Source: Lachnospiraceae bacterium MD308 (GTDB taxonomy: Bacteria; Bacillota; Clostridia; Lachnospirales; Lachnospiraceae). Taken from it: a stretch of 64,000 nt of DNA. The stretch spans positions 127,570 through 191,569 of the forward strand of contig KE159796.1 in NCBI GenBank assembly GCA_000403475.2. The letters are read 5' to 3'. Below the pieces are notes generated by a model that worked only from the letters and a program-made list of their open reading frames with translations, searched no databases and was not told the origin of the DNA. Made by a program: the position numbers and the translations under genes. Of this stretch, positions 1 through 64,000 are shown in pieces; the first letter of the stretch is position 1, and each line of letters starts with the position of its first letter.

Positions 1-1020
1 ACTTCTTGCAAAGGTATATGACCATGCAAAACATTGTTATAAATTTGGTTTTCGCATGCTTACATTAGGCTGGTCAGATGGAAGCACTTTTCTCCCGGTC
101 AACAGTGTCCTTCTCTCCACCGAAAATAAAAAGAACAGAATCAATGAAGCAAAGGAAACGGATAAAAGAACGGTTGGATATAAGCGCCGTATGCTTGCTG
201 TCAAGAAAGGAACGATCGCCATGCTGGAGCTTTTAAAATCTGCTAAAAAGGCTGGTATTCCGGCTAAATACGTTCTGTTTGACAGCTGGTTCTCTTCTCC
301 AAGCTCCCTTCATGCTGTCAAAGAAATCGGATATGATGTAATTGCAATGGTAAAGAAAACACCTAAAATGTTCTTCCGGTATAACAGCGAAGATATGCCG
401 CTGACAACTATTTACAAGAAAAACAGGAAACGGCGTGGACGTTCCCGGTATCTGCTTTCCGTCATGGTGGATGTTGTAAAGGAAGGAAAAACCATCCCTG
501 CCAAAGTGGTCTATATCCGTAACAAAAACAAGAGAAAGGAATATCTTTGTCTCATTTCCACAGACGTGAGTCTGAGTGAAGAAGAGATTATCCGCATTTA
601 TGGAAAACGCTGGGATATTGAAGTATTCTTCAAAGTCTGCAAGAGCTATCTTAATCTAAGTAAAGAATGCAGATCCCTATCTTATGATGCAATGACTGCT
701 CATACAGCAATCGTTTTTACAAGATATATGATGCTTTCCCTGGAGAACCGGGAATCTAATGATACCCGTTCTATGGGGGAACTGTTTTTATACTTTTCTG
801 ATGAGATGTCTGATATCACATGGATACAGGCTTTTCAAATGCTGCTTCAAATGTTCAGAACTCTGCTTGTGGATCAGATAGATATATCTGATGAAAAAAT
901 CGACGAGCTGGTAAAAGCATTTATGGATGCAATACCTGCACTTTTAAAATCGAAGCTGCAAGTGGCATAATTGACTGAACATTGACAACTGAATACTGCC
1001 AGATATTGAATTTTCAAGGT
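1..1020 (+). mobile_element. IS4-type insertion sequence, right-hand part
   Basis: The window opens inside an insertion sequence: the transposase frame is open from base 2 and ends at 970, so the left end lies outside. About 60 bases follow the transposase stop before the 3' end of prs at 1034. The right terminus therefore lies roughly between 975 and 1033, but I cannot identify the terminal inverted repeat without the left end. The boundary given is approximate. Confidence 0.55.
2..970 (+). CDS. IS4 family transposase, 5' end outside window
   Basis: This DDE transposase would catalyse cut-and-paste movement of its insertion sequence. The frame is open from base 2, and the first ATG inside the window (56) is internal, so the true start is upstream. 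The YREK signature of IS4 transposases is visible near 600-645 as YGKRWDIEVFFKVCK (Y-2-R-3-E-6-K). An upstream FDSWFSSP motif, near 268-300, would carry a catalytic Asp. No frameshift or internal stop is seen in the visible part, so the copy may be active. It points towards the convergent prs gene 64 bases away. Family assignment is firm; the exact IS name cannot be given. Confidence 0.85.
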   Translation, partial: LLAKVYDHAKHCYKFGFRMLTLGWSDGSTFLPVNSVLLSTENKKNRINEAKETDKRTVGYKRRMLAVKKGTIAMLELLKSAKKAGIPAKYVLFDSWFSSPSSLHAVKEIGYDVIAMVKKTPKMFFRYNSEDMPLTTIYKKNRKRRGRSRYLLSVMVDVVKEGKTIPAKVVYIRNKNKRKEYLCLISTDVSLSEEEIIRIYGKRWDIEVFFKVCKSYLNLSKECRSLSYDAMTAHTAIVFTRYMMLSLENRESNDTRSMGELFLYFSDEMSDITWIQAFQMLLQMFRTLLVDQIDISDEKIDELVKAFMDAIPALLKSKLQVA

Positions 1021-1033
1021 GCATAGCTAAAAT

Positions 1034-2218
1034 CTATGTGCGAAGTTTGAGTTTATAATTTTCCAGTAATTTATGAATCTTATCTGTCGGAACCATAACC
1101 GTGCTGATGGGAATATCATGATTCAGAGAATCGATGATCAGAGACATGAATTTGCTCATGTCAGCAGTAAGAAAATAAGGTTTTTCTTTTGTACATGGCG
1201 GAAGGTATGTTAAGTTAGTGGTAATTACGCGGTCGATATAACCTTTTTCATAGTATTCGTCGAATTTGTCAAAACCATCAGTGAACAAGCCGAAAGTTGT
1301 ACACACAAATACTCTGCCCGCACCACGGCTCTTAATCTGCTTTGCAACATCAAGCATACTTTCTCCTGAGGATATCATGTCGTCGATGATGATGACATCT
1401 TTTCCCGATATATTATCGCCGAGAAATTCGTGTGCGACAATAGGGTTCTTTCCGCCGATTACCTGAGAATAGTCGCGGCGTTTATAGAACATACCCATGT
1501 CCACTCCTATGACGTTGGAAAAATATACAGCTCGGTGCATTGCTCCCTCGTCTGGGCTGATGATCATTAAATGTTCCTTGTTCACTTCAAGGTCAGGCTC
1601 TGCGCGCAGAAGCGCTTTCATAAACTGATAAGCGGGACTGAAGTTGTCAAAGCCGTGAAGCGGAATTGCATTCTGTACCCGCGGGTCGTGGGCGTCAAAT
1701 GTAATTATATTGTCAACGCCCATATCAACAAGTTCCTGGAGCGCAAACGCGCAGTCTAAAGACTCTCTTTTCGTGCGTTTATGCTGGCGGCTTTCATAAA
1801 GAAATGGCATAATGACATTCACTCGGTGAGCCTTGCCGTTGGCCGCTGAGATGATACGCTTCAGGTCTTGGTAATGATCGTCCGGCGACATATGGTTCAA
1901 GTGTCCGTTTACAGTGTAGGTCAGGCTGTAATTGCATACATCCACCATTACAAAGAGGTCTGCTCCCCGGATGGATTCTCTGAGAAAGCCCTTTGCTTCT
2001 CCTGTCCCAAAGCGAGGGCAGTGGCAATCGATTAGGTAGTTATCTTGTTTGTAACTGGAAAAAAGAGATGAATGTAAAGCGGTATGATATGTCTCCTGCC
2101 TGAATTTTACAATGTAATCATTTACCTTTTTTCCGCGCTCTAAGCAGCTTTCCAACGCTGCAATCTTAAGCGGAGCTACCGGGAGTATAGTCTCCATTTC
2201 CTTTATATCATTGGTCAT
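1034..2218 (-). CDS. prs: Ribose-phosphate pyrophosphokinase (PRPP synthetase)
   Basis: Makes phosphoribosyl pyrophosphate from ribose 5-phosphate and ATP, the precursor for purines, pyrimidines, NAD, His and Trp. The C-terminal half carries the PRPP-binding loop VIIIDDMISSGESM, preceded by the FDAHDPRVQNAI segment of the family. At 394 residues it is longer than the usual ~315-residue bacterial enzyme and belongs to the long Clostridia form. I chose the ATG at 2218 because AGGAG lies 7 nt upstream; the ATG at 2224 is only one base from that site. Promoter-like boxes lie at 2262-2291. The gene ends 64 bases from a convergent transposase and no terminator is visible there, so the insertion may have displaced it. 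Confidence 0.93.
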   Translation of the reverse strand: MTNDIKEMETILPVAPLKIAALESCLERGKKVNDYIVKFRQETYHTALHSSLFSSYKQDNYLIDCHCPRFGTGEAKGFLRESIRGADLFVMVDVCNYSLTYTVNGHLNHMSPDDHYQDLKRIISAANGKAHRVNVIMPFLYESRQHKRTKRESLDCAFALQELVDMGVDNIITFDAHDPRVQNAIPLHGFDNFSPAYQFMKALLRAEPDLEVNKEHLMIISPDEGAMHRAVYFSNVIGVDMGMFYKRRDYSQVIGGKNPIVAHEFLGDNISGKDVIIIDDMISSGESMLDVAKQIKSRGAGRVFVCTTFGLFTDGFDKFDEYYEKGYIDRVITTNLTYLPPCTKEKPYFLTADMSKFMSLIIDSLNHDIPISTVMVPTDKIHKLLENYKLKLRT

Positions 2219-2261
2219 ATACATTCTCCTGCATAAAAAATTAATTAAAGTTTACTCTTTA

Positions 2262-2291
2262 GTTATATCACTATTTATAGGAGCAGGTCAA
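2262..2291 (-). promoter_or_regulatory. Promoter of prs
   Basis: Read on the minus strand: TTGACC (2291-2286), an 18-nt spacer, TATAAC (2267-2262). It lies 44 nt upstream of the chosen prs start and is back to back with the promoter of the rightward gene. Confidence 0.5.
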
Positions 2292-2299
2292 TGTTTTGA

Positions 2300-2329
2300 T
2301 TGGACTATTTTTGCTGGATACGTTATACT
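2300..2329 (+). promoter_or_regulatory. Promoter of the DUF512-der-plsY-gpsA run
   Basis: TTGGAC (2300-2305), 18-nt spacer, TATACT (2324-2329), ending 38 nt before the ATG at 2368. It would serve the whole tightly spaced gene run downstream. Confidence 0.45.
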
Positions 2330-2367
2330 TAATATAGATTGGGATTTTTGTATGAAAGGATTTTGAT

Positions 2368-3681
2368 ATGAAGCATGAGCATATAGTGAAGAATGTCTGT
2401 CCGGACAGTATCGCACAGGAGCTTGGCATTGAACCGGGAGATTGTCTGTTATCTGTTAATGGCAACGAGATAGAGGATGTGTTTGATTATCATTTCTATG
2501 TGAATGATGAGTATCTCACGATTCTGATCCGGAAACCTTACGGGGAGGAATGGGAGTTAGAGATTGAAAAAGATTATGAGGAAGATTTGGGGATAGAGTT
2601 TGAGCAGGGATTGATGGATGAGTATCGTTCCTGCCGCAACAAATGTATGTTTTGCTTTATCGACCAGATGCCGGAGGGGATGCGGGATACGCTGTATTTT
2701 AAGGATGATGATTCCAGACTTTCTTTCCTTCAGGGAAATTATATCACTTTGACGAATATGAGTGACCATGATATAGAGAGAATTATACGTTTCCGTCTGG
2801 AACCAATTAATATTTCTTTTCACACTACGAATCCGAAGCTTCGATGCAAGATGTTAAATAATCGGTTTGCAGGAGAGGCGCTTAAGAAGGCGGACAGGCT
2901 TTATGAGGCAGGAATCCGCATGAACGGACAGATTGTGCTGTGCAAAGGAATTAATGATGGGGAAGAGCTGACGCGCAGTATTGGGAAGCTGTCCTGCTAT
3001 CTTCCATATCTTGAGAGTGTGTCGGTAGTCCCGGTAGGGCTGACGAAATATCGGGAAGGGTTATATTCTTTAGAGCCTTTTACCAAAGAGGACGCTAAAG
3101 AGGTGCTTGATAACATTCACAGGTGGCAGGAGCAGATTTACAAAGAGAGAGGAACTCATTTTATACATGGGGGAGATGAATGGTATATTCTGGCAGAGGA
3201 GGAGCTGCCGGAGGAAGAGCGTTATGACGGGTATCTCCAGCTTGAGAATGGTGTAGGTATGCTGAGGCTTCTTATAGATGAGTTCGAAGAAAGTATAAGC
3301 AAGCTGCCCGGAGATATAAAAAAGCGGGAGGTATCTGTGGCTACCGGAAAGTTGGCGTACCCTTATATCTGTAAGCTTGCCCAAAGGATCACAGAGAAAT
3401 ATACCGGCACGGAAGTTCATGTCTATGCGATTGAAAATAATTTTTTTGGAGAGTTGATAACAGTATCAGGGCTGATTACCGGACAAGATTTGGAGGCACA
3501 GCTTAAGGGCAGGCCTTTGGGGAAGAAGCTTCTTCTTCCCTGCAATATGTTCCGCAGCGGTGAGGAGGTGTTTTTAGATGATATGACGTTAACGCAGCTT
3601 GCCGAGGCTTTACAAGTACGCGTAGATATTGTAAAATCAAGCGGACAGGACTTTATAGATGCAATTTTACATTTAGAATAG
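2368..3681 (+). CDS. DUF512 family protein: PDZ domain plus radical SAM-like core
   Basis: Function is not established. The N-terminal ~60 residues form a PDZ-like domain (ELGIEPGDCLLSVNG). A cysteine motif C-x3-C-x2-C (C89, C93, C96) in CRNKCMFCFIDQ matches a radical-SAM 4Fe-4S site, and the C-terminal ~200 residues correspond to the DUF512 domain. Length (437 aa) is typical. An AAAGGA Shine-Dalgarno precedes ATG 2368. It sits 10 nt upstream of der, an arrangement common in Clostridia, which suggests a link to ribosome assembly or membrane biogenesis; that link is inference only. Confidence 0.85.
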   Translation: MKHEHIVKNVCPDSIAQELGIEPGDCLLSVNGNEIEDVFDYHFYVNDEYLTILIRKPYGEEWELEIEKDYEEDLGIEFEQGLMDEYRSCRNKCMFCFIDQMPEGMRDTLYFKDDDSRLSFLQGNYITLTNMSDHDIERIIRFRLEPINISFHTTNPKLRCKMLNNRFAGEALKKADRLYEAGIRMNGQIVLCKGINDGEELTRSIGKLSCYLPYLESVSVVPVGLTKYREGLYSLEPFTKEDAKEVLDNIHRWQEQIYKERGTHFIHGGDEWYILAEEELPEEERYDGYLQLENGVGMLRLLIDEFEESISKLPGDIKKREVSVATGKLAYPYICKLAQRITEKYTGTEVHVYAIENNFFGELITVSGLITGQDLEAQLKGRPLGKKLLLPCNMFRSGEEVFLDDMTLTQLAEALQVRVDIVKSSGQDFIDAILHLE

Positions 3682-3691
3682 GAGATAGATT

Positions 3692-5020
3692 ATGAGTAAA
3701 CCAGTAGTTGCAATTGTGGGAAGACCGAATGTAGGTAAATCCACGCTGTTTAATGCGCTGGCGGGAGAGAAGATATCTATTGTAAAAGATACGCCAGGAG
3801 TAACGAGAGACCGCATTTACGCGGATGTATCGTGGCTTGATCGGAACTTTACCATGATTGACACAGGAGGTATCGAGCCGGACAGCAAGGATGTTATTCT
3901 GTCGCAGATGAGAGATCAGGCGCAGATAGCCATTGATACTTCAGATGTGATCGTATTTATGACGGATGTACGCCAGGGATTGATTGATTCAGACTCCAAA
4001 GTGGCAGATATGTTGAGACGTTCCGGAAAGCCTGTTGTTCTTGTGGTAAATAAGGTGGACAGTTTTGAGAAATACATGCCGGATGTGTATGAATTCTATA
4101 ATCTGGGAATTGGGGAGCCGATTCCGATATCTGCTTCGTCAAAACTGGGCATCGGGGATATGCTTGACGAGATTATTGGCCATTTTCCGGAAAAGAAGGA
4201 GGAAGATGAGGAGGATGAACGACCAAGGATTGCCATTGTGGGGAAGCCGAATGTGGGGAAATCCTCTATCGTCAATAAGCTTCTTGGAGAGCAGCGGGTG
4301 ATCGTATCAGATATAGCAGGAACTACGAGAGACGCGATTGATACAGAGATTGTGCATGATGGGCGGGAGTATGTGTTTATCGATACTGCCGGACTTAGGA
4401 GAAAGAGTCGTATTAAGGAGGAGCTGGAGCGCTATAGTATTATTCGCGCGGTGACGGCAGTGGAGCGCTCGGATGTGGTGCTTGTGGTGATTGATGCAGC
4501 AGAAGGAGTGACAGAGCAGGATGCTAAAATTGCCGGGATTGCTCATGAGCGCGGCAAAGGGATTGTAATCGTGGTAAATAAATGGGACGCCATCGAGAAA
4601 GATGATAAAACCATGAGGAATTACGAGAATGAGATACGCCGGGTTCTCTCCTTTATGCCTTATGCACAGATTATGTACGTGTCTGCTCAGACAGGGCAGC
4701 GCCTGAACAAACTTTATGACGTCATCGATGTGGTAATTGAGAATCAGAATCTTCGTGTAGCAACAGGAGTGCTCAATGAGATTATGATGGAAGCGGTGGC
4801 TATGCAGCAGCCGCCGTCAGACAAAGGAAAGAGGCTGAAGCTTTATTATATTACTCAAGTATCAGTGAAGCCTCCGGCATTTGTAATCTTTGTGAATGAC
4901 AGAGAGCTGATGCATTTTTCCTATACAAGATATCTGGAAAATAAGATTCGGGAAGCGTTCGGTTTTAAGGGAACTTCGTTAAAGTTTTTCATTCGCGAGA
5001 GAAAGGAAAAGGAAAGGTAG
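3692..5020 (+). CDS. der: Ribosome biogenesis GTPase Der (EngA)
   Basis: Double-domain GTPase needed for late 50S subunit assembly. Two complete G domains are visible: GRPNVGKST near residues 9-17 with DTGG and NKVD, and GKPNVGKSS near 184-192 with DTAG and NKWD. A C-terminal KH-like domain follows, ending in a basic stretch. At 442 aa it has the usual length. The start follows GGAGATAG at the end of the upstream gene. plsY begins 2 nt after the stop, so translation is probably coupled. Confidence 0.97.
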   Translation: MSKPVVAIVGRPNVGKSTLFNALAGEKISIVKDTPGVTRDRIYADVSWLDRNFTMIDTGGIEPDSKDVILSQMRDQAQIAIDTSDVIVFMTDVRQGLIDSDSKVADMLRRSGKPVVLVVNKVDSFEKYMPDVYEFYNLGIGEPIPISASSKLGIGDMLDEIIGHFPEKKEEDEEDERPRIAIVGKPNVGKSSIVNKLLGEQRVIVSDIAGTTRDAIDTEIVHDGREYVFIDTAGLRRKSRIKEELERYSIIRAVTAVERSDVVLVVIDAAEGVTEQDAKIAGIAHERGKGIVIVVNKWDAIEKDDKTMRNYENEIRRVLSFMPYAQIMYVSAQTGQRLNKLYDVIDVVIENQNLRVATGVLNEIMMEAVAMQQPPSDKGKRLKLYYITQVSVKPPAFVIFVNDRELMHFSYTRYLENKIREAFGFKGTSLKFFIRERKEKER

Positions 5021-5022
5021 TT

Positions 5023-5673
5023 ATGGAAAGAATTATCTGTGTATGTATCGGGTATGCTTTCGGACTTTTGCAGACAGGATATATTTATGGAAAGATCCAT
5101 CATGTTGACATCCGCAAGCAGGGGAGCGGAAATGCAGGAACAACCAATGCGCTTCGGACGTTGGGGTGGAAAGCGGGAGTTGTAACGCTCCTTGGCGATG
5201 CCTTTAAATGTGTGTTTGCGGTTGTGGCGGTGCATCTGATCTATAAGAGCAGTCATGCGCAGATATTGCCGCTGCTTTCGATGTATGCAGGAATGGGTGC
5301 TGTGTTGGGGCATAATTATCCATTCTATATGAAATTCAAGGGTGGTAAAGGAATCGCTGCGACGGCTGGTCTTCTTCTTAGTACCACGACGCCTGTGATG
5401 GTACTGATCTGTCTGGCAGCGTTCGTCGGTCTGGTAGCGGCGACGCGGTATGTGTCGGTGGGGTCTCTGGTTGTGGTAGTTATCTATCTTCTGGAAATTA
5501 TTTATCAGGGGCAGACAGGCGTTTACAAGATGGCGGATCATTACCTCTATGAGATGTATGGAATTGCAGCGTTTTTGATGATTTTGGCATTTTTTAAGCA
5601 CCGGGAGAATATCAAGAGGCTTCTTAGGGGAACAGAAAATAAGATTAGTGTTGGTAAAAGTAAGAGCAAATAA
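5023..5673 (+). CDS. plsY: Acyl-phosphate:glycerol-3-phosphate acyltransferase PlsY
   Basis: Membrane enzyme that acylates glycerol 3-phosphate at sn-1 from acyl-phosphate, the first step of phosphatidic acid synthesis. The sequence has several hydrophobic spans and the conserved loops GSGNAGTTNALRTLG (near residues 28-42) and GHNYPFYMKFKGGKGIA (near 96-112), both hallmark PlsY motifs. The 216-residue length is normal. It lies between der and gpsA, whose product supplies its acceptor substrate, so the two successive reactions of phospholipid synthesis are co-transcribed. Confidence 0.96.
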   Translation: MERIICVCIGYAFGLLQTGYIYGKIHHVDIRKQGSGNAGTTNALRTLGWKAGVVTLLGDAFKCVFAVVAVHLIYKSSHAQILPLLSMYAGMGAVLGHNYPFYMKFKGGKGIAATAGLLLSTTTPVMVLICLAAFVGLVAATRYVSVGSLVVVVIYLLEIIYQGQTGVYKMADHYLYEMYGIAAFLMILAFFKHRENIKRLLRGTENKISVGKSKSK

Positions 5674-5700
5674 AAATAAGTTATGTCAGGAGGTTATAAA

Positions 5701-6717
5701 ATGGCAAATGTAGGTATTATGGGTGCGGGAAGCTGGGGAACGGCGCTGGCGCTTCTGCTTCACAGCAACGGACATCAAGTGACAGTATGGTCGATCAGCG
5801 AGGAGGAGGTAAGGATGCTCTCCGAAGAAAGAGAGCATAAAAGTAAACTTCCGGGGGTTCCTATTCCAGAGGATATGGTGTTCACAGATAATATAGAGGA
5901 GACAGTAAAAGAGAAGGATTTTATTGTAATGGCTGTTCCGTCTCCATTTACGAGGAATACGGCGCGCAGTATGTGTTCATTTGTTGTGGACGGGCAGATT
6001 ATCGTGGATGTGGCAAAGGGGATAGAGGAGAGTACATTAATGACCCTTTCCCAGCAGATTGAACAGGAGATTCCCCAGGCGAATGTGGCGGTGCTTTCCG
6101 GACCAAGTCATGCGGAGGAGGTAGGAAGAGGACTTCCTACGGCAGTTGTTATCGGGGCAAAGACGAAGAAAATTGCCGAGTATCTTCAGAATGCATTCAT
6201 GAATCAGGTGTTCCGCGTGTATATCAGTCCCGACAGGCTCGGTATGGAGCTTGGCGGTTCCCTTAAAAATGTCATTGCCCTGGCGGCGGGTATTGCAGAT
6301 GGGATGGGATATGGCGACAATACAAAAGCTGCGCTGATTACGAGAGGAATCGCAGAGATTGCACAGCTCGGGGTAAAGATGGGCGGAGCGATCGAAAGCT
6401 TTACAGGTCTTACAGGAATCGGAGACTTGATCGTTACCTGTGCCAGCGTCCACAGCCGGAACAGGAAGGCCGGATATCTGATGGGGCAGGGAAAATCTAT
6501 GCAGGAAGCCATGGATGAAGTACAGATGGTTGTGGAGGGCGTCTACTCCACGAAAGCGGCAGTGAAGCTTGGAAAGCTGCACGATGTACCGCTTCCTATC
6601 GTCAGCAAGGTAAATGAAGTGCTTTTTGAAGGGAAGGACCCGAAGGAGGCGGTGAACGAGCTGATGTTAAGAGATTCCAAGGCAGAGCACCATGCAATGC
6701 CGTGGAAGGAAGAATAA
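5701..6717 (+). CDS. gpsA: Glycerol-3-phosphate dehydrogenase [NAD(P)+]
   Basis: Reduces dihydroxyacetone phosphate to sn-glycerol 3-phosphate for phospholipid synthesis. N-terminal Rossmann loop GAGSWGTA (near residues 7-14); family motifs SGPSHAEEV, LKNVIALAAG with the catalytic-type Lys, and GLTGIGDLIVTC follow. I chose ATG 5701 (338 aa) because a full AGGAGG (5688-5693) lies 7 nt upstream; an ATG at 5683 overlaps the Shine-Dalgarno and has none of its own. It directly follows plsY, which uses its product, and precedes spoIVA. Confidence 0.96.
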   Translation: MANVGIMGAGSWGTALALLLHSNGHQVTVWSISEEEVRMLSEEREHKSKLPGVPIPEDMVFTDNIEETVKEKDFIVMAVPSPFTRNTARSMCSFVVDGQIIVDVAKGIEESTLMTLSQQIEQEIPQANVAVLSGPSHAEEVGRGLPTAVVIGAKTKKIAEYLQNAFMNQVFRVYISPDRLGMELGGSLKNVIALAAGIADGMGYGDNTKAALITRGIAEIAQLGVKMGGAIESFTGLTGIGDLIVTCASVHSRNRKAGYLMGQGKSMQEAMDEVQMVVEGVYSTKAAVKLGKLHDVPLPIVSKVNEVLFEGKDPKEAVNELMLRDSKAEHHAMPWKEE

Positions 6718-6760
6718 ATATTTTGTAATTGAAAAAAGTTCTAAAAGAAATACCCTCTTG

Positions 6761-6768
6761 CATACACT
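6761..6768 (+). promoter_or_regulatory. Possible sigma-E -10 element for spoIVA
   Basis: CATACACT fits the sporulation sigma-E -10 consensus (CATACAnT) and lies 28 nt upstream of the spoIVA ATG. The expected -35 region, about 14 nt further up (TCTAAAA), is a poor match. spoIVA is sigma-E dependent in Bacillus, which is the main reason to list it. Confidence 0.35.
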
Positions 6769-6796
6769 GTTATCAGCAGAACAAGGGGGTATTAGA

Positions 6797-8269
6797 ATGA
6801 ATACGTTTCAATTATACAAGGATATCGAGGCCCGGACAAAGGGAGAAATATACATAGGGGTAGTGGGGCCGGTGAGGACTGGAAAGTCTACGTTTATCAA
6901 ACGATTCATGGATGTGCTGGTGCTCCCGCATATGGAGGATGAGCATGGAAAGGAACGGACAAAGGATGAACTGCCGCAATCGGCATCCGGGCGTACGATC
7001 ATGACGACAGAGCCTAAGTTCGTGCCAAAGGAAGCAGCAGAAATCAAACTTTCGGAGGATGTCCGGGTGAAGGTGCGGCTTATAGACTGTGTGGGTTATA
7101 TGGTGGAGGGCGCTTCTGGCCATGTAGAGGGAAACGGGGAGCGTATGGTTAAAACGCCCTGGTTCGATTATGAGATTCCATTTACCAAGGCGGCAGGAAT
7201 CGGGACTCGCAAAGTAATACATGACCACGCCACGATAGGTATTGTAGTAACTACAGATGGAAGCATCGGTGAGATTGAGAGGGAGCATTACCGCGCAGCG
7301 GAAGGTCAGACAATAAGGGAACTTCAGACGATTGGAAAGCCTTTTGTAGTGCTGGTGAATTCCGTTAAGCCCTATGGTGACGATGCAAAAAAAGTAGTCG
7401 GGGAGATTGAGCAGGAATATGGTGTCAAAGCCCTTCCGGTCAACTGTGAGCAGCTAAAGGAAGATGACATCTATAAAATATTAGAGGAAGTTATGTTTGA
7501 ATTTCCTGTTTCAGAAATCCAGTTCTTCATTCCGAAATGGGTGGAGATGCTGCCCAGGGATCATGTGATCAAGCAGGATATTTTAGGCCATATCCGGGAT
7601 GTGATGGAGCAGATGAGCGAGGTGCGTGACGCCGCCGGGGGGCTTGGGATGCCGGAAAGCTCTTACATAGATGAAATGAAGATTGACCATATCGGTATGG
7701 ACAACGGCTGTGTAAAGGTGCGTATCGGAGTGGCGGAGAAGTTTTACTATCAGATGCTCAGTGACCTTACCGGTATGACCATCGCAGGGCAGTATGAGCT
7801 GATTGCTGCCATGAAGAATCTTTCAGAATTAAAGACAGAGTATGAGGATGTGAAGGATGCCTTTGCTTCCGTGAGGATGAAGGGTTACGGAATGGTGAGT
7901 CCCAAGAAAGAGGAGATTACGTTAGATGAGCCGACGATCATCAAGCAGGGCAATAAATATGGCGTCAAGATTCATTCCCAGGCGCCTTCTATCCACCTGA
8001 TTCGTGCCAATATCGAGACAGAGATTGCGCCGATTGTCGGAAATGAGCAGCAGGCACAGGATTTGATCGACTATATCAAGACGATGAGCGATACAGAAGA
8101 GGGAATTTGGGGCACTAATATCTTCGGCAAATCTGTGGAGGACTTAGTGACGGATGGAATGAGAAATAAAATGATGTCCATCAATGATGAGAGCCAGGGA
8201 AAGCTGCAGGATACAATGCAAAAGATTGTCAATGACAGTAACGGCGGAATGGTATGCATTATTATTTAA
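6797..8269 (+). CDS. spoIVA: Stage IV sporulation protein A, coat morphogenetic ATPase
   Basis: SpoIVA polymerises on the outer forespore membrane using ATP and forms the basement layer of the spore coat. The Walker A loop GPVRTGKST is at residues 24-32. The C-terminus is hydrophobic with a cysteine (MVCIII), as in the family. At 490 aa it matches the ~492 aa of the Bacillus protein. ATG 6797 was chosen because AAGGGGG lies about 6 nt upstream and residue 1 then matches family N-termini; the longer frame from 6692 overlaps gpsA. Its presence shows that the organism descends from or is an endospore former. Confidence 0.97.
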   Translation: MNTFQLYKDIEARTKGEIYIGVVGPVRTGKSTFIKRFMDVLVLPHMEDEHGKERTKDELPQSASGRTIMTTEPKFVPKEAAEIKLSEDVRVKVRLIDCVGYMVEGASGHVEGNGERMVKTPWFDYEIPFTKAAGIGTRKVIHDHATIGIVVTTDGSIGEIEREHYRAAEGQTIRELQTIGKPFVVLVNSVKPYGDDAKKVVGEIEQEYGVKALPVNCEQLKEDDIYKILEEVMFEFPVSEIQFFIPKWVEMLPRDHVIKQDILGHIRDVMEQMSEVRDAAGGLGMPESSYIDEMKIDHIGMDNGCVKVRIGVAEKFYYQMLSDLTGMTIAGQYELIAAMKNLSELKTEYEDVKDAFASVRMKGYGMVSPKKEEITLDEPTIIKQGNKYGVKIHSQAPSIHLIRANIETEIAPIVGNEQQAQDLIDYIKTMSDTEEGIWGTNIFGKSVEDLVTDGMRNKMMSINDESQGKLQDTMQKIVNDSNGGMVCIII

Positions 8270-8278
8270 CATTCAAAA

Positions 8279-8398
8279 ATGCGCTGTTACATCAAGGATG
8301 ATTTAAGTGAGCCGCAGGTGGTACAATGTTCAATTTTGTTTTATGGCATTGCTATCGGTGCGGCTTATTTTATTGGGACGGTGAATTTGAAAAAATAA
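8279..8398 (+). CDS. Candidate 39-residue membrane peptide or gene remnant
   Basis: A short frame opens with ATG 8279 and ends at TAA 8396. After a polar start it encodes a hydrophobic segment, SILFYGIAIGAAYFIG, followed by a Lys-Lys tail, which reads like a single transmembrane helix. No Shine-Dalgarno is seen before the ATG. It could instead be the tail of a decayed membrane-protein gene. Recorded because it occupies most of the gap between spoIVA and the GtrA-like gene. Confidence 0.22.
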   Translation: MRCYIKDDLSEPQVVQCSILFYGIAIGAAYFIGTVNLKK

Positions 8399-8481
8399 TT
8401 TCTAAATTTATATGGCAACTATGATGTATTTACGTTATATTATTTAGTGGAAGAAAGAATAAAATAATGTAAGAAAGAAGA

Positions 8482-8898
8482 ATGCAGTATATCATGAAAA
8501 AAGTAATAGACTGGGTGACAATTAAATTCTTAATCGTTGGGGTTATCAACACGTTAGTTGGGACAAGCGTGATGTTTGTGTGCTACAACGTGTTTCATAT
8601 GGGGTACTGGATTGCCTCCGCGATGAATTATATTATCGGGAGCATTGTAAGTTTTTTCCTGAACAAATATTTTACGTTTAAGAGCGGGAAAAAATCATTT
8701 GGTGAGATTGTGAGGTTTGTGATTAATATAACCGTATGCTATATTCTGGCTTATGGGATTGCAAAACCATGCGTACATTATATCCTTTCCGGATACTCCG
8801 GGGCGGTGCGGGATAATGCGGCGATGCTTGCGGGGATGTGCCTGTTTGTAGCATTCAATTATTTCGGGCAGAGGTTTCTGGTGTTCCGGCAGGAATAA
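8482..8898 (+). CDS. GtrA-like family membrane protein
   Basis: Small integral membrane protein with four predicted hydrophobic helices across 138 residues. The motifs FLIVGVINTLVG in helix 1 and NYIIGSIVSFFLNKYFTFK at the helix 2 boundary are typical of the GtrA family (PF04138). Members are thought to move lipid-linked sugars or assist surface-polysaccharide modification. No glycosyltransferase partner lies next to it, so its substrate is unknown. ATG 8494 is an alternative start (MKKVIDWV); AAGAAAGAAG before 8482 is a weak Shine-Dalgarno. Confidence 0.82.
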   Translation: MQYIMKKVIDWVTIKFLIVGVINTLVGTSVMFVCYNVFHMGYWIASAMNYIIGSIVSFFLNKYFTFKSGKKSFGEIVRFVINITVCYILAYGIAKPCVHYILSGYSGAVRDNAAMLAGMCLFVAFNYFGQRFLVFRQE

Positions 8899-8923
8899 TG
8901 CAGCAAAAAAACAGAGCGCACTC

Positions 8924-8952
8924 TTGATTTTATGCGTCGGCGGTATTATAAT
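8924..8952 (+). promoter_or_regulatory. Promoter of ilvE
   Basis: TTGATT (8924-8929), 17-nt spacer, TATAAT (8947-8952), 43 nt before the ilvE ATG. A good sigma-A match that makes ilvE a separate transcription unit. Confidence 0.65.
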
Positions 8953-8995
8953 AAAGGGCATATTTACAGATTATATATGAACGGAGGAGTTTACG

Positions 8996-10021
8996 ATGGA
9001 GAAGAAGAACATTGACTGGTCCAATCTTGGATTCGGTTATATTGAGACGGATAAAAGATACGTTTCCAATTACAAGGACGGAGCGTGGGATGAGGGTATG
9101 CTTACCTCCGATTCAAATGTGGTGATCAACGAGTGTGCATGTGTGCTGCAGTATGCCCAGACATGCTTTGAAGGGCTTAAGGCTTACACGACGGAGGACG
9201 GGCGCATCGTGACTTTCCGCCCTGACCTTAATGCAGAGCGGATGGCCAATACGGCGACACGCCTTGAGATGCCGGCATTCCCGGAGGAGCGGTTTGTGGA
9301 GGCGGTCAGGCAGGTTGTGAAGGAGAACGCGGCGTATGTTCCGCCTTTTGGCTCCGGGGCAACTCTCTATATCCGGCCGTACCTGTTTGGCTCTAATGCG
9401 GTTATCGGCGTGAAACCTGCGGATGAGTATCAGTTCCGTGTGTTCACGACACCGGTAGGCCCGTATTTTAAAGGCGGCGCAAAGCCTATTACCATTAGGG
9501 TCTGTGATTTTGACCGGGCGGCGCCCCACGGAACGGGCCATGTAAAGGCCGGGCTTAACTATGCCATGAGCCTGTATGCGATCATGGATGCCCACAGGCA
9601 GGGATTTGACGAGAATATGTACTTAGACGCGGCTACCAGGACGAAAGTTGAGGAGACAGGCGGCGCAAATTTCCTGTTTGTCACGAAGGACGGGAAAGTG
9701 GTAACGCCGAAGTCAGACACGATATTGCCTTCAATCACAAGGCGTTCCCTGATGCATGTGGCGAAGGAATATTTAGGGTACGAAGTAGAAGAGCGGGAAG
9801 TGTACTTAGATGAGGTGAAGGATTTTGCGGAGTGCGGACTTTGCGGCACAGCGGCAGTCATCTCCCCGGTAGGCAAGATCGTAGACCACGGGAAGGAAAT
9901 CTGTTTCCCAAGCGGCATGGAGGATATGGGTCCGGTTACGAAGAAACTATATGATACGCTTACCGGAATTCAGATGGGAAGAATCGAGGCTCCAAAAGGA
10001 TGGATCTGCGAGATCTGCTAA
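8996..10021 (+). CDS. ilvE: Branched-chain amino acid aminotransferase
   Basis: PLP enzyme that transfers the amino group between glutamate and the 2-oxo acids of Leu, Ile and Val. Fold-type IV signatures are present: CFEGLKAY near residue 60, the PLP lysine K184 in HVKAGLNYA, and the EETGGANFLF loop. The 341-residue length fits the longer BCAT subgroup (TIGR01123). CGGAGGAG precedes the start. A promoter upstream and a strong terminator downstream make it monocistronic. Confidence 0.95.
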   Translation: MEKKNIDWSNLGFGYIETDKRYVSNYKDGAWDEGMLTSDSNVVINECACVLQYAQTCFEGLKAYTTEDGRIVTFRPDLNAERMANTATRLEMPAFPEERFVEAVRQVVKENAAYVPPFGSGATLYIRPYLFGSNAVIGVKPADEYQFRVFTTPVGPYFKGGAKPITIRVCDFDRAAPHGTGHVKAGLNYAMSLYAIMDAHRQGFDENMYLDAATRTKVEETGGANFLFVTKDGKVVTPKSDTILPSITRRSLMHVAKEYLGYEVEEREVYLDEVKDFAECGLCGTAAVISPVGKIVDHGKEICFPSGMEDMGPVTKKLYDTLTGIQMGRIEAPKGWICEIC

Positions 10022-10124
10022 TCAAAGCGCAGATGGCAGAGTGACGGCAGCAAGCCGGATCTGCGGAAAATACAGAGAGTACAGAGAATACACAGGATAG
10101 ATAGGGTACAAAAAATCAGGAGAA

Positions 10125-10179
10125 TGCCCGGAGGGGTTTTGCCAATCAGGAGTTGGCAAGGCTCATCCGGGTGTTTTTG
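10125..10179 (+). terminator. Rho-independent terminator of ilvE
   Basis: Nested hairpin with outer arms GCCCGGA/TCCGGGT and an inner stem TTGCCAA/TTGGCAA, followed by GTTTTTG. Confidence 0.75.
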
Positions 10180-10213
10180 TTTGTTTCATACAGGCAGGAT
10201 AAAATAATTTAAA

Positions 10214-10266
10214 ATAAACAGTATATAACAGTTGACAACTGTTTAAAACTGTTATATACTGTTTAT
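10214..10266. promoter_or_regulatory. Operator of the GntR/ABC operon: 20-bp perfect inverted repeat
   Basis: Arms 10214-10233 and 10247-10266 are exact reverse complements, separated by 13 nt. The spacer contributes a further small palindrome (CAGTTG-A-CAACTG). The half-site AACTGT/ACAGTT is repeated several times. The whole repeat covers the promoter boxes of the downstream operon, as expected for YtrA-type autoregulation. Confidence 0.75.
10232..10260 (+). promoter_or_regulatory. Promoter of the GntR/ABC operon
   Basis: TTGACA (10232-10237), exactly 17 nt, TATACT (10255-10260). Both boxes lie inside the inverted repeat, so repressor and RNA polymerase would compete directly. Confidence 0.8.
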
Positions 10267-10283
10267 AACGAAGGGGGGATAGG

Positions 10284-10655
10284 ATGAAATTGATTATCAG
10301 TCATTCTTCCATGCAGCCAATCTACGAACAGATCGTGGAGCAGATTAAGGGGCAGATTGTAAAGGGAGACCTTAAGGCGGACACGGCGCTGCCGTCGGTG
10401 CGGACGCTGGCTAAGGAATTGAAGGTCAGCGCCTTGACGGTGAAAAAGGCATATGACGGGCTGGAGGCGGAAGGATTTGTCATAACGGTTCACGGAAAGG
10501 GCAGTTTTGTGGCGTTTGCCAACCAGCAGATGATGCTGGAAGAAAAGAAAAAGGAAGTGGAGGCTGATCTGGAGGGCGCGATACGCAAGGGCAGGAGCTG
10601 CGGCATGACGGATCAGGAGCTTGAGGAGTTATTTCATATTGTTTTGGAGGAATAA
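10284..10655 (+). CDS. GntR family transcriptional regulator, YtrA subfamily
   Basis: Winged helix-turn-helix repressor. An N-terminal HTH of the GntR type is clear (QPIYEQIVEQIKGQI, LPSVRTLAKELKVS, EGFVITVHGKGSFV), and only a short ~45-residue tail follows. That short tail, with no effector domain, defines the YtrA subfamily. AAGGGGGG lies upstream. It is followed within 3 nt by an ABC ATPase gene and then a permease, the standard YtrA operon layout. It probably binds the large inverted repeat over its own promoter. Confidence 0.9.
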   Translation: MKLIISHSSMQPIYEQIVEQIKGQIVKGDLKADTALPSVRTLAKELKVSALTVKKAYDGLEAEGFVITVHGKGSFVAFANQQMMLEEKKKEVEADLEGAIRKGRSCGMTDQELEELFHIVLEE

Positions 10656-10658
10656 AAG

Positions 10659-11504
10659 ATGCTGCGATTGGAAAATGTGAGAAAGAAATATAAAGACTTT
10701 GAGCTGGATGTTACGATGGAAGTAAAGCCTGGCCGCGTCACCGGGCTGATCGGAAGGAACGGGGCGGGAAAGACGACTGCGTTTAAGGCTGCGCTGGGCT
10801 TGATCCGAACGGAGGGAGGGGAGATTTCCATGCTGGGGAAACCTCTTTCTAAGCTCAGTGAAAAGGATCGGGAGAGAATCGGTGTGGTGCTGTCGGATTC
10901 CGGGTTCAGCGGCTACCTGAAGATAAAGGATCTGGTAGTGATTTTAAGGAACCTTTACTCCGGATTTGACGAGGAGTATTTTACCGGGAAATGTAAGAGT
11001 TTCGGCCTTCCTTTTGATAAGCGGATCAAGGACTTTTCCACCGGCATGAAACGAAGGCTCCACGTTGCGGCGGCGCTTTCCCACCATGCGGATCTCCTCA
11101 TTATGGATGAGCCGACGGCGGGCATGGATGTGATCGCGAGGGATGAACTTCTTACTATGATCCGGGAATACATGGAGGCGGAGGAACGCTCGGTTCTTAT
11201 AAGCTCCCACATTTCCGGGGATTTAGAAGGGCTGTGCGACGACATTTACCTGATTGATGAGGGGAAGGTGATCCTTCACGAGGACACGGATGTGCTGCTT
11301 GATGAGTACGGCATACTGAAAGTGACAAAGGAGCAGTATGAGGCGATGGATAAAAGTTTCCTGGTGTGCCGGAGAAAAGAGGAGTTCGGGTATAGCTGCC
11401 TGACGAAGGAAAAGCAGTTTTATATGGAAAATTACCCGGATATTGTAGTGGAAAAGGGTTCGGTTGACGGTGTGATGACAATGATGATTCGAGGTGAAAG
11501 ATGA
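10659..11504 (+). CDS. ABC transporter ATP-binding protein (YtrB-like)
   Basis: ATPase subunit of an ABC-2 type exporter. Walker A GRNGAGKTT (near residues 33-41), signature region FSTGMKRRL in place of the common LSGGQ, Walker B LLIMDEPTAG and an H-loop after SVLISSH are all present. The ~65 residues past the H-loop region are typical of bacitracin/lantibiotic-type resistance ATPases. The permease gene overlaps its stop by 4 nt (ATGA), so translation is coupled. The substrate is unknown; related operons respond to cell-wall antibiotics. Confidence 0.92.
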   Translation: MLRLENVRKKYKDFELDVTMEVKPGRVTGLIGRNGAGKTTAFKAALGLIRTEGGEISMLGKPLSKLSEKDRERIGVVLSDSGFSGYLKIKDLVVILRNLYSGFDEEYFTGKCKSFGLPFDKRIKDFSTGMKRRLHVAAALSHHADLLIMDEPTAGMDVIARDELLTMIREYMEAEERSVLISSHISGDLEGLCDDIYLIDEGKVILHEDTDVLLDEYGILKVTKEQYEAMDKSFLVCRRKEEFGYSCLTKEKQFYMENYPDIVVEKGSVDGVMTMMIRGER

Positions 11505-12139
11505 TGAAGGGATTGCTGATGAAAGATTTAAAACTGATGCTGACACAGTTTGCTTTTTTTATTTTATTGCCGGCAGTAGGAGCGGTGTTTGTAGTGCCTA
11601 CCGGGGAGATGAGCATGGGATTTGGCTATATCACAGCGATTTCCGGGCTTATCGGGGTGACGACGGTCAATTATGACTCCTATGACAATGGATTTGCATA
11701 TCTGTTCACTCTTCCTGTAAGCCGCAGGGGATATGTGAAGGAAAAATATATCTTTGCCGCGCTGTCTTCTGTGGCGGTGATGATGGCTGTCGGGGTTTTC
11801 ATGTGGGCGCTCATGGCGGCGGTGCATCCGGAAAATGCTTATGCTTTCACAGATTTCCTTGGGGATATGGAGAACTCTTATCTGATTGCCCTGACGGCGC
11901 TGGCATTCATGTTGCCGGTATTCTTAAAATTCGGGGCGGAAAAAAGCCGGTTTGTACTCCTGATCATTGCCGGGATATTCATGGGAGTGATGATTGGCGT
12001 CTCCCAGGTGGAGGCACTGCGGGATGTTGAGCTTGGCAGGGGGAACTGGGCGAGGGTGATAACGCCGATTTTGTGCCTGGTGTGGCTTTCTGCATCTTAT
12101 CTGATTTCTGTCAGGATTATGGAGAAGAAAGATTTTTAA
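11501..12139 (+). CDS. ABC-2 type transporter permease
   Basis: Membrane subunit with about six hydrophobic spans over 212 residues, beginning MKGLLMKDLKLMLTQ, the usual start of small ABC-2 permeases in YtrA operons. The FTLPVSRRGYVKEKY segment matches the cytoplasmic coupling region seen in this group. ATG 11501 overlaps the ATPase stop; ATG 11504 is equally possible. It pairs with the preceding ATPase. A hairpin 20 nt downstream ends the operon. Confidence 0.88.
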   Translation: MMKGLLMKDLKLMLTQFAFFILLPAVGAVFVVPTGEMSMGFGYITAISGLIGVTTVNYDSYDNGFAYLFTLPVSRRGYVKEKYIFAALSSVAVMMAVGVFMWALMAAVHPENAYAFTDFLGDMENSYLIALTALAFMLPVFLKFGAEKSRFVLLIIAGIFMGVMIGVSQVEALRDVELGRGNWARVITPILCLVWLSASYLISVRIMEKKDF

Positions 12140-12159
12140 AATGCTTTTTGATTTTTGGT

Positions 12160-12200
12160 ATAAGGCGGGGCTTTGAAAAAATGAGGCTCCACCTTATAAT
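12160..12200 (+). terminator. Probable terminator of the GntR/ABC operon
   Basis: A long stem (arms begin ATAAGG and end CCTTAT, about 14 pairs with one mismatch and some G-U pairs) is followed by a weak T-containing tail. Confidence 0.45.
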
Positions 12201-12347
12201 AGTTTTGTAAAAAGAGCAGAAATATGGTATGATAAAAAACAATTATATTTTCGGGATTTCTATTACTCTTATTCTAGAGAGTATCCGGGTGTATTCGCCC
12301 AATAATGTTCCCAAATGAGAAAAAATATACAATAAGGGGTGATCTGT

Positions 12348-12452
12348 ATGCCTGAAACTGACCTAGCGCCTGAAAATCGAATGACAAAAATGACGAGAAA
12401 CGCTATAATAAAAGAAAGGAATAAAGATGGGCAGAAAAGAAAAAATATATGA
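12348..12452 (+). CDS. Candidate 34-residue leader ORF before hicA
   Basis: ATG 12348 has an AAGGGGTGATC Shine-Dalgarno, better than that of many genes here, and opens a 34-codon frame that overlaps the first 26 nt of hicA in another frame. The product is highly charged with no recognisable domain. It may be a translated leader or chance. The hicAB promoter proposed at 12381-12409 lies inside it, which argues against it being part of the same mRNA. Confidence 0.25.
   Translation: MPETDLAPENRMTKMTRNAIIKERNKDGQKRKNI
12381..12409 (+). promoter_or_regulatory. Promoter of hicAB
   Basis: ATGACA (12381-12386), 17-nt spacer, TATAAT (12404-12409), 17 nt before the hicA ATG, leaving a very short leader. 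Confidence 0.6.
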
Positions 12453-12675
12453 AAAGGTTATGAGCGGAAAGTCTGACAGTAATATTGATTTCTCAGATTT
12501 CAGGTATATGATTCAATCTATGGGATTTAGAGAGAGAATCCGTGGGGATCATTATTTTATGAGCAGGGGAGACATGCTGGAGAGGATCAATATACAGCCT
12601 AAAGGCAACAAAGCGAAACCGTATCAGGTTAAGCAGATCAGGGAACTTATTAAAAAATATAAGCTGGAGGTGTAG
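12427..12675 (+). CDS. hicA: HicA-like toxin (mRNA interferase)
   Basis: Predicted ribosome-independent RNase toxin of a type II toxin-antitoxin pair. The 82-residue protein has the double-stranded-RNA-binding-like HicA fold signature, with the active-site histidine in RGDHYFM and the conserved end IQPKGNKAKPYQVKQIRELI. Classic HicA is ~60-80 aa. AAAGGA precedes ATG. The antitoxin gene starts 2 nt after the stop, in the canonical toxin-first order. Confidence 0.88.
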   Translation: MGRKEKIYEKVMSGKSDSNIDFSDFRYMIQSMGFRERIRGDHYFMSRGDMLERINIQPKGNKAKPYQVKQIRELIKKYKLEV

Positions 12676-12677
12676 GC

Positions 12678-12890
12678 ATGGCAGATTATAAATACCAGAT
12701 GATTATTACTTGGAGCGATGAAGATCAGGCATTTCTTGTAGATGTTCCGGATCTTCCGGGCTGCAAAGCAGATGGGAAGACAGTGGTAGATGCTGTAAAA
12801 AATGCAAATATCGTGATTGATGAATGGATTGAATATGCAAAAGAAGATGGGATTGCCATTCCGAAACCGACGAAAAAATTATATGTGTAA
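12678..12890 (+). CDS. hicB: HicB-like antitoxin
   Basis: Antitoxin partner of the preceding HicA. The 70-residue protein shows the HicB partial RNase H-like fold: YKYQMIITWSDEDQAFLVDVPDLPGC, then the helix around VVDAVKNANIVIDEWI and PIPKPT. No C-terminal ribbon-helix-helix or HTH domain is present, so DNA binding and autoregulation by this protein alone are uncertain. GGAGGTG lies in the hicA 3' end. A perfect 10-bp hairpin (12918-12944) follows. Confidence 0.88.
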   Translation: MADYKYQMIITWSDEDQAFLVDVPDLPGCKADGKTVVDAVKNANIVIDEWIEYAKEDGIAIPKPTKKLYV

Positions 12891-12917
12891 CGCGTCTTTG
12901 GGATGGGAAATGCAGTT

Positions 12918-12944
12918 CGGGCCGGATGACGCTTATCCGGCCCG
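12918..12944. terminator. Perfect 10-bp hairpin between hicB and tetR
   Basis: CGGGCCGGAT and ATCCGGCCCG with a 7-nt loop, located between two convergent genes and overlapping the last codons of the tetR gene. There is no T-run on either side, so termination would be weak. Confidence 0.4.
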
Positions 12945-13532
12945 GTGGCTTTGTATGATCAGTCTCACTGACCGGTACAAAAAAGGCTTATATGTTTCGA
13001 TTGGAAGCGGCTCGTTATAAAGGATGGAATTGTATCCGGCGGAGCCTGCCAGCTCTACGATGGTGAAGAGCATGACGTCGACATCTGCGTAGGAGTAGGC
13101 ATCCGCCTCTACCAGCTGCAAGAACTTATCATAAAATTCACGGTCGCTGCTCTCGCCGGTCAGCAATGCGGAGCGCAGCGCGCCCATCACCAGGTTCTTT
13201 GAGATGAAGTTTAAGAGGGGCTTGTTTTCTACAAGCATATCAATGATGTGGTTGATGATAAAGATAAGCTCGTCCTCCAGCCCGGTGATGCCGGATTCTT
13301 CCAGCGCCGCCCCGGCGGCGGTGAAAAGCTCATTGGTCTTGTGGACGATGAGCTTGTTTTTTACATCGTATTTATCTTTAAAATACAAGTAAAAGGTTCC
13401 CTTGGCAACCGCCGCTTTTTCCACGATATCGGAGATGGCGGTGGAGTTGATGCCTTTTGTGGTGAACAGTTCGTAGGCGGCGTTAAAAAGCGCCTCTTTT
13501 TTCTTTTTTTTATTTTCATCTACTTTTCCCAT
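12933..13532 (-). CDS. TetR/AcrR family transcriptional regulator
   Basis: One-component repressor of 199 residues. The N-terminal HTH is clear (ALFNAAYELFTTKGINSTA, then AAVAKGTFYLYFKDKYDV). The C-terminal ligand-binding domain is not specific enough to name a ligand. GGAAGGGAG precedes ATG 13532. It is divergent from an MMPL transporter gene, and four matching palindromes fill the gap, one of them on its own -35 box. It therefore very likely represses itself and the transporter operon. Confidence 0.92.
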   Translation of the reverse strand: MGKVDENKKKKKEALFNAAYELFTTKGINSTAISDIVEKAAVAKGTFYLYFKDKYDVKNKLIVHKTNELFTAAGAALEESGITGLEDELIFIINHIIDMLVENKPLLNFISKNLVMGALRSALLTGESSDREFYDKFLQLVEADAYSYADVDVMLFTIVELAGSAGYNSILYNEPLPIETYKPFLYRSVRLIIQSHRAG

Positions 13533-13588
13533 AAAAGCAGCTCCCTTCCGGCTGTGAAATCTATAATATAAATCAAGTGTTAATTTGT

Positions 13589-13617
13589 ATTATATTAGCA
13601 GAATGACCAAAAGTCAA
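13589..13617 (-). promoter_or_regulatory. Promoter of the tetR gene
   Basis: On the minus strand: TTGACT (13617-13612), 17 nt, TATAAT (13594-13589). Palindrome 1 overlaps its -35 box. Confidence 0.75.
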
Positions 13618-13702
13618 ATAAATATGACCAAAAGTCAAAAAATATATTGACTAATGGTCATATTTGCGTTATAGTACATTCAGAAAGAATGACCAACAGT
13701 CA
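13604..13702. promoter_or_regulatory. Four TGAC-N5-GTCA operators of the TetR regulator
   Basis: Palindromes at 13604-13616 and 13625-13637 (both TGACCAAAAGTCA), 13648-13660 (TGACTAATGGTCA) and 13690-13702 (TGACCAACAGTCA). Centres are 21, 23 and 42 bp apart, so all face roughly the same side of the helix. Copies overlap the -35 boxes of both divergent promoters and one lies just past the start site of the rightward operon. Confidence 0.8.
13647..13675 (+). promoter_or_regulatory. Promoter of the MMPL operon
   Basis: TTGACT (13647-13652), exactly 17 nt, TATAGT (13670-13675). Palindrome 3 covers the -35 box. Confidence 0.78.
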
Positions 13703-13725
13703 TAACAGAAAGGGAGAATAGTGGA

Positions 13726-15837
13726 ATGAATAAGTTTGGAAAGGCGGTAGTAAAGTGCAGGGTTGTCATTCTGATTACCAGTATATTACTGCTCGTTCCG
13801 GCAGTGTTCGGATACATCCTGACGAGAGTGAACTATGATGTGCTCACTTATCTGCCGAAAGAGATTGAGACGATGCAGGGGCAGGATATCATGATTGAGG
13901 ATTTTGGTATCGGTGCATTTTCCATGCTGATGGTAGACGGGATGGAGCCGAAGGAAGTAGCGGCTTTAAAAGCCGAGGTTGAGAAGGTAGAACATGTAGA
14001 GAAAGTGCTGTGGTATGATTCTGTCGCAGACATTTCCATGCCTCAAAGTATGCTGCCGGATAAGGTTTATAAAGTGTTTAATTCGGATAAGGGGACGATG
14101 ATGGCAGTATTTTTCGATGAAGGTACATCGTCGGACGGCACGATGGAGGCAATCGGAAAGATTCGTAAGCTGACCGGGAAGCAGTGCTTCTTAAGCGGTA
14201 TGTCGGCGATTGTTACCGATACGAAGGAGCTGTCGGAGCGGGAGACGCCAATCTATGTGCTGATTGCGGTTATCCTTTCGTCGGTCGTCCTTGGGGTTAC
14301 GATGGAATCCTTTGTGGTGCCGATCTTATTCCTGCTTAGTATCGGGCTTGCAATTATCTATAACCTGGGAAGCAATATTATGTTCGGGGAGATTTCTTAT
14401 ATTACAAAAGCGTTGGCGGCGGTGCTGCAGCTTGGGGTTACGATGGATTATTCCATCTTCCTGATGCACAGCTATGAGGAGCAGCAGGCAGAGTGCGGCG
14501 GAGATAAGAAAGAAGCCATGGCCTGCGCCATCACTCAGACATTTTCCTCGGTCATCGGAAGCTCCATTACGACGGTTGCCGGGTTTGTCGCACTGTGTTT
14601 TATGAGCTTTACTCTTGGAAAGGATATCGGTATCGTCATGGCGAAGGGTGTGGTTCTTGGCGTTATCACTTGTGTGACCATCTTGCCTTCGATGATACTA
14701 GTCTGCGACAAATTGATCGAAAAGACGAAGCACAAGCCGCTTCTTCCGAATATCAGCCGGATATCCCAGAAGGTGACGAAGCACTATCTTGTGTACGTGG
14801 CTCTGTTTCTTGTTCTTTTGTTCCCGGCTATTTACGGAAATAGCCACACAGGAGTCTACTACAATCTGGATGAGACACTGCCGAAGGAACTGCCATGTAT
14901 CATTGCCAACGAGAAGCTTAAGGAAGATTATGATATGAATACGACTCATATCCTTCTGGTTGACAGTGATGTGCCTTCTCCGGATGTGGGGAAGATGTTG
15001 AAAGAGATTGAGAAGGTGGACGGGGTAAAATGGGCGTTAGGACTCGACAGCCTTGTAGGCCCTGCCGTACCTTCAAACATGATTCCGGAGTCCGTGACGG
15101 AGCTTCTGAAGAATGATAAATACCAGATGGTACTCATTAATTCCATCTATAAGGTGGCATCGGATGAGGTAAATAAGCAGGTGGATGAGATCAATGAGGT
15201 GCTGGATAAGTACGATGAGGGCGCTATGCTTGTAGGGGAGGCGCCGCTGACGAAGGATTTGATTGATATCACGGATACTGATTTTAAGACGGTAAGTTTT
15301 GTGTCCATCGGAATTATCTTTGTGATCATATTCCTTTTGTTCCGGTCTGTATCGCTGCCGGTTATTCTGGTGGGCGTCATCGAATTTGCTATATTTGTGA
15401 ACATGGGAATTCCCTTCTACATTGGAACGACGCTTCCCTTCGTGGCATCTATCGTTATCGGGACAATTCAGCTTGGCGCTACCGTGGATTACGCCATACT
15501 GATGACCACCAGATATAAGCGGGAGAGAAGCCTTGGGGCGGCCAAATACGAGGCGGTTACTATCGCTCACCAGGCATCGGCGCAGTCTATCATCGTCAGC
15601 GCATTGAGCTTTTTTGCGGCAACGATTGGCGTCGGACTTTATTCCAATATTGACATGATCAGTTCCTTATGTATCCTGATGGCGAGGGGAGCAATCGTTA
15701 GTATGGTGGTCGTTGTGTTTGTACTGCCGTCTATGTTCATGGTATTTGACAAGGTGATTGTAAAAACAAGCAGCGGATTCCTGCCGAAAAGGCAGCAGAA
15801 AAATAAAGCAATAGGAGGTATAGCTCATGAAAAATAA
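13726..15837 (+). CDS. MMPL/RND family transporter
   Basis: Large membrane exporter of the MMPL/YdfJ type (703 aa). The architecture is duplicated: an N-terminal helix (residues 15-35), an extracytoplasmic loop, five clustered helices (~175-330), then a second helix near 350, a second loop and a second cluster (~525-690). Each cluster has the RND signature region (LGVTMDYSIFLMHSYEEQ; LGATVDYAILMTTRYKRE) with Asp-Tyr in helix 4, the likely proton relay. AAAGGGAG precedes ATG 13726. The next gene overlaps its end by 11 nt. The cargo is unknown; lipids, drugs or peptides are all possible. Confidence 0.9.
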   Translation: MNKFGKAVVKCRVVILITSILLLVPAVFGYILTRVNYDVLTYLPKEIETMQGQDIMIEDFGIGAFSMLMVDGMEPKEVAALKAEVEKVEHVEKVLWYDSVADISMPQSMLPDKVYKVFNSDKGTMMAVFFDEGTSSDGTMEAIGKIRKLTGKQCFLSGMSAIVTDTKELSERETPIYVLIAVILSSVVLGVTMESFVVPILFLLSIGLAIIYNLGSNIMFGEISYITKALAAVLQLGVTMDYSIFLMHSYEEQQAECGGDKKEAMACAITQTFSSVIGSSITTVAGFVALCFMSFTLGKDIGIVMAKGVVLGVITCVTILPSMILVCDKLIEKTKHKPLLPNISRISQKVTKHYLVYVALFLVLLFPAIYGNSHTGVYYNLDETLPKELPCIIANEKLKEDYDMNTTHILLVDSDVPSPDVGKMLKEIEKVDGVKWALGLDSLVGPAVPSNMIPESVTELLKNDKYQMVLINSIYKVASDEVNKQVDEINEVLDKYDEGAMLVGEAPLTKDLIDITDTDFKTVSFVSIGIIFVIIFLLFRSVSLPVILVGVIEFAIFVNMGIPFYIGTTLPFVASIVIGTIQLGATVDYAILMTTRYKRERSLGAAKYEAVTIAHQASAQSIIVSALSFFAATIGVGLYSNIDMISSLCILMARGAIVSMVVVVFVLPSMFMVFDKVIVKTSSGFLPKRQQKNKAIGGIAHEK

Positions 15838-18079
15838 TATAGTGAAAAGATTACTGGCAGGTTCTCTTGCATTGGCTGTCGGCGGTGCGGGACTGACAGG
15901 TGCTTACGGGTCAGAAAGATACGACTTAAGTGAAGTGAAAGCCGCAGATAAGGATACAGAAAAGCTGGAAGAGACCGCAGATGAAGTGTTAGAAGGTGAT
16001 AAGGGTTCCGACAAAAAGAAATCCGAAGGCACGTTTAAGGATGAGTCTGTCTACATCAAGGCAGACCCGTCGGGAAATGTGACGGAGACAACCGTTACCG
16101 AGTGGCTCAAAAATCCGGGAACCGGTGAAGTAGAGGATGAAAGTGAGCTTAATGAAATCAAGAATGTAAAAGGCGAGGAGTCATTTTCCAAGGGAGACGG
16201 CAGCGGTCTTAAGTGGAAAGCCGAGGGCGAGGATATCTATTATCAGGGAACAGCAGGCGGCAGCCTTCCTGTTGGAGTGGAGATTTCCTACAAGCTTGAT
16301 GGAAAGACCATATCTGCCAAAGAGCTTCAGGGGAAGAGCGGTAATGTAGAGATTAATATCCGGTATACAAATCAATCCAGAAAGAAGGTAAAGATTGGCG
16401 GCAAGAATGTGGATATGTATACGCCTTTTACTATGGTGACAGCTATGATGCTTTCTACAGATGAATACAAAGATGTGGAGGTAGACAACGGAAGAGTTCT
16501 CTCCGACGGAGATAGAAATATCGTAGTGGGGCTTGGATTTCCAGGGCTGCAGGAGAATCTGAATCTTGATGATACAGAGATTGATGCAGAGGTTCCCGAC
16601 AGCGTAAAGATTACGGCCAAGGTGGAAAAAGCAAGTGTAAATCCTACAGTGACCGTGGCATCAGCAGAGATGCTAAGCGAGTTCAGCATGGATGATATTG
16701 ACAGCTTCGATGACTTAGAGCAGTCTTTAGACGATCTTAAGGATGCGGCCCAGAAATTAAAGGACGGCTCAAAGGATGCTGCAGACGGAGCCAAAAAGCT
16801 TGCGGATGGTTCTAAGGATTTAAAAGACGGGACAAAAAAGCTTAAGAGCGGTTCCGGGGATCTGGCGGACGGATCAAAGCAGGTGGCGGACGGTGTCAGC
16901 ACCTTGAATAAAAAGAGCGGGGATCTGATCAAGGGCGTCAATTCCCTTGTAGACGGTGTGAATACTTACACCAGCGGCGTGGGGAGCCTTGCTGACGGGA
17001 GCAAAGAGGTGGCGGGAGGCGCGAATCAGGTCAGCGCCGGAGCTGCCGCGCTGAATAAAAAAGCACCGGAGCTTGGAGGAAGCGTTAAGAAGCTCAACGA
17101 AGCTGCATCCGGAGTCAACAGTGCGATAGCAGCTCTGACGAAACAGCTTTCTTCCGCTGAAAATGCGGTGAGTAAAACCGATGCAGATGTGGAATACACC
17201 GGAGATACGGCCGGAAAAGTCGTGGCGACAAAAAGTGCTTCTGAGATTGCCGGCTCTACCGTGGGCTCCATATCCATCAGTGTGGATCTTTCCGGGATTC
17301 CGGAGGAATATCGGGATGAAGTGCGCTCTGCAATCCAGAAGGCGGAGGATGAGGCCAATGCGAAGCTTAACAGCCAGGCAGAGCGGATTGCCGAAAAAGC
17401 ACTGGACAGTACAAAGGTTGAGATTACAAAAGAGCGGACGGCAAAAGCGGTGGTCAATACAGACCGGGCAGAGGATGCGATTGACAGCACCCAGGGCAGT
17501 ATCGAAAAATTAAAGGCAACTGCGGCAGCCCTTGCAGGCGGGATGGAGCAGTTGAATGGCAAAGTAAACGGCGAGGGCGGCCTGACCGATTCCATCGGGG
17601 CGCTGTCTAAAGGCGCGGCCACTGTATCCGAAGGAGCCAGTACACTGGCGAAAGGAGCCGAGGAGCTAAACAGTAAGAGCAGCCTGCTTACTACCGGTAC
17701 GAGTGAGCTGAAAAAAGGCGGTGCACAGCTTGCAAGCGGCGTAAAGAAGCTTGATAAGGGAGCCGGGGCTGTGGCGGATGGCGCGAAAAAGCTTGACAAG
17801 GGGGTTGACCAGCTTGACAATGGTGCGGGAACGCTGAATAAAGGTACGAATGACCTGGCGGACGGCAATCGGAAACTGGCAGACGGAATGTCTGAGTTTA
17901 AGCGGGATGGAGTTGATAAGCTGGCGGAAGCTTTTGACGGCGATTTTAAAAATGTGAAAGACCGGCTTGATGCCATGTCAGAGCTTGGCAAAGAATATAA
18001 GTCCTATGCCGGAATCAAAAAGGGCATGGACGGGAAGACAAAGTTTATCATTGAGACAGAAGGTGTTGATGAAGAATAA
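15827..18079 (+). CDS. Secreted Leu-Gly heptad-repeat protein (YhgE/Pip-like stalk)
   Basis: A 750-residue exported protein. Residues 1-30 form a signal peptide (KRLLAGSLALAVGGAGLTGAYG). Two regions, roughly 305-420 and 575-710, consist of heptads of the form LADGSKDLKDGTKKL (TIGR03057/XXXLXXG repeats), expected to form a long helical rod. Unlike YhgE/Pip proteins, it lacks the C-terminal ABC-2-like membrane domain and ends in a charged tail. AGGAGG lies 8 nt before the ATG, inside the transporter gene. The overlap suggests that the rod works as a periplasmic-side partner of the MMPL exporter. Confidence 0.85.
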   Translation: MKNNIVKRLLAGSLALAVGGAGLTGAYGSERYDLSEVKAADKDTEKLEETADEVLEGDKGSDKKKSEGTFKDESVYIKADPSGNVTETTVTEWLKNPGTGEVEDESELNEIKNVKGEESFSKGDGSGLKWKAEGEDIYYQGTAGGSLPVGVEISYKLDGKTISAKELQGKSGNVEINIRYTNQSRKKVKIGGKNVDMYTPFTMVTAMMLSTDEYKDVEVDNGRVLSDGDRNIVVGLGFPGLQENLNLDDTEIDAEVPDSVKITAKVEKASVNPTVTVASAEMLSEFSMDDIDSFDDLEQSLDDLKDAAQKLKDGSKDAADGAKKLADGSKDLKDGTKKLKSGSGDLADGSKQVADGVSTLNKKSGDLIKGVNSLVDGVNTYTSGVGSLADGSKEVAGGANQVSAGAAALNKKAPELGGSVKKLNEAASGVNSAIAALTKQLSSAENAVSKTDADVEYTGDTAGKVVATKSASEIAGSTVGSISISVDLSGIPEEYRDEVRSAIQKAEDEANAKLNSQAERIAEKALDSTKVEITKERTAKAVVNTDRAEDAIDSTQGSIEKLKATAAALAGGMEQLNGKVNGEGGLTDSIGALSKGAATVSEGASTLAKGAEELNSKSSLLTTGTSELKKGGAQLASGVKKLDKGAGAVADGAKKLDKGVDQLDNGAGTLNKGTNDLADGNRKLADGMSEFKRDGVDKLAEAFDGDFKNVKDRLDAMSELGKEYKSYAGIKKGMDGKTKFIIETEGVDEE

Positions 18080-18097
18080 GGATGAGACGTGTTGTAG

Positions 18098-18125
18098 AGG
18101 CCCCCAGGTTGGGGGCCTTTTTATA
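18098..18125 (+). terminator. Terminator of the MMPL operon
   Basis: AGGCCCCC/GGGGGCCT stem with a 5-nt loop and a T-run (TTTTTATA). Confidence 0.9.
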
Positions 18126-18184
18126 GTCGGCGGGAGTACAGAATACTTGGATAATTAAATGGGCAGTAAATAGGTAGGATGCGA

Positions 18185-18213
18185 TTGCTATGATGGATTT
18201 TTTTTGCTATGAT
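18185..18213 (+). promoter_or_regulatory. Promoter of the methyltransferase gene
   Basis: TTGCTA (18185-18190), 17 nt, TATGAT (18208-18213), 29 nt before the start. Confidence 0.5.
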
Positions 18214-18242
18214 AGTAAAAAGGATCCTGGAGGATAGGTAAT

Positions 18243-19007
18243 ATGGATGAATATACCGGCTTTGCCGAGGTTTACGATACATTTATGGATAATGTCCCTT
18301 ATGAGGAATGGGCGGATTGTCTCGTAGGATTATTGAGAGAACAGGGAATAGACGACGGGCTTGTGCTGGATTTAGGGTGCGGTACGGGAAGCATGACCGA
18401 GAGCTTCGCGGGCCGCGGCTATGATATGATTGGCGTGGACAGTGCGGACGATATGTTAGAGATTGCACTGCGAAAGAAGGAGAGGAGCGACCATGATATC
18501 CTTTATCTTTCACAGGATATGCGGGAGTTTGAGCTGTACGGGACAGTGCGGGCGGTTATAAGCGTATGCGACTGCATCAATTACGTGACGAACGGGGAAG
18601 AACTGGTGGAAGTGTTTCGCCTGGTGAATAATTATCTGGACCCGGGAGGGATATTTCTTTTTGATTTTAATACCCGGTATAAGTATGAGCATGTGCTGGG
18701 GAGCCGGACATTTGCGGAGAGCAGGGATGAGTGCAGTTTTATCTGGGATAATTATTACGATGAGGATGAAGGAGTGAATGAGTATGAGCTGACGCTGTTT
18801 ATTCAGGAGGAAGGGCAGGAGGGACTTTACCGCAGATATCAGGAGATTCACTATCAGAAGGGCTATACCCTTGCGGAGATCAGGAGGTATATCGGGCAAT
18901 CCGGTATGGAGTTTTTGGGGGCTTATGACGGTTATACGCGGAAAGCTGCGGAAGCGGACAGTGAGAGGATCTTAGTGGCGGCAAGAGAACGGGGAAAGAC
19001 CTTGTAA
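18243..19007 (+). CDS. Class I SAM-dependent methyltransferase
   Basis: Methyltransferase of unknown substrate (254 aa). The SAM-binding motif I, VLDLGCGTGSMTE (near residues 42-54), is textbook, followed by motif II MIGVDSADDML and an acidic post-I loop. The beginning YTGFAEVYDTFMDNVPYEEW is typical of small-molecule methyltransferases found in Clostridia next to hslO. GGAGG precedes the ATG. The order methyltransferase-hslO-nadE suggests a loose operon. Confidence 0.88.
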   Translation: MDEYTGFAEVYDTFMDNVPYEEWADCLVGLLREQGIDDGLVLDLGCGTGSMTESFAGRGYDMIGVDSADDMLEIALRKKERSDHDILYLSQDMREFELYGTVRAVISVCDCINYVTNGEELVEVFRLVNNYLDPGGIFLFDFNTRYKYEHVLGSRTFAESRDECSFIWDNYYDEDEGVNEYELTLFIQEEGQEGLYRRYQEIHYQKGYTLAEIRRYIGQSGMEFLGAYDGYTRKAAEADSERILVAARERGKTL

Positions 19008-19080
19008 TATTGCAGAAAACAGATTAAAATGAGAATTGACGCACAGAAAAGATATAGATTAAGCAGGAAGGAAAAGATAG

Positions 19081-19956
19081 ATGAAAGATTATATTGTAAG
19101 GGCAACGGCAGCAGACAGTCAGGTGCGCGCGTTTGCTATAACGGCAGGAGAGCTTGTGGAGGAGGCGAGGAAGCGCCACAATACAAGTCCGGTGGCGACG
19201 GCAGCCCTCGGGAGGCTTCTCGCCGGCGGTGCCATGATGGGGAGCATGATGAAAAATGATACGGACATGCTTACAGTTAAGGTGCGTGGAAACGGCCCTC
19301 TCGGGGGAATCACTGTTACTGCGGACAGCAAAGCGGATGTAAAGGGGTACGTAGAGAATCCGGATGTGATGCTGCCCCCAAAGAATGGGAAGCTTGATGT
19401 AGGCGGGGCTGTAGGTATCGGAATCATGCAGGTGATTAAAGATATGGGGCTTAAAGAGCCATATATTGGGGATACGATGCTTGTGACCAGCGAGATTGCG
19501 GAGGATCTGACTTATTATTTTGCAAGCTCCGAGCAGGTGCCGTCCTCAGTGGGGCTTGGCGTGCTGATGGAAAAGGATAACACAGTGAAGTGCGCCGGAG
19601 GCTTTATCATTCAGATGATGCCTTTTGCAAAGGAAGAGACTATCGCACAGATTGAGGAGAACCTTAAGAATGTCACGTCTGTCACTGAGCTTTTGGACAG
19701 AGGATACACTCCGGAACAGATCTTAGAAGAGCTTCTTGGAAATGTGGGACTTGAGATTACCGATACTATGCCGGCGCAGTTTACCTGCAATTGTTCGAAG
19801 GAGCGGGTAGAAAAGGCAGTTGCAAGCATTGGCAGAAAGGACATTCAGGAGATGATTGACGAAGGAAAGGATATTGAGGTGAAATGCCATTTCTGCAACA
19901 GCGCGTATAATTATACGGTGGAAGATTTAAAACGGATTATGAAAAGAAGCAGATAA
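19081..19956 (+). CDS. hslO: Redox-regulated chaperone Hsp33
   Basis: Holdase chaperone activated by oxidation: disulfide formation releases zinc and exposes the substrate site. The four zinc ligands are present as CNC (C236, C238) and CHFC (C269, C272). The length of 291 aa is normal. The start ATG 19081 follows AAGGAAAA. In an anaerobe it is a sensible partner of the flavodiiron protein elsewhere in the window for surviving oxygen exposure, though the two are not linked genetically. Confidence 0.97.
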   Translation: MKDYIVRATAADSQVRAFAITAGELVEEARKRHNTSPVATAALGRLLAGGAMMGSMMKNDTDMLTVKVRGNGPLGGITVTADSKADVKGYVENPDVMLPPKNGKLDVGGAVGIGIMQVIKDMGLKEPYIGDTMLVTSEIAEDLTYYFASSEQVPSSVGLGVLMEKDNTVKCAGGFIIQMMPFAKEETIAQIEENLKNVTSVTELLDRGYTPEQILEELLGNVGLEITDTMPAQFTCNCSKERVEKAVASIGRKDIQEMIDEGKDIEVKCHFCNSAYNYTVEDLKRIMKRSR

Positions 19957-19987
19957 AATATGTTTGCCAGAGAACGGAGGGAAGCCC

Positions 19988-21922
19988 ATGAAGGATGGAT
20001 TTATAAAGGTTGCCGCGGTGACGCCGGATATACGGGTGGCGGATGTGGCTTATAATACGGAAAAGATATGCAGGCTGATTGACGAGACAGCCGGGGAGGG
20101 AGCTAAAATCGCAGTATTCCCGGAGCTTTGTATTACGGGGTATACGTGCGGTGATTTGTTTACCCAGGATATTCTTTTGGAGAAGGCAAAGGAGGGGCTT
20201 TTTAAAGTCGCAGCCTGTACAAAAGGGAAGGATATGCTTGTCTTTGTGGGAGTTCCCCTGGCGGTTGACGGCGCTCTTTACAATGTGGCGGCGGCGCTGA
20301 ATGACGGGAAGATCTTAGGACTTACAACGAAAACATTTCTCCCGAATTATGGGGAATTTTATGAGATGCGACAGTTCCGTGAGGGGCCGTCCTACGCGGA
20401 AGATATAGTGCTTGACGGGGAAGAAGTGCCGTTTGGACCGCAGCTTTTATTTGAGGCGGAGGGCATAGAGGGGCTTATTGTGTCTGCGGAGATCTGCGAG
20501 GATGTGTGGTCTGCGGTTCCGCCGAGTATCCAGGCGGCAAGGGAGGGGGCGACGATTATCGTCAACTGTTCTGCCAGCGATGAGACCATCGGAAAAGCGA
20601 CTTACCGCAAAAGTCTGATTGAAGGCCAGTCTGCCCGATTAATCTGCGGATATGTCTACGCAAACGCAGGGGAAGGAGAGTCTACAACGGACCTTGTATT
20701 TGGCGGACACAATTTAATTGCGGAAAACGGCGTTACGCTGGCCTCCGGAAAGAGGTTTGAAAACGGTGTGATCTATTCAGAGATAGATGTCAAGCGGATG
20801 CTGAGTGAGAGACGCAAGAACACTACTTTTAAGCCGGCGGATACAAGAGAACTTGTGCGGATTCCTTTCCGTATAGATGTAGAAGAGACAGTGCTCACGC
20901 GGAGCTTTCCTTCACGGCCGTTTGTGCCGGCGGAGGATAAAGAGCGCGCAAGGCGGTGTGAGGAGATTCTGATGATTCAGGCGATGGGGCTTAAGAAGCG
21001 CCTTGCCCATGCCCGCGCAGAGAGTGCAGTGGTGGGCATCTCGGGCGGTCTTGACTCTACTCTGGCACTTCTGGTGACGGCCAAGGCATTTGACGCCCTG
21101 GGAGTGGACAGAAAAAAGATTATGGCAGTTACGATGCCCTGCTTTGGGACGACAGACCGGACTTACCGCAATGCCTGTAAGATGTCGGAAATGCTTGGGG
21201 CAACACTTAAAGAAGTTCCCATCGGAGACTCGGTGGCGCAGCATTTTAAGGATATTGGACATGACATGGAAGATCACAGTGTGACTTATGAGAATGCCCA
21301 GGCCAGGGAGCGCACCCAGGTGATCATGGATATTGCCAATCAAAAGAACGGTATGGTTATCGGGACCGGGGATATGTCAGAGCTTGCTCTTGGGTGGGCG
21401 ACTTATAACGGCGACCATATGTCTATGTACGGGGTCAATGGGTCGGTTCCGAAAACGCTGGTGCGGCATCTCGTGCGCTATTATGCGGATACGTGTGAGG
21501 ATAAGACACTTGCAGAGGTGCTTTATGATGTATTAGATACGCCGGTAAGCCCGGAGCTTCTTCCTCCGAAGGATGGAGAGATTGCCCAGAAGACGGAGGA
21601 TTTGGTCGGGCCGTACGAACTGCATGACTTTTTCCTGTATTATTTTCTGCGGTTTGGCTATGAGCCGGCGAAGATCTATCGGATAGCGAAACGGGCGTTT
21701 GCCGGGGAATATGAAGATGAGGTTATCTACAGATGGCTTCGCACCTTCTGCTTCAGGTTCTTCTCCCAGCAGTTTAAGCGATCCTGCCTGCCGGACGGAC
21801 CGAAGGTGGGAACGGTGGCGCTGTCGCCGAGAGGGGACTGGCGGATGCCGAGTGACGCCTGCGTACAGGTGTGGATAGATAATTTGGAACAGGCGGGAGG
21901 TAAGAAGGATGGGGACGAATAA
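19988..21922 (+). CDS. nadE: Glutamine-dependent NAD+ synthetase
   Basis: Converts nicotinic acid adenine dinucleotide to NAD with glutamine as nitrogen donor. The N-terminal nitrilase-type glutaminase domain has its Glu (FPELCITGY, near 45), Lys (TKTFLPNYGEFYE) and Cys (EICEDVW, near 169). The C-terminal synthetase domain has the ATP pyrophosphatase loop SGGLDST near 351. I chose ATG 19988 (644 aa) with GGAGG 7 nt upstream, rather than the TTG at 19964, which precedes that site. The next gene overlaps its 3' end by 14 nt. Confidence 0.96.
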   Translation: MKDGFIKVAAVTPDIRVADVAYNTEKICRLIDETAGEGAKIAVFPELCITGYTCGDLFTQDILLEKAKEGLFKVAACTKGKDMLVFVGVPLAVDGALYNVAAALNDGKILGLTTKTFLPNYGEFYEMRQFREGPSYAEDIVLDGEEVPFGPQLLFEAEGIEGLIVSAEICEDVWSAVPPSIQAAREGATIIVNCSASDETIGKATYRKSLIEGQSARLICGYVYANAGEGESTTDLVFGGHNLIAENGVTLASGKRFENGVIYSEIDVKRMLSERRKNTTFKPADTRELVRIPFRIDVEETVLTRSFPSRPFVPAEDKERARRCEEILMIQAMGLKKRLAHARAESAVVGISGGLDSTLALLVTAKAFDALGVDRKKIMAVTMPCFGTTDRTYRNACKMSEMLGATLKEVPIGDSVAQHFKDIGHDMEDHSVTYENAQARERTQVIMDIANQKNGMVIGTGDMSELALGWATYNGDHMSMYGVNGSVPKTLVRHLVRYYADTCEDKTLAEVLYDVLDTPVSPELLPPKDGEIAQKTEDLVGPYELHDFFLYYFLRFGYEPAKIYRIAKRAFAGEYEDEVIYRWLRTFCFRFFSQQFKRSCLPDGPKVGTVALSPRGDWRMPSDACVQVWIDNLEQAGGKKDGDE

Positions 21923-22328
21923 GCAGAAAGCGGCGGAAAATTTTATGGAGAAGCGGTACAACTGCTGCCAGTCGGTTGTCTGCGCTTACTGCGGGAAATT
22001 CGGAGTCAGTGAAAAGGATGTATTCCGGATGACAGAGGGGTTCGGCCTTGGGATGGGCGGCCTTATGGATACATGCGGAGCTGTTACGGGGATGTTTCTG
22101 GTCATCGGCCTTGCTAACAGCGCCGGGGATATGGATAAACCGCTGCTTACCAAGATGGATACTTACGAAAAACTCAGGACGGCGGCTAAGCTTTTCCGGG
22201 AGAAAAAAGGTTCTGTCTACTGCAGGGATCTGCTGACGCAAAAAGGCCCTCAACCGCTTCCTTGCTGTGCAGAGTGTGTGGAGACGGCGATAGAGGTTTT
22301 AGACGAGATGGGAGTGGACAACCGGTAA
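21909..22328 (+). CDS. C_GCAxxG_C_C family redox protein
   Basis: A 139-residue cysteine-rich protein of the family named for its motif (TIGR01909/PF09719). Visible are an N-terminal C-C pair (RYNCCQSVVCAYC), the core TCGAVTG, and C-terminal CRDLL and CCAECVETA cysteines. The family is presumed to be redox-active or metal-binding, but no function has been shown to my knowledge. GGGAGG lies 8 nt before the ATG, inside nadE. It is followed by a terminator. Confidence 0.85.
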   Translation: MGTNKQKAAENFMEKRYNCCQSVVCAYCGKFGVSEKDVFRMTEGFGLGMGGLMDTCGAVTGMFLVIGLANSAGDMDKPLLTKMDTYEKLRTAAKLFREKKGSVYCRDLLTQKGPQPLPCCAECVETAIEVLDEMGVDNR

Positions 22329-22335
22329 TGGAAGA

Positions 22336-22386
22336 CAAAAAACCTTCAGAAAAGGCGCAAGTTTACGCCGGTTCTGAAGGTTTTTA
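22336..22386. terminator. Bidirectional terminator between convergent genes
   Basis: A-run, CCTTCAGA, inner GGCG/CGCC, TCTGAAGG, T-run. The stem is symmetric and flanked by A and T runs, so it can stop transcription from both sides. Confidence 0.85.
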
Positions 22387-22401
22387 TAATTATTCGTTGA
22401 T

Positions 22402-23076
22402 TTAAAGTTTGATATCCTTGAATAAGTCGCCGAGATTTGTTCCGATGTTTCCGGCTTTCGGGATTACAACTTTCTCCTCCGGCTCTTCTTTTACTTCTTC
22501 TAAAGCCTTCATGCTGAGACTGATCTTACCGTCCTTGATACCGATAACCTTTACAGTTACTTCATCGCCTACGTTTAATACATCCTTCGGCAGTTTTACA
22601 CGCTTCTGGCTGATCTGTGATACATGTACCAGTCCGGAGAGGTTGTCAGGGAGACGGATAAATGCGCCGTAGTTCTGTAAGGTTTCTACAGTTCCAGTAA
22701 GAACGGTTCCTACTTTTACGCTGGCGATTTTTTCTTCGCGTTCCTTTTTCTCTTTTTCTTTTAGAATCTCGCGGGCAGAAAGAACCAGACGGTTCTCAGC
22801 CTGATCTGCCTCAATTACTTTTACCTCGATATCTTTTAAAAGGTAAGATTCCAGATTCTCAATGTAAGAGAGAGATAATCTGGAAGCCGGGATAAAGCCG
22901 CGGATACCTTCTACCATTGCGATTGCACCGCCGTTCACAATGCCCTCCACCTTTACCGGGAGTACAGTGCCATTTTCCTTATAAGATGCAATCAGGTTCC
23001 ATGGGTTAGCATCGTCAAAATGTTCCTCAAAATCAGCCATGGTCTGGGTCTCTTCCTGTAATAATTCTTCGCTCAT
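22402..23076 (-). CDS. S1 RNA-binding domain protein (short RpsA-like)
   Basis: RNA-binding protein with two S1 domains at about residues 35-105 and 120-195 (the second reads LTGTVETLQNYGAFIRL and GLVHVSQIS). At 224 aa it is much shorter than full RpsA (four to six S1 domains), so a ribosome-associated or general RNA-binding role is more likely than a true S1. I chose ATG 23076; upstream in-frame ATGs at 23094-23097 lack a better Shine-Dalgarno than AAGGAACAAGG. It is divergent from the pyrophosphatase gene. Confidence 0.85.
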   Translation of the reverse strand: MSEELLQEETQTMADFEEHFDDANPWNLIASYKENGTVLPVKVEGIVNGGAIAMVEGIRGFIPASRLSLSYIENLESYLLKDIEVKVIEADQAENRLVLSAREILKEKEKKEREEKIASVKVGTVLTGTVETLQNYGAFIRLPDNLSGLVHVSQISQKRVKLPKDVLNVGDEVTVKVIGIKDGKISLSMKALEEVKEEPEEKVVIPKAGNIGTNLGDLFKDIKL

Positions 23077-23242
23077 TGTACCTTGTTCCTTTCTCATCAT
23101 TCTAATATACTTAGTATAACATATAATCTGCGGGTTGTGGGGAGAAAAAATCATAAGTAGGAAAAATATAGTTGACTTGTTATGAAAAAAATGGCAATCT
23201 AACTAGTAGAAACTTTCAAAGAGGTTTTATAAGGAGATTTAT

Positions 23243-24889
23243 ATGGGGAAAAAATCAAAAAAAGTATATATTGTCGGACATAAAAACCCGGATACAGATT
23301 CTATCTGTTCAGCAATCGCCTATGCAGAATTAAAGAAAAAAATAACCGGTGACGATTATGTGGCAAAGCGGGCAGGGCAGATCAATGAGGAAACCCACTA
23401 TGTTCTGAAAAAATTTAAAGTAGATGCGCCGGGGCTTTTGCAGAATGTAAAGCTCCAGGTAAAGGATATGGATATACATAAGATCAGCGGAGTGTCACCT
23501 AATGTTTCAATCAGGGATACATGGGAGAAGATGAAAGAGAACAATGTCAAAACGCTCCCGGTGCTGAAAGATGAGGAATTGGTAGGGGTGATTTCTACCG
23601 GCGACATTGCTACTTCCTATATGGAGGTGTACGATAACCGGGTGCTTTCTACTGCCAGGACTCAGTATAAGAATATTATAGATACGCTGGATGGAAGGTT
23701 GATTTGCGGCAACGAGCATGGCTGCTTTACGACGGGAAAAGTGACTGTGGGAGCGTCTAATGATGAGCTCATGAAGGAATTTATCGAGAAAGACGACCTT
23801 GTGATTTTAGGAAACCGTCCGGAGGCGCAGGCTTGTGCGGTGAATATTGATGCAAGCTGCATGGTTGTATGCCAGGATGCAAAAGTATCACCGGAGCTGA
23901 TAAAGAAGGCGGAGGAGCAGAGCATCGTTATCATCAGCACTCCCCATGATACTTATACGGTGGCGCGTCTGATCAATCAGAGTATACCGGTGAAGCATTT
24001 TATGAGTAAAGGGCCGCTTGTCACATTTAATATGAATGATTATGTAGATGAGATTAAGGAGAAGATGACAAAGAACAAGTTTCGTGATTTCCCGATTCTT
24101 GACCGTCATGGAAGATTCAGAGGGTTTATCTCCAGGCGCCGTTTCTTGAATGTGAAGAAAAAACAGGTCATCTTAGTGGATCACAACGAGAAATCTCAGG
24201 CGGTTGACGGTATTGAGGAAGCGGATATTGTGGAGATTATCGATCATCACAGACTTGGCAATATTGAAACGATGGGGCCGGTATTTTTCCGAAACCAGCC
24301 GGTTGGCTGCACAGCTACTATTGTCACTCAGATGTATGAGGAGGCGGGAGTGGAGATACCGGCTGCAATCGCAGGGCTGCTCTGCTGTGCGATTATTTCG
24401 GATACCCTTCTTTTCCGTTCGCCGACTTGTACGGCAGTGGACGAAAAGACAGCGAAAAAGCTTTCTAAGCTTGCAAAGATTAATATGGAAGCGATATCTA
24501 TGGAGATGTTCAATGCAGGGAGCAGCCTTAAAGGAAAGAGTGCGGAGGATATTCTCTTCCAGGACTTCAAGCAGTTTACGGTCGGTGATACTGTATTCGG
24601 GGTTGGACAGATTAATTCTATGAACAGAGAAGAACTGTCGGAGATTAGAGAGATGCTGATACCACACCTTCCAAAAGTCTTAGAAGGCGGGAAGATGGAG
24701 ATGATTTATTTTATGCTGACAGATATCTTAGATGAATCAACAGAGCTGTTATGCTGCGGCCATGGAGCAAAGGGCAGTATTATCAATGCTTTTGATTTGC
24801 CGGAGGATACGGAGCGCATCATTTTAAAAGGCGTTGTATCCAGGAAGAAGCAGTTGATCCCTACGCTGGTGGCATCACTGCAGCAGTAG
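23243..24889 (+). CDS. CBS-domain manganese-dependent inorganic pyrophosphatase
   Basis: Family II pyrophosphatase hydrolysing PPi, with a regulatory insert. The DHH part has HKNPDTDS near residues 13-20 and DHH near 331-333. Between them lie a CBS domain (~70-125), a DRTGG domain (~135-245) and a second CBS domain (~250-305). The DHHA2 domain forms the C-terminus. The 548-residue length matches CBS-PPases of Clostridia, in which AMP/ADP inhibit and diadenosine polyphosphates activate. AAGGAG precedes ATG 23243. The flavin reductase gene follows 18 nt downstream. Confidence 0.94.
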   Translation: MGKKSKKVYIVGHKNPDTDSICSAIAYAELKKKITGDDYVAKRAGQINEETHYVLKKFKVDAPGLLQNVKLQVKDMDIHKISGVSPNVSIRDTWEKMKENNVKTLPVLKDEELVGVISTGDIATSYMEVYDNRVLSTARTQYKNIIDTLDGRLICGNEHGCFTTGKVTVGASNDELMKEFIEKDDLVILGNRPEAQACAVNIDASCMVVCQDAKVSPELIKKAEEQSIVIISTPHDTYTVARLINQSIPVKHFMSKGPLVTFNMNDYVDEIKEKMTKNKFRDFPILDRHGRFRGFISRRRFLNVKKKQVILVDHNEKSQAVDGIEEADIVEIIDHHRLGNIETMGPVFFRNQPVGCTATIVTQMYEEAGVEIPAAIAGLLCCAIISDTLLFRSPTCTAVDEKTAKKLSKLAKINMEAISMEMFNAGSSLKGKSAEDILFQDFKQFTVGDTVFGVGQINSMNREELSEIREMLIPHLPKVLEGGKMEMIYFMLTDILDESTELLCCGHGAKGSIINAFDLPEDTERIILKGVVSRKKQLIPTLVASLQQ

Positions 24890-24907
24890 GAGAATAGGAG
24901 GATGGTT

Positions 24908-25483
24908 ATGGGACGACAGATATGGAAACCGGGTAATATGCTGTATCCGCTTCCGGCGGTGATGGTCAGCACAGCGGATACGAAGGGCGAGGACAATATT
25001 ATTACAGTGGCATGGACGGGTACGGTGTGTACTGACCCGGCTATGTTATATATTTCTGTAAGGCCGGAGCGGTATTCTTACCATATGCTCCGGGAGAGCG
25101 GGGAATTTGTAGTAAATCTGACGACAGAAAAGCTTGCGAAGGCAACGGACTGGTGCGGTGTGCGTTCCGGGCGGGACACAGATAAGTGGAAGGAGATGCA
25201 CCTGACGAGAGGAAAGGCAGAGAAGCTTACTTACGCTCCGCTGATTAAAGAGTCACCGGTGAACCTTGAGTGTAAAGTTACAGAAGTTAAAGAGCTTGGC
25301 TCACATCATATGTTTCTTGCCGATGTATTAGCAGTCCAGGTGGACGAAGCCTATATGAAAAAAAGCGGCAAATTTGAACTGAATTCTACCGGACTGATCG
25401 CCTATTCCCACGGGGAATATTTTTCACTCGGGAAATCTAAAGGAAGATTCGGGTGGAGTGTAAAAGGGTTGGGGAAACATTAA
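24908..25483 (+). CDS. Flavin reductase family protein (flavoredoxin-like)
   Basis: FMN-binding split-barrel protein (191 aa). The opening LYPLPAVMVSTAD and the phosphate-binding segment ISVRPERYSYHMLRESGEFVVNL are standard for the flavoredoxin branch of PF01613. It probably passes electrons between flavin, ferredoxin or rubredoxin partners. ATG 24908 was chosen over 24902 because AGGAGG (24896-24901) abuts the latter. Its stop codon overlaps the stop codon of the convergent MATE gene. Confidence 0.9.
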   Translation: MGRQIWKPGNMLYPLPAVMVSTADTKGEDNIITVAWTGTVCTDPAMLYISVRPERYSYHMLRESGEFVVNLTTEKLAKATDWCGVRSGRDTDKWKEMHLTRGKAEKLTYAPLIKESPVNLECKVTEVKELGSHHMFLADVLAVQVDEAYMKKSGKFELNSTGLIAYSHGEYFSLGKSKGRFGWSVKGLGKH

Positions 25484-26859
25484 TTCCCCAACTCTTTAAT
25501 TTTCTCTTTGTAGATCCGCATGAATAAAAGTGTACACAACAGTACGGATACAAGTTCAGCAATAGGGAACGACCACCATACGGCGGATAGCCCGAACAGC
25601 TTTGCAGATATGTATGCAATTGGCAGGATGACAAAAAGCTGCCTTGCTGCCGATACGATGAGGCTGTAGACGCCATTGCCCAATGCCTGAAAGGTGGAGC
25701 TTATGATGATGCTGTACCCGGCAAGAAGGAAATGGAGACTGATGATCTTAAGGGCAGGAACTCCGATGGCCAGCATATTCTCCGACGCGCTGAACAGCGA
25801 AGAGAGGAGAAGTGCCGGGCAGGTCAGGAAGATGACCGTTCCCAGAGCCATGATGGACATGGATATAGCGACACTTAAGCGTATAGTCTGTGTGATACGG
25901 CTTCGTTTTCTTGCGCCGAAATTATAGGCGATGATCGGTATCATGCCGTTGTTCAGGCCGAATACCGGCATGAAGATGAAGCTTTGAAGCTTAAAGTACA
26001 CGCCGAATACTGCGGCTGCTGTCGAGGAGAACATCAGTAAGATCTTGTTGAATCCAAAGGTCATGACAGATCCGATGGACTGCATGATGATGGACGGGAC
26101 GCCCACTTTGTAGATGATGCCGATCGTCTTTTTATGCGGCCGAAATCCCCGAAAGCTGATGCTGATTTCTTTATTTTTTGTCTGGTTAAAATAAAGGGAC
26201 ATGCATACGGCGACGACTTGTCCGGTGATCGTAGCGACGGCGGCACCTGCTACTTCCATACGCGGAAATCCGAACAGGCCGAAGATCATGATAGGATCTA
26301 GGATAATGTTTATAATCGCCCCGGTTCCCTGTGTGATCATGTTGTAAAATGTTTTGCCAGTGGACTGCATCAGTCGTTCGAAAGTAATCTGTAAAAAAAT
26401 ACCGGCTGACATGACGGTGATGATTCTTAGGTACTGTGTGCCATAGCTGATAATTGCCGGGTTATCTGTCTGCAGAGAAAAGAAAAGTTCTGAGCCGAAA
26501 CCTCCAACTACAGCGAATATGATACAGCTTACAATTGCCAGGAATACACCGTTTCTTGCTGCCCGGTTGGCACCTTCAAAGTCTTTTTCTCCTAAGTTTC
26601 TGGAAAGCAGAGCATTGATGCCTACTCCGGTACCGCTGGATATTGATATCATCAGAGTCTGCGCCGGGAATGCCAGAGATACGGCGGTCAGCGCTTCTTC
26701 GCTTAATTTTGCCACAAACATGCTGTCAACGATATTATACAAAGCCTGCACCAACATGGACAGCATCATGGGCAGAGACATCGTAATAAGAAGCTTCGGA
26801 ACCGGCATGATGCCCATCTTGTTCTCGGGAGCGTTGATTTGCTTTTGTGTTTCAGACAT
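25480..26859 (-). CDS. MATE family efflux transporter
   Basis: Multidrug and toxin extrusion type exporter with 12 predicted helices in 459 residues, driven by Na+ or H+. The N-terminal pattern MSLPMMLSMLVQALYNIVDSMFVAKL and the duplicated halves fit the DinF/VmrA branch common in Clostridia. I chose ATG 26859, which has GAAGGAGG 8 nt upstream; a longer frame to 27108 runs through the promoter and the divergent gene. It shares four bases at its 3' end with the flavin reductase gene, and no terminator fits between them. Confidence 0.94.
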   Translation of the reverse strand: MSETQKQINAPENKMGIMPVPKLLITMSLPMMLSMLVQALYNIVDSMFVAKLSEEALTAVSLAFPAQTLMISISSGTGVGINALLSRNLGEKDFEGANRAARNGVFLAIVSCIIFAVVGGFGSELFFSLQTDNPAIISYGTQYLRIITVMSAGIFLQITFERLMQSTGKTFYNMITQGTGAIINIILDPIMIFGLFGFPRMEVAGAAVATITGQVVAVCMSLYFNQTKNKEISISFRGFRPHKKTIGIIYKVGVPSIIMQSIGSVMTFGFNKILLMFSSTAAAVFGVYFKLQSFIFMPVFGLNNGMIPIIAYNFGARKRSRITQTIRLSVAISMSIMALGTVIFLTCPALLLSSLFSASENMLAIGVPALKIISLHFLLAGYSIIISSTFQALGNGVYSLIVSAARQLFVILPIAYISAKLFGLSAVWWSFPIAELVSVLLCTLLFMRIYKEKIKELGN

Positions 26860-26890
26860 TTTAAAACCTCCTTCAAAATATGCATTGGCT

Positions 26891-26919
26891 ATTATATCAT
26901 TCATATATTTATATTGCAA
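26891..26919 (-). promoter_or_regulatory. Promoter of the MATE gene
   Basis: On the minus strand: TTGCAA (26919-26914), 17 nt, TATAAT (26896-26891). Confidence 0.6.
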
Positions 26920-26951
26920 TGATTTTATGAAGCGGCGGGAGAGGTGTAAAT

Positions 26952-27725
26952 TTGAGTAGAGCAAGAAAGAAGAGGTGCAGGAAAGAGAGAGAGGAAAGGT
27001 TGGTGATTCGCTGCCTGTGCACCATATTATATTTTTTCTGTATCTTAAATCTGACAGGGGTATCTTTGGACTTTCAGGTAAAAGAGAAGATGCATTATAA
27101 CAATGCACAGGAAGTAAAGGAGGTAGTGTCAGAGCATGTATCCGGAGAGATGTCTGAATACGGGGATGTACCTAAAAAGATAGCGCTGACTTTTGACGAC
27201 GGTCCGAATGTGGCATGTACCGGACGGCTTCTTGATGGGTTGAAGAAGAGGAATGTGCGGGCGACTTTCTTTGTAATCGGAAAAAATGCAAAGAAGAATC
27301 CCAAGCTTACAAAACGCATTTATGAGGAAGGACATATGATAGGGAATCATACTTATACTCATATAGACATGAGTAAAGTTTCCGAAGGAAAGGCAGGAAA
27401 AGAGCTTAAAAAGACAAGTCGGACAGTTCATGCAATTACCGGAGAATATCCTCAGTACATGCGCCCGCCTTATGGAGTGTGCAGCCAGAAGTTAGAGGAG
27501 TCTTTGGATATGATATTGGTGCGTTGGACCATAGACCCTCTGGACTGGAAGACGGAGAACACGAATGAAATTGTAAAGAAAGTAGTGACGAAGGCGGAGG
27601 AAAATGATATTATTTTATTACATGACTGTTACAAGTCTTCGGTGGATGCTGCGTTAAAGATCATCGATATCCTGCAAAAAAAGGGCTACGAGTTTGTGAC
27701 AGTGGATGAATTGTTTTTGGATTAG
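26952..27725 (+). CDS. Polysaccharide deacetylase (NodB domain), membrane-anchored
   Basis: Predicted extracellular deacetylase acting on peptidoglycan or another N-acetylated glycan. An N-terminal hydrophobic segment near residues 20-37 anchors it. The five NodB motifs are visible: TFDDGP, HTYTH, RPPYG, DPLDW and ILLHD, so metal ligands and catalytic Asp/His are intact. The start is a TTG at 26952 behind GGGAGAGGTG; no ATG lies before the hydrophobic segment. Length 257 aa. rarA follows 13 nt downstream. Confidence 0.9.
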   Translation: MSRARKKRCRKEREERLVIRCLCTILYFFCILNLTGVSLDFQVKEKMHYNNAQEVKEVVSEHVSGEMSEYGDVPKKIALTFDDGPNVACTGRLLDGLKKRNVRATFFVIGKNAKKNPKLTKRIYEEGHMIGNHTYTHIDMSKVSEGKAGKELKKTSRTVHAITGEYPQYMRPPYGVCSQKLEESLDMILVRWTIDPLDWKTENTNEIVKKVVTKAEENDIILLHDCYKSSVDAALKIIDILQKKGYEFVTVDELFLD

Positions 27726-27738
27726 AGGATGGCAGAAG

Positions 27739-29052
27739 ATGGATTTGTTTGATTACATGCATGAGAAAAATATGGAAAAGGAAGCGCCTCTTGCTTCCAG
27801 GCTGCGCCCGACAACTTTAGAGGAAGTTGTGGGACAGCGGCATATCATAGGAAAGGATAAGCTTCTCTACCGGGCGATTCGGGCGGATAAGCTTGGCTCC
27901 ATCATCTTTTACGGGCCGCCGGGAACCGGGAAGACGACCCTTGCCAGGGTGATTGCGAATACAACCAGCGCAAAGTTTACCCAGATTAATGCGACGGTGG
28001 CGGGGAAGAAGGATATGGAAGAGGTGGTGCGCCAGGCAAAGGATGCTCTGGGGATGTACCAGCAAAAGACGATACTGTTCGTGGATGAGATTCACCGGTT
28101 TAATAAAGGGCAGCAGGACTATCTTCTGCCCTTTGTGGAGGATGGTACGCTGACGCTTATCGGCGCGACTACGGAGAATCCCTACTTTGAGGTAAACGGG
28201 GCGCTGATTTCCCGTTCGAGTATCTTCGAGCTGTATCCTCTGAGCAGAGAGGATATCAAGACACTCATCAAGCGGGCGGTCTATGATATGGAGAAGGGCA
28301 TGGGGAGTTATCGTGCGGAGATATATGAGGAGGCGTTGGATTTCCTTGCCGATGTTGCCGGAGGCGACGCGAGGAATGCGCTGAATGCAGTGGAGCTTGG
28401 CATATTGACGACGGAGAGGAGCGGGGACGGAAAGATTTATCTGACTCTTAAGGTGGCGTCTGAGTGTATTCAGAAAAGGGTGGTGTATTATGATAAGACG
28501 GGAGATAACCACTACGATACCATATCTGCATTTATCAAGAGCATGAGAGGGTCCGATCCGGATGCGGCAGTCTTTTATCTGGCGAAGATGCTCTATGCGG
28601 GGGAGGACATTAAGTTTATCGCCAGGAGGATCATGATCTGTGCTGCGGAGGATGTGGGGAATGCAGATCCCATGGCGCTTAACGTTGCGGTGTCTGCTGC
28701 TCAGGCGGTAGAGCGTATCGGGATGCCGGAAGCGCAGATTATCTTGTCCCAGGCCGTACTATACGTGGCTACAGCGCCAAAGAGCAACTCCGCATGTAAT
28801 GCAGTGTTTGCGGCGATGGAGAGTGTGCGGGCCAATAAGACGACTGTTCCGGTACATCTCCAGGATGCGCATTATAAAGGGGCGAAAAACCTCGGAAGAG
28901 GGACTGGATATAAGTACGCCCACAACTATCCGAACCACTATGTGGAGCAGCAGTATCTTCCGGAGGAGATTAAGGATGCGAGGTTCTACGAGCCGGGAGA
29001 CAACGGATATGAGAAGAAAATCAAGGCGTGGATGGAGTATATCAGAGAGTAG
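27739..29052 (+). CDS. rarA: Replication-associated recombination protein RarA (MgsA)
   Basis: Clamp-loader-like AAA+ ATPase that acts at stalled replication forks. Walker A GPPGTGKTT (near residues 59-67), Walker B and sensor region VDEIHRFNKGQQD, and the C-terminal MgsA tetramerisation domain (SACNAVFAAME, GYKYAHNYPNH) are all present. I chose ATG 27739 (437 aa, MDLFDYMHEKN) with AGAGG 10 nt upstream; the ATG at 27706 lies inside the preceding gene. A GNAT gene follows after 35 nt. Confidence 0.95.
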   Translation: MDLFDYMHEKNMEKEAPLASRLRPTTLEEVVGQRHIIGKDKLLYRAIRADKLGSIIFYGPPGTGKTTLARVIANTTSAKFTQINATVAGKKDMEEVVRQAKDALGMYQQKTILFVDEIHRFNKGQQDYLLPFVEDGTLTLIGATTENPYFEVNGALISRSSIFELYPLSREDIKTLIKRAVYDMEKGMGSYRAEIYEEALDFLADVAGGDARNALNAVELGILTTERSGDGKIYLTLKVASECIQKRVVYYDKTGDNHYDTISAFIKSMRGSDPDAAVFYLAKMLYAGEDIKFIARRIMICAAEDVGNADPMALNVAVSAAQAVERIGMPEAQIILSQAVLYVATAPKSNSACNAVFAAMESVRANKTTVPVHLQDAHYKGAKNLGRGTGYKYAHNYPNHYVEQQYLPEEIKDARFYEPGDNGYEKKIKAWMEYIRE

Positions 29053-29087
29053 CTGCAAAGAGTGCTTAGGATGAAGGAGGAGATACG

Positions 29088-29570
29088 ATGACGGAGAATG
29101 TGACATTTTGCTATGCACAGAGGAAAGATGTACCGTTAATTATGGAGTTTGTGAGAGCACTGGCGGAGTATGAGAAGATGCCGGAGTTGGTGTGTGCCAC
29201 AGAGGAGAGTTTGGAAGAATGGCTGTTTGATAAGAAACGTGCAGAAGTATTGCTTCTAATGGTCTCCGGGAAGGCAGCCGGGTTTGCGCTGTTCTTCGAG
29301 AGTTTTGCATCCTATCCAGGGCAGGGAGGCATTTACCTGGATGATCTGTATGTAAAGCCGGAGTACAGAGGAAAGGGATATGGGAAAGCGCTGTTTCAAC
29401 GGCTGGCACAGATTGTAAAGGAGCGGGGCGGCATGAGGATTGAATGGCTCTGTCTCAAAAGCAACTTGCCAAGCATTGGATTTTACGAGTCGATGGGCGG
29501 AAAGCAGATGGAGATGAGCACTACCTTCCGGCTTGAGAATGAAGCGCTTGAGAAATTGGCGGAAGAGTAG
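29088..29570 (+). CDS. GNAT family N-acetyltransferase
   Basis: Acetyl-CoA-dependent acetyltransferase (160 aa) of the diamine/thialysine acetyltransferase-like branch. The acetyl-CoA loop is YRGKGYGKALF (motif A, near residues 92-102), preceded by the strand IYLDDLYVKPEYRG. The opening, RKDVPLIMEFVRALAEYEKM, resembles SpeG/SAT-like enzymes, so polyamines or amino acid derivatives are plausible substrates. AAGGAGGAG precedes the ATG. Confidence 0.9.
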   Translation: MTENVTFCYAQRKDVPLIMEFVRALAEYEKMPELVCATEESLEEWLFDKKRAEVLLLMVSGKAAGFALFFESFASYPGQGGIYLDDLYVKPEYRGKGYGKALFQRLAQIVKERGGMRIEWLCLKSNLPSIGFYESMGGKQMEMSTTFRLENEALEKLAEE

Positions 29571-29616
29571 TATAATTTTAACTGTAACGAATACATAAAG
29601 CTGGGAGGAAGCAAAG

Positions 29617-29919
29617 ATGAAGATTTACGATACGGTTAACAAGACAGAAGTGGAAGTTGACGGAACAAAGGGACTGATCCAGATCATGAAGGACGGGCGT
29701 CAGGTTGATATCTACCTGAAGGAGAAAAAGACAGACGAGGACGGCTACATGAGCTGGGATGTAGAGCACTGGTCAAGCGTGGACGGAAAGAGATTTATCC
29801 GGTGCTACTCTCTGGAGGGAAGAGTTCTTGGAGAGTCTACAGGACACAATATCTATGACCTTGAGAACGAGTTCAAGCCGGAAGATACGACGATGGTCGA
29901 GAAGGTAGAGTTAAGCTAA
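29617..29919 (+). CDS. Conserved hypothetical protein, 100 aa
   Basis: I recognise no domain. The product is acidic, soluble and without signal peptide or membrane helix, with a mixed strand pattern (VEVDGTKGLIQIMKDGRQVDIYL, cut here for length). A clear GGGAGGA Shine-Dalgarno, normal codon use and a terminator directly after it support a real gene. It may be co-transcribed with the GNAT gene 46 nt upstream. Confidence 0.75.
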   Translation: MKIYDTVNKTEVEVDGTKGLIQIMKDGRQVDIYLKEKKTDEDGYMSWDVEHWSSVDGKRFIRCYSLEGRVLGESTGHNIYDLENEFKPEDTTMVEKVELS

Positions 29920-29937
29920 AAAGCAACGATGTAAAAA

Positions 29938-29972
29938 AGGAAGCAGGGGAGCGAGGTCCCCTGCTTCTTTTA
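29938..29972. terminator. Bidirectional terminator
   Basis: AAGCAGGGGA/TCCCCTGCTT stem flanked by A and T runs, between the small convergent gene and glgB. Confidence 0.88.
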
Positions 29973-29990
29973 TATGGATGGGTAAGTCTC

Positions 29991-31787
29991 TTATTCTGTG
30001 ATCAGGTAATAAAGGGCAGAATAGGGAGCGAGGGTAAGTGTCGCACATTCTTTCTTAAGATTCACCACAGTTTCTTTTTCATATTGTTTTATTCCGCCAT
30101 AGATATCCCGGTCGCTGGCCAGCAAAAGAGTCAGCTTTTTCCCATTAGGAACCGTCAGTGCAAAGTCCTCCTGCTCCTTGTCGGAGAAGTTAAAGATGGC
30201 TGCGATGCGCTCTTTTCCGTCTGTGCGCTCGAAGGCGTAGATGCACTTTGCTTCTTGATGGCAGTCAAGCCAGGTAAAGCCTTTCTGGTCGTAATCTCCG
30301 GCAGAGAGGGCGGGGCGGGACAGATACAGGGCGTTCAGTTCCTTCATGAACCGATGGAAAGAGTCGTGGTTTGGATATTTTAATAAGAACCAGTCCTGTT
30401 CTTTTTTCTCATCCCATTCCCTGAGCTGACCGAACTCATTTCCCATAAAATTCAGCTTCTTGCCCGGATGGGCATACATATACATATAGAAAGCCCGCGC
30501 CTGGGGGAATTTCTCTTCATAGTCTCCGCTCATTTTCTGTAATATCGTGGCTTTGCCATGTACGGTCTCGTCATGGGAGAGAGGAAGGAGATAGCGGTCA
30601 TTGTAGTAGTACATCATAGAAAAGGTGAGCTTGTGGTAATTCTCGGTCCGGTATTCCGGCGCAGTGCGGAAATAGTCCAGCGTGTCATTCATCCAGCCCA
30701 TATCCCATTTGTAATCGAAGCCAAGTCCTCCCTCGGCTACCGGCTTTGTGACGCCTGGATAGGAGGTGGAATCTTCGGCAGCAAGGATAGCAGAAGGGTG
30801 CATGGACTTAAGTCCGCGGTTCATCTCCCGGATAAAATCGACGGCGGTATTGTTCACGCCACGGGCAGGCTCTCCCTGCCAGTAGATCATCCGGCTGATG
30901 GCGTCCATGCGGATGCCGTCGGCGTGGTATTCCGTGAGCCAGTAGTTGGCAGCGGACTGTAAAAAGCACCTGGTCTCCCCGCGGGAATGCATGAAGTTGC
31001 AGCTTCCCCATTCGCTGACACCCACGTCCTGATGAGGATACTCAAAGAGCGCTGTGCCGTCATAATTTGCCAGCGCATAGCCGTCCACGGCAAAATGCAC
31101 CGGCACGAAATCCATGATGACGCCGATTTCATTCTGGTGGCAGGTATCGATAAACTCCATAAGCTCTAAAGCAGTCCCGTAACGGGAAGTGGGGCTGAAA
31201 AATCCGGTGTTCTGATAGCCCCAGGACTCGTCACAAGGGTGTTCGGAGAGCGGCATAATCTCAATATAATTGTAGCCATATTCTTTCAGATAAGGGATAA
31301 GGATATCCGCCATCTCCGTATAGGAATACCAGCCGTCCGTCTCATCGGAAGGCTTTTTAAAGGAGCCGAAGTGCAGCTCGTAGATATTCAAAGATTTTTC
31401 ACGGCAGTCTGTCCGTTTTTTCATCCATTTTTCATCATGAAACTGATAGAGGGACAGGTCACGGATGATGGAAGCGCTGTTTGGCCGAAGCTCCATGCCG
31501 AATCCGTAAGGGTCGCAGTGATCCATAAAGGAGCCGTCCTGCTTGTAGATGCGGTATTTGTACATCTGCCCCGGCTTTGCCGTCTCTGCATAACACTCCC
31601 AAAAGTTTCCATCGTGGACGCGGTTCATGGCCCATTCTTCCCAGTCTGTAAATTCACCGATCAGCGCAATCTTTGCCGCGCCCGGGGCGAAGGTACGGAA
31701 GGTGACGCCTGCGATTGGCTCCACATGGGCGCCGAGGAATTTGTAGGCGTCAAATATTTTCCCTGTGTAAAATCCGTAAAAATCCAT
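29991..31787 (-). CDS. glgB: 1,4-alpha-glucan branching enzyme
   Basis: Glycogen branching enzyme, GH13. An N-terminal CBM48 domain (about residues 10-100) precedes the TIM barrel. The nucleophile region DGIRMDAISRM (near 295), the acid/base region AAEDSTSYPG (near 336) and SHDETVHGK (near 404) are all intact. At 598 aa it is slightly shorter than E. coli GlgB because the extra N-terminal module is missing, as in many Clostridia. GGAGG precedes the start. No other glg gene lies in the window. Confidence 0.96.
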   Translation of the reverse strand: MDFYGFYTGKIFDAYKFLGAHVEPIAGVTFRTFAPGAAKIALIGEFTDWEEWAMNRVHDGNFWECYAETAKPGQMYKYRIYKQDGSFMDHCDPYGFGMELRPNSASIIRDLSLYQFHDEKWMKKRTDCREKSLNIYELHFGSFKKPSDETDGWYSYTEMADILIPYLKEYGYNYIEIMPLSEHPCDESWGYQNTGFFSPTSRYGTALELMEFIDTCHQNEIGVIMDFVPVHFAVDGYALANYDGTALFEYPHQDVGVSEWGSCNFMHSRGETRCFLQSAANYWLTEYHADGIRMDAISRMIYWQGEPARGVNNTAVDFIREMNRGLKSMHPSAILAAEDSTSYPGVTKPVAEGGLGFDYKWDMGWMNDTLDYFRTAPEYRTENYHKLTFSMMYYYNDRYLLPLSHDETVHGKATILQKMSGDYEEKFPQARAFYMYMYAHPGKKLNFMGNEFGQLREWDEKKEQDWFLLKYPNHDSFHRFMKELNALYLSRPALSAGDYDQKGFTWLDCHQEAKCIYAFERTDGKERIAAIFNFSDKEQEDFALTVPNGKKLTLLLASDRDIYGGIKQYEKETVVNLKKECATLTLAPYSALYYLITE

Positions 31788-31913
31788 CTTTTTATCCTCC
31801 GGTAAAAATAATAGACAGCAGTTGTTTTTCTATCCTGCTTTGATTATAATGAAATCCGTAGCATTATTATAAAAGTAAACAGATGATATGAATACCAACA
31901 ATTTCAGATAAGA

Positions 31914-31946
31914 GTCGGATAACCGACGATAGTCGGAAATCGTCGG
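31914..31946. promoter_or_regulatory. GTCGG half-site cluster before a TetR gene
   Basis: GTCGG at 31914, CCGAC at 31923, GTCGG at 31932 and 31942. Arms 31923-31930 and 31939-31946 (CCGACGAT/ATCGTCGG) are a perfect 8-bp inverted repeat, and 31914-31927 is a second one. Likely operator for the regulator that starts at 31992. Confidence 0.5.
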
Positions 31947-31991
31947 GTTAATAGATAACAGAGGAAAAGTCAGGAAGGGGGAGAAGAGATT

Positions 31992-32519
31992 ATGGACCTG
32001 CGGACCGAGAAGACGGAAAATGCTATTAAAAATGCATTTATACAACTGCGCGCGAAAAAGGCTTTAGAGAAGGTTACTATAAAGGAGCTGTGCGAGGAGG
32101 CGCGCATCCACAAGTCTACCTTTTACTCCCACTATCAGGATATCTATGATCTGTCGCGTGCCATGGAGACAGAAGTGGTGAAGAAGATCACCGGGAGTAT
32201 TCCGGAGTACAGCTTTAACACGGGCAGCCTGGCCCAAGTGACAAGGGAGCTGACTTATGGATTCATGTCTCAGAGTTCGCTGATCAATATCTTGTTTTCC
32301 GGGAATGAGAGGAGCCATCTCGCCTACCGGATCGAGGAGAGCCTTAAGGAGATTATTTTTGAAAAATATCCTGAATACAAGGATGACCTAAGGTGGAATG
32401 TGGTGCTAAGTTACTGTATCCAGGGCGCATACTGGGCGTTTCAGGGAAGCCGGGGACAGGATGTCAATGAGGTGATCGGGATAATCAGCGAGATTGCAGA
32501 GAGGGTGTGCCGCCTTTAG
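31992..32519 (+). CDS. TetR-like transcriptional regulator
   Basis: A 175-residue regulator. The HTH is visible as NAFIQLRAKKALEKVTIKEL and CEEARIHKSTFYSHYQDIYDL. The remainder fits the TetR_C type seen in DhaS-like regulators of Firmicutes, so target and ligand are unknown. GGAAGGGGGAG precedes the ATG. It lies 138 nt upstream of the repair pair and is divergent from glgB; either could be its target. A GTCGG cluster in front of the gene suggests autoregulation. Confidence 0.85.
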   Translation: MDLRTEKTENAIKNAFIQLRAKKALEKVTIKELCEEARIHKSTFYSHYQDIYDLSRAMETEVVKKITGSIPEYSFNTGSLAQVTRELTYGFMSQSSLINILFSGNERSHLAYRIEESLKEIIFEKYPEYKDDLRWNVVLSYCIQGAYWAFQGSRGQDVNEVIGIISEIAERVCRL

Positions 32520-32569
32520 AGATGGCAGGAACCTGCTGTTTATGTTAGAATATTTAATTAAAAAAAGGG

Positions 32570-32598
32570 TTGACATAAAGAACGTTTGTTTGTATAAT
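32570..32598 (+). promoter_or_regulatory. Promoter of the radical SAM/TIGR03915 repair pair
   Basis: TTGACA (32570-32575), exactly 17 nt, TATAAT (32593-32598): a full consensus sigma-A promoter, which usually implies tight repression. Confidence 0.85.
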
Positions 32599-32620
32599 TA
32601 AATTATCGAACGAACGTTCT
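32579..32620. promoter_or_regulatory. Paired LexA-like boxes around the -10
   Basis: Box 2 (32607-32620), CGAACGAACGTTCT, fits the Gram-positive SOS box CGAAC-N4-GTTCG with one mismatch. Box 1 (32579-32592), AGAACGTTTGTTTG, fits less well. Together they also form a ~16-bp imperfect inverted repeat centred on the -10. LexA is the first candidate; the neighbouring TetR protein is the alternative. Confidence 0.6.
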
Positions 32621-32657
32621 TTTTGCGGGTTATAACGTTTGTCCATGGAGGTAGAAG

Positions 32658-33980
32658 ATGAGGATTCAGGAAGCGATGTCTATATATGATAAACTGAACA
32701 TATTAACAGATGCGGCTAAGTATGATGTGGCGTGTACTTCCAGCGGTGTTGCCAGGAAGAATGACGGAACTGGCATAGGCAACTGCAAGTTTTCTGGAAT
32801 ATGCCACAGCTTTTCTGCGGATGGAAGGTGTATTTCGCTGTTAAAGATATTGTTCACAAATGAGTGCATTTACGACTGCAAGTACTGTATCAACCGGCGG
32901 AGCAATGATGTGGTGCGCACTTCCTTTACACCGGATGAGATTTGTACGCTGATGATTGAGTTTTACCGGAGGAATTATATTGAAGGGCTGTTTTTAAGTT
33001 CCGGCGTATTGAAGAGTCCGGATTACACGATGGAGCTGATTTATGCGACTTTGTATAAGCTTAGAACAAAGTATAATTTTCAGGGATATATCCATGTGAA
33101 GGCCATTCCGGGGGCCAGCCAGGAGCTGATCCAGAGGGTAGGTTTCCTTACAGACCGTATGAGTGTTAATCTGGAGCTTCCTACAGCCGAGAGCTTAAAG
33201 CTTCTTGCGCCTCACAAGACGAGGAAGAATATTCTGGCGCCTATGCGGCTTGTGCAGACTTGCATGGCAGAGAACAAGCAGGAGATCGTAGCTTACCGCA
33301 ATTCACCCAGGTTCGTCCCGGCAGGTCAGAGCACGCAGATGATCATCGGGGCGACGCCGGAGACAGATTACCAGATTATGCAGGTTACGGAATCCCTGTA
33401 TCAGAAGTTTGAGTTAAAGAGAGTGTTTTATTCTGCATTTGTCCATGTGAATGAGGATTCTAATCTTCCGGCCAGGACGGATGAGGGGCCGCCGCTTTTG
33501 AGGGAGCACAGGCTCTATCAGGCAGATTGGCTGCTTCGATATTATCATTTTCAGGCGGATGAACTGCTGTCGGAGGAGAATCCGAATTTTAATGTGCTGT
33601 TTGACCCGAAGTGTAACTGGGCATTAAAGCATTTAGAGGAATTTCCGGTGGAAGTGAACCGGGCGGATTACAAAAAGCTGCTCCGAGTTCCGGGTATCGG
33701 TTACAAGTCTGCGGGAAGGATTGTCAGGGCGAGGCGGCTTGGGAATCTGGATTTTGCGGATCTGAAAAAGATTGGGGTAGTGTTGAAGCGCGCCCTGTAT
33801 TTTATAACCTGCAGCGGAAAGATGATGTATCCGACGAAGATAGAGGAAGATTATATTACGAGAAATCTTTTGGATACCGGGGAGAAGCTGCCGCAGGAGG
33901 TAGTGAATATGGGGTACAGGCAGTTGTCGCTGTTTGATGATGTGAGGTTTGACGCAGATAAGGTGATTAAAGCGATATGA
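32658..33980 (+). CDS. Putative DNA modification/repair radical SAM protein (TIGR03916)
   Basis: Radical SAM enzyme of 440 residues. The cluster motif C-x3-C-x2-C is C70, C74, C77 in CIYDCKYCINR. A helix-hairpin-helix element near residues 345-360 (LLRVPGIGYKSAGRIV) indicates DNA binding. The family always occurs with a TIGR03915 partner, found here overlapping by 4 nt. The reaction is unknown. GGAGG lies before the ATG, and the promoter carries LexA-like boxes, which supports a damage-response role. Confidence 0.9.
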   Translation: MRIQEAMSIYDKLNILTDAAKYDVACTSSGVARKNDGTGIGNCKFSGICHSFSADGRCISLLKILFTNECIYDCKYCINRRSNDVVRTSFTPDEICTLMIEFYRRNYIEGLFLSSGVLKSPDYTMELIYATLYKLRTKYNFQGYIHVKAIPGASQELIQRVGFLTDRMSVNLELPTAESLKLLAPHKTRKNILAPMRLVQTCMAENKQEIVAYRNSPRFVPAGQSTQMIIGATPETDYQIMQVTESLYQKFELKRVFYSAFVHVNEDSNLPARTDEGPPLLREHRLYQADWLLRYYHFQADELLSEENPNFNVLFDPKCNWALKHLEEFPVEVNRADYKKLLRVPGIGYKSAGRIVRARRLGNLDFADLKKIGVVLKRALYFITCSGKMMYPTKIEEDYITRNLLDTGEKLPQEVVNMGYRQLSLFDDVRFDADKVIKAI

Positions 33981-34759
33981 AAACAGTTTATGTATGTATG
34001 GATTCGGTGACGGGGATATTTTCTGCTGTTTACGATGCGTGGAAAGCGCAGAAGACGGAGGAAGAATGTGGGATTGCTCTGCGTGGATTTATGGAGCAGC
34101 AGTTGTTCTGTGATTATGTTGAGGTGGAAGAGACAGAGGAAAAGGCGGTTGCCGTGGAGAGCATGATACGCAAGCATATGGGGCTTTTGGCATATCATGA
34201 TATCTATCAGGCGGCATTGGCGGCAGATGCAGAAAAAGGGGACGCGATTCTCGGTACGATGCTTGCAGCGAAGAAACTAAAGGACAGCAAGAAAATTATG
34301 GAGCATTTGAGCCATCCGAAGGTTGAGAAAGTGTTTGAACTGAGCCGAAGAGTGGGCAATGAGTCTCATTTTCTAGTTGAATTTATTCGGTTCAGGGAGC
34401 TTGAAAGCGGTATTTTATATGCTCCGATCACCCCGAAGTGCCAGGTGCTCACCTGTATAGCCCCTCATTTTGCAGATCGCTTTCCTCTGGAAAACTGGAT
34501 GATCCACGATAAGACCCACTGTGCTTTTGCTGTGCATGAGGCGCGAAAAAAGTGGGTGCTTTTGCAGGAGGCTTACAGTGAGGCTCGGAAGGAGGAGTAT
34601 GAGGAGCAGTTTACGAAGATGTCGGAGAAAGAGATGGAGTACGAGACGCTCTTTAAGAGCTTCTGCAAGACAATAGCCATTAAAGAGAGGGAGAATCCTG
34701 TTTGCCAGAGAGGGCATCTTCCCCTCTGGTACCGCCCGAATATGGTGGAGTTTTCTTAA
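33977..34759 (+). CDS. TIGR03915 family putative DNA repair protein (DUF4130)
   Basis: Obligate companion of the preceding radical SAM protein (260 aa). The N-terminal part reads CMDSVTGIFSAVYDAW and the central part FVEFIRF/LVEFIRFRELESGILYAPI, matching the DUF4130 domain. In some Proteobacteria this domain is fused to a uracil-DNA glycosylase-like domain, so a base-damage role is plausible. The ATG overlaps the upstream stop, so expression is coupled. Biochemical function is not known. Confidence 0.87.
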   Translation: MKTVYVCMDSVTGIFSAVYDAWKAQKTEEECGIALRGFMEQQLFCDYVEVEETEEKAVAVESMIRKHMGLLAYHDIYQAALAADAEKGDAILGTMLAAKKLKDSKKIMEHLSHPKVEKVFELSRRVGNESHFLVEFIRFRELESGILYAPITPKCQVLTCIAPHFADRFPLENWMIHDKTHCAFAVHEARKKWVLLQEAYSEARKEEYEEQFTKMSEKEMEYETLFKSFCKTIAIKERENPVCQRGHLPLWYRPNMVEFS

Positions 34760-34811
34760 GAGGCAGGCAGCTTATCTTGCACAGGGGAGATTGAAAGGTT
34801 CTGTGTAGATG

Positions 34812-34840
34812 TTGACAGATAGTGCCGTTATCTTTATCAT
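34812..34840 (+). promoter_or_regulatory. Promoter of the helicase gene
   Basis: TTGACA (34812-34817), exactly 17 nt, TATCAT (34835-34840), 39 nt before the helicase start. No LexA-like box is seen here. Confidence 0.7.
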
Positions 34841-34879
34841 GTTTTTAAGAGCAATGAAGTTGAGAAAGATGAAGGTACG

Positions 34880-37273
34880 ATGGAGATGGAACAGCCTCTT
34901 GTAAAGATTTCTGTGCGTAATCTTGTGGAATTTATTATGCGCGGCGGGGATATAGACAATCGTATGGCAGGAGCGGATAAGGATACGATGCTTCTGGGGG
35001 GAAAGATGCACCGCAAGATACAAAAGCGTATGGGTGCGGGTTACCATGCAGAGGTAGCTCTGAAATATGAGATACAGTGCAAAGGTTTTATGCTTGTCAT
35101 AGAGGGCAGGGCAGATGGGGTTATAGAGACGCCGGATGGGATTGTGATTGATGAGATCAAGGGGATTCTTAAGGAATTAGACGCTATAAAGGAGCCGGTT
35201 CCTGTGCATCTTGCCCAGGCAAAGTGTTATGCCTTTATCTATGCAAAGCAGCATCAACAGGAGCAGATTGGCGTGCAGATGACCTATTGCAATATGGAGA
35301 CGGAGGATATCAGACGGTTTCAGTCCGTCTATGGATTTGAAGAGCTGTCAGCCTGGTTTTATGATCTCGTAGGAAGATATGAAAAGTGGGCCAGATATCA
35401 GATTCGCTGGAAAGAGAAGCGGGATATTTCTATAAAAGCGCTGGAATTTCCCTTTGGCTACCGGGAGGGACAGAGGGACTTAGTAGCTTCCGTCTACAGA
35501 ACGATTCTGCGTAAGAAGAAGCTTTTTATCCAGGCGCCGACCGGGGTGGGGAAGACGATGGCAACAGTATTTCCGACGGTTAAGGCAGTAGGGGAAGGAT
35601 TGGGAGATAAGATTTTTTACCTGACTGCCAAGACAATCACGCGGACAGTTGCCTGGCAGGCATTTGATATCTTAAAAGAACAGGCGTTGCGGATGAAGGT
35701 TCTTGTTCTGACTGCAAAGGATAAGATCTGCTTCTGCGAAAGTACGGATTGTAATCCTGACGGATGCATCTATGCAAGAGGCCACTATGACCGGGTAAAT
35801 GATGCAGTCTATGAGCTTCTTACTACATCAGATGAGATGAGCCGGGAGATTATAGAGGAACAAGCGAAAAAGTGGCAGGTGTGCCCCTATGAGATGAGTC
35901 TGGATGTTTCCAACTGGATTGATGCGGTTATCTGTGACTACAATTATGTTTTTGACCCACAAGCGCACCTTCGGAGGTTTTTCGGGGAAGGGAATCAGGG
36001 GGAGTATCTTTTTTTGATCGACGAGGCGCATAACCTGGTAGAGCGTGGGAGAGAGATGTACAGTGCCAGTATTTATAAAGAGGACTTCCTGAAGATAAAA
36101 AGACTGGTAACAGGAAGGGATGAGAAGCTTTCAAAAAGGATTGACAACTGCAACCGCAGGCTTCTTTCGATGAAACGAGAGTGTGAGGATTATCAGGTTT
36201 TGGACAGTGTGGCTAATCTGTATGTGAAGCTGATGAACCTGATTACAGAGCTGGAACGTTTTTTAGAGGAGGAAAGGAAGAGAAAAACTCCCGATGAAGA
36301 GATGAGAAAGGAAGTGCTGGATTTCTATTTTAGCATCCGCAGTTTTCTATATATCCATGATAAGCTGGATGATAATTATATCATTTATGCGCAGATGGAG
36401 GGAAGCGGGAGATTCAAAGTCCGTCTGTTCTGTGTGAATCCGTCAAAGAATCTGCAGGAGTATTTGGAAAAAGGGAACAGCACTGTGTATTTTTCGGCTA
36501 CTCTGCTCCCTATCCATTATTATAAGAAGTTGCTGAGTACGTCAAAAGATGATTATGCGGTCTATGCCGAATCTCCTTTTGATGTCAGAAAGCGTTTGCT
36601 GCTTTTGGGGACGGATGTCAGTACAAAATATACGAGGCGAGGGGAGGAAATGTACCGCAGATATGCGGAGTATCTATTAGAAACAGCGGGCGCAAGAGCA
36701 GGGAACTATATAGCTTTTTTTCCATCCTACCGATTTATGGAGGAAGTATACGAGATGTTTTTGGACATGCTGGATACTCATTTGCCAGGTGAGTCGGGGA
36801 TTTCCATTGATTATGTTATGCAGTCTCAGTATATGTCCGAGGAGGCAAGAGAGATATTTCTTGAGAATTTTGAGGAAACAAGAGAGAACAGCCTGATCGG
36901 CTTTTGCGTTATGGGAGGTATATTTTCTGAGGGGATTGATCTGGCACAGGACAGGCTGATCGGAGCGGTGATTGTAGGTACGGGGCTTCCGCAGGTATGC
37001 AGGGAGAGGGAGCTTTTGAAGGATTATTTTGATGGCCAGGGACTTAGAGGCTTTGACTACGCATACCTTTATCCGGGGATGAATAAGGTTCTGCAGTCAG
37101 CGGGAAGGGTTATCCGTACAGATGAAGACAGAGGAGTCATTTTACTTCTCGATGAAAGATTCAGAGACAGCAGGTGCAGGGAGGTGTTTCCAAGGGAGTG
37201 GAAAGATATGGGACTGTGCCAGGTGAAGAATGCGGCGGAGAGGATCAGGAATTTTTGGGAGAGTGAAAGCTGA
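34880..37273 (+). CDS. XPD/DinG-type DNA helicase with N-terminal Cas4-like nuclease domain
   Basis: A 797-residue protein combining two activities. Residues ~1-170 look like a PD-(D/E)XK nuclease: GRADGV, then IDEIKG (E-x-K) and the RecB/Cas4-type Q-x3-Y in HLAQAKCYAF. The helicase follows: Walker A PTGVGKT near 218-225, a cysteine cluster near 283-297 and C334 fitting an XPD 4Fe-4S site, DEAH near 381-384, and the C-terminal motifs VIVGTGLP and SAGRVIRTDEDRG. It probably unwinds and trims damaged DNA. It lies directly after the repair pair with its own promoter. Confidence 0.88.
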   Translation: MEMEQPLVKISVRNLVEFIMRGGDIDNRMAGADKDTMLLGGKMHRKIQKRMGAGYHAEVALKYEIQCKGFMLVIEGRADGVIETPDGIVIDEIKGILKELDAIKEPVPVHLAQAKCYAFIYAKQHQQEQIGVQMTYCNMETEDIRRFQSVYGFEELSAWFYDLVGRYEKWARYQIRWKEKRDISIKALEFPFGYREGQRDLVASVYRTILRKKKLFIQAPTGVGKTMATVFPTVKAVGEGLGDKIFYLTAKTITRTVAWQAFDILKEQALRMKVLVLTAKDKICFCESTDCNPDGCIYARGHYDRVNDAVYELLTTSDEMSREIIEEQAKKWQVCPYEMSLDVSNWIDAVICDYNYVFDPQAHLRRFFGEGNQGEYLFLIDEAHNLVERGREMYSASIYKEDFLKIKRLVTGRDEKLSKRIDNCNRRLLSMKRECEDYQVLDSVANLYVKLMNLITELERFLEEERKRKTPDEEMRKEVLDFYFSIRSFLYIHDKLDDNYIIYAQMEGSGRFKVRLFCVNPSKNLQEYLEKGNSTVYFSATLLPIHYYKKLLSTSKDDYAVYAESPFDVRKRLLLLGTDVSTKYTRRGEEMYRRYAEYLLETAGARAGNYIAFFPSYRFMEEVYEMFLDMLDTHLPGESGISIDYVMQSQYMSEEAREIFLENFEETRENSLIGFCVMGGIFSEGIDLAQDRLIGAVIVGTGLPQVCRERELLKDYFDGQGLRGFDYAYLYPGMNKVLQSAGRVIRTDEDRGVILLLDERFRDSRCREVFPREWKDMGLCQVKNAAERIRNFWESES

Positions 37274-37304
37274 ACTGATCAGGTGAAGGATGATTAGAAG
37301 ATGC

Positions 37305-37331
37305 ATGCGCTGACAGCAAGTGCCAGCGCAT
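37305..37331. terminator. Hairpin between convergent genes
   Basis: ATGCGCTG/CAGCGCAT perfect stem with an 11-nt loop; no strong T-run on either side. Confidence 0.4.
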
Positions 37332-37339
37332 ACACGGTT

Positions 37340-37684
37340 TCAGATTAAGTTGATTTTTTTGTTCATAATATAGTGTGTCATGATATACAGGAGGATGGAG
37401 GTTACGGACATCAGGATAGCGCTTAGTTTCATCACTTCTGTCATATAGGCGATAAAGTTAAAGCTGTTGTCCAGTAAATCGGCAGTCGCAAGCAGACGAA
37501 CCTCGTGGCCAAAGAAAACCATGACTATAAATGATAAGACGGATATCACAGTAGAGATAACAAAGTAAGATACTACTGCGCCGAGTACGCGGTGGCTGGA
37601 AAAAAGCTGGCCAAGGGCAACGGAGGCATGGATCATAACAATGTAGCTTTTCGTGAGACCGTAACATTCTAAAATTGGATTCAT
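37340..37684 (-). pseudogene. Deletion fusion: ABC ATPase start joined to ABC permease end
   Basis: The 114-residue frame begins MNPILECYGLTKSY, which is the first strand and A-loop region of an ABC ATPase. At about residue 15 it switches to VMIHASVALGQLFSSHRVLG and continues with three hydrophobic helices to a basic end (IMNKKINLI), as at the C-terminus of the ABC-2 permeases of YtrA operons. The simplest reading is an in-frame deletion that removed most of both genes. AAGGAGGTGG lies upstream and the GntR gene ends 1 nt before it, so the product may still be made. A genuine small membrane protein is the alternative. Confidence 0.7.
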
Positions 37685-37685
37685 A

Positions 37686-38054
37686 TTATTCCACCTCCTT
37701 AAGCTGTTCCTGCGTGAGAGTAAGAATCTCCTCCCTTGAAAAACCAAGCTTATCCATCTTCTCCAAGAAGACATGGATATGTTCCTGCGCAAGTTCATTC
37801 TTCAGTTGCTTTAGCATCTCTTCATCCTCCGTAATCAGCCGTCCGCTGGTACGCTTTGCGTAGACGATGCCGCTGCGCTCGAGCTCGGACAGAGCTTTCT
37901 GCATTGTGTTGGGGTTTACTGCGGCTTCGAGGGCAAGTTCCCTCACAGACGGCAGCTTATCTCCGGGCCGGTAAATACCGGAAACGATGTCTAATTGTAT
38001 TCTCTCCATTAACTGGAGATAGATTGGTCTGTTATTATCCAGATCCCATGGCAT
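37686..38054 (-). CDS. GntR family transcriptional regulator, YtrA subfamily
   Basis: A 122-residue repressor with a GntR winged helix (PIYLQLMERIQLDIVSG, KLPSVRELALEAAVNPNTMQ) and the short YtrA-type tail. I chose ATG 38054, with AGAGAGGTG 6 nt upstream; a GTG at 38063 lies inside that site. It is the first gene of what was a GntR-ATPase-permease operon, now reduced by the deletion fusion downstream. A perfect 9-bp inverted repeat just after its promoter is the likely operator. Confidence 0.9.
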   Translation of the reverse strand: MPWDLDNNRPIYLQLMERIQLDIVSGIYRPGDKLPSVRELALEAAVNPNTMQKALSELERSGIVYAKRTSGRLITEDEEMLKQLKNELAQEHIHVFLEKMDKLGFSREEILTLTQEQLKEVE

Positions 38055-38107
38055 ATATTTCACCTCTCTTAAATATGCAAAATGCGGTACATAATTGAAT
38101 TGTCTTT

Positions 38108-38131
38108 ATTGTATTAGTGAATTAATACAAT
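38108..38131. promoter_or_regulatory. Operator of the second GntR gene
   Basis: ATTGTATTA (38108-38116) and TAATACAAT (38123-38131), a perfect 9-bp inverted repeat with a 6-nt spacer, overlapping the -10 box and start site of the minus-strand promoter. Confidence 0.65.
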
Positions 38132-38158
38132 TATCGCACAATGAGACCGCGATGTCAA
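38130..38158 (-). promoter_or_regulatory. Promoter of the second GntR gene
   Basis: On the minus strand: TTGACA (38158-38153), 17 nt, GATAAT (38135-38130). Confidence 0.65.
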
Positions 38159-38186
38159 TAAGCAATCGAAGAATAAGCAATCGGAG
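38157..38186 (+). repeat. Two tandem 15-bp units
   Basis: AATAAGCAATCGAAG at 38157-38171 is repeated at 38172-38186 with one change. Too short to be more than a local duplication. Confidence 0.6.
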
Positions 38187-38189
38187 AAT

Positions 38190-38238
38190 AAAAATTCCGG
38201 CTGGGGTCATATTTTCAAAAAATACAACTTCAGCCGGA
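38190..38238 (-). terminator. Terminator of the flavodiiron gene
   Basis: Arms TCCGGCTG (38196-38203) and CAGCCGGA (38231-38238) pair, and on the minus strand the stem is followed by ATTTTTATT. The loop is long (27 nt) with an inner A/T pairing. Confidence 0.65.
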
Positions 38239-38286
38239 GAGAATATATATTTGTCTGTAGTCAGTCGCTATAATACGACAATAGCA

Positions 38287-40077
38287 TTATTCGATTGGCA
38301 CAAAATCAGCAACTCCATGCTTGCACAGTGGACAGATAAAGTCGTCGGGCAGTTCGTCGCCTTCATAGATGTAGCCGCATACTTCGCACACGAAGCCTTT
38401 CTTACCCTCGGTCTCCGGTTTTGGCTTCACGTTGCTCTGGTAGTAGTTGTAAGTCATCGTCTCCACATTGGAGATTACGCGGGCTTCAGTTACCGTACAG
38501 ATGAACATGCCGTGGGTGTCGAGGTCTACATACTGCTCAACCTTGAGGGACATGAACGCGTTGATGTATCTGGGCAGGAACACAAGCCCGTTGTCAGAGC
38601 GCAAAGGCTCCCAGTCCGCAAACTTGTCAACAGTCCGTCCGCTCTGGAAACCGAAATTCTGAAATACTTTGAACGGTGCTTCTGTGGACAGGCAGTTTAC
38701 ATTCATGATACCTGACTGTTTGATGACATGATGTGAATAATTGGCCTTGTTGATGCAGACAGCAACGCGGTTCGGGCTGTCCGTAACCTGAGACACCGTG
38801 TTGACAATCAGTCCGTTGTCCTTCGTGCCGTCGTTGGAAGTTACTACATACAGGCCGTAGCCAATCTTAAACAGTGCAGTGTAATCATGTTTATTCGCAG
38901 TTTCGTCATGCTGTGCTAAGTAGTTCTTGCAGAATTCTTCAGCCAGAGCCTCAAGCTGTGCGCTGCTTTCTTCGTTGAGTGCAGATTTGATGGATACAGT
39001 AGTTTTAGCAAAGGTAAGGTTCTTGCATCCTTCTAACATCTTCTTCATGGTTCTTGCAGCCAGAGGAGCCCAGGAGCCATTTTCGATAAGACCGATTTTC
39101 CGGTTCTGGAAATTGCGCTCAGTCAGATGGTTGATGAACTCGCGCATGAACGGGAAGATGTCTGCATTATAAGTAGTGGTGGCTAAGATCAGCTTTCCAT
39201 AGCGGAAGGCATCCTCAACAGCCTCGGCCATGTCACAGCGGGCAAGATCATTGACAACAACTTTAGGGCAGCCATTTGCGCGGAGCTTGTCTGCTAAGAG
39301 CTCGACCGCTTTTTTTGTATTGCCGTACACGGAAGTGTAAGCGATGACAATTCCGCCGGATTCTACGCCGTAGGAAGACCAGGTGTTGTACAAGTTGAGG
39401 TAATAGCCAAGGTTCTCTGTCAGGATTGGTCCGTGCAGCGGACAGATAATCTGGATGTCAAGCCCGGAAGCCTTCTTTAGCAAGTTCTGAACCTGCGCGC
39501 CGTATTTGCCTACGATACCGATATAATAACGGCGTGCTTCGCATGCCCAATCCTCCTCCACATCCAGTGCCCCGAATTTGCCGAAGCCGTCAGCGGAGAA
39601 CAGAACTTTGTCGTAAGTATCATAAGTAACGAGAACTTCCGGCCAGTGCACCATAGGTGCGCCGACAAAGGCGAGCTCATGCTTTCCGAGGGAAAGTGTA
39701 TCGCCTTCCTTTACGACAACCTGACGGTCCTCGAAGTCTGTCCCGAAGAACTGTCCCATCATTATAAATGCCTTTGTGCTGGAAACAATCTTTGTGTCAG
39801 GGTAAACTTTCATGAAATTAGCGATATTCGCGGAGTGGTCTGGCTCCATGTGCTGTATAACCAGATAATCAGGTGCTTTTCCTCCCGCTGCTTTCTGGAT
39901 ATTATCCAGCCATTCATGGGTAAAACGGGCGTCGACCGTATCCATAACGGCGATTTTATCGTCCATAATTACATAGGAATTGTATGCCATGCCGTTCTCG
40001 ACAACATACTGTCCTTCAAATAAATCAATGTCGTGGTCATTAACGCCTACATATTTAATGTCATTCGTAATAATCAT
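38287..40077 (-). CDS. Flavodiiron protein fused to flavin reductase and rubredoxin domains
   Basis: A-type flavoprotein that reduces O2 (or NO) to harmless products. Domains in order: diiron metallo-beta-lactamase (~1-245) with H76-x-E78-x-D80-H81 in HMEPDHSAN; flavodoxin (~250-395, starting at IAYTSVYGNTKKA); a flavin reductase domain (~405-545); and a C-terminal rubredoxin (~552-596) with CEVCGY and CPLC. Fusing the electron-delivery modules makes a self-contained O2 scavenger. AGGAG precedes ATG 40077. Length 596 aa versus ~400 for the minimal protein. Confidence 0.93.
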   Translation of the reverse strand: MIITNDIKYVGVNDHDIDLFEGQYVVENGMAYNSYVIMDDKIAVMDTVDARFTHEWLDNIQKAAGGKAPDYLVIQHMEPDHSANIANFMKVYPDTKIVSSTKAFIMMGQFFGTDFEDRQVVVKEGDTLSLGKHELAFVGAPMVHWPEVLVTYDTYDKVLFSADGFGKFGALDVEEDWACEARRYYIGIVGKYGAQVQNLLKKASGLDIQIICPLHGPILTENLGYYLNLYNTWSSYGVESGGIVIAYTSVYGNTKKAVELLADKLRANGCPKVVVNDLARCDMAEAVEDAFRYGKLILATTTYNADIFPFMREFINHLTERNFQNRKIGLIENGSWAPLAARTMKKMLEGCKNLTFAKTTVSIKSALNEESSAQLEALAEEFCKNYLAQHDETANKHDYTALFKIGYGLYVVTSNDGTKDNGLIVNTVSQVTDSPNRVAVCINKANYSHHVIKQSGIMNVNCLSTEAPFKVFQNFGFQSGRTVDKFADWEPLRSDNGLVFLPRYINAFMSLKVEQYVDLDTHGMFICTVTEARVISNVETMTYNYYQSNVKPKPETEGKKGFVCEVCGYIYEGDELPDDFICPLCKHGVADFVPIE

Positions 40078-40245
40078 CGCATTCGCTCCTTTAGTTTAAA
40101 TTTTTTATATTGAGCATTATATCATAATAATTTCTAAATGGCTGTCTTTTATTGAAAAAAATCAAAGATTATTAATATTTTTCCGGCGGGATTGTTAAGA
40201 AATGTGTGATAGAATACTTGGAAAATACAGAAGGAGGAGTGTGTA

Positions 40246-40875
40246 ATGGGAAGGTTTATGGAGATTTACTCACTTTATGAGCTGGTTTGCGTTCTCCTGC
40301 CGTGCCTTTTATATGCCGTGTTCTGGTCGGTGAAGGAATGGAAAGCGGGAAGGAAGGTTTCAGGCGTTTATCTTGGATGGGTGTGTATTTTTCTGGTGTA
40401 TCTGTGGATGGTGTTCGACGTGACCGGCGTGGGGACGATGGGGGATATCATGCGGAATATGCCGGATATCTTTATCGGCGGGATGAATTTTGTGCCTTTT
40501 GATTCTCTTGGAATAGGGTTTACTTTGAATATCGTGATGTTTATGCCTTTCGGGTTTCTTCTGCCGTTAATTTTTAAAGGCAGCAGAGCTTTAGGGAGAA
40601 CAGCTGCTGCGGGAGCGGTGTTTTCTTTATTAATAGAACTAAGCCAGATTTTTAATTTCCGGGCGACAGATGTGGATGATTTGATGACAAACATATTCGG
40701 AGCGTGTATTGGATATCTGATCTGGCATGTTTTTGCGAAAATATCAGGAGCGCGTCTTCATGCAGCAGCGGAAGGAAGATGGGAGGCGCTGCGGTATGTG
40801 TTGTTGGCGATGGCAGGAGTGTTCTTTCTATACAATCCATTTTTAATAATTAATTTAAGCAGCTGTAGATTATAG
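40246..40875 (+). CDS. VanZ family membrane protein
   Basis: Integral membrane protein of 209 residues with about six hydrophobic spans. The VanZ-like core is visible: NFVPFDSLG, NIVMFMPFGFLLPLI, and SLLIELSQIFNFRATDVDDLMTNIFGA (shown in parts), matching PF04892. VanZ confers low-level teicoplanin resistance in enterococci, but most homologues such as this one stand alone and their role is unknown. AAGGAGGAG precedes the ATG. Confidence 0.88.
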   Translation: MGRFMEIYSLYELVCVLLPCLLYAVFWSVKEWKAGRKVSGVYLGWVCIFLVYLWMVFDVTGVGTMGDIMRNMPDIFIGGMNFVPFDSLGIGFTLNIVMFMPFGFLLPLIFKGSRALGRTAAAGAVFSLLIELSQIFNFRATDVDDLMTNIFGACIGYLIWHVFAKISGARLHAAAEGRWEALRYVLLAMAGVFFLYNPFLIINLSSCRL

Positions 40876-40876
40876 C

Positions 40877-40905
40877 TTTACACTTATTTGCCTGTTCGCT
40901 ATAAT
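40877..40905 (+). promoter_or_regulatory. Promoter of the 55-residue gene
   Basis: TTTACA (40877-40882), 17 nt, TATAAT (40900-40905). Confidence 0.6.
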
Positions 40906-40946
40906 AGAAGCAGTAAAGACAATATTTTTATATGGAGGTGGAGAAC

Positions 40947-41114
40947 ATGACGGAAAAAGAATTGATTACGATAACCATTGACAGATATACAGATCTTCAG
41001 CGCGTGAAAAGAGCGAATGGGGGACACGAGAATCAGGAATTGGATTATTTGATTAAAATCACAGTTGCCAAATTATCCTCCATGGGTATCAATGTCGAGG
41101 ATTTATCGCTTTGA
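40947..41114 (+). CDS. Small conserved-type protein, 55 aa
   Basis: I recognise no family. The product starts MTEKELITITIDRYTDLQ and is predicted to be one strand and two helices, charged and soluble; the opening resembles ribbon-helix-helix proteins but is too short to assign. ATG 40947 was chosen because GGAGGTGG lies just upstream; ATG 40932 overlaps that site. It has its own promoter and a strong terminator, so it is a real monocistronic gene. Confidence 0.7.
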   Translation: MTEKELITITIDRYTDLQRVKRANGGHENQELDYLIKITVAKLSSMGINVEDLSL

Positions 41115-41119
41115 AAACA

Positions 41120-41151
41120 AAAAGGTGTAAAGACATGTCTTTACACCTTTT
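41120..41151. terminator. Perfectly palindromic bidirectional terminator
   Basis: A 32-bp perfect palindrome with arms AAAAGGTGTAAAGACA and its complement, flanked by A and T runs, between the small gene and the convergent nfo. Confidence 0.9.
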
Positions 41152-41166
41152 GGCGTTTACTTTTTC

Positions 41167-42069
41167 TTATTCATTCTCCGCAATGATTTTTTCTTTCATC
41201 TCCGGGTCGAATTTATTATCAAGAAGCATCGCAATCTCATGTTTGTACGGCGCGTAAGATTTCTTCGCTTTCGTGGGGGAAGGGATATAGGGCGTCTCTA
41301 AGATCTTCGGGACGTCCGTAAAATCCGGATGGTGCACGATATAGGACAGTGCATCGAATCCGATTTCCCCGAAACCAATATTCTCATGACGGTCTTTTTT
41401 TGCGCCGGCAGGATTTTTCGTGTCGTTGACGTGGAAAACGGCAATCTGCTCTTTCCCGATTATCCGGTCAAATTCATTGATAACTCCGTCAAAATCATGG
41501 ATGATGTCGTAGCCGCTGTCATGGGTGTGGCAGGTGTCGAAGCAGACGCGAAGCTTATCATTGCAGGTCACTCCGTCGTAGATGCGAGCAAGCTCTGTAA
41601 AAGAGCGCCCAACTTCCGAACCTTTTCCCGCCATCGTCTCCAGGGCGATGCAGAGGTTAGTATCTTTTGTGAGAACTTCGTTAAGCCCTTTGATAATCTG
41701 ATTCGTTCCGATGTCCGTACCTTCACCGACGTGAGCGCCGGGGTGGAGGATCAAGACTTTACTTTTACAGGCTTCGGTCCGTTCAATCTCAGTCCGCAGA
41801 AAATTCACTGCAAGCTCATAAGTCTCGGGCTTAACAGCATTGCCCAAATTGATGATGTAGGGGGCGTGGACGACAATTTCGTGAATGGCGTGTGCCTCCA
41901 TATATGTCCATGCGGCGTCAATATTCAGCTCGCTGATATCCTTTCGTCTTGTATTCTGCGGTGCTCCGGTATAGAACATGAATGTGTTGGCGCCGTAAGA
42001 GACAGCCTCCTTTGCCGAGCCAAGCAGCATGTCCTTGCCGCTCATACCTACATGGGAACCTATTTTCAT
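41167..42069 (-). CDS. nfo: Deoxyribonuclease IV (AP endonuclease)
   Basis: Zinc-dependent apurinic/apyrimidinic endonuclease of base excision repair. The start [15 protein letters not shown] and the metal-ligand motifs [45 protein letters not shown] and FHVNDTKN are all intact. Length 300 aa is close to the usual 285-300. AGGAG lies 8 nt before the ATG. It ends at a shared palindromic terminator. Confidence 0.96.
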
Positions 42070-42322
42070 CTGTGTATCTCCTTTTTATTATTTTTAATGT
42101 CAGGGCCAAAAACTCATATGTTTCATGTTGGCATGAAGACCTATGAATTTGGAACCTGAAAAACATAAAATGCGGGGTAATCCGCAGCATCATATTAGCA
42201 TGGGATAGAATATTTGGCAATAATAGTATGGACTTTTCCAGCAAAATATAATACGATGATGTAGGTAGAAAAGCCTGTATTATCCAGGCGGCGGGAATGA
42301 ATGAAGAATCAGGAGGAAGATC

Positions 42323-44089
42323 ATGAAAAAAATTATAGATTTTATTGAAGAAGAGCTTAGTGCCGCATTTGAGAAAGCGGGATATGACCGGGAGTTAGCG
42401 AAGGTTACGCTGTCAAACCGCCCGGATCTGTGCGAGTATCAGTGCAACGGGGCGATGGCGGGAGCGAAAGCATACCACAAGGCGCCGTTTATGATTGCGG
42501 AGGATGTGACTGCGAATCTGACGGAGAAAAGGTATATCGGGGAAATCGAGGTGGTAAAGCCGGGATTTATCAATATGAAGCTTGATAAGTCGGCTGTTTC
42601 TTCGTATCTCAATGGGATGCGGGAAGCGGAGGATCTGGGTATCGAGAAGGCTAAGGAGCCGGAGATGATTGTGGTGGACTACGGTGGGCCGAATGTGGCA
42701 AAGCCGCTCCATGTGGGCCATCTTCGTTCGGCGATTATCGGTGAGAGCGTGAAGCGCATTGCCAGGAAGGCAGGGCATAGGGTGCTTGGAGATATCCACC
42801 TTGGCGACTGGGGCTACCAGATGGGACTGATTATTACGGAGCTTAGAGAGCGTCAGCCATCCCTTCCTTATTTTAATGAGGAGTTTGCGGGAGAGTATCC
42901 GGAGGAAGCGCCGTTTACCATCGGCGAGCTGGAAGAAATCTATCCCACAGCCAGCGCCAGAGCGAAAGAGGATGAGGCGTACCGGGAGGCGGCGCTTCAT
43001 GCTACTTATCTGCTTCAGAACGGGCATCGGGGATACACGGCGGTCTGGAAGCATATTATGGAAGTGTCGGTTGCTGACCTTAAGAAAAATTATGACAATC
43101 TGAACGTAGAATTTGACCTCTGGAAAGGGGAGTCTGACGCCCAGAGCGATATCCCGGATATGATTGAGCGGCTTAAGGCAGACGGATTCGCTCATATGGA
43201 TCAGGGAGCGCTTGTCATTGACGTGCAGGAGGAGTCTGACACAAAAGAGATTCCGCCGTGTATGGTGCAGAAGTCAGACGGAGCATCCCTTTACGGCACG
43301 ACAGACCTTGCGACGCTGGTTCAGCGCCAGAGGGACTATCAGCCGGATAAGGTGATCTATCTGGCGGACAAGCGTCAGGAGCTTCACTTTGTTCAGGTGT
43401 TCCGCGCGGCGAAAAAATCAGGAATCGTGCCGGAGCATACGGGTCTTTCTTTCTTAGGATTCGGGACTATGAACGGCAAGGATGGCAAGCCCTTTAAGAC
43501 AAGGGAAGGCGGGATCATGCGCTTAGAGAACTTGATTGCGGACATCGAGGAGGAGATGTATAAGAAGATTACCGACAATCGGACGGTAGAAGAAGGGGAC
43601 GCGGCGGCTACGGCGAAGATTGTAGGACTGGCGGCCATCAAGTATGGAGATCTTTCCAATCAGGCTTCTAAAGACTATGTGTTTGATGTGGACAGGTTCA
43701 CTTCCTTTGAGGGAAATACGGGCCCTTACATTTTATATACAATCGTTCGGATTAAGTCGATTTTGAATAAATATACGGCGGACGGAAAAGATTTGGAAGG
43801 ACTTACCATTACTGCGGCGGGCAGTGACGGGGAGAAGGCGTTGATGCTTGAGGCTGCAAAATATAATGAAGTGATGGCCGCAGCATACGAGGAGCTTGCA
43901 CCTCACAAGATTTGCGCCTATATCTATGATCTGGCAAACGCTTTCAATCGGTTCTATCATGAGACAAAGATTCTTGCTGAGGAAGACGGGGAGCGCAAGA
44001 AGAGTTACATCGCGTTGCTCTTATTGGTGAAGGAGATTTTGGAATCATGTATTGACGTGCTGGGCTTTGAAGCGCCGGAGCGGATGTAG
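42323..44089 (+). CDS. argS: Arginyl-tRNA synthetase
   Basis: Class I aminoacyl-tRNA synthetase charging tRNA-Arg. The N-terminal tRNA-contact domain (~1-90) is followed by the HIGH box variant HVGH near residue 131 (PNVAKPLHVGHLRSAIIG) and the KMSKS-equivalent KPFKTR near 390. The C-terminal DALR anticodon-binding domain contains the FNRFYHE element. Length 588 aa. CAGGAGGA precedes the ATG. The ~250-nt upstream region holds TATAAT but no T-box that I can recognise. Confidence 0.96.
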   Translation: MKKIIDFIEEELSAAFEKAGYDRELAKVTLSNRPDLCEYQCNGAMAGAKAYHKAPFMIAEDVTANLTEKRYIGEIEVVKPGFINMKLDKSAVSSYLNGMREAEDLGIEKAKEPEMIVVDYGGPNVAKPLHVGHLRSAIIGESVKRIARKAGHRVLGDIHLGDWGYQMGLIITELRERQPSLPYFNEEFAGEYPEEAPFTIGELEEIYPTASARAKEDEAYREAALHATYLLQNGHRGYTAVWKHIMEVSVADLKKNYDNLNVEFDLWKGESDAQSDIPDMIERLKADGFAHMDQGALVIDVQEESDTKEIPPCMVQKSDGASLYGTTDLATLVQRQRDYQPDKVIYLADKRQELHFVQVFRAAKKSGIVPEHTGLSFLGFGTMNGKDGKPFKTREGGIMRLENLIADIEEEMYKKITDNRTVEEGDAAATAKIVGLAAIKYGDLSNQASKDYVFDVDRFTSFEGNTGPYILYTIVRIKSILNKYTADGKDLEGLTITAAGSDGEKALMLEAAKYNEVMAAAYEELAPHKICAYIYDLANAFNRFYHETKILAEEDGERKKSYIALLLLVKEILESCIDVLGFEAPERM

Positions 44090-44107
44090 AGAAGGAAGTG
44101 AAGAAAT

Positions 44108-45280
44108 ATGCAGGAGACAGAGAAGCTGTTCTATTCGGACAGTCATTTGAAAGAATTTGACGCGGTGGTGTGTTCTTGTACGCCGGACGGGGAAAGGTAC
44201 AGGGTAGTTCTTGACCGGACTGCATTTTTCCCCGAGGGCGGAGGACAGTATGCGGATACAGGATATCTTGACGGGATAAAGGTGATTGATGTCCGTGAGA
44301 AGGAAAATGTTGTCTATCACGTTACCGAAGGGTCGTTGGCTGAAGGGACGGGTGTACATGGACGGATTAACTGGGAGGAGCGGTTTGGAAAGATGCAGCA
44401 GCACTCCGGTGAGCATATCGTTTCCGGGATTGTCCATGAATGGTTTGGCTACAATAATGTGGGCTTTCATCTGGGAAACGATTACTGTACATTGGACTTT
44501 GACGGGCCGATTACGAAAGAGCAGCTTAAGGAGATTGAACGCAGGGCGAACGGAGCAGTCTTTGAAAATGTGGACATTCAGGTGTCCTATCCTTCGAAAG
44601 CAGAGCTTGCAAAGCTGGATTACCGAAGCAAAATTGAAATCGAGGGGCAGGTACGCATTGTGATGGTTCCAGGGTATGATGTCTGCGCCTGCTGCGCGCC
44701 TCATGTGAAAAAGACCGGGGAGATCGGTCTGATCAAGCTGGTGAATATGATGAATTATAAGGGCGGCGAGCGTATTACTATGCTCTGCGGATATCGGGCC
44801 CTTCAGGATTATGACAGGAAAGATGAGAGTGCCAAGGCTATCTCTGCGTCGCTGTGTGCGAAAGAGATAGATATCGCTCAGGCGGTGGAGCATCTTAAAG
44901 GAGAGCAGGCATCGCTTAAGGGAAAGCTGGCGTCGCTTCAGCAGAAGATGATAGGGTATCTGGCACAGGAGATTGATATATCGGAGGATGTGGTCACTGT
45001 GTTTGACCAGGAGCTTTCGGGTAATGCGCCCAGAGAGCTGATGAACAAGCTGTTGTCAAGAGGGGCAAAGATATGTGCCGTATTCGCAGGAACAGAAGCC
45101 GGCGGTTACCGGTATGTGATCGGGAGTCATACGGAAGACGTGCGTTTGCTTTGCAAGAAGCTGAACGAGGCATTCGCGGGAAGAGGCGGCGGAAAAGCCG
45201 GAATGGTGCAGGGCTCCCTTATGGGCAGTGAAGAGGCAGTAAAGGAGCTTTGTAAAACAGCAGGCAAAGAATTCTTATAG
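44108..45280 (+). CDS. Alanyl-tRNA editing protein, AlaX-L type with DHHA1 domain
   Basis: Free-standing editing factor that hydrolyses mischarged Ser- or Gly-tRNA-Ala. The zinc ligands of the editing site are visible as QHSGEHIV (H-x3-H) and CACCAPHV (C-x3-H). A coiled-coil and a C-terminal DHHA1 domain (FAGRGGGKAGMVQGS) complete the long form at 390 aa. It follows argS by 18 nt and is probably co-transcribed; alaS lies 12 kb away. GAAGGAAGTG precedes the ATG. Confidence 0.92.
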   Translation: MQETEKLFYSDSHLKEFDAVVCSCTPDGERYRVVLDRTAFFPEGGGQYADTGYLDGIKVIDVREKENVVYHVTEGSLAEGTGVHGRINWEERFGKMQQHSGEHIVSGIVHEWFGYNNVGFHLGNDYCTLDFDGPITKEQLKEIERRANGAVFENVDIQVSYPSKAELAKLDYRSKIEIEGQVRIVMVPGYDVCACCAPHVKKTGEIGLIKLVNMMNYKGGERITMLCGYRALQDYDRKDESAKAISASLCAKEIDIAQAVEHLKGEQASLKGKLASLQQKMIGYLAQEIDISEDVVTVFDQELSGNAPRELMNKLLSRGAKICAVFAGTEAGGYRYVIGSHTEDVRLLCKKLNEAFAGRGGGKAGMVQGSLMGSEEAVKELCKTAGKEFL

Positions 45281-45333
45281 TTTGATTAGGATATACGAGT
45301 GTCAAAAAGATAATATCGGGAAAGGAGCTTGAA

Positions 45334-46239
45334 ATGAAGAAATTTAAGAAGCTTGTGGCGGCAGCGCCGGTAAATCTGGTGGGATGGGCCAGAGAGGAAT
45401 TAAAGGAATATGCAAAGGAGGTAGTACTTTATACAGAGCCGCCAAAAGATGACAGTGAATTAATTGAGAGAATCAAAGATGCAGATGCGATTCTCGTAGG
45501 ATTTGCTACTTGGATGGGAAGGGAGGTACTTGAAAAAGCTCCTTCTTTGAAATACGTAGGCATGATCTGCAGTCTCTATTCGGAAGAAAGCGCAAATGTG
45601 GATATTGCATTTGCACGTACCAGGGATATTACCGTAAAGGGTGTGCGCAACTACGGGGATAAGGGCGTAGCAGAATATGCCGTCTATCAGCTGATTAAGA
45701 TTCTTCACGGCTATGGGCTGCCGCTTCGGGGTACGAAGATGCGTGAGATTACAGGACTGAAAGTGGGTATGGTTGGAATCGGTGATTCCGGAGGATTGAT
45801 TGCGGATGCATTACATTTTTTCGGTGCAGAGGTATCTTATTTTGCAAGAAGCGTAAAACACGAACGAGAAGAGCAGGGAATACACTATAAGCCATTGGCA
45901 AAGCTTCTCTGTGACAGTGAGGTTGTGTTCACTTGTCTGAATAAGAATACGATTCTTTTGCATGAGGAAGAATTGAAGCTTTTCGGAAACGGGAAGATTA
46001 TGTTTAATACGTCAATAGGGCCTGCGGCGGATACAGGTGCGCTGGAAGACTGGATTAAACAGCCGGGGAATCTGTTTTGCTGTGATATGACTGAGGCTCT
46101 GGGAGATATGTCAGAGGAAGTAAGAAACCGGGAGAATGTAATCTGTATGGGGGCATCTTCAGGGATGACGTTCCAGGCATATGAGCTGCTCAGCAGGAAA
46201 TCTCTGGATAATATAAAAGCTTATTTGGAGAGTGTATAG
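45334..46239 (+). CDS. D-2-hydroxyacid dehydrogenase family protein
   Basis: NAD(P)-binding protein of 301 residues with the two-lobed D-isomer-specific 2-hydroxyacid dehydrogenase fold. The cofactor loop is GMVGIGDSGGLIADAL near residues 147-162. The canonical catalytic Arg/Glu/His triad is not obvious: the NTSIG and CDMTEALGD regions replace the usual N-x-x-RG and H-x2-N patterns, so substrate and activity are uncertain. AAAGGAGC precedes the ATG. Confidence 0.75.
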   Translation: MKKFKKLVAAAPVNLVGWAREELKEYAKEVVLYTEPPKDDSELIERIKDADAILVGFATWMGREVLEKAPSLKYVGMICSLYSEESANVDIAFARTRDITVKGVRNYGDKGVAEYAVYQLIKILHGYGLPLRGTKMREITGLKVGMVGIGDSGGLIADALHFFGAEVSYFARSVKHEREEQGIHYKPLAKLLCDSEVVFTCLNKNTILLHEEELKLFGNGKIMFNTSIGPAADTGALEDWIKQPGNLFCCDMTEALGDMSEEVRNRENVICMGASSGMTFQAYELLSRKSLDNIKAYLESV

Positions 46240-46308
46240 AAAAAGGGGAGTTTCTATACAAATTTAATATTGGTTTAATCTTTGTTCTATAAGATGGCAG
46301 ACGACACC

Positions 46309-46334
46309 AGTATAACTTTAACATGGGTTATACT
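46309..46334. promoter_or_regulatory. Inverted repeat upstream of the GH25 gene
   Basis: AGTATAAC (46309-46316) and GTTATACT (46327-46334) form a perfect 8-bp inverted repeat with a 10-nt spacer, 30 nt before the start codon. The right arm contains a TATACT -10-like box. Candidate operator/promoter at the left edge of the surface-protein island. Confidence 0.45.
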
Positions 46335-46364
46335 AGATAAATACAATAATAAGGGGATACTAAA

Positions 46365-48311
46365 ATGAAGAGAAGACACAGAATAATTGCGGCATTGCTA
46401 ATCTTTAGTATGGCAATTTCTGCTTTCTCAGAGCCAGTGCTGGCAAAGGAATTGGAGAAGGCAGAGCCAGTTTCAGAAACCAGCGGTTCAGAATCAGATG
46501 TTTTGGGAGATGATGCTGATGGACAGAGCCGGACTGAGGCAGAGACAGACATACAGCCTGAGTCGGAGCAGGATGAGTCAGAGGATTCCGATTCTTTACA
46601 GCCGCAGGAGGCAGATGAAAATACAGACGTAAAGTCACAGGAGAATGAAAAAGACGAGGATTCTGTGGCTGAACCACAAAAAACAGCAGACAACAAAGAC
46701 TTGGCGGAGGAGACTCCGCAGGAAGAGAATTTGTCATCTGAGGACATGGACGATCCGGGGCGGGGAAGGCTTGGAGGCTACGATGTTCCGGAGGAATTTT
46801 TTGGAAAAGGTACAGCGATGCGTGCAGCGTCAACATCGGTTACCCATGACAGCAGATTTACCGGTTATACGATAAAGCAGGGAATTGATGTGTCAAAGTG
46901 GAATAATACGATTAACTGGAGTAATGTAAAAAAAGCCGGGATTGAATTTGCATTTGTCCGTACTTCCTATAGAGGTACAGAGACAGGGAAGCTGGCGATG
47001 GACCCAAAAGCGGCGGTAAATATGAATGGTGCGGCTGCAGCGGGAATACGGGTCGGAGCATACATATTTTCTCAGGCAATCACAAAGGCTGAGGCTGTGC
47101 AGGAGGCAGAGTATCTTCTGGACACCGTAAAGGGATACAATATTACGATGCCGTTGGTATTCGATTTTGAATATTATTCCGGCGGGCGGCTGTCAAAAGC
47201 AAAGCTGAGTAAAAGGGCGCAGACAGATATATGTCTGGCATTTTGCGACAGAATTAAGGAAGCAGGTTATACGCCTCTTGTGTATGCCAATTTGAGTATG
47301 TTCACCAAGGATTTATATGCATCGGAAATTACTGCAAAATATCCGGCGTGGCTGGCGCGTTATAACAATGTGGCAGGTTACAGCGGGGACTATGATTTCT
47401 GGCAGTATACTTCTTCGGGAAAAGTATCAGGAATTTCAGGAAATGTAGATATGAATTACTGGTATATAAAACCGGGAAGCGACATGTTATTCGGAACAGG
47501 CAGCCTGTCATCGTCCACGCAGAATTCTGTAGCGCCATCGGCACCCGCAACTCCGAAGTTGTCGGGAAAGGCTTTATCTTATGATAAAGTGAAATTATCA
47601 TGGAAGAAAGTTTCCGGTGCATCCGGGTATGCGTTATACCGTTATAATTCTTCACAGAAGAAATATGTAAAGTTTAAGACAATCAGCAGCGGCAGTACGG
47701 TTACTTATACGGATACGGGCAGGAGCATGGGGAAGACCTACAAATATAAGATTAAAGCTTATAAAAAAGCGAACGGAAAGACGGCATATTCCGGCGCGTC
47801 AAGTGCAGTCAGTGTCAAGACAGATTCTACCATGACGGGAAAGACAAATGGAACAAGCGTCGTTGTCCGCTCGGGTCCCAGTACATTAAAGAAGGCGCTT
47901 AAAAAATTGGGTATCAATACCGGCGTGACGATAACAGGAACAAGCGGAAGCTGGTATAAGATATCTCTTAAAGTTAATGGAAAAAAGAAGACAGGATATA
48001 TTAATAAGACATACGTAACGATTATCCGCAAGCCGACTTTAAGTGCTTCGGCAACTTCAAGCAGCAAGATAAAATTGAAATGGGATAAAATATCCGGTGC
48101 AAGCGGTTATCAGATTCAGCGTTACAATGAGTCCAAGAGAAAATATGTGACTGTTAAGACAATAAAAAAAGGTTCTACAACTTCTTATACGAACAGCGGC
48201 CTGAAAAAGAATAAGACTTATAAATACCGGATGCGGTCTTATAAGACAGTAAGAGGAAAGAAGATATACAGCTATTACTGTTCTGCAAAGAGTGCGAAGA
48301 CGAAAAAATAA
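46365..48311 (+). CDS. Secreted GH25 lysozyme with Fn3 and SH3 modules
   Basis: Predicted peptidoglycan muramidase. Order: signal peptide (1-27); very acidic Ser/Glu-rich linker (~28-130); GH25 barrel (~168-370) with D175 in GIDVSKW and the catalytic D-x-E in FDFEYY; Fn3-like domain; SH3b-like domain (VVVRSGPSTLKKALKKL); second Fn3-like domain with a strongly basic end. There is no LPXTG sorting motif, so the Lys-rich modules may hold it to the wall. Length 648 aa. First gene of the surface-protein island; a strong terminator follows. Confidence 0.9.
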   Translation: MKRRHRIIAALLIFSMAISAFSEPVLAKELEKAEPVSETSGSESDVLGDDADGQSRTEAETDIQPESEQDESEDSDSLQPQEADENTDVKSQENEKDEDSVAEPQKTADNKDLAEETPQEENLSSEDMDDPGRGRLGGYDVPEEFFGKGTAMRAASTSVTHDSRFTGYTIKQGIDVSKWNNTINWSNVKKAGIEFAFVRTSYRGTETGKLAMDPKAAVNMNGAAAAGIRVGAYIFSQAITKAEAVQEAEYLLDTVKGYNITMPLVFDFEYYSGGRLSKAKLSKRAQTDICLAFCDRIKEAGYTPLVYANLSMFTKDLYASEITAKYPAWLARYNNVAGYSGDYDFWQYTSSGKVSGISGNVDMNYWYIKPGSDMLFGTGSLSSSTQNSVAPSAPATPKLSGKALSYDKVKLSWKKVSGASGYALYRYNSSQKKYVKFKTISSGSTVTYTDTGRSMGKTYKYKIKAYKKANGKTAYSGASSAVSVKTDSTMTGKTNGTSVVVRSGPSTLKKALKKLGINTGVTITGTSGSWYKISLKVNGKKKTGYINKTYVTIIRKPTLSASATSSSKIKLKWDKISGASGYQIQRYNESKRKYVTVKTIKKGSTTSYTNSGLKKNKTYKYRMRSYKTVRGKKIYSYYCSAKSAKTKK

Positions 48312-48329
48312 ATTGTATATTACGATTAT

Positions 48330-48365
48330 AGAAGCAGGTAAATTCAGCTACCTGCTTCTTTTTCT
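48330..48365. terminator. Terminator between GH25 gene and XRE gene
   Basis: Perfect 11-bp stem AGAAGCAGGTA/TACCTGCTTCT with a T-run on the plus side. It overlaps the last codons of the convergent XRE gene. Confidence 0.88.
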
Positions 48366-48688
48366 TTGTTCTGTATTTCTAAAAGCTGATCAATCTGCTT
48401 AAGAATATATTTTTGGTATTCAGGTTTTAATTCTTTAAACGTGGCGGATGCCGTTTCAATAAATAAGTCAGCTTGTTCTTCGAACATATTACCTTCACCG
48501 GTTTTCAGCCAAATTTCACTTACATTAAAAGTAAAACAGATAAGTTTGATAATTCGGTCATTCACATTATTATGCTCTAATTCAATGCCGGCAACATAAC
48601 CGTTGGACATGGACAGTGCTTTGGCAAATTTGGCCTGAGATAGATTTAGAGCCTGGCGTACTTGTTTTACCCGCTGGTTGATAGTCAT
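48344..48688 (-). CDS. XRE family transcriptional regulator
   Basis: A 114-residue repressor-like protein. Residues ~7-60 form the Cro/CI HTH (VKQVRQALNLSQAKFAKAL, GYVAGIELEHN), and the motif FNVSEIWLKTGEGNMF is characteristic of phage- and element-borne XRE regulators. A helical C-terminal tail follows. AGGAGG lies 7 nt before ATG 48688. It is divergent from a 51-residue ORF, with phased direct repeats between them, which suggests a small genetic switch. No integrase or phage genes are nearby. Confidence 0.88.
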   Translation of the reverse strand: MTINQRVKQVRQALNLSQAKFAKALSMSNGYVAGIELEHNNVNDRIIKLICFTFNVSEIWLKTGEGNMFEEQADLFIETASATFKELKPEYQKYILKQIDQLLEIQNKEKEAGS

Positions 48689-48715
48689 CTGGATGCCTCC
48701 TTTCCATACCCATTT

Positions 48716-48744
48716 ATGATAGCATAGACATACTCACATTACAA
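48716..48744 (-). promoter_or_regulatory. Promoter of the XRE gene
   Basis: On the minus strand: TTGTAA (48744-48739), 17 nt, TATCAT (48721-48716). Confidence 0.6.
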
Positions 48745-48804
48745 GTGAGAAATTCATATATAAAACTTGAAACACTCATATAATAATGATATAATACTCA
48801 TATA
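48732..48804. repeat. Phased direct repeats in the XRE switch region
   Basis: ACTCACATT (48732), ATTCATATA (48752), ACTCATATA (48774) and ACTCATATA (48796) start 20, 22 and 22 bp apart, close to two helical turns. They cover both divergent promoters. The first is also part of an inverted repeat CTCAC-N7-GTGAG. Confidence 0.6.
48767..48795 (+). promoter_or_regulatory. Promoter of the 51-residue ORF
   Basis: TTGAAA (48767-48772), 17 nt, TATAAT (48790-48795). Confidence 0.7.
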
Positions 48805-48826
48805 GAAAGCAAAGGAGGTGCGAGTT

Positions 48827-48982
48827 ATGAATGAGGAGAAGTCGATAAAGGATTTTATCACAAAATTCAGTATGCTTTCAGAGTCCAACAAGAAGTATGT
48901 TATGGCAATACAACAGGCATTAACATATGCGCAAGATGTTGAGAGGGATGTGAAAAAGAAGCAGTGTGAAAAAGTGTCTTAA
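48827..48982 (+). CDS. Small helical protein, 51 aa, divergent from XRE gene
   Basis: ATG 48827 follows a strong AAAGGAGGTG and a consensus promoter. The product (TKFSMLSESNKKYVMAIQQA in its centre) is predicted to be two helices, resembling the C-terminal helical tails of some XRE regulators. That resemblance suggests it might bind or titrate the divergent XRE protein. I know no named family. It is followed after 29 nt by the Big_2 surface-protein gene and may head that transcript. Confidence 0.72.
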   Translation: MNEEKSIKDFITKFSMLSESNKKYVMAIQQALTYAQDVERDVKKKQCEKVS

Positions 48983-49011
48983 GACTTGAGGAAAAATGAA
49001 GGAGGAGAAAT

Positions 49012-50760
49012 ATGAGGAATAATAAAAAGAAAAATTTTTATTTAATAATACTGGCGGTAATTGCAGTTGCGAGTGCGTTCATAAATATGGATGTGCATGC
49101 GCAAGATGTAACTCCAAACCCGGATATGACTGGATTAAAAGAACAGAATGAGGAAAATAATGAACCAGATATGGAATCAAGACAAATAGATGAAGAAATA
49201 CCGTGGGTTTTGGGACGGGAAGTAGATGAAGAAACAGGAGAAATCATATGGCCAAATGGAGTAACTTACGATGCCGGTACAAACACATTGACATTGGATA
49301 ATGTAGTACTTGAAATAAATGAGGATAATTGGGAATGGCAATTTATTGAATATTCGGGAACGAAGGATTTGGTAATTCGATTGCATGGGAAAAATATCTT
49401 TAAATGTACGAGAAACGATGATGCTCGAACGCCAGCTATTAGTGCTTCCTATCAATCCCAAGGAGATCTGTATATCACAGGTAACGGTTCACTTGAATTA
49501 CAGGCAGGTTCGCTTATTTGGGATCAGTCATATAATGGTGATGCGGGAGATTTGTATATTGATGGTGTTACTATTATTTCTGATCATGAAGGGTTTATGT
49601 CACAATATAGCAATATTACGATAAAAAATTCGACAATAGATATTAATAACAGATTCGGGAAAAATAATGGTTTTTATGGGGAAGCTTTTGGGATATGCAC
49701 AGGCAGGATAGATGGCAATAATGATGATATTGAAAAGGATGGCGTAAGATATGAAGGCTTGCTGACAGTAGAAAATTCCAATATTGATATCAAAAACTGT
49801 TACTTCCCGATAGCGGCAAATGAAATAAAATTAGTTGATTGCAGTCTGTATGGGGGAAATGAATATGCGGAATATAAGATAGACCCTAAACGAGTGTATC
49901 TACATGCTGATTATGGATACGGAGGAGCAGAACGATACTATTATGAAAATGGATGTATGAAAATTTCTACACAGGATTTGAAACTGCCGGAAGCATACTA
50001 TCTGTATGATGCATATGAGCCAAATGATAAAAGCAATTGTTATATTACACTTCCGGCTTTTGCAGGGGCAGGTCAAACCGTAGATGTGAAAATGTATCTG
50101 GAAACAGGATATCGTTTGAAAAATATATATGTAAATGGAAGAGCGGTATCAGGAACAAGCTTTGTGATGCCTGAGCAGGATACAACCGTAAAAGCTGTGT
50201 TTGAAAAAATAGATGATACAAAGAAGCAGTCCTTGATTCCAGTTTCTAAGATATCCATATCAGGTATTTCTAAAAAGATAGCAGCGGGCAAAAAGATAAA
50301 ATTAACCGCAATGGTTTCACCGTCTAATGCCACAAAGAAAGCTGTTAAATGGGAATCTGGAAATACAAATGTCGCGAAAGTGGATAGCTCTGGAATTGTT
50401 ACCATGAATAAAAAATCCGGTGGAAAAACAGTTACAATCACAGCGACAGCAACGGATGGAAGCGGGGTAAAAGCATCTTATAAAATCACATCAATGAAAG
50501 GTGTGGTAAAGAAGGTGGCTATATCCGGGAAAAAGACGATGAAAGCTGGAAAAACGCTAAAATTAAAAGCCAAGGTGACCGCGACAAAAAAAGCAAATAA
50601 AAAACTGAAATGGACAAGCAGTAATAAGAAGTATGCAACAGTGAGTAGTGCGGGAAAGGTAAAAGCATTGAAAGCCGGGAAGGGAAAGAAAGTGAAAATT
50701 ACTGCTGCGGCAACAGACGGAAGCGGGAAGAAAAAGACAATTACTATTAAGATTAAGTAA
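49012..50760 (+). CDS. Secreted surface protein with beta-helix-like region and Big_2 domains
   Basis: Signal peptide at residues 1-30 (FYLIILAVIAVASAF). Residues ~60-330 show carbohydrate-binding/beta-helix-like strand repeats (NTLTLDNVVLEI, GDLYIDGVTIIS). A bacterial repeat domain of the ETGYRLKNIYVNG type is near 360-400. Two Big_2 immunoglobulin-like domains end the protein (~415-582). The C-terminal ~165 residues are almost the same as those of the CHAP protein downstream. Lys-rich, no LPXTG or lipobox. Probably wall-associated, binding host or microbial glycans. Confidence 0.82.
   Translation: MRNNKKKNFYLIILAVIAVASAFINMDVHAQDVTPNPDMTGLKEQNEENNEPDMESRQIDEEIPWVLGREVDEETGEIIWPNGVTYDAGTNTLTLDNVVLEINEDNWEWQFIEYSGTKDLVIRLHGKNIFKCTRNDDARTPAISASYQSQGDLYITGNGSLELQAGSLIWDQSYNGDAGDLYIDGVTIISDHEGFMSQYSNITIKNSTIDINNRFGKNNGFYGEAFGICTGRIDGNNDDIEKDGVRYEGLLTVENSNIDIKNCYFPIAANEIKLVDCSLYGGNEYAEYKIDPKRVYLHADYGYGGAERYYYENGCMKISTQDLKLPEAYYLYDAYEPNDKSNCYITLPAFAGAGQTVDVKMYLETGYRLKNIYVNGRAVSGTSFVMPEQDTTVKAVFEKIDDTKKQSLIPVSKISISGISKKIAAGKKIKLTAMVSPSNATKKAVKWESGNTNVAKVDSSGIVTMNKKSGGKTVTITATATDGSGVKASYKITSMKGVVKKVAISGKKTMKAGKTLKLKAKVTATKKANKKLKWTSSNKKYATVSSAGKVKALKAGKGKKVKITAAATDGSGKKKTITIKIK
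50270..50757 (+). repeat. Copy 1 of a ~490-bp duplicated Big_2 module
   Basis: Encodes the C-terminal Big_2 pair of the first surface protein. It matches 54650-55144 almost base for base in the central part (for example around 50461-50515 versus 54848-54902). Confidence 0.8.
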
Positions 50761-50829
50761 AATGGTAAGGGATACGAAATGAGAAAAAGTAAACTGCACT
50801 TGCGATAGTGAGAAAAGTGAGGTAGAGGT

Positions 50830-51981
50830 ATGAGTAGTAAAAAAGTAATGAAGTGTATTGCATCAATACTTTGTGCAGTAATGTTGATTACAGGGATATC
50901 CCCGGGGATTGTAGCTAAGGCAGACGCCATAGACGATTTATGGGACCGGGTGGATAAATTACAGTTGCCGACGCAGACAGAAGCGGCAATCAGCCCGCTT
51001 ACAATCAATGTGGGAGAGCAGGCAAAAGTGACTCAGACATATACATTTGGAAAGGGTAAGGCGATTTTGTCGGTACCGATTAACATTGGAGACAGCCCGC
51101 AGGCTTTCATTAAGATTTCTCTTGAAGGATTTTCAGGAATGTATGCGTTCAAAGTGGGGGATGCGACAATATTCAATGATATAGGAGGAGCCAGTTACAC
51201 TTTGAATCAAAAAGACGGGAAAGAGCGAAAAATGTTAATCTTAAAAAATGCAGATGAAGATGAAAAGGACATTAAGGTTAAGATAACGCTATATCGGTAC
51301 AAGAATACAGTATCTCCTCAGGGAGTTCTTCCGGCAGGACGCTGGGCAACTGGGTATAACTATAATGGAGAATGTTTGTATAAGATAAAGGTGCCGTCTG
51401 ACGGGATTATTAAGATTGAAGCTGGTATAGACCCTACTACGAAATATGAAACCAAGACGTCATTCAATACTTTGCTGCTGAACAGTAAGAAAAAAGCAAT
51501 CAGCGATGTGACGGTGAGTGGAGACGGTGCACAGTATTGTGTAAAAAAAGGTACATATTATCTGAAAGCGACGAATAAAGATGGAATAGTCGTGGCCCGC
51601 TATAAATTTAGCAAAGTAAAGACTTTGAAAAATACTAAGAAGTCCAAGGCAATCAGCATAAAAAAAGGAAAAACAGCAAAAGGTATTCTCCCGGCAGGGG
51701 AAAGTAAGAAGGAAAGCCGCTGGTATAAGATTGTAATTTCCAAAAAGAGAAAGGTGAGTATAACAGCAAAGAACTTAGCCGGTGAAGGGCAGAAAGTGTA
51801 TTTGTATAAAAAAGGAAAGTCAAGACTTATGGCCTCAGGAAGCAATGAACTTGCATATATGGGAGAAAATGGGAAATATGCATTCAAGACAAGATTTCCA
51901 TTAGATAAAGGAACTTATTATCTGAAAGTAACAAAAAAAAGTAAAAAGGCATCTGTTTATTATTCTATAAGATGGAAATGA
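50830..51981 (+). CDS. Secreted protein with two PPC-like domains
   Basis: A 383-residue exported protein: signal peptide 1-33 (CIASILCAVMLITGIS, then AKADA). Two similar modules begin GVLPAGRWATGY (~165) and GILPAGESKKES (~285), each ending in the strand GTYYLKAT/GTYYLKVT, as in bacterial pre-peptidase C-terminal (PPC) domains. The first ~150 residues are unassigned. No catalytic domain is visible. GAGGTAGAGG precedes the ATG. Role in the surface island is unknown; binding is more likely than catalysis. Confidence 0.75.
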   Translation: MSSKKVMKCIASILCAVMLITGISPGIVAKADAIDDLWDRVDKLQLPTQTEAAISPLTINVGEQAKVTQTYTFGKGKAILSVPINIGDSPQAFIKISLEGFSGMYAFKVGDATIFNDIGGASYTLNQKDGKERKMLILKNADEDEKDIKVKITLYRYKNTVSPQGVLPAGRWATGYNYNGECLYKIKVPSDGIIKIEAGIDPTTKYETKTSFNTLLLNSKKKAISDVTVSGDGAQYCVKKGTYYLKATNKDGIVVARYKFSKVKTLKNTKKSKAISIKKGKTAKGILPAGESKKESRWYKIVISKKRKVSITAKNLAGEGQKVYLYKKGKSRLMASGSNELAYMGENGKYAFKTRFPLDKGTYYLKVTKKSKKASVYYSIRWK

Positions 51982-51992
51982 GGAAAAAGAAA

Positions 51993-52451
51993 ATGAAAAA
52001 GAATTTATTAAAACAGTTAGGTATCTTGTTGGCTTTAATGCTGACTATTATGTTGACGATTACACCGATGTCAGCGGAAGCAAAGGGAAAAGGGAAAGTT
52101 ACATATTATTGTGCAAGCTGTCTAACGAAGAGACAGGCAGTTGCCTGGGAAGGAGGGGAGTTTGGGTATTTAAAAAAGATTTCTTTCAAGAAGAATAAAG
52201 TGATTACCTGGGGGGCCTTGAAAAAATGTAAAGGTAAAAAGTATCAGGATAATGGTACACTGTTAAAGAGCAAAAAAAGAACTTTTAAACTGGCCAAGAC
52301 GGTTAAAATCAGGTGCGGTGCAGGAGGTACAGACCGATTGGAAAAAGTGTCAAAGAAGTTTGCGCAATCTTTCATTAATGAGCACTCGGGGTTTTTATGT
52401 GTAATTAAAGTTAAGGGCGGGAAGATTACAGAGATAACACTTTACCCATAA
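51993..52451 (+). CDS. Secreted small hypothetical protein, 152 aa
   Basis: Signal peptide at residues 1-30 (LGILLALMLTIMLTITPMSA, AEA cleavage). The mature part is Lys-rich, with a C-x2-C pair (YYCASCLTKRQA) and two further cysteines, which may form disulfides. I recognise no family. ATG 51993 was chosen because the frame's first ATG at 51972 lies in the previous gene and GAGG sits 9 nt upstream of the chosen one. The downstream gene starts 35 nt after its stop, so it is part of the same transcript. Confidence 0.7.
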   Translation: MKKNLLKQLGILLALMLTIMLTITPMSAEAKGKGKVTYYCASCLTKRQAVAWEGGEFGYLKKISFKKNKVITWGALKKCKGKKYQDNGTLLKSKKRTFKLAKTVKIRCGAGGTDRLEKVSKKFAQSFINEHSGFLCVIKVKGGKITEITLYP

Positions 52452-52486
52452 AGATGCTAATATTCCATATACGAGGAGAATTTCAT

Positions 52487-55147
52487 ATGAAAAAACAAAT
52501 GAGATGGATAAATATTTTAGTTATTGTAATTATGCTGGTTTTTGCTGTAAATGTGCAAAGTGTACATGCGGCATCTAATCCATATCCTGCCACACAAGAT
52601 GTAGATGGGGATGGAAGATATGAGATTCCATGTACCCGTTTTGCGTGGCAGCAGGTATATGATAATTTTGGAGTCGCTTTGCCGGCTTGGGGGAATGCTG
52701 TGAATTGGTGGCAGTCAGCAATTAATGCCGGATATGCAACAGGAAGTGAGCCGAAAGCTGGAGCGATTGCTGTATGGTCAGGGGATACTTATGGACATGT
52801 TGCTTATGTGACATCAGGCTCAGGCAATACATTTGTTGTAAATGAAGGTGGAAGGACGGATTTAGATCATACAGATTCTCACGGGGTTGCATATGGCTAT
52901 AAAATTACAAATGCAGTTGGAGGATACAGACCGTATGATTCTAATAAAAAATTGTTAGGGTTTATATATCCAACTAATTCTGGAAGCACACAAAAACCAT
53001 GGGTTGAAATACGGGATGTAACAGAAGTTACTGAAACAGAAGCAAAATTAAATGGCTATATACGCAATCCGGGCGGAGTTTATATTACAACCGTTGGAGT
53101 TTATGTATGGGATGGAAACGGCAATTTAATAAAAGAACATTATGAAGAGATAAATTCCCAGTCACACACCCGTGATGGTGTCGATATGTGGTTTTATCTG
53201 AATGCGGATCTTGGTCTTAATCGTCAGTCCCTTCCCAAATTCAAATACCAATTGTTTGCAATAAGTAATCTGGGTACAGTTTACACAGGGGCAGTAGAGT
53301 ATTCCACAAGTTGGCATGCAACGCTGAAACCTGTCGATATAGGTACAGAGATTTATGCGGGGATTATAAAAAATGAAGGTTGGGCCCATTTAGGTAATGT
53401 AAAAGGAAATATGGAGGTAACTGGCAACACAGATGCAAAAGATGCGTCAGATATGTGGCGCTTTGTTAAGCAAGGCGACGGTTCTTATGCAATATTTAGT
53501 TGCTTGGATGATAAAGTGCTTACAGCTTTATCCAGCGGTCAGCAGGATGGAACCAATATCATGCTTGCCTCATGGGCAGGAATGGATAATCAGAGATGGT
53601 ATATTTATGGCAGATGGAGTGGGGAATATGTACTCAGACCTAAATATACGGATAAAGTTCTTGATGTTGCTGGCAGTGGCAGTGCAGTGGGTACAAATGC
53701 TCAGCTTTGGTCTTATACTGCTGCTAATAAGGCACAGATGTTTGCAATTTATGTAGCTCCCGCGGTAGGAAATTCGGAATTTTCTGTAAAGGAAGGAAAT
53801 TCAGCTATTGATACAAAATTTAGCTGGACTACTGCATCTAAAGCTACGGGATATGTCTTAAAAATACAAAAGGGAAGTAAGGGCAATGTAACAGTATATA
53901 AAGAAATACCGCTTGGAAATGAAACTTCTTATAATATTGTATTACCTGAAGGATATTATGAGGCATGTGTAATTTCATCTAATCGATATAGCCGGAAAGA
54001 AAGTAATAAGGTTACTTTTACGATTGAAAAAAATGATATACCAATTGCCAAAAATATGAAATTTAAGTGTAATGAAGACGAATCCTGTACAGTTACATGG
54101 GAGTTGATAGATTATAATCCGGCATATAAAGTGCAACTTATCGCAAAGGGAGAATCAAGTGAAGAAGTAGTATATAATATCACCTCATCAGGGAAAGGGT
54201 CTTATACGATTCCAATCAGTGTATTTGATAGTTTGGGGAAGAGAAAATATTATTGGGCAATGATAAGAGTGATAGATTCAAATAACAATGTTGTTAATCA
54301 GATAATCAACACGGGAATTGCACACTATTCGAGAATAATAACTGTTGTGTTGAATAGTGAAGGTGAAGATGTTACATTTCCCAAAAGGGCAGTGATAGGG
54401 GGAGAAGCTTTTTATGATGACACAATTATTTCAATTATAGATAATCCTGACTCTGAAATAGAAGAAGATTTGCGGATTGTCGGATTAAAAAAAGGCTTTA
54501 CGAATATATGGTGGAGAGACAATAAAACTGGGGATCTTATAGAAAATGTCGGAGTAAAAGTAGTTGAATTACCAGCATCCAATATTTCAGGAGTTGATGC
54601 AGCTGGACAGAAAAATACTTCAATTGATGTAAAAAGTATTCATATTGATGGAATTTCTGATAAAATAGCCGCAGGCAAAAAGATAAAACTAACGGCAGTA
54701 GTTTCACCATCCAACGCCACAAATAAAGCTGTTAAATGGAAATCCAGCAATACGAAAGTCGCAAAAGTAAACAGTTCCGGCATCGTAACCATGAACAAAA
54801 AATCTGGCGGAAAATCTGTCACAATTACAGCGACAGCAGCGGACGGAAGCGGGGTAAAAGCATCTTATAAAATCACATCAATGAAAGGTGTGGTAAAGAA
54901 GGTAGCGATATCCGGGAAAAAGACGGTGAAAGCTGGAAAAACGTTAAAACTGAAAGCCAAAGTGACCGCAACCAAAAAGGCAAATAAAAAATTGAAATGG
55001 ACGAGCAGCAATAAAAAGTATGCAACAGTGAGCAGCTCCGGAAAGGTAAAGGCATTAAAAGCCGGGAAGGGTAAGAAGGTAAAGATTACAGCTATGGCGA
55101 CGGATGGAAGTGGGAAGAAGAAAGCAGTAACTATTAAAATCAAGTGA
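52487..55147 (+). CDS. Secreted CHAP-domain wall hydrolase with ricin-type lectin and Big_2 domains
   Basis: An 886-residue exported protein. After a signal peptide (1-28), a CHAP amidase/endopeptidase domain (~30-150) carries the Cys in PCTRFAWQQ and the His in YGHVAYV. An Fn3-like stretch, a ricin B-type lectin (~280-430, with NQRWYIYG and AQLWSYT), further beta domains and two Big_2 domains (~720-886) follow. The last ~165 residues duplicate those of the 49-kb gene. ATG 52487 with GAGGAGA upstream was chosen over 52454. Likely cleaves peptidoglycan while bound to sugar. Confidence 0.87.
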   Translation: MKKQMRWINILVIVIMLVFAVNVQSVHAASNPYPATQDVDGDGRYEIPCTRFAWQQVYDNFGVALPAWGNAVNWWQSAINAGYATGSEPKAGAIAVWSGDTYGHVAYVTSGSGNTFVVNEGGRTDLDHTDSHGVAYGYKITNAVGGYRPYDSNKKLLGFIYPTNSGSTQKPWVEIRDVTEVTETEAKLNGYIRNPGGVYITTVGVYVWDGNGNLIKEHYEEINSQSHTRDGVDMWFYLNADLGLNRQSLPKFKYQLFAISNLGTVYTGAVEYSTSWHATLKPVDIGTEIYAGIIKNEGWAHLGNVKGNMEVTGNTDAKDASDMWRFVKQGDGSYAIFSCLDDKVLTALSSGQQDGTNIMLASWAGMDNQRWYIYGRWSGEYVLRPKYTDKVLDVAGSGSAVGTNAQLWSYTAANKAQMFAIYVAPAVGNSEFSVKEGNSAIDTKFSWTTASKATGYVLKIQKGSKGNVTVYKEIPLGNETSYNIVLPEGYYEACVISSNRYSRKESNKVTFTIEKNDIPIAKNMKFKCNEDESCTVTWELIDYNPAYKVQLIAKGESSEEVVYNITSSGKGSYTIPISVFDSLGKRKYYWAMIRVIDSNNNVVNQIINTGIAHYSRIITVVLNSEGEDVTFPKRAVIGGEAFYDDTIISIIDNPDSEIEEDLRIVGLKKGFTNIWWRDNKTGDLIENVGVKVVELPASNISGVDAAGQKNTSIDVKSIHIDGISDKIAAGKKIKLTAVVSPSNATNKAVKWKSSNTKVAKVNSSGIVTMNKKSGGKSVTITATAADGSGVKASYKITSMKGVVKKVAISGKKTVKAGKTLKLKAKVTATKKANKKLKWTSSNKKYATVSSSGKVKALKAGKGKKVKITAMATDGSGKKKAVTIKIK
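54650..55144 (+). repeat. Copy 2 of the ~490-bp duplicated Big_2 module
   Basis: See copy 1 at 50270-50757. Most differences are silent or conservative, so the copies are recently duplicated or kept alike by gene conversion. Confidence 0.8.
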
Positions 55148-55173
55148 TTTTATAGATGGAGGCAGGAGAAGAA

Positions 55174-56697
55174 ATGAGAAAGAATGATAAGAATTCATAC
55201 AGACAATTTTTATATCGTACAGTGCTCTGTATATGCCTTTTGCTTGGAATTGCAGGTGGTTTCCTTATATTTGGATGCACAGGCACAGCAAAGGTGACGG
55301 ATTCTGATGAAGACAAGCTTTATGTAGAAGGGAATTATGAATATAAGGTTAACGAAGGTGCGGAGGGCAGAAAATACGCACAGATTACAAAGTATCTGGG
55401 AAATGAGTTGAATGTTGTGGTGCCGGATATGCTGGGTGGATATCCAGTTTATGAAGTTATGTTATTTACTATGAATCAGGCGGATGAAGAGCGACTTGCC
55501 AGGATAGAGTCAATTGTATTTCCGAAAACCATGATCAATCTGCATGGTATGGCGTGTATGTGGTTTGAGAATCTTACCAGTGTCACGATACCTGAGGGGA
55601 CAAGATGTATCGGAGGAAATGCATTTTCAAGATGTTTTGCATTAAAGCAAATCACAATTCCGGCATCAGTCACTTATATTTCCGGCAATATCAGTGACAA
55701 TAACGAGATTGAATACAGTGTGCAGTCCGGTTCCTATGCAGACAAATATCTGACGGAAGCAGGTAAAAAGGTCATAAGAACCGGAACGGCAATTCCAGTA
55801 GTTGATTTATCAATTGCAGGGCAAAAGGAATATGAAAAAACAGTGGAGGTCAAGTCACCTGAAGACAACAGGAAAGCATGTATTGAGGCATCTCTTATTC
55901 CTTCCAATGCATCAAATCACAGGATAAAATGGACAGTTGACAATCCGGAAGTGATTGATTTCAAAGAAGAAGAGGGTTTGAATAATTTTGGAAGCAAGAT
56001 GTATTTTGATGTAAAAAAGGGCGGGAAGGCAACGGCGGTTGCAATTGCTGAGGATGGAGAATATACTGCCAAATGCCTGATTAGTGCGAAGATGAATATT
56101 GCCTGCCAGGAAATAACGTTGTCCGGGGAATCCTATGTGTATGATGGGAAAGAGAAGAAACCGGAAGTGGCTGTTGAAAATCTGACGGAAGGTGAAGACT
56201 ATCTGGTAGAATACAGCAATAATACCAAAGTTGGAACTGCGACAGTAACCATCCGGGGGCTTGGATTTAATACCGGGAGCGTATCGAAAAGCTTCCAGAT
56301 CATTCCTAAGAAGGTTGAGACAGAAAAAGAACCGCCTGCTGCAACTGTGCCAGATACGGGAGGTAAACGTACAGATACAGAAGGCAGTCAGCAGACTAAA
56401 GTGCAGGTGAAGAAACCGTCGGCCTTTAAGGTGAAAAATAGTAAAAAGAGGAAAGTCCAGATTACATGGAAGAAAGTAAAAGGCGCGAATGGCTATGAGC
56501 TATACCGGAGCACGAAGAAAAATGGAAAATACGTAAAGATTAAAACGATTAAAAAGCCGAACACTGTAAAATTCACAGACAGTAAGCTTAAAAAGAAAAA
56601 ACAGTATTACTATAAGATACGTGCCTATAAAATCTTAAATGGGCGCAAGTATTATAGCCCGTTTACTGGAAAGAAGGGTGTTAAGATCAGGAAATAA
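55174..56697 (+). CDS. BspA-like leucine-rich surface lipoprotein with Ig and Fn3 modules
   Basis: A 507-residue exported protein. The hydrophobic leader ends in FLIFGC with C35 as a plausible lipidation site (imperfect lipobox). An LRR_5/BspA-type segment (~110-200: LTSVTIPEGTRCIGGNAFSRC) is followed by Ig-like domains, a Thr/Glu-rich linker and a C-terminal Fn3-like domain like those of the GH25 protein, ending in KKGVKIRK. ATG 55174 has AGGAG 5 nt upstream; 55156 lacks one. Last gene of the island. Confidence 0.78.
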   Translation: MRKNDKNSYRQFLYRTVLCICLLLGIAGGFLIFGCTGTAKVTDSDEDKLYVEGNYEYKVNEGAEGRKYAQITKYLGNELNVVVPDMLGGYPVYEVMLFTMNQADEERLARIESIVFPKTMINLHGMACMWFENLTSVTIPEGTRCIGGNAFSRCFALKQITIPASVTYISGNISDNNEIEYSVQSGSYADKYLTEAGKKVIRTGTAIPVVDLSIAGQKEYEKTVEVKSPEDNRKACIEASLIPSNASNHRIKWTVDNPEVIDFKEEEGLNNFGSKMYFDVKKGGKATAVAIAEDGEYTAKCLISAKMNIACQEITLSGESYVYDGKEKKPEVAVENLTEGEDYLVEYSNNTKVGTATVTIRGLGFNTGSVSKSFQIIPKKVETEKEPPAATVPDTGGKRTDTEGSQQTKVQVKKPSAFKVKNSKKRKVQITWKKVKGANGYELYRSTKKNGKYVKIKTIKKPNTVKFTDSKLKKKKQYYYKIRAYKILNGRKYYSPFTGKKGVKIRK

Positions 56698-56724
56698 TGA
56701 AATTTGTTTGATGACTGGATATTA

Positions 56725-56758
56725 GGGAGCGGATTTGTTGCCGCTCCCTTTGTATTGT
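56725..56758 (+). terminator. Terminator at the end of the surface-protein island
   Basis: AGGGAGCGG/CCGCTCCCT stem with a broken T-run (TTGTATTGT). Confidence 0.7.
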
Positions 56759-56861
56759 ATGAGAGATGTTTTGCAATATACAGAGGGCGGAGGGACGATG
56801 TTACCGTTCGGGGGCAGGAATGCGCACCTGGAAACTCTCTGGAAACCTAAGCCTGCAATCG

Positions 56862-56890
56862 TTGACAAATCAGTTTCCGCTCATTATAAT
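56862..56890 (+). promoter_or_regulatory. Promoter of alaS
   Basis: TTGACA (56862-56867), exactly 17 nt, TATAAT (56885-56890): full consensus, ~32 nt leader. The leader is too short for a T-box. Confidence 0.88.
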
Positions 56891-56929
56891 TAAAAAATAG
56901 CGAATGAATGTAGATTTGAGGAGAATAAG

Positions 56930-59566
56930 ATGAAAAAATACGGAGTAAACGAATTAAGAAAGATGTTCCTTGAGTTTTTTGAGAGCAAGGAGCATCTGGT
57001 GATGAAGAGCTTTTCCCTGGTGCCCCACAATGACAAGAGCCTTTTGCTCATCAATTCGGGCATGGCGCCGTTGAAACCATATTTTACCGGGCAGGAGGTT
57101 CCGCCGAAGAAACGGGTGGCGACCTGCCAGAAGTGCATCCGGACGGGGGATATTGAGAACGTAGGGAAGACTGCCCGCCACGGCACGTTTTTTGAGATGC
57201 TTGGGAACTTTTCTTTCGGGGATTACTTTAAGGATGAGTCGATTCACTGGACGTGGGAATTCCTGACAGAGGTTGTGGGGCTTGAGGCGGACAGGCTGTA
57301 TCCGTCCATCTATCTGGATGACGATGAGGCGTTTGAAATCTGGAATAAGAAAATCGGGATTCCGGCGGAGAGGATTTTCCGTTTCGGGAAAGAGGATAAT
57401 TTCTGGGAGCACGGCTCTGGCCCATGCGGCCCATGCTCGGAAGTCTACTATGACAGGGGCGCAGAGTACGGCTGCGGGAAAGAAGGCTGCACGGTAGGGT
57501 GCGACTGCGACCGCTATATGGAAATCTGGAACAATGTCTTTACCCAGTTTGACAATGACGGGCATAACAACTATACGGAGCTTGACCAGAAGAATATTGA
57601 TACGGGCATGGGCTTAGAGCGTCTTGCCTGCGTAGTGCAGGGAGTGGACTCTATGTTTGACATTGACACTCTTTTCGCCCTCCGGGAGCATGTGTGCCGG
57701 ATTGCGGGGGTAGGGTACGGAAAAGGGGAAGAGTCCGATGTTTCTGTGCGGGTGATCACGGACCATATCCGCTCCGTGACATTTATGATATCGGACGGAA
57801 TCCTGCCGTCCAACAGCGGGAGAGGGTATGTCCTCCGGAGGCTCTTAAGGAGGGCAAGCCGCCACGGAAGGATTCTGGGAATCGGCCGGGAGTTCCTTAT
57901 CGAGCTGGCCCAGACGGTGATTGACGGCTCAAAGGACGGCTACCCGGAGCTTGAGGAGAAGAAGGACTTTATCTTTAAAGTGATTGCGAAAGAGGAAGAG
58001 CAGTTTAACAAGACGATAGACCAGGGGCTTTCCATCCTGGAAAAGATGGAGGAGGAGATGGTAAGGAAGGGCGAGAAGACCCTTTCAGGCGAGGACGCGT
58101 TCCGCCTCTATGACACCTATGGATTCCCAGTTGACTTGACCATCGAGATATTGGAGGAGAAGGGGCTTTCCGTTGATGAGGAGGGCTTTAAAAAGGCGGT
58201 AGAAGAGCAGAAGGCGAAAGCGAAGGGAACTTTCGGCGAGCATAATTACAGCGGCAGGGAGGCGACGGTCTACGATGAGATCGACCCGGCTGTTACAAGC
58301 AAATTCGTGGGATATGACAGGAGTGCGTCCCAGTCGAAGGTGACGGTGCTTGCGGCGGAGGAAGAGCTTGTGGAGGCTCTTTCCGACGGGGATAAAGGAA
58401 CGATTTTTGTGGAGGAGACTCCGTTTTATGCTACAAGCGGCGGCCAGGAGGCTGATACCGGGGTAATCCGCGGGGATGGGTTCGCGTTCTGCGTGGAGGA
58501 TACGTTAAAGCTGCCTGGAGGTAAGATCGGCCATAAGGGGCATGTGACGAAAGGCATGGTGAAAATCGGCGATACGGTGACCCTTGAGATTGACACAAAG
58601 AAGAGGAGGCTGTCGGCAAACAACCACAGCGCGACTCATCTTTTGCAGAAGGCGCTCCGAGAGGTTCTAGGAAATCATGTGGAGCAGGCGGGCTCGTCCG
58701 TCAATGAGGACAGGCTGCGGTTTGACTTTACACACTTTTCCGCTATGACGCCGGAGGAGATTAAGAAGGTTGAGGATATGGTAAATGAGCAGATTGCCCT
58801 CTGCCTGCCGGTAAAGGCGGAGAACATGCCGATAGAAGAGGCGAAAAAGACCGGCGCGGCGGCTCTCTTTGGGGAGAAGTATGGCGACATCGTCCGGGTA
58901 GTGAGCATGGGAGAGTTCTCCAAGGAATTCTGCGGAGGAACCCATGTGGAAAATACAGGCGTCATCACGGCATTTAAGATTATATCCGAGACCGGCGTGG
59001 CGGCTGGGGTAAGGCGTATCGAGGCGCTGACCTCCGAGGGACTTATGGAGTATTATCACGGACTTGAGGGCAGGCTTTCGGAGATTTCAAAGATTATCAA
59101 GGCAAAACCGGACCAGCTTATGGAAAAGCTTAAGTCTCTGCTGGCGGAAAATAAGGCGTTAAAGGGCGAGGTTGAGAGCCTTAAGAGCAGGCAGGCGGCA
59201 GACGCCCTGGGCGATGTGATGAACCAGGTGACGGAAGTGAACGGGGTGAAACTTCTCGCCGCGAAGGTGGAAGGCGTGGACATGAACGGACTTCGGGATC
59301 TGGGCGATCAGCTAAAGGATAAGCTTGGCGAGGGTGTCGTAGTGCTGGCATCCCCGGCGGGAGGAAAGGTAAACCTTATGGCTACGGCTACAAAGGCGGC
59401 GGTAGATAAAGGCGCCCATGCCGGGAACCTTATTAAAGCGATCGCGTCCCTTGTGGGCGGCGGCGGCGGCGGACGCCCGAACATGGCCCAGGCCGGCGGC
59501 AAGAATCCGGAGGGCATTGAGGCGGCTCTTGAGAAGGCAAGGGAAACCCTGGCAGAGCAGGTTTAA
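56930..59566 (+). CDS. alaS: Alanyl-tRNA synthetase
   Basis: Class II synthetase charging tRNA-Ala. The catalytic core occupies ~1-440, with motif RTGDIENVGKTARHGTFFEM near residues 65-85. The editing domain zinc ligands HSATH (near 566) and CGGTH (near 668) and the C-terminal DHHA1 domain ending in a Gly-rich loop are intact. Length 878 aa is normal. GAGGAG precedes the ATG. The GC content here is visibly higher than in the surface island just upstream. Confidence 0.98.
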   Translation: MKKYGVNELRKMFLEFFESKEHLVMKSFSLVPHNDKSLLLINSGMAPLKPYFTGQEVPPKKRVATCQKCIRTGDIENVGKTARHGTFFEMLGNFSFGDYFKDESIHWTWEFLTEVVGLEADRLYPSIYLDDDEAFEIWNKKIGIPAERIFRFGKEDNFWEHGSGPCGPCSEVYYDRGAEYGCGKEGCTVGCDCDRYMEIWNNVFTQFDNDGHNNYTELDQKNIDTGMGLERLACVVQGVDSMFDIDTLFALREHVCRIAGVGYGKGEESDVSVRVITDHIRSVTFMISDGILPSNSGRGYVLRRLLRRASRHGRILGIGREFLIELAQTVIDGSKDGYPELEEKKDFIFKVIAKEEEQFNKTIDQGLSILEKMEEEMVRKGEKTLSGEDAFRLYDTYGFPVDLTIEILEEKGLSVDEEGFKKAVEEQKAKAKGTFGEHNYSGREATVYDEIDPAVTSKFVGYDRSASQSKVTVLAAEEELVEALSDGDKGTIFVEETPFYATSGGQEADTGVIRGDGFAFCVEDTLKLPGGKIGHKGHVTKGMVKIGDTVTLEIDTKKRRLSANNHSATHLLQKALREVLGNHVEQAGSSVNEDRLRFDFTHFSAMTPEEIKKVEDMVNEQIALCLPVKAENMPIEEAKKTGAAALFGEKYGDIVRVVSMGEFSKEFCGGTHVENTGVITAFKIISETGVAAGVRRIEALTSEGLMEYYHGLEGRLSEISKIIKAKPDQLMEKLKSLLAENKALKGEVESLKSRQAADALGDVMNQVTEVNGVKLLAAKVEGVDMNGLRDLGDQLKDKLGEGVVVLASPAGGKVNLMATATKAAVDKGAHAGNLIKAIASLVGGGGGGRPNMAQAGGKNPEGIEAALEKARETLAEQV

Positions 59567-59573
59567 TATAGGC

Positions 59574-59597
59574 GGTTCCCCCCGCAGAGGGGGAGCC
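59574..59597 (+). other. GC-rich hairpin after alaS
   Basis: GGTTCCCCC/GGGGGAGCC stem without a T-run, 8 nt after the alaS stop. Possibly an mRNA 3'-end stabiliser ahead of the true terminator. Confidence 0.4.
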
Positions 59598-59619
59598 GGT
59601 GCGTATGATAGAGGGAGAA

Positions 59620-59652
59620 GACTGTCAATCAGTTTATGGTTGGCAGTTTTTT
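59620..59652 (+). terminator. Terminator of alaS
   Basis: ACTGTCAA/TTGGCAGT stem followed by TTTTTT. Confidence 0.7.
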
Positions 59653-59684
59653 CAGGCATGTTTCTTTTTTATTTTATGTTTTTC

Positions 59685-59712
59685 TGTAACGAAACCTGTA
59701 TTTTTGACTCTT
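59685..59712 (+). promoter_or_regulatory. Possible ECF-type promoter of the sigma factor operon
   Basis: TGTAAC (59685-59690), a typical ECF -35 core, followed by GAAACC and, ~17 nt on, GACTC. The -10 is a weak match to CGTC. Would imply autoregulation by the encoded sigma factor. Confidence 0.35.
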
Positions 59713-59731
59713 ATAGATAGGAGGTGGGCTG

Positions 59732-60229
59732 GTGCAGGATTTTGAAAAAATCTATGTAGACTATCTGCGTGATGTGTATAATTTCCTGTTAAAATTAAGC
59801 GGCAGTGAAGATATTGCCGAGGAGCTTACTCAGTCCACATTTTCCATCGCGTTTGAAAATCTGGGACAATTCCGCGGAACGTGCAAGATGTCGGTCTGGC
59901 TGTGCCAGATTGCAAAGCATGAGTATTTTGCGTATTGCAAAAGGCAGCGTCCGATCGTCAGGGAGGAGGCTATGGAGGAGGAGCCCTGCGGGGAGAGCTT
60001 AGAGGAGCGGTTTATCGACCATGCGGAGCAGATCCGCATCCATGAGGTTCTCCATGTGCTGCCGGAGCCCTATAAGGAAGTCTTTACCCTGCGGGTGATG
60101 GCGGAGCTTTCCTATAAAGATATCAGCCGTCTTTTCGGGAAATCGGAATCCTGGGCGAGAGTGACTTATTACCGCGCGAAATGTATGATTGTAGAGCGAT
60201 TAGAAGGGGGCGGAAAGGATGAAGTGTGA
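59732..60229 (+). CDS. ECF-type RNA polymerase sigma factor
   Basis: Group 4 sigma factor of 165 residues: region 2 (YVDYLRDVYNFLLKLSG to SVWLCQIAKHEYF) and region 4 (LPEPYKEVFTLRVMAELSYK, HTH DISRLFGKSESWARVTYYRA). GTG start at 59732 with a very strong AGGAGGTGGG upstream. The anti-sigma gene overlaps its 3' end by 11 nt. It probably directs transcription of its own operon in response to envelope stress. Confidence 0.93.
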   Translation: MQDFEKIYVDYLRDVYNFLLKLSGSEDIAEELTQSTFSIAFENLGQFRGTCKMSVWLCQIAKHEYFAYCKRQRPIVREEAMEEEPCGESLEERFIDHAEQIRIHEVLHVLPEPYKEVFTLRVMAELSYKDISRLFGKSESWARVTYYRAKCMIVERLEGGGKDEV

Positions 60230-60809
60230 GGTAATCAGGGATTTGATGCCCTTATATCTGGATGAATGCTGCAGCGAGGGCAGCAGGGAGCTTGTGGAGG
60301 AGCATTTGAAAGAATGCGATTCCTGCCGAAAGATGGCGGAGCAGATGCGTAAGGAGCTTATTGTCGGAACAGAGGAAAAACAGGAGAATCTCCGGGAGGA
60401 AGAGCTTTTGCAGACCGGCAAGGAAGTAATAAGAACCGAGATCAGGGAAGATTATCTGGAACATATCATCTGGATGGACATTCCTCTCAATATATTGCTG
60501 ACTATATTTAGCATTGGCACATTTTCGGAATGGGATGCGGTGAACAATATAGCGTATTCCCTGGAGCCGTACAACAGGATGTCCTGGGGGCCGGAGCTTT
60601 TAATGAACATGTATGGGTGCGTGGGAACGCCCTTTATGCTGGGGATGGCGCTTTACGGGATCATCGGGGAGATCTGGTATCTTCTGAATGCCAGGAAAAA
60701 GCGTGAGACGGCAATCCTGACATGTGTTGCGATACAGTCTGTGCTTTTTAAGGCGACGATGTTTATCACCTTTGCCCTTGTGGGAATCTGCCTTATTTTT
60801 GAACAGTGA
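60219..60809 (+). CDS. Zinc-finger anti-sigma factor, membrane protein
   Basis: Binds and silences the upstream sigma factor. The N-terminal zf-HC2/ZAS motif is H29-x3-C33-x2-C36 (EEHLKECDSC), after the opening CEVIRDLMPLYLDE. Three or four hydrophobic helices occupy residues ~85-190. Length 196 aa. GGGGCGGAAAGG precedes the ATG, inside the sigma gene. The permease gene follows after 43 nt. Confidence 0.9.
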   Translation: MKCEVIRDLMPLYLDECCSEGSRELVEEHLKECDSCRKMAEQMRKELIVGTEEKQENLREEELLQTGKEVIRTEIREDYLEHIIWMDIPLNILLTIFSIGTFSEWDAVNNIAYSLEPYNRMSWGPELLMNMYGCVGTPFMLGMALYGIIGEIWYLLNARKKRETAILTCVAIQSVLFKATMFITFALVGICLIFEQ

Positions 60810-60852
60810 GGGTATCTTGCGGAAAGCAGGGTCAGGAAGGAGTGGAACGGGC

Positions 60853-63528
60853 ATGAAAAAAGAAAAAATCTCTCTCGGTCAGAAAATATTTTCCTGTACG
60901 GTTTATTTGCTCAGTATTTTTCTGACGTTTTTCCCCTGGATCGCGGTCGGGGGCAAGCGGTACCATATTTTTGAGGTGGCGGTGGCGCTGAAAAGGACGG
61001 GGCTTAAAGAGCTGGCTGTGGACGACAGTCTTTTTGCCTCCAATATGGCTGCGCTCAAGGCAGGGATCTGGGCGGAGTGCGGGCTGTTTTTTTTGCTCTG
61101 CGTTTTTGCTGTGCTGCATATGGCGGCGGTGCTCCGGGATAAAAGGCGCCTGTGGAATGTGTTCGCGCTGCTTACGTCCGTGGCGCTCAGTATGTGGAAT
61201 ACGAGCGGCGACACTGTTTCGGCTCTCAATTCCGGGAATACCTTGATGTGGTGTTTCCCGACAGTGTTTATCCTTTTGTGCGGGGTGGAATTTATCGCCG
61301 GGAAGGCGATGGAGCAGTGGAAGGAGATGAAACAGGAGTCCGCAGCGCTCCGGGCGAAGGAAAAAGCGCAGAAGGAAGAAGAAAGAGAACGGCTGGCTTT
61401 TGAGGGCAGGTACAATCCGCTGTTTTATCAGTTTTTGTGGAAGAATCTAAAAAAGACGTGGCGGGATTATGTGCTGCTTGTATTTTGCAGCAGCCTTGTG
61501 TTCTTCTTTATCGTGGTCGGGTTTGGCATGCGCTCGCTCCTTAAAGAGGAGAATAATATCGAGGGCATCGTGCAGGTGATGGGGAGCCTTGGCAGCATCC
61601 TTTTGAATGTCATGTTTCCTCTGGCGGTTGTGTCTGTGATCATGATCATCATTCTGTCGTTTTATTATCTGAGGTGCCGCGCGAAAAACTATGGGATTTT
61701 TCTGACTTTGGGGATGAGAAAGCGGACGCTGCAGTTTTTTGTTGCGCTGGAGTTTTTGTCAGTCCTTGGGTTTACGGTGCTTATCGGGGGGATTTTTGGC
61801 GCGCTGGCGCTGCATGTTTTTACATGGAAGTCAAAGCTTTTATTGGGCGTAGAGCTTAGGATGGGGGCTTTTGGGGCACTCCCGTATGTGCAGGCGTTCC
61901 TTGCCCTGCTTGTTTTGTATCTTGTGGCGTTTATGGCAGCGCGGGATATCTTTGTGTCTTTCCGCCTTGGAAGTTCCGTTGACCTGCAGTCTGTCAAAGA
62001 AAAAATGCCGGCAAGGCATAGAAAAATCTTTTTAGGCGCGGGCGTCGGGCTTATGCTTTACAGCATGTTCGAGTACCGCCAGTTAAGGAATTTTGAGAAA
62101 CCTTTGCTGCTGTTTTTGTTTTTTATAGGGCTTTACTTGTCGTTCCGGTACGGCATTGCGGAATATCTGCTGAGGGAAAGGAGGGCGCCGTCCTATCTTC
62201 GCAGGCTGATGATGCATAACCAGCTTTTCCATAAGTCGAAGACGAATGCGGTATATGTTACGGCAATGTCCGTCCTTTTGTTCTGCGCGCTGTTTTATTT
62301 CCCTTTCCAGTTTATATCTGTGCTGATTGCGGAGGACGAGGATACGCTGTACCCTTACGATATCGTCTGCATGGCGAATGAGGAGGACAGGGATATCTTC
62401 GGGAAACTTAATGAGGAGTACGGGGCAGAGGTTGAGAGCTATCCCATGGTGCGTGTGGCAAATCTGGATTCGACGGAGAAAGTAGAAGGCGTGATGGAAC
62501 CGGCTCCGCCCCAGGGGCAGCAGATCGGCATCTCGGAGAGTACATACCGGGCGCTGAAAAAGAGGGCGGACAGTACATGGGAAGAGGAGCCCGCCGGGCT
62601 GGACAGCGCGGGAGAGAAGGTGTATATCGTGCACCAGCAGGATAAGTCGGTCAAAGCCCAGCCGGTGGACTACTGGCTGTCGAGAAAGAAACCGGCCCTC
62701 CATGTGGGCGTGCCTGTTTATGGAGGCGTAGCCCCGAATGTTGCGTGCAGGGGCGAAAATCCGGTGTACAGTTTTAAAGAGATAGAGGGGGAGGAAATCG
62801 GGAGTCTTGTAGGAGTGTTCGGACAGGGGAAGTGGGATAACCTGATCGTATTTTCAGACGAGTATTTTGAGACGGCCCAGGATTTGTGGAAAGTCACAGA
62901 CCCCTATACCGGCAATTATATGTCGGAGGAAGAGGTGGGAGAACGTGGATATTCGGAGGAAGACTTACCGCAGGGACCCAGCGAGCTTGTATTGGTCCGG
63001 GCGGATGAGAGGGAGCTGCCCGGGATTGAGAAAGAGCTTGATGTGTTCCGGGAGAGGCATGCCGGGGATGAGAGATACAATAAGGCGGTGCAGAGCTGCT
63101 ATATCAAGAAGAACGCGGTGCAGAAACTCCGGACGGAGAGGATTATGAAGAGCGTGATGAACGGGCTTATGTTTTTCTTGTTTGTGCTGATCTATTTTGT
63201 GCTTTTGATCGTTAAAGTCCTGATGGAGAGGGAGTCTGTCCTTAGAAGGTCGGAGTTCTTAATGTGCATGGGGATGAGGGAGAAGGACAGGAAACGGCTG
63301 ATCCGTTCAGAGCTGTTCCGGTATTTTTATGTCCTGCCAGGGCTGACGGCAGCGGCAGGAGCGGCTGTCTTTACGGTACTTGTCTTTCAGGCAAGGCAGT
63401 ATCAGGCGGAGGATATGGTGAGGTATCTCCGGCTTGTGCTGCCGCTGTGGGCGGCCTGCCTGGCTGTCACGGGAGGATGCGTGGGAGCAGGGCTTTTAGG
63501 GTATGCGAGAAGGGTGGAGAGAGGATGA
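60853..63528 (+). CDS. FtsX-like ABC transporter permease with extra N-terminal helices
   Basis: A membrane protein of 891 residues. About four helices in residues 10-170 precede a charged coiled segment (KAQKEEERERLAFEG), then a BceB/FtsX-type permease: LVFFFIVVGFGMRSLLK, the FtsX core ~265-400 (FLTLGMRKRTLQFF), a large extracytoplasmic domain (~520-760) and three C-terminal helices with the second core MCMGMREKDRKRL. BceB-like proteins detect or export cell-wall antibiotics with an ATPase, but none lies here. ATG 60853 has AAGGAG upstream; the frame's first ATG is inside the anti-sigma gene. Confidence 0.85.
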   Translation: MKKEKISLGQKIFSCTVYLLSIFLTFFPWIAVGGKRYHIFEVAVALKRTGLKELAVDDSLFASNMAALKAGIWAECGLFFLLCVFAVLHMAAVLRDKRRLWNVFALLTSVALSMWNTSGDTVSALNSGNTLMWCFPTVFILLCGVEFIAGKAMEQWKEMKQESAALRAKEKAQKEEERERLAFEGRYNPLFYQFLWKNLKKTWRDYVLLVFCSSLVFFFIVVGFGMRSLLKEENNIEGIVQVMGSLGSILLNVMFPLAVVSVIMIIILSFYYLRCRAKNYGIFLTLGMRKRTLQFFVALEFLSVLGFTVLIGGIFGALALHVFTWKSKLLLGVELRMGAFGALPYVQAFLALLVLYLVAFMAARDIFVSFRLGSSVDLQSVKEKMPARHRKIFLGAGVGLMLYSMFEYRQLRNFEKPLLLFLFFIGLYLSFRYGIAEYLLRERRAPSYLRRLMMHNQLFHKSKTNAVYVTAMSVLLFCALFYFPFQFISVLIAEDEDTLYPYDIVCMANEEDRDIFGKLNEEYGAEVESYPMVRVANLDSTEKVEGVMEPAPPQGQQIGISESTYRALKKRADSTWEEEPAGLDSAGEKVYIVHQQDKSVKAQPVDYWLSRKKPALHVGVPVYGGVAPNVACRGENPVYSFKEIEGEEIGSLVGVFGQGKWDNLIVFSDEYFETAQDLWKVTDPYTGNYMSEEEVGERGYSEEDLPQGPSELVLVRADERELPGIEKELDVFRERHAGDERYNKAVQSCYIKKNAVQKLRTERIMKSVMNGLMFFLFVLIYFVLLIVKVLMERESVLRRSEFLMCMGMREKDRKRLIRSELFRYFYVLPGLTAAAGAAVFTVLVFQARQYQAEDMVRYLRLVLPLWAACLAVTGGCVGAGLLGYARRVERG

Positions 63529-63581
63529 GAGGAGACAGAGGCATACTGCTATACTGGTATTGGAAGTTGTTTTATTTTTAG
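63525..63581 (+). CDS. 18-residue frame overlapping the permease stop; possible gene stump
   Basis: ATG 63525 overlaps the permease stop (ATGA) and has a GAGAGAGGATG context. It encodes MRGDRGILLYWYWKLFYF, hydrophobic and aromatic, before TAG. It looks like the beginning of a coupled membrane-protein gene cut off by the convergent kinase gene. It may also be chance. Confidence 0.25.
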   Translation: MRGDRGILLYWYWKLFYF

Positions 63582-64000
63582 CAATACCGATACTTTGAAA
63601 ATTTGGTTCTGATATTCAAATTTTGACAATCCGCTGTATTGGTCAATGATATTAAGGACGGAGGAGATGCCTATTCCCTTTCGTCCTTTTTTCTTGGAGG
63701 AAATGAAGGTGCTTCCGGATCTCTGGATTTCTCCTTCATAGCTGTTTTCAATGATGATTACGAGGAGAGAGTTGGTTGTCGCTGATATTTTTACATTGAT
63801 AAAACTGTCTTTGCCGTTCATTCGTGCGCAGGCTTCGGTGGCATTTTCTAAGAGATTTGAGACTATAGCGCACAGATCCATATCTGGAAGGAGAGACTCT
63901 TTGGGCAGGGATACAGAGATATCAAAGGAGGAGCCATTTTTTTCTGACAGCTCTTTGTAGTACCCGATAATAGAGTTTAAGGCGAGATTTTCGCAGTAGA
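63549..64000 (-). CDS. GHKL-domain sensor histidine kinase, N-terminal part outside window
   Basis: C-terminal ATPase domain of an AgrC-like histidine kinase; the frame is open to the window edge. The dimerisation-proximal helix YYKELSEKN, the N-box VSNLLENATEACARM, then the G-box region KKGRKGIGISSVLNII are present. The sensor and His-containing part would lie at higher coordinates beyond 64000. Quorum-sensing or peptide-responsive systems are typical of this group. Its 3' end meets the permease operon with no gap. Confidence 0.88.
   Translation of the reverse strand, partial: YCENLALNSIIGYYKELSEKNGSSFDISVSLPKESLLPDMDLCAIVSNLLENATEACARMNGKDSFINVKISATTNSLLVIIIENSYEGEIQRSGSTFISSKKKGRKGIGISSVLNIIDQYSGLSKFEYQNQIFKVSVLLKIKQLPIPV

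Follow-up and report, generated by a model that had tools for sequence, protein, structure and literature searches.

A radical SAM/DUF4130 gene pair with conserved LexA-type operators and a sliding-clamp peptide: a putative DNA-damage response operon in Lachnospiraceae

Results

We analyzed a window of 64,000 nucleotides from Lachnospiraceae bacterium MD308 (GCA_000403475.2, contig KE159796.1, positions 127,570 to 191,569); the coordinates below are those of the window. Its list of open reading frames confirms what an earlier note on this DNA had claimed, three adjacent genes oriented alike on the + strand, within 32658-37273: a radical SAM gene of the TIGR03916 family (32658-33980, 440 aa), assigned from profile matches and alignments; its DUF4130/TIGR03915 partner (33977-34759, 260 aa), assigned from profile matches and predicted fold; and the gene of an EndoDinG-type helicase, with an N-terminal PD-(D/E)XK nuclease and an Fe-S XPD/DinG helicase (34880-37273, 797 aa). 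The start of the partner gene overlaps the end of the radical SAM gene by 4 bp, and a gap of 120 bp separates the partner gene from the helicase gene. The span originally assigned to the trio, however, began at 31992, which is the start of a fourth gene on the + strand, that of a TetR-like regulator (31992-32519, 175 aa); the trio itself begins at 32658. In the Pfam profile search the TetR-like gene reached 21.2 bits with TetR_N, below the cut-off of 24. Since its homologues were clustered at only 5 of the compared pair loci, and since the operators described below are conserved at loci that lack it, the TetR-like gene probably stands outside the system although it lies within that span.

The product of the first gene scored 699.9 bits against TIGR03916 (curated cut-off, 343.5), and its matches to the Pfam families Radical_SAM and HHH_3 lay barely above their cut-offs, in agreement with the earlier description of a DNA-binding radical SAM enzyme. 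The CxxxCxxC cluster motif is located at residues 70-77, with C70, C74, and C77 present in 47/47 sequences, and the helix-hairpin-helix spans approximately residues 330-369. Three additional cysteine residues, Cys26, Cys49, and Cys58, are also found in all 47 of these diverse homologues and make a candidate second metal or Fe-S site. We had considered a four-cysteine cluster that included Cys385; this residue is invariant in the family alignments, yet it is kept in 34/47 sequences overall, and the candidate site was therefore cut to the triad. The structure model of this protein is weak (pLDDT 79.1) and drops under 50 in the two stretches that hold the extra cysteines (residues 23-35 and 44-58). 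The nearest solved folds shown for it were HydE, lipoyl synthase, and biotin synthase.

The second gene product scored 230.3 bits against TIGR03915 (cut-off, 112.25) and 160.2 bits against DUF4130 (cut-off, 27). Its structure model has a pLDDT of 94.2, and the best solved match was 8a8k (Z 9.4 over 201 residues), followed by RecJ, Cdc45, and NrnA entries. The rows obtained against solved chains were mostly of the DHH type, with 2/998 chains reaching Z 8, and DHH-named proteins were also matched in a viral structure library. The predicted fold aligns with DHH/DHHA1 proteins (RecJ, NrnA, Cdc45) along residues 1-218. Unlike those proteins, the window protein has no conserved Asp/His metal ligands in its N-terminal half: among 74 sequences, no invariant or near-invariant Asp or His occurs within residues 1-126. 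Because the profile comparison between DUF4130 and NrnA was not significant (probability 0.1-1.3%), it is the fold alone that points to a DHH kinship. The prediction for DUF4130 is a fold like that of DHH, RecJ, and Cdc45 proteins in which the metal ligands are not conserved.

The TIGR03915/TIGR03916 pair occurs often. The TIGR03916 cut-off was passed in 65 of the 299 genomes sampled from the phylum, and a match was found in 67 of the 119 genera sampled in the family. In control searches, Caulobacter vibrioides gave matches to both DUF4130 and TIGR03916. Same-strand DUF4130 partners were present at 177/180 radical SAM loci; of the other three loci, one is cut by a contig end and two have the partner elsewhere in the genome. 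Two samples recur below besides the phylum loci: the family sample, which holds 60 of the 68 radical-SAM-positive family genomes (8 were left out), and the named loci, for which the best 80 out of 584 relatives were taken and which are therefore biased to close relatives and overlap in part with the family sample.

The C-terminal tail of the radical SAM protein carries QLSLF at residues 422-426 (codons 33921-33935, + strand), a canonical sliding-clamp binding motif. The available text of PMC12309361 gives the clamp consensus as QL[S/D]LF and the PolC peptide as QLSLF. A strict clamp pattern fits 165 of 187 radical SAM tails, where 1.3 would be expected. One of the 22 tails outside the pattern is cut by a contig end (L095), and several hold near variants (QVSLF, QLALF, QLSLW, QLSLGF). 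Among 1771 other frames, the strict form was found near the C-terminus in 7 and the canonical form in 2, namely, PolC and a Rep/PcrA-like helicase. In the structure model QLSLF sits in a flexible tail (residues 408-440, pLDDT below 50). From this sequence pattern we infer that the radical SAM protein may be tethered to the sliding clamp (DnaN) in the cell. This recalls ImuB, a damage-induced clamp client in which a damage response is likewise combined with a clamp peptide, QLPLWG (available text of PMC10421592), although the window protein is a radical SAM enzyme and not a polymerase relative.

A promoter that agrees with the consensus at 12/12 positions (TTGACA-17 bp-TATAAT, 32570-32598, + strand) precedes the radical SAM operon and is accompanied by two LexA-type boxes. 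Box 1, GAACGTTTGTTT (32580-32591, + strand), has 1 mismatch to GAACN4GTTC and lies within the -35/-10 spacer; box 2, GAACGAACGTTC (32608-32619, + strand), is exact and lies immediately 3' of the -10 element. Box 2 is the sole exact GAACN4GTTC in the window, which by itself proves nothing because 0.58 such sites would be expected by chance; the weight comes from conservation. With at most one mismatch, the box occurs in 58/60 promoters of the window and 59 family loci (mean 4.1, maximum 11 in mononucleotide shuffles), in 75/77 named-locus promoters (dinucleotide-type shuffles: mean 5.8, maximum 12), and in 26/38 promoters elsewhere in the phylum (dinucleotide-type shuffles: mean 2.0, maximum 6), the other 12 of these 38 having no box at this tolerance. 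The dinucleotide-type shuffles used a plain shuffle in its place when the walk failed. As a control, 1177 regions upstream of other ORFs were scanned, and 100 of them had a box with at most one mismatch; these ORFs are mechanical frames, not curated genes, and some of the regions face the same radical SAM promoter. The family-sample count leaves out L094, which has no N-terminus, and the named and phylum counts leave out four loci with no start (L147, L148, L257, L260) and one named locus with too short an upstream region.

The host genome contains lexA, with a one-mismatch box 5' of it, and has an exact box 5' of recA; the bare pattern is not enriched genome-wide (42 exact sites versus 87 for the backward pattern). 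In the available text of PMC4234289, a paper on C. difficile LexA, the operator of B. subtilis is given as GAACN4GTTC and GAAC....GTTT/GTTC boxes are located at C. difficile SOS genes, and the word "radical" has no match there. Conserved LexA-type operators, taken together with the conserved clamp peptide, support the placement of the radical SAM/DUF4130 pair in the DNA-damage response, and the idea of the pair as a repair system gains from both. On this sequence evidence, the operon would be repressed by LexA and switched on by damage. Of additional note, at 2 of the 40 phylum loci the pair has lexA roughly 3 kb away, a number too small to carry weight.

The third gene product has DEAD_2 and Helicase_C_2 matches above the cut-offs and a PDDEXK_1 match of 20.9 bits, slightly below the cut-off of 22. 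Cys 284, 291, 296, and 335 are present in 25/25 aligned sequences, the window's own included, and H44, E58, D79, E92, and K94 in at least 95% of them; the assignment of the latter five to a PD-(D/E)XK center (H, E, D, E, K) is our own reading. PDB entry 9kqh matches residues 8-775. These features agree with the suggestion of an Fe-S XPD-type helicase joined to a nuclease, the nuclease match being the one just short of its cut-off. The same combination of an N-terminal PD-(D/E)XK domain and an Fe-S DinG/XPD helicase defines the architecture of EndoDinG, a DinG-like subgroup (available text of PMC11981726). The window protein, a putative endonuclease and 5'-3' helicase, keeps the nuclease-center residues and the four Fe-S cysteines; its position beside the radical SAM pair, by contrast, is a trait of one family. 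A promoter-like site, TTGACA-17-TATCAT (34812-34840, + strand; 11/12), lies 5' of the helicase gene with no exact LexA-type box nearby; sites as good as this one numbered 13 in the stretch scanned, against 8.2 expected.

Discussion

Based on our findings, we slightly favor a model in which a radical enzyme, induced by SOS and tethered to the clamp, acts with its partner on lesions at replication forks, the helicase being a neighbor. The core would be a two-gene SOS operon: LexA would repress it via the two boxes over the promoter, and DNA damage would derepress it. Binding of QLSLF to the DnaN clamp could then bring the radical SAM protein to the replication fork, where its helix-hairpin-helix domain may grip the DNA. 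DUF4130, for which a DHH-like fold minus the catalytic metal site is predicted (compare Cdc45), would most likely hold single-stranded DNA or present the damaged nucleotide. The radical SAM center would generate a 5'-deoxyadenosyl radical, by which the lesion may be repaired or converted, and a metal or Fe-S site at Cys26, Cys49, and Cys58 would likely serve in substrate binding or electron transfer. The computed results are the gene identities, the operators, the peptide, the conserved cysteines, and how far synteny extends; binding of LexA and the clamp in the cell, the DUF4130 fold, a metal at the cysteines, and the substrate and chemistry are inferred. More tentatively, and less likely than not, the pair may carry out a new kind of fork-coupled direct repair: an SOS-induced radical SAM enzyme bearing an additional Fe-S cluster, riding the clamp in the manner of a translesion polymerase, would restore or convert the blocking nucleotide while the degenerate DHH-fold partner holds the single-stranded template, and replication would resume without error-prone bypass. 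The clamp peptide would indicate where the enzyme works and the LexA-type operators when, which turns the pair into testable biology. If the model is true, a fork-repairing radical enzyme would give the SOS response a further arm, next to those of excision, recombination, and translesion synthesis.

We take COG4277 to correspond to the TIGR03916/TIGR03915/TIGR03914 set (radical SAM, DUF4130, UdgX). The pair in the window scores above the curated cut-offs and its genes lie side by side, like those at the 177 loci mentioned above, but the window locus has no UdgX domain. In NCBIfam the pair already has curated entries, which name putative DNA repair proteins, DUF4130 was named in Biol Direct in 2013 (PMC3765255), and the UDG-linked form, a COG1573-COG4277 operon, is reported to be LexA-regulated in Bacteroidetes (PMC8565304), going by the available text of both papers. 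The word "undescribed" in the earlier note is therefore too strong for the genes and their regulation; it does fit the mechanism, as we found none for the TIGR03915/TIGR03916 pair in the literature text available. Newly seen here, at the level of sequence, are apparent LexA-type boxes across the window's phylum for the form without UDG. The clamp peptide, the cysteine triad, and the DHH-like fold were likewise not found in the available text of the literature on the set. Novelty is limited by radical SAM entries in two regulons: PMC7739468 counts "a radical SAM protein" among the core SOS genes of Gram-positive bacteria, and vnz_31145 is listed in a Streptomyces LexA regulon (PMC9380542); from the available text, each of these may be SplB or TIGR03916.

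As for the substrate, uracil- or abasic-site-related lesions are the leading candidates, by analogy, because two alphaproteobacterial loci (Azospirillum and Sulfitobacter) encode the partner as a fusion with a UdgX domain; the earlier statement that the partner is elsewhere fused to a uracil-DNA glycosylase-like domain is thus correct. These domains carry GEQPG, KRRLH, and HPS motifs, which the UdgX signature in the available text of PMC10359453 resembles. The fusions could be taken to mean that the pair belongs to a uracil/abasic-site pathway, in which it acts on uracil-derived sites or frees DNA of UdgX crosslinks, with UdgX as the sensor where it is fused. We regard this as unlikely, since GExPG was found in 0/177 partner frames of the family, named, and phylum loci, and the partners of Spirosoma and Acinetobacter, and by annotation those of Parabacteroides and Pusillibacter, are unfused. 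In the window partner, DUF4130 was the only Pfam profile above its cut-off, with no UdgX domain. UDG content was also tried as a correlate of the pair and dropped: UDG-superfamily genes are present in 117/120 family genomes, so that there is no contrast from which a link to the pair could be seen.

It is improbable, in our estimate, that all three genes form one system, as the earlier note proposed, a machine whose nuclease-helicase unwinds and cuts out a lesion after the pair has marked or processed it. After the partner, the helicase is indeed the commonest conserved neighbor (64 loci), lying co-oriented within 2 kb of the pair at 23/56 usable family-sample loci and 36/71 usable named loci. 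Among the 60 family loci, to which the calls of gaps and hand-assigned insertions are confined, the gap between pair and helicase is below 70 bp at 6/25 linked loci, which suggests co-transcription there; the helicase is probably co-transcribed with the pair in part of the family. Of 120 family genomes, 105 have the helicase and 68 the radical SAM gene; the helicase is present in 64/68 pair-positive versus 41/52 pair-negative genomes (Fisher p 0.023). However, 0/39 usable loci in the rest of the phylum have this arrangement, where the pair has a few single neighbors as other operon partners, none recurring by eye. The 41 genomes with the helicase and without the pair also argue against a single machine, as does an HPr-like gene that lies 5' of the helicase at 5/14 pair-free loci and at 6/6 loci of genomes with the pair elsewhere. 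Upstream regions of the helicase have no exact LexA-type box (0/67) and 5/67 have one with at most one mismatch. Linkage was seen at 25/38 loci whose radical SAM gene has no insertion and at 1/22 that carry one, a split that fits inherited gene order. We rejected the trio as a single system for its lack of synteny outside the family, where the claim that the helicase is its third part fails the earlier note's own test; synteny was seen within the window's family only. The helicase is probably a neighbor retained in part of one family, not an obligate or defining part.

An SplB-like photolyase that reverses UV dimers is quite improbable. The first gene does join a radical SAM to a DNA-binding domain, and DUF4130 is associated with SplB-like radical SAM photolyases (available text of PMC3765255). 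SplB is also a radical SAM repair enzyme and is SOS-linked elsewhere (available text of PMC3765255 and PMC8565304), but the window pair belongs to another family model and has the helix-hairpin-helix, the DUF4130 partner, and the clamp peptide, and the fold list of its radical SAM protein is headed by HydE, LipA, and BioB. Spore photoproduct lyase is absent from the 50 fold rows shown for that protein, which excludes nothing, and no family of that name was among its profile matches listed. Since the record titles of many relatives name gut or faecal samples, light would be an unlikely need.

Still harder to credit is a DNA-modification or anti-phage system instead of repair, as might be read from the NCBI name ("modification/repair") and from the match of the helicase to the PADLOC DinG model of type IV CRISPR (395.9 bits; the ORFs listed around the gene cover approximately 24-46 kb of the window). 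Neither the radical SAM nor the DUF4130 protein matched a PADLOC profile, no relatives were found in the viral contigs searched, and SOS operators together with a clamp peptide suit repair better. Finally, the boxes form an inverted repeat adjoining the TetR-like gene, yet that they serve this regulator and not LexA is scarcely believable, for they are kept at orthologues without it and, in the same genome, also stand before recA and lexA.

The locus and its genes

In the window, which comes from a 4-contig genome of 4.46 Mb, three co-oriented genes follow one another: a radical SAM gene (32658-33980; TIGR03916, a radical SAM protein with a helix-hairpin-helix domain), a partner gene (33977-34759; TIGR03915 and DUF4130) and a helicase gene (34880-37273; a PD-(D/E)XK-like domain and an Fe-S helicase of the DinG/XPD type). 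The earlier note had placed this trio at 31992-37273; the genes are as it described, but 31992 is the start of a TetR-like gene that lies outside the trio. The first two genes, hereafter the pair, are already known and uncharacterised, and their own anatomy now tells when and where the pair acts. A role of the pair in damage repair or tolerance is very likely; for our account of it as a whole, we put the chances slightly better than even.

We fetched 180 radical SAM loci: 60 from a family sample, the best 80 of 584 relatives (named loci, many labelled Lachnospiraceae or Mediterraneibacter, Roseburia, Blautia and so on, and a few with other labels) and 40 from the rest of the phylum. In 177 of them the DUF4130 partner shares the strand of the radical SAM gene, in 175 at a distance of no more than 300 bp. 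One of the three exceptions (L095) has its radical SAM gene cut short by the end of the contig. The other two are in complete genomes of a single family, G208 (L237) and G169 (L246); both carry DUF4130 at another place in the genome, and neither radical SAM promoter has a LexA-type box within one mismatch.

A tblastn search of plasmid records, some of them chromosome-sized, gave 158 with a match, including Bacteroidota and Proteobacteria. The partner is fused to the uracil-DNA glycosylase-like protein UdgX, with its GEQPG, KRRLH and HPS signatures, in Azospirillum and Sulfitobacter; it is not fused to UdgX in Spirosoma and Acinetobacter and, by annotation, is unfused in Parabacteroides and Pusillibacter. 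The GExPG motif is missing from all 177 partner frames that the family, named and phylum loci supplied. UdgX covalently captures uracil sites, according to the available portion of PMC10359453.

LexA-type operators upstream of the pair

The promoter of the radical SAM gene matches the sigma-70 consensus at 12 of 12 positions and carries two boxes of the LexA type (GAACN4GTTC): box 1, GAACGTTTGTTT, in the promoter spacer, and box 2, GAACGAACGTTC, just after the -10 element. A single exact box in the window (0.58 expected) is unremarkable alone, and across the genome the pattern shows no enrichment (42 sites vs 87 for the backward pattern); the weight rests on conservation. When boxes with at most one mismatch were scored up to 250 bp upstream of the radical SAM gene, they were found in 58/60 family promoters (shuffled mean 4.1), 75/77 named loci (5.8) and 26/38 loci from the rest of the phylum (2.0). 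As a control, 1177 further frames from these loci were scored; 100 had such a box upstream, as did 5 of 67 helicase genes, none of the latter exact. The control regions gave 24 exact hits, and two of these belong to lexA genes.

In the window's genome, recA has an exact box upstream, and the lexA promoter has one site with one mismatch and one with two. In the portion of PMC4234289 available to us, GAACN4GTTC is the B. subtilis SOS box, and lexA, recA and uvrB of C. difficile have GAAC....GTTT/GTTC boxes. None of the papers listed by our literature searches reported on this pair in Clostridia. For the UDG-linked form, extracts of PMC8565304 report a Bacteroidetes COG1573-COG4277 operon under LexA motifs and cite Verrucomicrobia and Alphaproteobacteria for LexA control. 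Radical SAM proteins, whose family is not given in the extracts, are included in a Gram-positive SOS regulon (PMC7739468) and in that of Streptomyces (PMC9380542). We are highly confident that LexA controls the pair. As a separate observation, in 2 of the 40 phylum loci (L232:2211-2876 and L264:2376-3023) lexA itself and the radical SAM gene are about 3 kb apart.

A sliding-clamp peptide in the radical SAM tail

The C-terminus of the radical SAM protein reads ...YRQLSLFDD..., within a tail (residues 408-440) that is disordered in the structure model (pLDDT <50). According to the accessible part of PMC12309361, bacterial sliding-clamp peptides follow the consensus QL[S/D]LF; the one in B. subtilis PolC reads QLSLF, with a KD measured at 3.8 uM. 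The strict clamp pattern occurs in 165/187 radical SAM tails (tail shuffles, 1.3): 57/60 family, 76/80 named, 27/40 phylum, and 5/7 in the window-and-plasmid group. These loci supplied 1771 further frames for comparison; within their last 60 residues, 7 hold the strict pattern and 2 the canonical form, the 2 being PolC and Rep/PcrA-like helicase frames. The canonical form is absent from all 177 DUF4130 and 67 helicase frames; the strict pattern stands near the end of 3 of those 177. Judged by title and abstract, none of the papers listed by our searches links the TIGR03916 family to the sliding clamp. The radical SAM protein can be expected, with good confidence, to bind the sliding clamp.

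Chemistry and fold of the pair

Besides the radical SAM cysteines, Cys26, Cys49, Cys58 and His50 are present in 47/47 sequences (the window, 40 from other phylum families and six named records from Bacteroidota, Proteobacteria and one Oscillospiraceae); a fourth extra cysteine, Cys385, is present in 34/47. We infer that Cys26, Cys49 and Cys58 form a second Fe-S or metal site, around which the structure model is poor. Among solved structures, the nearest in fold are HydE, lipoyl synthase and biotin synthase (Z ~15-16 over ~220 residues), which are all radical SAM enzymes; this likeness tells little about the substrate. We lean towards direct radical chemistry on DNA. Loci L262-L267 form a shorter, more distant TIGR03916 group (~378-430 bits vs 586-700 for the main group), which keeps the cysteine triad and has more varied tail peptides.

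The DUF4130 model is of high confidence (pLDDT 94.2), and most of its top fold matches are DHH-family proteins. They comprise 8a8k (Z 9.4, 201 residues), RecJ, entries for Cdc45 and the replisome, NrnA, pyrophosphatases of family II and the alanyl-tRNA synthetase C-Ala domain, some of which we take to be DHH or DHHA1 family members. Matches in a viral structure library include RecJ-, NrnB- and DHH-named proteins. The DUF4130 alignment lacks the Asp/His ligands conserved in DHH domains, and comparing its profile with that of 19 NrnA proteins gave no significant similarity. From the predicted fold, kinship to DHH proteins seems fairly probable, and we read the DUF4130 protein as a DNA-holding subunit.

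The helicase as a neighbour

In the available part of a 2025 review (PMC11981726), the name EndoDinG is given to DinG-like proteins that carry a PD-(D/E)XK domain at the N-terminus, and the kinds of nuclease-centre residue listed there are conserved in the 25 sequences we aligned, as are four Fe-S cysteines. A solved chain named DNA 5'-3' helicase, 9kqh, matches helicase residues 8-775 (E 3e-151).

The earlier note proposed the helicase as the third part of one system, and outside the family the synteny counts do not bear this out. Across 120 sampled family genomes, the radical SAM gene occurs in 68, the helicase in 105 and both in 64 (Fisher p 0.023). The 60 loci fetched from those 68 left 56 usable for synteny; the helicase is co-oriented within 2 kb in 23, at 2-6 kb in 2 and in the opposite direction in 1. 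For the named loci (71 usable), it is co-oriented within 2 kb in 36 and at 2-6 kb in 5, but among the 39 usable loci of the phylum's other families it is never beside the pair. Linkage differs with an insertion at about residue 207-217 of the radical SAM protein, which we assigned manually to 22/60 family loci (L096-L117): 25/38 loci without it are linked vs 1/22 with it, the latter being the opposite-direction case. Co-transcription of DUF4130 and helicase is likely in 6 of the 25 linked family-sample loci, where the gap is <70 bp; in the window, it is 120 bp and contains a promoter-like site. We read the adjacency as a gene order that part of one family has inherited; it may be useful without defining a unit, and the helicase most likely counts as a neighbour of the pair.

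A small HPr-like gene often stands upstream of the EndoDinG helicase (11/20 helicase loci read), preceding it in 5/14 loci of pair-free genomes and 6/6 of genomes whose pair lies elsewhere. Its protein scores 18.7, below the Pfam cut-off of 23 (PTS-HPr), and its cluster has a member at 31 pair loci (e.g., L171:9308-9526), nearly always at a distance between the pair and the helicase. A large conserved gene, putatively PurL by reading alone, is 3' of the helicase in 5/20.

Other observations

At window 23243-24889, the protein start resembles, by eye, a family II inorganic pyrophosphatase (DHH superfamily) with extra domains. In the window's genome (G000, contig C1), one complete uvrB stands at 195621-197573, with further uvrB 5' fragments at three places, 259367-259633, 304645-305019 and 306428-306670; the loci concerned are L003, L005 and L006. 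Exact LexA-type boxes lie upstream of two fragments (L005 and L006), and phage-type integrase genes are close by in L003 and L005; it looks like mobile elements have integrated repeatedly at the uvrB 5' end.
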